NCBI GenBank assembly: GCA_000961805.1
Contig: LADV01000138.1
Span: forward strand, 1-21,466
Source: Peptococcaceae bacterium BRH_c23
GTDB lineage: Bacteria > Bacillota_B > Desulfitobacteriia > Desulfitobacteriales > Desulfitobacteriaceae
Length of the DNA: 21,466 nt
Reading direction: 5' to 3'
Position numbers and translations under genes: made by a program. The notes beneath the pieces are model-generated. The model was not told the DNA's origin and made no database searches. It saw only the letters and a list, made by a program, of their open reading frames with translations. Positions 1-21,466 of the stretch are shown here, in pieces; the stretch's first letter is position 1; every line of letters begins with the position of its first letter.

Positions 1-1719
1 AGTTCATCTCCGGTAGCATGGCCAAAGGAGTCATTAATCAGCTTAAGCCCATTGACGTCTGCCATCACAAGAGTCAAGGGATAATTTCTTTTGACATCGA
101 GTCGTTTTAACTCTTCTTCGAAAAATCGCCGGTTATAGAGACCAGTCAGTTGATCATGGAAGCTTAGATAAAGAATTTTCTCTGCAGAAAGCTTAGTATC
201 CGTCACATCCTGAATCATGCCAATTAAACGAATCGCATTGCCTAGGTCATCAAACTCAACTTTTGCAAAGCCATGCACCCAGCGTTCCTCTCGATCAGAA
301 AAACGGATGATTTTGTACTCATAATCGAATCGGTCTTGGTCAAGCTGCCTCTTAGAAGAAAAACTGAAAGCTTTGGCTCGCCAATCTGGATGAATAATCT
401 CCAGCAAAGCATCCAGCGTGTTCGGATAGGTCGAATCAACTCCAAAAATCTCATGAACCTCTGGTGAAGGCCTTAACTCTCTCGTTTGGAGATCTATAAC
501 ATAGCTCCCCAAACCTGCTACTTTTTGAGATTCATGTAACAAAGTATTGTGTTGTTCCAAGACGGCATTGAGCTCATCTAGCTGACTCGTACGCATTTTG
601 ATCTTATCTTCAAGTTCCTCATTCAATTTCCGGATGTCTTCTTCAACCTTCTCACGCTTGACGATCTCCTCCTCAAGCAGCGCATTACTTTCTTCAAGCT
701 CACTATTTAGGTCCTCCAGTTGGGCTGTTCTTTCCAGGACTCTGCGTTCGAGCTCGGCATTTAATTCTCTGATTTCTTCTTCAACTTGTTTTATTGCGCT
801 GAAAGCACTCCACAGCTCACCGGTTTTTTGCTTGACCATCCGTTGAAGCGTCCTATTCCAGATAAACAACACCAAGGCCACCAGAAAAGCGGCAACCCCA
901 ATGATCACAATCACTCTGAATAAGGGATTTACATAGAAGGGTGCACTCGTCAAGCCAAACCACTTTTTATCAATGGCCTGATATTCACTCTCAGAAATCT
1001 GCGCAAATCCATCATTAATGGCAGGCATAAACCCCGAATGCCCTTTTTTAATAGCTCTGAAAAATTGGCTGGTGTATAAGGTAGCGCTTGAATAATTAAA
1101 ATTATCTTGGATTCCCAGTTTGTACAGATAGTAGAGGGCCGGGGCTTTTCCCAGCGTAAATATCACGGCCTTCTGATCTTTAGCGGCTTGGATAACAGCT
1201 TCGGTCGTATCATATTCTTTAATATTGGTGATGCCATGTTCTTTGAGAACATTGATACTGTTATCCCCTTTTTTCACGGCTACCGTAAATCCCTTTAAAG
1301 AATTGACATCGGTAATCCCGGAAATATTTTTCTGAAAGAATATGGGGACTTCAATCGTGGCATAGGGCTTTGAATAATCAAAAATCTTAACTCTGTCATC
1401 ATTATAGGAGATGGTATCAATGACATCGAAGTCGCCTTGCATCATACTCTGATAGGCCTTATTCCAGGTCATCCCGGTGATATTCACTTTTATCCCAGTC
1501 TTTTGCTCAAAGAGTTTCCACTGGTCAATCGTGATTCCTTGCAAATCACCCTGATTGTTGCGAAAAGAATAAGGGGGATAGTTGTCATCCATAACCACGT
1601 TGATCGTTTTTATGACAGGGGGAGCAGCAGTGACGTGAGATGGATTAATTAGCAAAAATAATAGCAATCCTAGGATCCAATAAATATAATAATTTCGATG
1701 CGCAGTTTTTATGATACAT
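1..1719 (-). CDS. Diguanylate cyclase with periplasmic solute-binding sensor and PAS domain (partial, possible frameshift at start)
   Basis: Reading the minus strand gives a signal-like hydrophobic N-terminus, then a family-3 solute-binding domain (starts VIKTINVVMDDNYPPYSF, about 1614 down to 960), a transmembrane helix near 870-925, a long coiled coil (about 540-830), a PAS domain with its PAC tail (about 200-520, ending RLIGMIQDVT), and the start of a GGDEF domain (HDQLTGLYNRR, then GHATGDEL at the edge). The GGDEF signature itself lies beyond the window, so catalytic competence cannot be judged. The family makes cyclic-di-GMP in response to a ligand bound outside the membrane. GGGAGG at 1722-1727 sits correctly before ATG 1717-1719, but that ATG is out of frame with the body: the A5 run (T5 at 1706-1710 on the plus strand) needs one base fewer to join them. 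In-frame alternatives are a non-standard start or TTG at 1665-1667, which would cut into the signal peptide. It is divergent from the kinase at 2011. Confidence 0.85.
1706..1710 (-). other. A5 homopolymer at apparent start-proximal frameshift
   Basis: The ATG with the good ribosome binding site reads MYHKNCASK and reaches a stop after about 25 codons. Removing one A from this run joins MYHK to the signal-peptide frame (TAHRNYYIYWILG). It may be a sequencing error, a real disabling mutation, or a slippage site. Confidence 0.6.
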
Positions 1720-1836
1720 AACCTCCCGTGCTACCCCAACATTGACCAAATGTGACTCCGTCAGTTGCCAGCTTCGACTCTTTTAGTACAATTACACTTC
1801 CTGTCTTCTGAAAAACGACTTAAAGCATTTTTTTCA

Positions 1837-1860
1837 CAGATAATTTTATATAATTCTCTG
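1837..1860. promoter_or_regulatory. Dyad-symmetric AT-rich site between divergent signalling genes
   Basis: CAGATAATT (1837-1845) and AATTCTCTG (1852-1860) form a 9-6-9 imperfect inverted repeat, matching at 8 of 9 positions. A TATAAT-like hexamer lies inside it at 1849-1854 on the plus strand, with no convincing -35 box 17 bases upstream. The position between the diguanylate cyclase and the kinase fits an operator or promoter, but an AT-rich chance palindrome is possible. Confidence 0.3.
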
Positions 1861-1881
1861 TAATTTGTAGAAATCCTGCAA

Positions 1882-1975
1882 ACCTATTTTAAATGCTAAT
1901 CGAGCTGTTGGTGTTGAAATTGTCAAAACAGCAGGAACAGGCAGTGCATTTGTCGAAGCAGTAAAAGACTTTTAG
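1882..1975 (+). pseudogene. Short coding remnant, C-terminal tail of an unidentified protein
   Basis: Starting after a TAG, this frame stays open for about 30 codons and has a strongly protein-like end (RAVGVEIVKTAGTGSAFVEA, then VKDF and TAG). It has no start codon or ribosome binding site and sits in the gap before the kinase gene. I do not recognise the family. It is best read as the last residues of a gene whose rest was lost; chance is the alternative. Confidence 0.3.
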
Positions 1976-2010
1976 GGAGATTTATTACGAAGAAAAGAGA
2001 TGAGTATTGT

Positions 2011-5000
2011 TTGAAAAAGAATTTTGTCAATAAATCCTTCAAACATAAACTAAGAGCAACTTATACTCTGCTTATGTTTATAGTTCTGATTCTAATATGT
2101 GCTATTTTATATTATCAAGTGGGCAACATTGTAAAACCCCTTATTAGTCATATCGGTTTACAGGTTGTTGATGGTGAAGCACAATATCTTGGAGAGCGGT
2201 TTGATAGTCAAGGCAATATGTTAGAACACATTGCCAGTTCGGAGATACTTAAAAAAGGAGAATTTAATAGTATCAAGAGAGAGATAGACAATCAAATGAT
2301 TAGACATCAGGATGTATGGCTATCCATGAAATACAAGTGGGTGACTGGTGCTGAATATGATAATAACCCCAGTAATATTAAACCGTCGGTTGGTTTTGAG
2401 AAGGAATTATTAGCTGGAGATAAACTTACTTTGATATCAAAACCTATTGTTGATGACAGGGATGGTGACTATATTATCTATATTGGTACAAAGGTTATAG
2501 ATAATGAGGGTAAAGTAAAGGGATTAACCATCATTAGCGTACGGATTAAACAATTAATGGGATCATTTGGAAAAGAGAAAATGAGCCAATTTACAAAAAT
2601 TTGGTTTTTCGATTCAAGAGGCAAAATTATAAATCCGGATATGGAAAAACGGCCAATACCGGATATTAAAAATTTTAAAGAACTAATCTCAGTTAAGCCT
2701 ACAGGAGAAGTGAAAATTACTACTCCACAAGGGGAAACAAATTATCTAATTTATTCTCAAATACCTAATACTGAGGGCTTATATTTAGCAATAGGATTAG
2801 AAAATCGTGAATCTTCAGAAGCTATGAGGTTTTTATTATTCTTAATTTTCGGGGGTGCATTGTTTGCTAGCCTTTTAATTTTCATTGCGGCTAACAAAAT
2901 GACGAATGTGATGACAAAACCGTTAACTCGAATGGTTGAAATTATCCAGGACTCTGATGGTACAAATATTGAGATACCAAAGGACCTTAAGGCTAGTAAA
3001 GATGAGGTTGGAATCCTTGCTAATACCATTGACCAAATGGCACGTAATATTCGTAAGAATGTACAAGCACTTAACAGCGAAATCAAAGAACGTCAAAAGG
3101 CTGAAAAAGAGTTGATTCAATTAAATGTGGAACTAGAGTGTCGTGTTAAAGATCGAACCCTAGCCTTAACAGAGGTCACTAATAGTTTAGCTATTTCGGA
3201 AGATAGATTCAGAATTGCGATGGAAGCATCGCATATTGGGTTATATGATTCAGATTGTGCCAATAATGCCTTGGTGGTTAATGGCGTTTTCCTTAAATTA
3301 ATCAATGCGCCGGGGTATCAGCAGGATCTCATCAAAGAGTGCGATTGGGTTCAGTTCAATGGGCAATTGGAAGATTTCGTATACGGAAAAGATCTCTCGA
3401 ATCTTGCCCCGATTAATGACGATAATTCGCTGGTGATAGGAGAAGACTTTTATACTGAGGTTCGATTAAAAGAAGATCCAAATAGTTGGTTTTCATTCAT
3501 AGGAAAAGTCATAAAAAAGGATGAATCTGGAAAAATACTAAGGTTTATAGGGGTTTTGCAAAATATAACTGAAAGAAAACGGACCGAAGTCGAGCTAAAG
3601 GCTGCTATGGTAGAAGCAGAAGAAGCAAGCCAGGCAAAAAGCCAATTTCTGGCCAATATGAGTCATGAAATTAGAACACCTATGAATGCAATTATGGGAC
3701 TTACTCATTTGCTAGGTCAATCTGATTTAAAAGATCACCAAAAAAATTATGTTTCGAAAATAGAGGGAGCCTCTACAATACTCCTTAGAATTATCAATGA
3801 TATTCTGGATTTTTCAAAAATTGAAGCCGGGAAACTTGAAATAGAAAACATCGAATTTAATATCGATAAGGTACTAGAGAATGTATCAAATTTATATACA
3901 ATTTCTGCTACGAATAAGGGTATTGATATTAATTTTGATATAGGGGAAGCCGTTCCGGACGTATTAATCGGGGATCCACTTCGCTTAGAACAAATCCTAT
4001 CTAATTTGACGACCAATGCAATAAAATTCACGAACCAAGGAGAAGTCAATGTCTCGGTAAGGGTTCTCGATGAAACAGAAAACAAAGTTAAACTCCATTT
4101 TAGTGTTACCGATACAGGGATTGGGATACCAGAGGAGCATATCGGAAGACTGTTCACGTCGTTTACCCAGGCAGATGGTTCAATGACCAGAAAATATGGT
4201 GGGACAGGGCTTGGTTTAACCATTTCAAAGCAACTGGTAGAACTTATGAAAGGTGAGATTTGGGTAGAAAGCGTTTTTGGTGAAGGTGCTTCCTTTCAAT
4301 TTGTTATCCAATTTGATAAAGTTTTAGATGTGATTAAACCCAGTTATTCAGACTATCCGGATTTACAAGGAAAAAAAGTCTTAGTGGTAGATCATAATAA
4401 AACGTCATTGATCATCCTTGAAAGAATGCTTCGTTCCTTTTCCTTTGAGGTCACAGCGCTTAGAGATCCTTTTGAAGCCATTGAACTGCTTCAAAAGGAA
4501 GACTATGATCTTCTTGTGATCGATTTTAATCTCCCTGAATTGTCAGGGCTTGAATTGTATAAAAGGTTAATAGCTAATACCGAAATCACATTGCCCAAAA
4601 CTATCTTCGTGAGTGCTACCGGACGTGAAAGTTATTATAATCAAGTAAACCAATTGGGAGTTAAGAATTTCTTAGTGAAGCCGATTAATCAATCCTTAAT
4701 GTTTGATGCGGTTATGAATGCTTTAAAAGGAACATCATTGAGTCAAGCGAATAAAGTCCCAAATGAAGAAAGCCACATTATGCATCAAAGGGCGCTTGCG
4801 GATAAACGTGTGCTACTTGTTGAAGATAATGATATCAATCAATTGGTTGCAAAGGATATTTTAGAGCAAGTCGGTATTCAGGTAAGTATTGCTAGTAATG
4901 GTGAAGAAGCCATTAAACATGTCCGTGCCAATAAATTCGATGCAGTTCTTATGGATGTGCAAATGCCTATTATGGATGGATATAAAGCCACAGGAATCCT

Positions 5001-5808
5001 TAGAAAAACCTATTCAAGTTCGGAGTTGCCGATTATTGCAATGACTGCAAATGCACTTAGTGGTGATCGGGAAAAAAGTATCGAGTCCGGTATGAATGAT
5101 TATATTTCTAAACCCATTGATCCAAAGCTTTTGCTGGAAACCCTTGAAAAATGGCTCTTAGGAAAGAGTGTGGAAAATATAGGGGAATCCATTAAGGCGA
5201 TTCCCAGTGAAACTATTCAGATATTAGATTTTTATAACACTCTAATTCGACTAGGCAATAAACAAGAGTTTTATTATGACTTATTAAAGAGATACTCAGA
5301 TAATTATAGCCACTTGGTAAACGATCTTTCTGATCTGAGACTCAATCAACAAGCTGACGAAGCCAAACGAATGATTCATAGTCTCAAAGGCGTTACCGGG
5401 AATATTGGAGCTATGAAGCTCAACAGATTTATTGTTCAGTTTGAAGAAGACTATATGTCATATAATGAAAAGAGCTTTGGTGAAAAGCTTGAGGAACTTT
5501 CTAATTTAAATGGAGAATTATTAGAGACGATTAAAAGGGTTATTTCGATCAAGGATTCAAAGGAAAAGTCTCTAGTTACTAATTTTGATGTTAATGAAGC
5601 ATTAAGTAAATTACTAGATGCTTTGGAAAAGGCCCGTGCTAAAGAAATAAGAGATAGTATGAGCGACCTGGTAGCTAATGCTAAAGATATGCGCTATAGT
5701 ACACAAATCAACGAAATAAAGAAACGTGTTGATCGCTATCGCTTTAAAGAGGCTAGGGCTATGGTCGAAGAAATAATAGATCTTATAAAGGAGTCCAATA
5801 ATGGATAG
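2011..5808 (+). CDS. Hybrid sensor histidine kinase (Cache/HAMP/PAS/HisKA/HATPase/REC/REC/Hpt)
   Basis: This 1265-residue membrane sensor has TM1 near residues 17-35, an extracytoplasmic Cache-like sensor (about 40-270), TM2 near 273-293, HAMP (about 295-348), a short coiled coil, PAS (about 395-522), HisKA with phospho-acceptor H552 in SHEIRTPMNA, and HATPase_c with the N box (N669), DTGIGIP (701-707) and GGTGLGL (730-736). Receiver 1 has D838 and K890, but its acidic pair is DH rather than DD or ED. Receiver 2 is canonical (E938, D939, D982, K1034). An Hpt domain carries H1123 in HSLKG. About 70 helical residues follow. The expected role is a multistep phosphorelay, ending most simply on the receiver of the overlapping next gene. 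The start is TTG with only a weak purine-rich leader; there is no ATG or GTG in frame between the upstream stop at 1915 and the TTG. Confidence 0.93.
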   Translation: MKKNFVNKSFKHKLRATYTLLMFIVLILICAILYYQVGNIVKPLISHIGLQVVDGEAQYLGERFDSQGNMLEHIASSEILKKGEFNSIKREIDNQMIRHQDVWLSMKYKWVTGAEYDNNPSNIKPSVGFEKELLAGDKLTLISKPIVDDRDGDYIIYIGTKVIDNEGKVKGLTIISVRIKQLMGSFGKEKMSQFTKIWFFDSRGKIINPDMEKRPIPDIKNFKELISVKPTGEVKITTPQGETNYLIYSQIPNTEGLYLAIGLENRESSEAMRFLLFLIFGGALFASLLIFIAANKMTNVMTKPLTRMVEIIQDSDGTNIEIPKDLKASKDEVGILANTIDQMARNIRKNVQALNSEIKERQKAEKELIQLNVELECRVKDRTLALTEVTNSLAISEDRFRIAMEASHIGLYDSDCANNALVVNGVFLKLINAPGYQQDLIKECDWVQFNGQLEDFVYGKDLSNLAPINDDNSLVIGEDFYTEVRLKEDPNSWFSFIGKVIKKDESGKILRFIGVLQNITERKRTEVELKAAMVEAEEASQAKSQFLANMSHEIRTPMNAIMGLTHLLGQSDLKDHQKNYVSKIEGASTILLRIINDILDFSKIEAGKLEIENIEFNIDKVLENVSNLYTISATNKGIDINFDIGEAVPDVLIGDPLRLEQILSNLTTNAIKFTNQGEVNVSVRVLDETENKVKLHFSVTDTGIGIPEEHIGRLFTSFTQADGSMTRKYGGTGLGLTISKQLVELMKGEIWVESVFGEGASFQFVIQFDKVLDVIKPSYSDYPDLQGKKVLVVDHNKTSLIILERMLRSFSFEVTALRDPFEAIELLQKEDYDLLVIDFNLPELSGLELYKRLIANTEITLPKTIFVSATGRESYYNQVNQLGVKNFLVKPINQSLMFDAVMNALKGTSLSQANKVPNEESHIMHQRALADKRVLLVEDNDINQLVAKDILEQVGIQVSIASNGEEAIKHVRANKFDAVLMDVQMPIMDGYKATGILRKTYSSSELPIIAMTANALSGDREKSIESGMNDYISKPIDPKLLLETLEKWLLGKSVENIGESIKAIPSETIQILDFYNTLIRLGNKQEFYYDLLKRYSDNYSHLVNDLSDLRLNQQADEAKRMIHSLKGVTGNIGAMKLNRFIVQFEEDYMSYNEKSFGEKLEELSNLNGELLETIKRVISIKDSKEKSLVTNFDVNEALSKLLDALEKARAKEIRDSMSDLVANAKDMRYSTQINEIKKRVDRYRFKEARAMVEEIIDLIKESNNG

Positions 5809-6940
5809 TCAAAAAACGATTATGATAGTGGATGACACTGAAATAAATATTGATATTCTAGTTGAGGCACTTCAGGATGATTATGATTTAATTATCGCCA
5901 TTAATGGGGTAGAGGCGATGGAGTTACTTGAAGAACAAAAACCGGATTTAATCCTATTAGATATCATGATGCCTGAGATGGATGGATATACCGTTTTAGA
6001 AGCGATCAAGAAAAATCCTAATTTAAAGCATATACCTGTTATTTTACTTTCAGCAATTACGGATAGTGATTCGAAGACCAAGGGTTTTTTCTTAGGCGCA
6101 GTTGATTATGTTACTAAACCCTTTGAAATGGTTGAGGTTAAAGCTAGAGTTAGAACACAACTAAAATTTGAAGAGGCTCGTCTCGTCCTAGAAAATCAGA
6201 ATCTTTATTTAGAAGAAAAAGTGAAAGAACGGACTAAGCTTCTTGAAAGAACGAATTCCGCTGCCATATACTGCCTTGCAGCTGTAGCAGAGACACGGGA
6301 CCCGGAAACAGGGGAACATATCAAAAGAACCCAGGCATATATCAGAGAATTGGCACTTGAATTGCGGGGTAAGGATGAGTATAAAGAAGTTCTAACCAAT
6401 GACTATATTGAGCTGTTATATCAATCCGCTCCTTTACATGATATTGGTAAAGTTGGGGTAAGGGATAGTATTCTTCTGAAACCGGGACGCTTGACTGAGG
6501 AAGAATTTGAAGAAATGAAAAAACACACCATTTATGGTGGAGAATCCTTAATGGTGGGTATTAAGGAATTAGGAGAAGATTCATTCTTGACCCTGGCGAA
6601 GGAAATTGCCTTAACACACCATGAAAGATGGGATGGGACAGGATATCCAAGAGGCTTATCCCAAACGGAAATTCCCATATCGGGACGGCTTATGGCACTC
6701 AGCGATGTGTATGATGCACTTATTAGTAAGAGAGTTTATAAAAACGCATTGCCCCATGATGAAGCTAGAAATATCATTCTAGAGGGCAGAGGAACTCATT
6801 TTGACCCAGATATTGTAGATGCTTTTATCATAACAGAAGTTAAGTTCATTAAAATTATGAGTAGATTTAGGGACAGATTGACTGCGGAGAACTACATTGA
6901 AACACTTGAAACAAAAAATCCCGGAAAAACTGGAAGTTGA
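5801..6940 (+). CDS. Response regulator with HD-GYP cyclic-di-GMP phosphodiesterase domain
   Basis: This 379-residue protein has an N-terminal receiver with acidic pair D11/D12, phospho-acceptor D54 (LILLDIMMPEMDG) and K106, then a short coiled coil (about 122-150), then an HD-GYP domain: H173, H213-D214 in PLHDIGKVGV, H242, and HHERWDGTGYP (273-283) with the diagnostic GYP. All metal-binding residues expected of an active HD-GYP enzyme appear present. The family (RpfG-like) hydrolyses cyclic-di-GMP. AAGGAG lies about 8 bases before ATG. The gene overlaps the kinase gene by 8 bases, so the two are translationally coupled and form a sensor-to-phosphodiesterase pair. With the divergent GGDEF gene, the locus holds both synthesis and breakdown of the messenger. 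Confidence 0.95.
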   Translation: MDSQKTIMIVDDTEINIDILVEALQDDYDLIIAINGVEAMELLEEQKPDLILLDIMMPEMDGYTVLEAIKKNPNLKHIPVILLSAITDSDSKTKGFFLGAVDYVTKPFEMVEVKARVRTQLKFEEARLVLENQNLYLEEKVKERTKLLERTNSAAIYCLAAVAETRDPETGEHIKRTQAYIRELALELRGKDEYKEVLTNDYIELLYQSAPLHDIGKVGVRDSILLKPGRLTEEEFEEMKKHTIYGGESLMVGIKELGEDSFLTLAKEIALTHHERWDGTGYPRGLSQTEIPISGRLMALSDVYDALISKRVYKNALPHDEARNIILEGRGTHFDPDIVDAFIITEVKFIKIMSRFRDRLTAENYIETLETKNPGKTGS

Positions 6941-6946
6941 GACATG

Positions 6947-6989
6947 AACAATAGAAGAACCGAGGCTTCGCCTCGGTTCTTCTATTGTT
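6947..6989 (+). terminator. Long perfect hairpin terminator
   Basis: Arms 6947-6965 and 6971-6989 are perfect reverse complements (19 base pairs) around a CTTCG loop. The hairpin lies 7 bases after the HD-GYP stop codon. The 3' arm is U-rich, but no long T tract follows, so termination strength is uncertain. Confidence 0.8.
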
Positions 6990-7122
6990 AGGTAGTAATG
7001 TGTAGTCTGCTGTATTCCAAATCGTCTTTACCTAAAATGAAATTCGTGCCAGTGAATATTAATAAAACCTATGGACCAAAGACCACTGATTGGTCTTCTT
7101 ACGAGTTTTACCAGCGTAGTTA

Positions 7123-7156
7123 TTGTCAATGATATATGAAAAAGGTATATTTAGGT
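7123..7156 (+). promoter_or_regulatory. Sigma-A-type promoter, repeated block copy 1 (permease)
   Basis: TTGTCA (7123-7128), a 17-base spacer and TATATT (7146-7151) make a near-consensus promoter. The 34 bases 7123-7156, including the whole spacer, are identical to 11604-11637 in front of the Wadjet operon. The downstream gene starts at 7238, leaving a leader of roughly 80 bases. A small inverted repeat, AAGACCA (7079-7085) / TGGTCTT (7091-7097), lies just upstream. Confidence 0.75.
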
Positions 7157-7237
7157 AAGCTTACTGAAAATGCAAAGTCTTTAATGAGGGGTGGACGCAT
7201 TTGTATACGAAATCTACAAGGATCACGGGAGGGTACT

Positions 7238-8416
7238 GTGGAATTTAATTGTAATTGGAACCGGAAATACACCACCATCGCGATGTACAGCTTCATTGTC
7301 ATTGCGTCCAGCATCCTGTTCTTTCTTATCATGTCGGGACTGGACAACTTCACCCGAGTATTAGGGGGTTATTTTTCCGCCCTCGACCCCTTTATCTACG
7401 GGTTCGTCATCGCCTATCTCGTGAACTTCTTTTTAAACTTCTTCAAAGAGCAGTTGGGAAAGATTCCCTCGCTTAAAAAAATCAGAGAATCGCGGTTCCA
7501 TATACTGTCCCTTCTCTTAGCTTATCTGGTTTCCGGGTTTCTTGTGTATCTCTTCCTCGCCTTCATTTTCCCGCAGCTCTTCGCTAGCATCACCGGGCTT
7601 GTCCGGAACATCCCAGACTACGTCCGCTCCTCGACGGAATACATCAAAAATCTATCGGACGATATTCTTCTTCTACCACCGGAAGTCGTCGATTTTATCA
7701 ATGTACGCTTGGACGAGTTGGTGGTCTTCATTAATAACATCGCCCAGGACCTGGTCCCCATAGCGCTTTCCTTCCTTCGACACACCGCCCTCTCCGTCTG
7801 GAACCTATTTCTCGGCATTATCATCTCTATCTACATGTTGGCAGAAAAAGAGCGGTTCATCAGTATGGCAAAGAAAGTCAATTATAGTGTCTTCAACGTG
7901 AAGCTTGCAGACAAAATCCTCGAGCTTTTAGGACGCACCCAAAGAATCTTCAGTAGGTTCCTGGGAGGAAAAATCCTAGACTCCTTAATTATCGGCTTAT
8001 TAACGTTCATCATCCTCACCATAGTGGATATGCCCTACACGCTGCTGGTTACGTTTATCGTTACTGTAACTAACATCGTCCCGTTCTTCGGACCCTTCAT
8101 CGGAGCCATTCCTTCGGTGATCATCATCTTCTTCGAATCGCCGATCATGGCCTTCTGGTTCCTGATCATTATCTTTTTCCTTCAGCAACTGGACGGGAAT
8201 GTCATCGGACCGAAAATCCTGGGAGATTCCCTGGGCATTTCTTCTTTCTGGATTCTCTTTGCCATCATTTTAGGTGGTAAGTTCTTTGGGTTTATCGGAC
8301 TGATTATCGGTGTTCCGCTCTTTGTCCTTATCTACTCCATCGTCAAAGAGATTGTGGAAGTGCGCTTGAAAGCCAAGGGACTTCCGGTGGATACGAAAGA
8401 TTATCTGCACAAATAG
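7238..8416 (+). CDS. AI-2E family transporter / permease
   Basis: This hydrophobic protein of about 392 residues has roughly eight membrane segments, an early pair (YSFIVIASSILFFLIMSG) and a conserved late block with NIVPFFGPFIGAIPS, FFLQQLDGNVIGPKILG and GLIIGVPLFVLIYS. That block is typical of the AI-2E transporter family (PF01594), whose members export small molecules or act in Na+/H+ exchange; the substrate cannot be told from sequence. GTG at 7238 is chosen because a GGGAGGG (7228-7233 region) precedes it; the frame is open upstream to an ATG at 7136, but that ATG lies within the -35/-10 spacer of the promoter and would add 34 unlikely residues. Transcribed alone, from the repeated promoter block. 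Confidence 0.88.
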   Translation: MEFNCNWNRKYTTIAMYSFIVIASSILFFLIMSGLDNFTRVLGGYFSALDPFIYGFVIAYLVNFFLNFFKEQLGKIPSLKKIRESRFHILSLLLAYLVSGFLVYLFLAFIFPQLFASITGLVRNIPDYVRSSTEYIKNLSDDILLLPPEVVDFINVRLDELVVFINNIAQDLVPIALSFLRHTALSVWNLFLGIIISIYMLAEKERFISMAKKVNYSVFNVKLADKILELLGRTQRIFSRFLGGKILDSLIIGLLTFIILTIVDMPYTLLVTFIVTVTNIVPFFGPFIGAIPSVIIIFFESPIMAFWFLIIIFFLQQLDGNVIGPKILGDSLGISSFWILFAIILGGKFFGFIGLIIGVPLFVLIYSIVKEIVEVRLKAKGLPVDTKDYLHK

Positions 8417-8540
8417 GTGTAATCTCAATCCTTTGGTGGATTTTAATTAAAATATTCGATGTATCAGGTTAACAAAGACCGATCACAAATGATGTACCTT
8501 GGTCGCTATGGAGTCTAAGCAGGAAAAGGAGCGTTATTTA

Positions 8541-9516
8541 ATGTCAGATTCACAAGAGAAAATTTCCGTACAAGAAATACTTAGACAACGAGTTTCTTTG
8601 CGTCAGTATGCTGATTGGCCAGTTAAGGACGATGACATTATGACAATTATTGAGGGCGCCGACCGCCGGGAATATGATGATGTATTCGATGATTATAGTC
8701 TCGGATCAAGACTTAAAACAGCGCTTGAGCGAGACGTGTGATGATCAACCGTTTATCGCTAAAGCTCCGCTGGTTATTGTTTTCCTAGCAGATCTGCAGA
8801 GATGGTATGATTATTATCATGATTTGGGGGTTGCAGATTTTTGTATAGAACGAGAGCGGGAATTTTCTGGGCCAGATGAAGCGGGTTTATTGTTAGCAAG
8901 CTGCGATGCCTTAATTGCGGCCCAAAATGCTGTAATTTCGGCAGAAGCTCTTGGAATTGGATCGTGTTATATCGGAGATATAATGGAGAATTATGAAATA
9001 CATAAAGAACTACTCAATCTTCCCCCGTATGTGTTCCCGATCACTATGCTCTGTTTTGGGTATTACCCGGAGGGCGAACGACCAAAGCCGAGGGATCGTT
9101 TCGATTCCAAATATATTGTGTCCGAAAATAAATATCAGCGCCTAACTGAGAAAGATCGGAAAGCTATGTTTGCAGCTCGGGCAGAAGGATTCAATCCCAA
9201 TGGGACAGATAGTACAGAGCGGGGGCGAAGTATGTGGGCCCGAGTTAAAGGAAGAACGGAAAACGATCTATTACGACTTCCCTTCAAAAGAGCGTATATG
9301 TTTCGTCCGGGTTATATCCATCCGACAAAGGGTTTAAAAAGGACTAATAAATATTATCGCGCCATCTCATGGCTTTATCCTGTCGTAAAGCATCTTATTC
9401 CAAATCACACAATTTCCATGAGAGAACTGGGCATTGCCATGATTCATACTGTTAATAAAGGTTACGATAAATCAATCCTAGAGTGTAAGGATATTGCAAA
9501 GTTAGCCAATACATAG
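8541..9516 (+). pseudogene. Nitroreductase-epimerase chimeric pseudogene
   Basis: The first part, from ATG 8541 (AAGGAG at 8525-8530), encodes a nitroreductase N-terminus (EILRQRVSLRQYADWPV, with the FMN-contacting R-x-S-x-R pattern). Near 8650 the frame shifts: the expected continuation (RAPTAGNMMMYSMIIVSD) lies one frame over, so a few bases were lost in the IIEGA-RAPTAG segment. Nitroreductase sequence continues to about 9200 (SAEALGIGSCYIGDI, PITMLCFGYYPEGERPKPRD). The rest is a different family: STERGRSMWARVKGRTENDL, then YMFRPGYIHPTKGLKRTNKY and LECKDIAKLA match the C-terminal end of NAD(P)-binding epimerase-like (SDR) proteins. A deletion apparently joined two neighbouring genes. The frameshift makes even the chimera unlikely to be functional, unless the part from TTG 8650 is translated alone. 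Confidence 0.8.
9195..9206 (+). other. Deletion junction between nitroreductase and epimerase sequences
   Basis: Around the codons for FNPNG the protein character changes from nitroreductase tail (MFAARAEGFNPN) to epimerase tail (GTDSTERGRSMWARVKG). The frame is kept across the join. Base-level placement is approximate. Confidence 0.6.
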
Positions 9517-9555
9517 ATATGGTTTTTGACTATGGAATTATTTTATATATTGGAA

Positions 9556-9583
9556 TATAATCATCTTAAAAATATTTAAGATG
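9556..9583 (+). promoter_or_regulatory. -10 box with adjacent perfect operator-like palindrome
   Basis: TATAAT at 9556-9561 is followed at once by a perfect inverted repeat: CATCTTAAA (9562-9570), AATA, TTTAAGATG (9575-9583). This is an ideal site for a dimeric repressor acting on the ferredoxin-type gene. The -35 is weak (TGGAAT at 17 bases). The palindrome also spans part of the ribosome binding region. Confidence 0.5.
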
Positions 9584-9592
9584 AGGAGACCT

Positions 9593-10817
9593 ATGGCACA
9601 TAGAAGTATAAAATCTGGATTCCATCAATTGAGCGAACGACTTAATCGATTTCCTCAAGGGGCTCCGCCTTCCGAATATTTATCTAAGATCCTTAGTGTC
9701 TTAATGAATGATAAGGAAGCGAGAGTCATGTCGGCGTTACCCATAAAACCCTTCACAATCCAGACCGCCAGCGCAGCATTAAGAAAGAGTCAAGAAGATA
9801 CTGAAAAGATACTGAAAAGATACTTACAGAACTTGCTTCTCGGGCCATATTGATTGATATTGAGAGTACGAAGGGCGAGAGAACCTTTCTTTTACCACCG
9901 CCTATGGCAGGTTTCTTTGAATTTTCCCTGATGCGTATCCGAGAAGACCTTGATCAGACCTTAATTTCTGAACTATTTTACCAATACTTAAATGTTGAAG
10001 AGGATTTTGTCCGGGATTTATTTGTGACTGAAACAAAGCTGGGAAGAATCTTTGTGAATGAACAAGCCTTAAGCACAGCGAATAATTTGCATATTCTGGA
10101 TTACGAACGAACAAGCGAAATTATCAAGCTTGTGCTGCCCCCTTAGAGATATGCATGACCTTTGGGACTACCGCTGCAAGCCTCATAAAATATGGCCATG
10201 CCAGGGAAGTTGGCGTTTCAGAATGTTTGGGTTTGCTTGAAAAGGCTTACGACCACAATCTGGTTCAAATAGGGGAAAACGAACAAGAAGGGTTACCCTT
10301 TATTTGTAATTGTTGTGGTTGCTGCTGCGAAGCTCTGCTGGCCATCAAGAAATTCGGCACTTTAAATGCCATAAATACAACTAATTTTCTGCCTGAGCTT
10401 AGGAAAGATCTTTGCAACGGCTGCGGAAGGTGTGTCTTGGCCTGTCCAGTGGGAGCTTTAAAGGTAGTTTCACAATCCGTCACACATGATAAAGTAGTAA
10501 AGAAGGTAACGTTGGATGAAGAAGTATGCTTAGGTTGCGGTGTTTGTGTCAGAGCCTGTAACCGTGGATCGATCAAACTTAAGCACAGGAACAAACGGGT
10601 TATTACTCCGGTAAATTCTGTACATCGAATCGTGTTGTTGAGTATCGAAAGAGGGAAACTCCAGAATCTAATTTTTGATAACCAGGCTCATTATAGTCAC
10701 CGGGCTATGGCAGCGATCCTGGGGGCTATTTTAAAAATGCCTCCTATCAAACAAATCATGGCTAGTGAACAGATGAAATCAAAGTATCTTGCGGCTTTAG
10801 TTAGAAATTATAAGTGA
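9593..10817 (+). pseudogene. Broken 4Fe-4S ferredoxin-type protein
   Basis: Three pieces in three frames belong to one gene. Piece 1 (9593-9853) starts at ATG 9593 with TGAGGAG upstream. Piece 2 (to 10146) is joined to it if one copy of the 11-base tandem repeat at 9797-9818 is removed. Piece 3 (about 10148-10817) carries the Cys-rich part: FICNCCGCCCEAL, then two [4Fe-4S] motifs, CNGCGRCVLACPVGAL and CLGCGVCVRACNRGSI, and a conserved tail (VITPVNSVHR, NLIFDNQAHYSHRAMAAILG). Between pieces 2 and 3 the text jumps from EIIKLVLPP-stop to EICMTFGTTAA; from memory of this family a further Cys-rich stretch (CYCRHKM-type) normally lies here and is missing. Role in the intact family: electron-transfer protein, partner unknown. 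The Cys-rich part could be expressed from ATG 10155, but no good ribosome binding site is seen. Confidence 0.82.
9797..9823 (+). repeat. 11-base tandem duplication causing a frameshift
   Basis: GATACTGAAAA occurs at 9797-9807 and again at 9808-9818, followed by GATAC. Deleting one copy restores the reading QEDTEKILTELASRAILIDI across the two frames. This is a clear replication-slippage mutation. Confidence 0.9.
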
Positions 10818-10963
10818 TCAATGAAAGCCGTAATTTCTTGATACTGAGCTTCAAGGAACTCCTTTTTTGAAAAGGTGTTAAGATGCTGTCGAGAGCGCGC
10901 AAAAACACGAATTCTTGTAAATAGAAACAGCTGCTGGGCAGGGTTTGGCAGAAAAATGCAGAA
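10808..10963 (-). pseudogene. C-terminal remnant of a regulator-like protein
   Basis: On the minus strand a frame open after a TAA at 10964-10966 reads ...PAQQLFLFTRIRVFARSRQH, then LNTFSKKEFLEAQYQEITAF, ending IDHL and TAA at 10808-10810. It looks like the helical C-terminal end of a small transcription regulator, possibly TetR-like, but the DNA-binding part is absent. It converges with the ferredoxin-type gene and overlaps its end by 10 bases. A lost repressor here would fit the orphan palindrome at 9562-9583. The family assignment is weak. Confidence 0.4.
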
Positions 10964-10980
10964 TTAAGTCATTGCTAAGA

Positions 10981-10996
10981 CTTTGCTACAGCAAAG
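10981..10996. promoter_or_regulatory. Perfect 16-base palindrome
   Basis: CTTTGCT (10981-10987), AC, AGCAAAG (10990-10996) is a perfect inverted repeat upstream of the exonuclease stub and the small conserved gene. It could be a repressor site; its regulator is unknown. Confidence 0.3.
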
Positions 10997-11042
10997 ATTT
11001 GATTGGCTTGCTCAAATTGTGGGGAAATAGGTGGAAAGTTCA

Positions 11043-11087
11043 ATGAGAGCCGTGTGTATAGATTTTGAAACAGCGAACGGCATATAA
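11043..11087 (+). pseudogene. N-terminal stub of a DnaQ-like (DEDD) exonuclease
   Basis: ATG 11043, preceded by AGGTGG, reads MRAVCIDFETANGI and stops at TAA 11085-11087. IDFETAN is the ExoI motif (catalytic D and E) at the very start of RNase T/DNA polymerase III epsilon-like exonucleases; the remaining 150 or more residues are missing. It appears to be the leftover 5' end of a gene deleted when this junction formed. A 14-residue functional peptide is unlikely. Confidence 0.5.
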
Positions 11088-11100
11088 AAAAGTATTTAAA

Positions 11101-11200
11101 TAAGGATAGAGGGTCAAGAAAGGAAAATAGCATGTCTAGTAATATCAAGAAAGATGCAGAATGGGCTGAAGCAAAAAAGAAATGTAGACTTAACGAAGAA
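11101..11200 (+). repeat. Flanking direct repeat, upstream copy
   Basis: From TAAGGAT at 11101 through the ribosome binding site and the first roughly 21 codons of the small gene, this stretch matches 19475-19574 with about 14 mismatches and no gap over about 90 bases. Similarity starts at the TAA and is lost after the codons for CRL. Confidence 0.75.
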
Positions 11201-11374
11201 ACTGTGAAAATGGCCAAAGAGATGGGATTAAACCCAAGAAGTCTTATTAAAAATATACCCAACAAAAATGAACTGTGGAAGGCGCCGGTAAGTATTTGGA
11301 TTCGGGAAATATATCAAGAACGCCAAGAAAAGGCCCTCAAGAAAAAGGCTCAGAAAGAAAAGGCCTCAGAATAA
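11132..11374 (+). CDS. Small conserved protein of unknown function (80 aa)
   Basis: This highly charged small protein starts KKDAEWAEAKKKCRLNEETV, has a conserved-looking core (MAKEMGLNPRSLIKNIPNK, ELWKAPVSIWIREIYQ) and a Lys-rich tail. The start ATG 11132 has GAAAGGA about 8 bases upstream. I recall similar short proteins from Firmicutes but know no function. There is no signal peptide or membrane segment, and the basic charge would suit a nucleic-acid or protein partner (inference). The leader and first 21 codons are repeated, at about 84% identity by eye, directly after jetC at 19475. It follows the exonuclease stub and is closed by a terminator at 11475, so it is a separate unit from the Wadjet operon. 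Confidence 0.8.
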   Translation: MSSNIKKDAEWAEAKKKCRLNEETVKMAKEMGLNPRSLIKNIPNKNELWKAPVSIWIREIYQERQEKALKKKAQKEKASE

Positions 11375-11474
11375 TTAAATTATGTAGAGATTGTCAGAAA
11401 CGCTAATGAAATCTCAAAACGGCAATAGTAGGGATATGAAAGAGGATGAAAAGAATAGATAAACAGTGAGAACA

Positions 11475-11512
11475 GCAGCTACCTTATTTAAGGTTAGCTG
11501 CTTTTGCTTTTT
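11475..11512 (+). terminator. Rho-independent terminator after the small gene
   Basis: GCAGCTA-CCTTA and TAAGGTTAGCTGC pair as a stem with one bulge around a short loop, ending at 11501, followed by TTTTGCTTTTT. It separates the small gene from the Wadjet promoter. Confidence 0.75.
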
Positions 11513-11603
11513 AAGCCAGTAGGCTAAGATTATTTCACACCTGACCGAGTTCATAAAAGGTTGAAAGACTACTAGATATCTCGATTCATATTAGCTTGCA
11601 TAG

Positions 11604-11637
11604 TTGTCAATGATATATGAAAAAGGTATATTTAGGT
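11604..11637 (+). promoter_or_regulatory. Sigma-A-type promoter, repeated block copy 2 (Wadjet operon)
   Basis: TTGTCA (11604-11609), a 17-base spacer and TATATT (11627-11632). The full 34 bases are identical to 7123-7156. Transcription would start near 11640, about 50 bases before the jetD ATG. Flanking bases on both sides show only patchy similarity to the first copy. Confidence 0.78.
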
Positions 11638-11689
11638 GAGTCTTAGATAATATTTGCAAAGAATAGGGCGACTGAAAGAGGAGATCGGT

Positions 11690-12745
11690 ATGAAACGACT
11701 CGAACAAGTTCTTAAAAATCCCAAGAAAACGATTTCTGATCAGGAACTACAACAGATCTTCCAAGAATCAGATTATGACCTCTTTCACACTGAAGTTGAA
11801 AGGTTGGTAGAGCGCGGAATTCTTAGTCCAGTAAAGTCTGCCAAGAGCAATGGACGCTTGCCGCCTCTCTTTAATAAATATCGAATTATCAAACCGCAAG
11901 CTGATAATACCGGTTACCTTGAGTCGATTCGTCGCCTCAATCCGGTTTTAAACCTTTCCGGTTATTTGCAAAGACCGGAATTATATAAAAAGCACTTGGA
12001 GATTATTGAAGGGATCAGTCGATATTTGTGGTTTGCTAAGGATTTATTAAAAATGCCCATGTCCCGTAAGGAACGGTCATTTTCGGTGTGGGGCAGGGAA
12101 AAGATGTTGGATGAGCATAGGGCCTTAGTTATGGAAGTGCTAAAGTTTAATCGCTTAGACGAGAACTTTCTTAATTATTACGATACTCCGGAACCGTTTT
12201 TTGAGTATATTCATGACCGTGGCGAGCCCATGACTATCTTAGTGATCGAGAATAAAGACACTTGGTTTACCTTCAGAAAGCTGATGCAAGCTACGGGCAA
12301 AAATTGCATTACAGGCAGGGTCGTCAATGTGCTCCTGTATGGTGAAGGAAATAAAATTACTAAACAAAGGGCCTTGGAAGACTATAGCGCCACTATGTTA
12401 GGTGGACAAGGGGACCAGGCTGGCTCTTCTGGACAGGCAGCCCGCTTTCTCTACTTTGGTGATCTCGACTGGGAGGGTATCCGTCTGTTTTTTCGTACCC
12501 GCGAAGCCAACCCGACCCTCGAGCTAAAACCCTTCTCCCCTTTGTACCGGCTTATGCTCGAAATGGGTCAATCGCTTGAACTGCCAAAATCTCTCGATCA
12601 AAGAGGAGTTAGTGCTCCACTTTCAGAATTTCTCGCCTTATTGGGATTGCCTGAGGAGGAGAGCCTCGGAGCTTGGTTGGCTGAGGGTAAGTACATACCT
12701 CAAGAAATTATTAATTATCAGGTGGCAGCAAAGATTATAAAGTAG
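11690..12745 (+). CDS. jetD: Wadjet system protein JetD (Toprim nuclease)
   Basis: This 351-residue protein has an N-terminal winged-helix-like, DUF3322-type region and a C-terminal Toprim domain (DUF2220-type, related to topoisomerase VI A). Metal-binding residues are visible: E187 in LVIENKDTW, and D258/D260 in YFGDLDWEG. In characterised Wadjet systems JetD is the nuclease that cuts circular plasmid DNA after the SMC motor complex has extruded it. ATG 11690 is preferred because AGAGGAGA lies 6 bases upstream; an in-frame TTG at 11654 has no such site. It is the first gene of the operon, with 21 bases to jetA. The length and catalytic residues look intact. Confidence 0.88.
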   Translation: MKRLEQVLKNPKKTISDQELQQIFQESDYDLFHTEVERLVERGILSPVKSAKSNGRLPPLFNKYRIIKPQADNTGYLESIRRLNPVLNLSGYLQRPELYKKHLEIIEGISRYLWFAKDLLKMPMSRKERSFSVWGREKMLDEHRALVMEVLKFNRLDENFLNYYDTPEPFFEYIHDRGEPMTILVIENKDTWFTFRKLMQATGKNCITGRVVNVLLYGEGNKITKQRALEDYSATMLGGQGDQAGSSGQAARFLYFGDLDWEGIRLFFRTREANPTLELKPFSPLYRLMLEMGQSLELPKSLDQRGVSAPLSEFLALLGLPEEESLGAWLAEGKYIPQEIINYQVAAKIIK

Positions 12746-12766
12746 AAGAAACGAGGCTTCGATAGA

Positions 12767-14380
12767 GTGGCTACGACAAAACTTGAGTTTCTAGACGGCT
12801 TTGAACAGAGGATGAAGCTGGTTGCGGCGATTGACTCCATTATCAATCGCGGCAATCGAAAAATGGAATTTGAGCGCTTGTTCGAGCCTGGGCAGTTAGA
12901 TAACATCATCCTTTCTGTCCTTGTGTTCATCATGGAGAGGACGTTAACCGAGGACGAAGATTGTACCATGGAGAGTATCGCTAACTTTGTTGCTCAGATC
13001 CTCCCAGACTATTCTCTGAACCTGACCTCGGACATCCATCGAAAGCTGACCGAATACATCATCAAGGACATACTGCAAAATGGCGGTGAGGCCAGGTACT
13101 ACCCAGTCATGAAGTATGGCCAGGGCATGGAACAACTGCGGATCAGACTGATTGATGACAAGCTCATCGATGATCAGCGCGGCTATGTCTTAAATTATCA
13201 GCTCACGGATCAAGGGTATGACTTACTCTTTCGAACCAAAGAAGTTGAGCAGGAAATCAGTTTTACAATAGAAGAACTGAAACTCAGAGAACTGATTAAA
13301 CGTAAAAATTACAAGAAAGCCATCGGGCAAAGTGCGAACTTGGTCCAGATGATCCGGCAAAAGAAGAACGATATCAGGCAGTTTGTCCAGAAAGTCCGAG
13401 AAAACATTTACGACGTGAACATCGAAGAATTTGAACGCTTAGTCTCCAGTACCTATACCTTACTCGAAGAAGAGTACGGCATGATGAATGAGATTCGCGG
13501 CATGATTGTGCTTTCGGAAGAACGCCTCAAAGAAGAGGAAAACACTCGGGGAGCGTTGGATGAGCAAATGACGAAAGCACGCTCAGAGATTGCTGTGATC
13601 CGACGAAATATCAATCTAACCATTGGAGAACAAAAGGAATTGATTCTTGAGCGTCTCAGTCTGTCACGAATCTACAAGGAAACCATTGCCGATTCCTTTG
13701 CTCTGTCGAGGGCCCGTTATTATGACCTTGAACAAGTCATCTTGAAACCCCTAGAGCAATGTGAAGAAAACAAGGTTCCCTATCTCTGGCAATTATTAAA
13801 CCCCTTATTCAAGCCCAATCCGGACCGCACACTTAACTTACTAACCTTGTTTGAACGGCAAGCACGACTCAAACAGGAAGAAGAGGGGTCTCAGAGTATT
13901 GTCGTAGAGGAATTAGGTGAAGACAAAGAACTGCTCAGAATTAGTAAACTAAACGACAGTAATATCGAATTTATCCGGAGCCTATTAGAGTTTGCCCATC
14001 GCAAACGGGAGTCCTTTAGATTTAGCGAGTTCTTTCAGGATCTCGAAACTCAACAAAATATCTTTAAAGAATTAACGATAGACGATTTGATTTTCAAGAC
14101 GATGTTAAAGCTCTATGATCTCCAAGTGATCGATATAAAGAAATGGAAAACACAGCAGGAAGATGTGGTCGCGAATGCCACAGGGGAACTTGATGTCAGC
14201 TATTGTCTGTATCGTATTATGCAATATACACAGCCGGACTTATTTGGAATCAAAAAATTAGAGATTAGTAAACCGGACGAACACCTATTTGCTCAAGAAA
14301 TAGAGGCCCAGATCGGGGACGGGAAGTTTAGCAGGCGCATCGCTATCAGCGATTTTAGGATTGAGGTGAGCTTTGAGTGA
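12767..14380 (+). CDS. jetA: Wadjet system protein JetA (kleisin-like subunit)
   Basis: This 537-residue protein lies second in the operon. It has an N-terminal helical/winged-helix part (LEFLDGFEQRMKLV, then SIINRGNRKMEFERLFEPG), a central coiled-coil stretch (about residues 190-310, rich in E, K and R), and a C-terminal part with DDLIFKTMLKLYDLQ. It resembles the JetA/DUF5716-type proteins that take the kleisin role, bridging the SMC heads; the assignment rests on operon position, size and general character. The start is GTG 12767 with ACGAGG 11 bases upstream. Its stop overlaps the jetB start in a GTGA, so the two are translationally coupled. No lesion is seen. Confidence 0.8.
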   Translation: MATTKLEFLDGFEQRMKLVAAIDSIINRGNRKMEFERLFEPGQLDNIILSVLVFIMERTLTEDEDCTMESIANFVAQILPDYSLNLTSDIHRKLTEYIIKDILQNGGEARYYPVMKYGQGMEQLRIRLIDDKLIDDQRGYVLNYQLTDQGYDLLFRTKEVEQEISFTIEELKLRELIKRKNYKKAIGQSANLVQMIRQKKNDIRQFVQKVRENIYDVNIEEFERLVSSTYTLLEEEYGMMNEIRGMIVLSEERLKEEENTRGALDEQMTKARSEIAVIRRNINLTIGEQKELILERLSLSRIYKETIADSFALSRARYYDLEQVILKPLEQCEENKVPYLWQLLNPLFKPNPDRTLNLLTLFERQARLKQEEEGSQSIVVEELGEDKELLRISKLNDSNIEFIRSLLEFAHRKRESFRFSEFFQDLETQQNIFKELTIDDLIFKTMLKLYDLQVIDIKKWKTQQEDVVANATGELDVSYCLYRIMQYTQPDLFGIKKLEISKPDEHLFAQEIEAQIGDGKFSRRIAISDFRIEVSFE

Positions 14381-15078
14381 GCGATATTAAAACGGCGCTC
14401 AAGATCTATCGGAAATTAGTCGAAAAGGGACAGCTGGATCGAGAAACTGAGGGGGATCTCTTCCTGGAATTTCGCAATGTGGAAGTCAGGGCAATCCTGG
14501 CCGAATTTGAAGAAGAACTCGATTTTAAGACCATCGAAGTGGCGGGAACGCTTTATCTGCTTCCTAATAGCGGGAACGGTGTTTTGGGCTTTACGACGAA
14601 GGATATCCGGGAGAGTGTGGCAACGGATGCTAGACTAGTGGATGCCTACTTACTTAGCTATATTTCCATGTTCATTTTATACTTATTTTATGGTGGACGG
14701 AATCGGAATCCCAAGCAGCGAGAGTTTTTAAGAATTAGCAAGTTAATTGAAGAACTGGACAGGCGCTTTGCCATGGCCTTGGCTGATCGTGAGCAGGTGA
14801 AGGTGCTAGAGGAAAATTATGCCCTTAATTTTACGAGGATTGCAGAACTATGGGATAGCAAACAGGACTTCGAGGAAAGAGGTCGTAAAACTAAAACAGG
14901 TACGATCTTAAATACTTGTCGACTCTTAGAGCGAGAAAACCTACTCAGACTCGTGGATGAGGATCGGGAACTACGTCCCACCCGGAAACTGGATGACTTG
15001 ATGCTAAATTACTACCTGGACGATAGCCGAGTAGAAGAGATAAAAGGGTTCTTCGAAGGAGCTGAGCTGGATGCCTAG
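14377..15078 (+). CDS. jetB: Wadjet system protein JetB (KITE-like subunit)
   Basis: This 233-residue protein has a winged-helix character (DIKTALKIYRKLVEKGQL at the start; TGTILNTCRLLERENLLRLV near the end), as expected for the KITE subunit that binds the kleisin in MukBEF/Mks/Wadjet complexes. The family name is inferred from size and from its place between jetA and jetC. It starts at GTG 14377 with GAGGTGAG just upstream and overlaps jetA by 4 bases and jetC by 8 bases (ATGCCTAG). It appears complete. Confidence 0.8.
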   Translation: MSDIKTALKIYRKLVEKGQLDRETEGDLFLEFRNVEVRAILAEFEEELDFKTIEVAGTLYLLPNSGNGVLGFTTKDIRESVATDARLVDAYLLSYISMFILYLFYGGRNRNPKQREFLRISKLIEELDRRFAMALADREQVKVLEENYALNFTRIAELWDSKQDFEERGRKTKTGTILNTCRLLERENLLRLVDEDRELRPTRKLDDLMLNYYLDDSRVEEIKGFFEGAELDA

Positions 15079-16348
15079 AATCAATCGAATTCGGATTATT
15101 AACTTTTCGTACAATAATGATTCGCGGCATATTCAGGATGAAACCTTTAACTTTCACGGTGGAGAAAACGCCCTCCTTAGCTTAGCCAATGGCGGGGGAA
15201 AAAGTGTCTTGGTTCAGCTCCTATTTCAGCCCATCGTTCCAGAAATCAGAATTCAAGGCCGTCGCATCAACGCTTTTTTCCGCAAGAAACGCTTACCGGC
15301 TTATGTCCTGATCGAATGGAAGTTAGATGGGGCCGGCGGCTATCTACTGACGGGTATCGGAATGGTGTCCGCAGAAGTTTCCGGGGTTGAGGATGAGAAA
15401 AACAAGGTGAAGTATTTTACCTTCACGTCAAACTATCCTGGCTCGAACGCTTTCGATTTAGCCCATATCGAGCTAGTTAAACAAAGCGGCAATATTCTGG
15501 AGATCAAGCCCTTTAGAGAGGCTTGGGAGATGATGGCCGATAAGGAGAAGAAAGATCTTTATCATTTTGGCTGTTTTTACGATGATGATGGGGACCGCTA
15601 CCGAAAACGTCTGGCTGAATTTGGGATTGCCCAGGATGAGTGGAGAAATATTATCGCCAAAATCAATGATAGCGAAGGCGGTTTAGACGAGATTTTCCAA
15701 AAGTATAAAAACTCCAGCCAATTGCTCAACGATTGGATCATCAAAACCATCGAGAAAGTGATCTTCAAAGATCGTTCTGAAGCTCACAGACTAGAGGAAA
15801 TGTTGGCAGGTTTAGTGCGGGAGGTCATCGAGAATGAACGCTTTATCTTAGAAAAGCAAGTTCTCGACGAATTTCTGGGGGTCTATGGAGAGCAAGTAGG
15901 GGCTTTAGTCGAACTGCTTAACCGCTTGGAAGAACAAAAACTTATTGGAGGTAAACTGGCGGCCTTAAACAGTTATTTAAACACTGAAACCATCGTGCTG
16001 AAAGGAACTCACGAGCAAAATAAAGAGGAATTAGTCACCATTAACCAAGAACAGCTGCGAATCAACCTAGAGGAACGCTCCAATACGTATTGGTTAAGAA
16101 GTGACGAGCATGCTTTGGCTGCCTCAAGACTGGCAGAGGCTGAAAAGAATAGTCAAGAAAACGAAGATAAGCTTGAAGCTGCAAAACGGTCCGGAAAAAT
16201 AATGCAAGCTGCTGGCCTAAGAGCTGAGATCAGAGGAAAAGAAGCCGATCTTTCCGGAATCGATGAAAAGTTGGCCACTTCTAGGTCACAATGCGATACG
16301 GATGAGAGGATGCGTAATCTGGAGTATTCCCTCAAGAAATTATCTTAA
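15071..16348 (+). pseudogene. jetC: jetC, N-terminal part (SMC-like ATPase, ends at in-frame TAA)
   Basis: These 425 codons start at ATG 15071 with AAGGAG at 15056-15061. The ATPase head holds a Walker A motif (SLANGGGKS, residues 37-45, K44). The coiled-coil arm begins near residue 240 and runs to the stop (EYSLKKLS-TAA at 16346-16348). Reading past the TAA in the same frame continues the coiled coil (ETIQTLELALSRLGEKRTD) without a break, so this is the front of a protein of about 1468 codons. JetC is the SMC motor of Wadjet, which extrudes plasmid DNA with ATP. Alone, this piece lacks the signature and Walker B motifs. The TAA could come from CAA (Gln) by a single C-to-T change. Confidence 0.85.
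16346..16348 (+). other. In-frame TAA interrupting jetC
   Basis: This one TAA is the only stop in a frame otherwise open from 15071 to 19477. It sits in coiled-coil sequence with no frame change, repeat or inserted element next to it. Confidence 0.9.
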
Positions 16349-19300
16349 GAAACAATACAAACCCTAGAGTTAGCTTTGTCACGCCTAGGTGAGAAAAGAA
16401 CGGATCAGAGAACTGCACTGGATCAGCTCAAACGCGACTCCACGAAGCTGGATCGGGACTTAATGAACTATGCGGGAGACAAAGGGAGCCTTCAGCAACA
16501 AACTAAGCAATACGAGGCTCATGAACGGGACGTTAAAACCAAGCTTAAACTCAGCCTAAATAGAAATCTGCTGGGAGAACTCTCAGCAAAGGATATTGAG
16601 AAGACACGTCTAGAGCTTAAGAAGACCCAGGATAACTTGCAACTAGAGGGTAAAAGACGGGTCGAGGAAAGAACTAAGATTGAACAAAAACAACTGGAGG
16701 CGGAACAAGAACTTCAAGGATTACAGGAAGCAAAGTCTAACGAAACCAATCTCCTTCGTGGCCTAGAGCGAGAAATTGCTGAATATGAGCAACAGGAACA
16801 GGAAATTCAAGGGATTCTCCAAAAGTTTGGCTTTGACTTTGAACTACGCTTTGACAGGGAACGTCTCCGCACAGCCTTTAGCCAGCTGCTCAAAAACTTG
16901 GATCAAAGCCTCGAAGAAGCGGTGCGGATTCGTGATGATTCTACCGAGTCTCTTACTTCACTTAAAAACGGGAGACTGCATATCCCCGAAGAAATTATCT
17001 CTATTCTGGCCAATCAGGATATTCAATATGACACCGGCGAAACGTATTTGCGCAACCAGCCCCTGGAAATTCGGCAAACAATGCTGGCTAGAAATCCGGT
17101 CTTGCCCTATGCCCTGATTTTAGCCAGGGAGAATATAGAACTCTTAGCCCAGTCTATGAACCGAATGACCATGCGACGGGTTATTCCGATTATTGCCTAT
17201 GAGGACTTAGGTGTCAGTTTGACGAGCGAGGACAGATTTGTTCAGACCAGTGAAGGACTTTCTCTCGTTTGTCTGTATGAGGGCAGGGTCTTTGACAATG
17301 CTAGCCTAGTGAAACTTGAAGAGGAATTGAAACAAAAGCAAACAGAAGCGCTGGAACAGTATCAACATTATTCCGAGGAGCGCAATGAAGCAGTTGCTAA
17401 ACAGGCCATCTGTGGGCGTTTTGTCTATAAGGCGGAGTATCGCTATGTCCTGGGTAAAAAGTTAACTGCCAGTGAAAAGCAGCTCCAGACAATTCAAACG
17501 AGAACGGATCTCCTTAAAATGGAAAAGGCAACCCTCCGCACTGCTCAGGAAGAACTTGAGCAAAGGATCCAAGAAATGAAGGCTTCTCTACAAAAAGCGC
17601 AAGTTGCCGTTGAGACGTTTGAGACCTGGATGGAACAAGAAGGAGACTACCAAACCTGTCGGAGAAAGCTCGCGGAAATCATTGAAGCGATAACCGGCTC
17701 AGAGGGGAAAAAGTCAGAATTGACCGCAAGCCTAGATAAGCTGCAGGCAGAGAGCGGAAAATTATCCTTAGAGATTGAGCGGACCGAAAGCGCATCGAGG
17801 GATATCCGAAAAAAGTACATCTCCTATCAGAATGCGCCGGAAGCAGAACTAGTCGAGGGTACGCTAGAAGACTTGGAGGCACGACTTAGAGCCTTGAAGG
17901 CGTCGTATAGCGGAGAAATTGAGCAACTGGAAAAACGTAAAACTGAACTGCAGTCGGAATGTGAGAAAAAGGAAAAAGAGATTACTAAACTAGGTCTGCT
18001 GGAAAGCGACTATCATGGAGTAGTCTATGATGAAGGAACGGTTGAGGCAATTCATGCGGAGATCAACAGCCTGGAAGCGTTAAGTAGGAAGAGACAGCAG
18101 GAGGAAAAGAAAGCAGTTAGAGATGAGGGATCGGCAGATACAGCTCGTGCCAACGCACTTGAGGAAATAAAAAAACTGGGCGCAGAATCCCCTCTCAGTC
18201 CTGAAGATATCAAAGGGGATTTCCAAGAACGGCGTTATAAGCTATCGAGGCAGCATACCAAACTGCTCCAAGAGATCGAGCTCATATCTCGAAAAATCAG
18301 CGATTATCACAAGTTGATGGAACAAATCAGTTCCTATAGCAACGGAGTGAGCTTTGAACCGGTAAAAGGGTTCCGCCCTGAACAGGATATTAAGGCTCAA
18401 ACTAGGGTGTTAGGAGAAGGCTATCGTAGTGTGGAAACCAAGAACCGTACCCAAACCGACGCCCTCAGAAACAAGTATATCGGAATGAAAGCCGACTATC
18501 GGGAAAGAAATACGAACATCAGCAATATCTTTAAAGGGCTTGATCTGCTTTGGGAGAAGGTTGATATGGATTATGACAGTTATTATTATCTTTATGAACG
18601 CATGAGCCTGCATAAAGATAAGCTTCGGGAATTAATTCAACTTCATGAAAACCAACTCTCCAATTTAGAGCGAAACAAAAAGGATATGATTCAACAGAGC
18701 CTACTCCATGGGATGAGGTTTTTTGAAGAAATAGAATGGATATCCGACCATTCCAAGGTACGTCTGCAAGGAAGAAGCAGACCTGTGCAAATGCTCAAGA
18801 TTGAACTATCCTTGGATTCTAGTGATGCCGCAGGGATGCGGATGAAGGAATACATTGAAGAGTGTATTTTGAAAGTGCGCGAGGAAACCAGAGCGGAAAA
18901 AAGCGAGGAAGACGTCAAAAAGGCTGTCGCTAAATTGATGTACAGCCGAGAATTATTGAATGTCTATTTGGGTAATTCGAATATTCCTGTCAAGGTCTTT
19001 AAGATTGATCTTAACATGCAAAATAGCAGTCTTAAGACCTGGGAAGATGCCGTGCGAGAGAACTCAGGTGGGGAAAAGTTTGTCGTCTACTTCTCCGTAC
19101 TCTCGGCCTTAATGGCTTATACCCGATCCCGTACCCTAGAAGCTGCGGGTGCCGACGAAGAAAAGGATTCCAGTGTCTTGGTGATGGATAATCCCTTTGG
19201 CCCTATATCTTCGGAACACCTGCTCAATCCACTCTTCGAAATTGCCAAAAAACACCGCACTCAGCTCATCTGTCTTTCCGATCTGAAACAAAACTCGATT

Positions 19301-19477
19301 ATGAATTGCTTTAACTTAATCTACATGCTGAAGGTAAGGACCAGTGCCATCGGAAGTAATGAGTATCTAAAGTTTGAAGAACTTATTCGGGATGAAAACG
19401 CGATTCAGAACGATGAAAAGCTGGAAAAAGCCATTTTCAGGGTTTCTGAGGCTAAGCAGATCAACTTATTCGATTAA
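16349..19477 (+). pseudogene. jetC: jetC, C-terminal part (coiled coil and second half of ATPase head)
   Basis: This is the remaining 1042 codons of the same frame: long heptad-like coiled coil rich in E, K, Q and R, a hinge-like middle (about 16980-17300: LPYALILARENIELLAQ, RRVIPIIAYEDLG), the returning coiled coil, and the C-terminal head with the ABC signature (ENSGGEKF at codons 1330-1337 of the full gene) and Walker B (SSVLVMDNPFG, D at codon 1373). The DNPFG variant is, as I recall, usual for this JetC branch and not a lesion. The first possible restart is TTG 16376, with no convincing ribosome binding site before it, so expression after the TAA is doubtful. If translated, the two halves could in principle still pair through their coiled coils. 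Confidence 0.83.
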
Positions 19478-19574
19478 GGATCGAGGGTTAAGAAAGGACA
19501 ATCACATGGCTAGTACTACAAAAAAAGATGCCGAATGGGCTGAAGCAAAAATGAAATGCAGACTGAAAGAGTTT
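19475..19574 (+). repeat. Flanking direct repeat, downstream copy
   Basis: Matches 11101-11200 from the TAA (which is here the jetC stop codon) through the leader AAGAAAGGA and the first codons of the small gene. The two copies are in the same orientation, about 8.4 kb apart, and bracket the Wadjet operon. Confidence 0.75.
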
Positions 19575-19580
19575 GTTTAA
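19506..19580 (+). pseudogene. Truncated copy of the small conserved gene
   Basis: ATG 19506, preceded by AAGAAAGGA, reads MASTTKKDAEWAEAKMKC, then RLKEFV and TAA. The first 21 residues are the paralogue of the 80-residue protein at 11132; the conserved core (GLNPRSLIKN, WKAPV) is lost. It would be co-transcribed with jetC. It is probably a remnant left by a deletion after the CRL codons. A functional 24-residue peptide cannot be excluded but has no support. Confidence 0.7.
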
Positions 19581-19661
19581 TACTGCCTGATCTTTGTTGT
19601 TACCATTGGTAGATGGGCATGTGTAAAAGTGTTAGAGAGAATCATTCCAACTAAAAAATAA

Positions 19662-19982
19662 GAAGGTAACCTATGCAAAACACGTAAAAAGTTTAGGACA
19701 AAGGATTTATCCAGACAAATTAGTTCGTCTAGATTATCGTTTGCCGAGGCTGAAGAGATGGAGATGTATTTGAATATAAAACCGGGATCAGTCAGTGTAT
19801 TAGGTCTCATGAACGATGTAAGCAAATCTGTACAGTTGTTGATTGATAAGGAAGTTTTGCATGGTGAATACGTCGGATGTCATCCGTGTGTCAATACCTC
19901 CAGCTTGAAGATCAGGACCTCAGACCTGCTTACAAAGTTTTTGCCCTATACCGGACATGTACCGACCCTGGTGGAATTGTGA
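19662..19982 (+). pseudogene. Truncated prolyl-tRNA editing (YbaK/ProX-type) deacylase
   Basis: The frame open after TAA 19659-19661 reads KKFRTKDLSRQISSSRLSFA, then IKPGSVSVLGLMND, VQLLIDKEVLHGEYVGCHPC, NTSSLKIRTSDLLTKFLP and TLVEL. This is the C-terminal two thirds of the ProX/YbaK family, which removes mischarged alanine or cysteine from tRNA-Pro. The family is usually about 160-170 residues; only about 105 are present. ATG 19674 with AGAAGG upstream looks like the old start, but it reads only MQNT before TAA in another frame, so the N-terminus has suffered a deletion and frameshift. Internal ATG codons exist (for example 19758), but the substrate pocket would be incomplete. Confidence 0.72.
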
Positions 19983-20044
19983 GACAAAATTTTGTTCGGC
20001 GGCATAGGCGATGAGATCTTCCATTTGGGCATCTATCTCGCATT

Positions 20045-20365
20045 TCAATTGCGGTGAACTATGAACACCATTCCCCACAGATGCTTTTTCAAATCCACGC
20101 ACCCGTTTTCCTTGAAGTGGATACCTTCGTTGGATAGGAGTTGTTTTTGATCTGTCCATCCGGGAGTTAAACGACCTTGGTAGTTCACAACCCGATGGCA
20201 AGGGATGTTGAGGAAATCTGGGGCATGATGCAGTGCTTTTCCAACCATTCTTGAACGTCGCGGGTAACCTGATAAGAAGGCAATCATTCCGTATGTGGCG
20301 ACATTACCGAAGGGGATATCCTTGACAATCTCATAAACTATATTTGAGAATTCTTTTCTGTTCAA
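20045..20365 (-). CDS. MGMT-like O6-alkylguanine DNA-binding protein
   Basis: This 106-residue protein starts MNRKEFSNIVYEIVKDIPFG, continues ATYGMIAFLSGYPRRSRMVG (helix-turn-helix and arginine finger region) and carries the active-site motif IPCHRVV, then GWTDQKQLLSNEGI. It corresponds to the DNA-binding domain of methylguanine-DNA methyltransferases. The retained Cys in PCHR favours a transferase-type rather than an alkyltransferase-like (PWHR) protein. The role would be detection or repair of O6-alkylguanine. The start is TTG 20363-20365 with AGGTGA 6 bases upstream. The last residues (GMVFIVHRN) look atypical, and a neighbouring frame continues with protein-like text (CEIDAQMEDLIAYAAEQ), so a late frameshift is possible. 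It converges with the ProX-type remnant. Confidence 0.85.
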   Translation of the reverse strand: MNRKEFSNIVYEIVKDIPFGNVATYGMIAFLSGYPRRSRMVGKALHHAPDFLNIPCHRVVNYQGRLTPGWTDQKQLLSNEGIHFKENGCVDLKKHLWGMVFIVHRN

Positions 20366-20516
20366 TCTTATTCACCTGGCCAATCTTCTTCTGTCAGTTT
20401 GCGCAGTAGTGGGAATGTGTTGTTTTTTGTGGGAGACAAACAAAAAGGGACATATTCCAGATATTTACCTAATCTATCGGGACATGTCCTTGGTATTTAA
20501 TTTATCTGGCTCAAAT

Positions 20517-20825
20517 TTAGAGGATTCGAGGGAAATTCTGTTTGCAGTGAAGCACACGATGAACTTCCACAGTATTATCCTCCATAACCAGGATATAGAA
20601 CACTAGATAGGGATCAACAACGATCATGCGATAGCCCTGTTCAGCGATCTTTTTGTCTAACGGCATTGGACCCATGAGTGGAAATTCCGCCAGCCTGCCT
20701 ATGGACGCTTTTATATTTTCATACATTCTGATAGCGGCATCGCGATCATCTAAGCGAATATGCGCAACAATGGCTTTCATGTCATCTTGCGCAATCTGCA
20801 TGATTCTAATTTTATAATTTGCCAT
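20517..20825 (-). CDS. RelE/ParE-family toxin
   Basis: This 102-residue protein starts YKIRIMQIAQDDMKAIVAHI and carries MYENIKASIGRLAEFPLMGP, GYRMIVVDPYLVFYI and VEVHRVLHCKQNFPRIL, the usual order of the ParE/RelE fold. Its start overlaps the end of the antitoxin gene by 14 bases. ParE toxins act on gyrase and RelE toxins cleave mRNA; the sequence alone does not say which. It is complete at both ends and should be co-transcribed with the antitoxin. Confidence 0.9.
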   Translation of the reverse strand: MANYKIRIMQIAQDDMKAIVAHIRLDDRDAAIRMYENIKASIGRLAEFPLMGPMPLDKKIAEQGYRMIVVDPYLVFYILVMEDNTVEVHRVLHCKQNFPRIL

Positions 20826-21084
20826 GTGCCAACACCTTCAGTTCGCTCATCGCTTCGTCGAAGTCCAGCATAGGCACACCATTGGCTTTTTGTAATCGAG
20901 CTTCCAGCAGCTTTTCGCGGATTTCCAGTGCTCGTTCGCGCTTCTCAAAAGCGTCAATACTCATTACGGTTAAATCGCCTTCGCCGTTGACGGTAACATA
21001 CACCGGTTCGCCGGATTCATGGCAGTACTTGGAGATTTTGCTATAATCGTTCCGCAGTGAGGTGGACGATTTGATGGTCGGCAT
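20812..21084 (-). CDS. Phd/YefM-family antitoxin
   Basis: This 90-residue protein has the Phd/YefM N-terminal DNA-binding pattern (STSLRNDYSKISKYC, then EPVYVTVNGEGDLTVMSIDA) and a helical C-terminus (REKLLEARLQKANG, LDFDEAMSEL) that would bind the toxin. The start ATG 21084 has AAGGAG about 8 bases upstream. It is the first gene of the pair and is expected to repress its own promoter at 21129-21157 together with the toxin. Confidence 0.92.
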   Translation of the reverse strand: MPTIKSSTSLRNDYSKISKYCHESGEPVYVTVNGEGDLTVMSIDAFEKRERALEIREKLLEARLQKANGVPMLDFDEAMSELKVLAHGKL

Positions 21085-21128
21085 ACTTTATAGCTCCTTC
21101 AAATTAGTTCTATCATAATTCTGCCTAT

Positions 21129-21157
21129 ATTATACCTTAATTAATTTGGCGGGTCAA
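21129..21157 (-). promoter_or_regulatory. Promoter of the toxin-antitoxin operon
   Basis: On the minus strand TTGACC (21152-21157), a 17-base spacer and TATAAT (21129-21134) match the sigma-A consensus closely, about 45 bases before the antitoxin start. Confidence 0.8.
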
Positions 21158-21333
21158 TTTCACATCTGATAAATTCCATCTCATATCCCAAACGCAGTGT
21201 GATCTATGCAGGAACCATGAATTCGGGTCTAAAGAATCGAGAGCTACATTATGCAGACTCACCATCCTTAATCGGTCGATATGATATTTCAAGTGGAAGG
21301 GATTAGTGTGGCAATAGCAGTTTTTCTCCAAAC
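21158..21333. other. Gap between the toxin-antitoxin promoter and the VOC-like promoter
   Basis: No convincing gene. A plus-strand frame open from 21145 to the TAG at 21304-21306 has fairly protein-like text (SVIYAGTMNSGLKNRELHYA), but it has no ribosome binding site or recognised family. Confidence 0.3.
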
Positions 21334-21362
21334 TTGGATTCTCTTCAAATACGCAGTATAAT
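21334..21362 (+). promoter_or_regulatory. Promoter of the VOC-like gene
   Basis: TTGGAT (21334-21339), a 17-base spacer and TATAAT (21357-21362), 36 bases before ATG 21399. Confidence 0.65.
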
Positions 21363-21398
21363 TGAGGAAAATCTGCCTGAATGCGAGGGAAGACCTAT

Positions 21399-21466
21399 AT
21401 GCAAAAGATTGTCCCACACTTATGGTTTGACAAGGAAGCCGATGAGGCAGCAAAATTCTATATGTC
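21399..21466 (+). CDS. VOC/PhnB-like protein (partial, runs off the window)
   Basis: ATG 21399 with GAGGGA upstream reads MQKIVPHLWFDKEADEAAKF, then YMS at the edge. KIVPHLWFD-EA-EAA-FY is the standard opening of PhnB-like (3-demethylubiquinone 3-methyltransferase-type, glyoxalase fold) proteins. Only 22 residues are present, so function beyond the fold cannot be judged. Confidence 0.8.
   Translation, partial: MQKIVPHLWFDKEADEAAKFYM

What the first reader, a model, noticed from the sequence alone, without database searches (positions are those of the whole stretch)
11604..19477. Wadjet operon (jetD-jetA-jetB-jetC) with one nonsense codon in the SMC gene
Four tightly coupled genes encode a Toprim nuclease, two small SMC-partner proteins and an SMC-like ATPase. 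Only jetC is damaged: a lone TAA at 16346-16348 in an otherwise open 1468-codon frame. Everything else, including Walker A, the signature and Walker B, looks preserved, so the change is recent, is a sequencing error, or the split is tolerated. A split SMC with Walker A on one chain and signature/Walker B on another would be new for Wadjet.
Basis: partly seen in the sequence, partly recalled or inferred. Interest (0 to 1): 0.78.

Follow-up and report, generated by a model that had tools for sequence, protein, structure and literature searches.

The report
Anti-plasmid operon with freshly broken gene
A bacterium related to Desulfosporosinus carries a normal type III Wadjet anti-plasmid operon whose motor gene appears to have been switched off recently by a single stop codon, an ordinary case of a defence system starting to decay.

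Summary
The window carries jetD-jetA-jetB-jetC, and all four proteins match PADLOC type III Wadjet models best. The jetC frame (15071-19477) has one internal TAA, 16346-16348, codon 426.

All 34 aligned relatives have a sense residue there. None of 24 full-length or partial JetC3 places in 82 genomes of the class has an internal stop, while five other loci hold only jetC wreckage. The window's exact C-terminal piece and exact JetA are each credited to 7 contigs, so a one-off base error is unlikely. The downstream piece has no promoter-like site and no good ribosome site. Selection on that piece is not relaxed and no second lesion exists, so the stop is young. Two upstream genes are true pseudogenes.

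Best reading: a recent loss-of-function nonsense mutation in a standard operon. A split working SMC is not excluded but has no positive support. A damaged jetC is already in print (PMC9252829, passages).

The parts
11604..11632 (+). promoter-like element TTGTCA-17-TATATT before jetD
   Evidence: 10 of 12 consensus matches; 2 sites found in the region against 1.0 expected from shuffles; the longer 31-base motif lies upstream of jetD in 6 of 9 operons within 2 mismatches, weaker in L037, absent in L002 and L004
11690..12745 (+). jetD, Toprim-type nuclease subunit, 351 aa
   Evidence: PADLOC JetD3 334.6 bits; Pfam JetD_C 23 bits, cut-off 22; VIEN and GDLDWEG stretches invariant in 8 of 8 aligned JetD
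12767..14380 (+). jetA, kleisin-type subunit, 537 aa
   Evidence: PADLOC JetA3 918 bits
14377..15078 (+). jetB, KITE-type subunit, 233 aa
   Evidence: PADLOC JetB3 359.1 bits; Pfam DUF6063 144.7 bits
15071..16348 (+). jetC, part before and including the stop (425 aa; Walker A)
   Evidence: PADLOC JetC3 positions 1-426 of 1471, 235.4 bits
16346..16348 (+). in-frame TAA, codon 426
   Evidence: sense residue in 34 of 34 relatives
16349..19477 (+). jetC, part after the stop (hinge, second arm, signature, Walker B); first in-frame start TTG 16376
   Evidence: PADLOC JetC3 positions 440-1450 of 1471, 327.3 bits; predicted 16S pairing at TTG 16376 only -2.4 kcal/mol

Best explanation
This is a type III Wadjet operon of a bacterium related to Desulfosporosinus (chromosomal place inferred), recently disabled by a nonsense mutation in jetC. 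Intact Wadjet makes a JetABC loop-extruding complex that recognises small circular DNA and lets the JetD nuclease cut it (published for other types, carried over here). With the stop, translation should give a 425-residue head-and-coil fragment without the C-terminal half of the ATPase head, so no working motor and no closed ring form and plasmid restriction is lost. Shown: operon, stop, uninterrupted relatives, absence of further lesions. Inferred: loss of function, and that this is the first step of the decay seen in other genomes of the class.
For: Operon and type. One internal stop in jetC and none in jetD, jetA or jetB. Sense residue at that codon in 34 of 34 aligned relatives and no internal stop in 24 of 24 full or partial JetC3 places. 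jetC wreckage at five other loci of the class, in one of which the jet promoter element is joined to a jetC tail. Exact C-half and exact JetA both credited to 7 contigs, longest 28864 bases. Downstream start codons have poor ribosome sites and no promoter-like site is near. Young age: dN/dS after the stop no higher than in relatives, 1 of 293 invariant columns broken, neutral divergence limited to about 0.013 per site. Two decayed genes upstream. All four subunits are needed for plasmid suppression in B. subtilis and cleavage needs a working JetC ATPase (PMC10586767, passages).
Against: No read data, expression or activity data exist here. The 7 contigs may be re-assemblies of one data set, and that the contig number counts exact copies is my inference. 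The rest of the operon and the downstream frame look fully maintained, as they would if the split still worked. For the part before the stop, dN/dS on the window's branch is higher than on both other branches in two of three comparisons, about 0.14-0.15 against 0.06-0.11; this is not what a loss of the downstream part predicts. jetA, a real gene, also has only a moderate ribosome site (-5.9), so weak pairing alone does not prove absence of translation.
Confidence: 0.85

Rival explanations
1. Sequencing or assembly error: the gene in the cell is intact and the operon works normally.
For: No reads can be inspected; no genome is held; selection looks undiminished, as it would in an intact gene.
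Against: The exact C-half starting at codon 436 and the exact JetA are each credited to 7 contigs with the same longest contig, 28864 bases. The nearest uninterrupted JetC listed is only 87% identical. Neighbouring genes carry 11-61 base indels, not the marks of base-call noise.
Confidence: 0.08
2. Working split SMC: ribosomes restart after the stop (TTG 16376 or ATG 16463) and the two chains pair through the coil arm to rebuild JetC.
For: The downstream frame is fully open and conserved. The stop lies in a weakly conserved stretch between the head and hinge blocks. In a type I Wadjet the elbow-to-hinge part can be removed without losing plasmid cleavage, provided the ring is held closed (PMC12647877, section 10 read).
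Against: Predicted 16S pairing -2.4 at TTG 16376 and -4.9 at ATG 16463, against a background median of -4.0 and -11.4 to -11.5 for jetD, jetB and jetC. No promoter-like site in 16000-16700. No internal stop in 24 of 24 full or partial relatives; the 6 of 54 truncated relatives that I read end at different places. Youth of the lesion explains the conservation without any function.
Confidence: 0.05
3. Leaky or switchable allele: occasional stop read-through, a suppressor tRNA or strain mixture keeps some full-length JetC.
For: Only the undiminished conservation.
Against: No tRNA gene in the window (the rest of the genome is not held). TAA is usually the least leaky stop in bacteria (recalled). 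No uninterrupted version above 87% identity is in the listed hits.
Confidence: 0.02

Closest known systems
Intact type III Wadjet operons of the same order, e.g. Desulfosporosinus metallidurans OL (L003)
   Same: Order D-A-B-C; JetD 81%, JetA 90%, JetB 95%, JetC 83% identical; same promoter-like element before jetD
   Different: L003 has no stop inside jetC
Wadjet operon with a frameshift in jetC used as an example in the PADLOC web-server paper (PMC9252829; passages read)
   Same: Four-gene Wadjet operon in which only jetC is damaged, so that default detection misses JetC
   Different: Type I and a frameshift; here type III and a nonsense codon
Null mutation in the EptABCD (Wadjet) operon of a laboratory Mycobacterium smegmatis strain (PMC10586767; passages read)
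   Same: Loss of a Wadjet system by mutation, giving better plasmid uptake
   Different: Other operon type and lineage; the passage does not say which subunit is hit

Membership tests
Wadjet type III | JetA, JetB, JetC and JetD all present, all best matched by type III models | tested here: met
   JetD3 334.6, JetA3 918, JetB3 359.1, JetC3 235.4 and 327.3 bits for the two pieces; the only other-type match was JetD1 at 21.5 bits
Wadjet type III | Gene order as in relatives (D-A-B-C) | tested here: met
   Relatives with the whole operon in the fetched stretch show the same order; that this is the published order of type III is recalled
Wadjet type III | Toprim acidic residues of JetD | tested here: met
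   VIEN and GDLDWEG stretches invariant in 8 of 8 aligned JetD; their role as the catalytic site is recalled from the Toprim family
Wadjet type III | One uninterrupted SMC-type JetC with Walker A, signature and Walker B on one chain | tested here: not met
   Internal TAA at codon 426; the motifs themselves are present in the frame. It is therefore filed as a damaged type III operon, not as a working one
Wadjet type III | Restriction of small circular plasmids | not testable with these tools
   Needs a transformation assay
Naturally split SMC | Second chain has its own start signals | tested here: not met
   No promoter-like site in 16000-16700; ribosome-site energies -2.4, -4.9 and -4.1 at the first three in-frame starts, background median -4.0. 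Restart after termination cannot be excluded this way
Naturally split SMC | The split recurs at the same place in relatives | tested here: not met
   0 of 24 full or partial JetC3 places carry an internal stop; 6 of 54 truncated relatives read, ends at different places

The most novel reading that the evidence does not exclude
Both jetC pieces are translated, the second by restart near codon 436, and pair through the coil arm into an active type III Wadjet with Walker A on one chain and signature plus Walker B on the other: a naturally split SMC motor.
Probability: 0.04. Interest if true: 0.7.

Novelty: new member of a known kind. Interest (0 to 1): 0.16.

Why it matters
It is a clean snapshot of the first step in losing an anti-plasmid system: one lesion, with everything else still looking maintained. 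If the split worked, it would show that an SMC ring tolerates a natural break in its coil arm, but nothing here supports that beyond the intact downstream frame.

Tried and rejected
Searches that gave nothing: plasmid records (megablast), phage records (tblastn with JetA only), viral contigs by the JetC alignment and by a pattern across the stop. Downstream of jetC no similarity to the window was found in the 4 relatives tested, up to 1500 bases each. NCBIfam gave no match for JetD, JetA or JetB and only weak ABC-F and SMC matches for the jetC pieces. The two jetC pieces matched no solved structure by sequence at E 0.001.

Recurrent split considered and dropped: the N-half search, limited by length to proteins of about 234-744 aa, gave 54 truncated relatives. 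I read 6 of the 54 (P0002, P0005, P0006, P0013, P0014, P0024); their ends lie at different places. One, P0005, ends in an odd tail near residue 400, not far from this stop; it was not followed up. The window's own 425-aa piece is not among the 54, perhaps because it sits in another cluster; this was not settled.

Database listings were capped (best 120 of 440, best 120 of 257). Row P0070 was not used as a reference row in the conserved-column count because it is incomplete. L002 jetD was left out of the jetD codon alignment because its frame is broken.

Full report
What is there. Four genes lie in one direction: jetD 11690-12745, jetA 12767-14380, jetB 14377-15078 and a jetC frame 15071-19477. 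jetA overlaps jetB and jetB overlaps jetC; an AGGAG lies just before ATG 11690 of jetD. All four match PADLOC type III Wadjet models best: JetD3 334.6 bits, JetA3 918, JetB3 359.1, and JetC3 235.4 and 327.3 for the two jetC pieces. jetC is broken once, by TAA at 16346-16348, codon 426 of 1468. The pieces before and after the stop match one profile in register (positions 1-426 and 440-1450 of 1471).

Where it comes from. No genome is held for the window. JetA is 90% and JetB 95% identical to those of Desulfosporosinus metallidurans OL (L003). No match was found in the plasmid, phage and viral collections by the searches used. A chromosomal place is inferred.

Is the stop real? The protein database lists the window's exact C-half (P0074, 1033 aa, from codon 436) with 7 contigs, the longest 28864 bases, and the window's exact JetA (P0176) with the same two numbers. 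The contig number seems to count the representative sequence only, since another cluster of 44 members lists 1 contig (P0090); that is my inference. On that reading the contigs with this JetA also have this C-half. The closest uninterrupted JetC listed is 87% identical (P0056). The contigs may be re-assemblies of one data set, so this weakens the error hypothesis without ending it.

Do relatives share it? In an alignment of the window with 34 relatives, all 34 have a sense residue at codon 426. A search of 82 genomes of the class with the JetC3 profile at E 1e-30 gave 27 places in 26 genomes: 21 span nearly the whole profile, 3 are partial (G002 and G024 reach a contig end; G032 was not checked) and 3 are wrecked (G022, G030, G035). 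None of the 24 full or partial places has an internal stop. Two smaller remnants, in G027 and G001:C17, came from a protein search of 73 genomes of the order. The wrecks show frame changes and missing stretches: G022 keeps a whole jetB, a jetA tail of 20 residues and a jetC in several frames that ends near residue 651; G027 has the jet promoter element joined to a jetC tail. G035 is a 3111-base contig and could be a misassembly. Loss of jetC therefore recurs in the class; a one-stop split does not.

How old is it? After the stop, pairwise dN/dS is 0.13-0.15 between the window and its four closest relatives with DNA (L038, L037, L003, L001) and 0.14-0.17 among those relatives. Three-point estimates for that part give 0.10-0.12 on the window's branch and 0.14-0.17 on the others, in three of three comparisons. 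Before the stop the picture is mixed: 0.08, 0.15 and 0.14 on the window's branch against 0.06-0.17 on the others, higher than both others in two of three comparisons. The window breaks 1 of 293 otherwise invariant columns; the relatives break 0 to 12. No second stop has arisen in the frame. With about 5.2% of single changes making stops, that limits neutral divergence since the lesion to about 0.013 per site at 95%, against 0.17-0.34 synonymous changes per site on the window's branch. The bound assumes neutrality and ignores indels. The lesion is young, which by itself explains why the rest looks preserved.

Could the split work? The first start codons after the stop, TTG 16376, ATG 16463 and TTG 16637, have predicted 16S pairing of -2.4, -4.9 and -4.1 kcal/mol; the median for other in-frame positions is -4.0. 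jetD, jetB and jetC have -11.4 to -11.5, but jetA only -5.9. No promoter-like site lies in 16000-16700. Restart after termination stays possible. The break lies in a weakly conserved stretch between the head and hinge blocks (the naming of the blocks is inferred). For a type I Wadjet the elbow-to-hinge part can be removed without losing plasmid cleavage provided the ring is held closed (PMC12647877, section 10 read). A split is not absurd, but nothing positive supports it. All four subunits are reported as needed to suppress plasmids in B. subtilis, and cleavage needs a working JetC ATPase (PMC10586767, passages), so loss of function is the plain expectation.

Neighbourhood. Just upstream, a nitroreductase gene (from 8499) lacks 11 bases relative to L049, and its last part matches a different gene elsewhere. 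A ferredoxin-like gene (9581-10817), one frame of 437 aa in L045, has an 11-base tandem duplication and lacks about 61 bases. These are real pseudogenes and fit a locus in decay.

Known precedents. A jetC frameshift is shown as an example in the PADLOC web-server paper (PMC9252829, passages), and a laboratory M. smegmatis strain carries a null mutation in its Wadjet operon (PMC10586767, passages). PMC12287153 was seen in passages only. Six split-SMC phrases gave one paper, on cohesin, seen as a listing (PMC10425840); the listings showed no title or abstract start that reports a split JetC.

Verdict. A standard type III Wadjet operon, most likely inactivated recently in jetC. Interest is low.

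Noticed in passing
7123-7153 and 11604-11634: A 31-base promoter-like motif occurs twice in the window, identically, before an AI-2E-type transporter gene and before jetD (0 expected in shuffles). In 82 genomes of the class it occurs 15 times in 13 genomes within 2 mismatches, 0 for the reversed control (27-base form): before jetD in 5, a PanE-like gene in 3, AI-2E-type transporters in 2, an acyl-carrier-like ORF in 2, a jetC remnant in 1, unclear in 2 (gene names by eye except AI-2E in the window). It may mark a small shared regulon.
   Followed up: partly
19187-19198 (jetC codons 1373-1376): Type III JetC has Asn where the Walker B motif of SMC proteins usually has the catalytic Glu (recalled): D-N-P-F in all 34 rows that reach it, one row gapped, and in 4 of 6 distant JetC3 loci; in L025 and L026 it was not found in the fetched stretch.
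   Followed up: partly
8499-10817: Two neighbouring pseudogenes: a nitroreductase gene with an 11-base loss and a foreign tail, and a ferredoxin-like gene with an 11-base tandem duplication and a loss of about 61 bases.
   Followed up: yes
11132-11374: A small 80-aa gene upstream of jetD is 80% identical over 75 aa to one that lies downstream of jetC in L040.
   Followed up: no
7136: The ATG listed for the AI-2E-type gene lies inside the promoter-like motif, so the true start is probably the GTG at about 7237.
   Followed up: no
20517-21084: A toxin-antitoxin-like pair (RelE-like and Phd-like by eye, no profile run) on the minus strand; a Phd-like relative also lies upstream of jetD in L002 and L004.
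   Followed up: no
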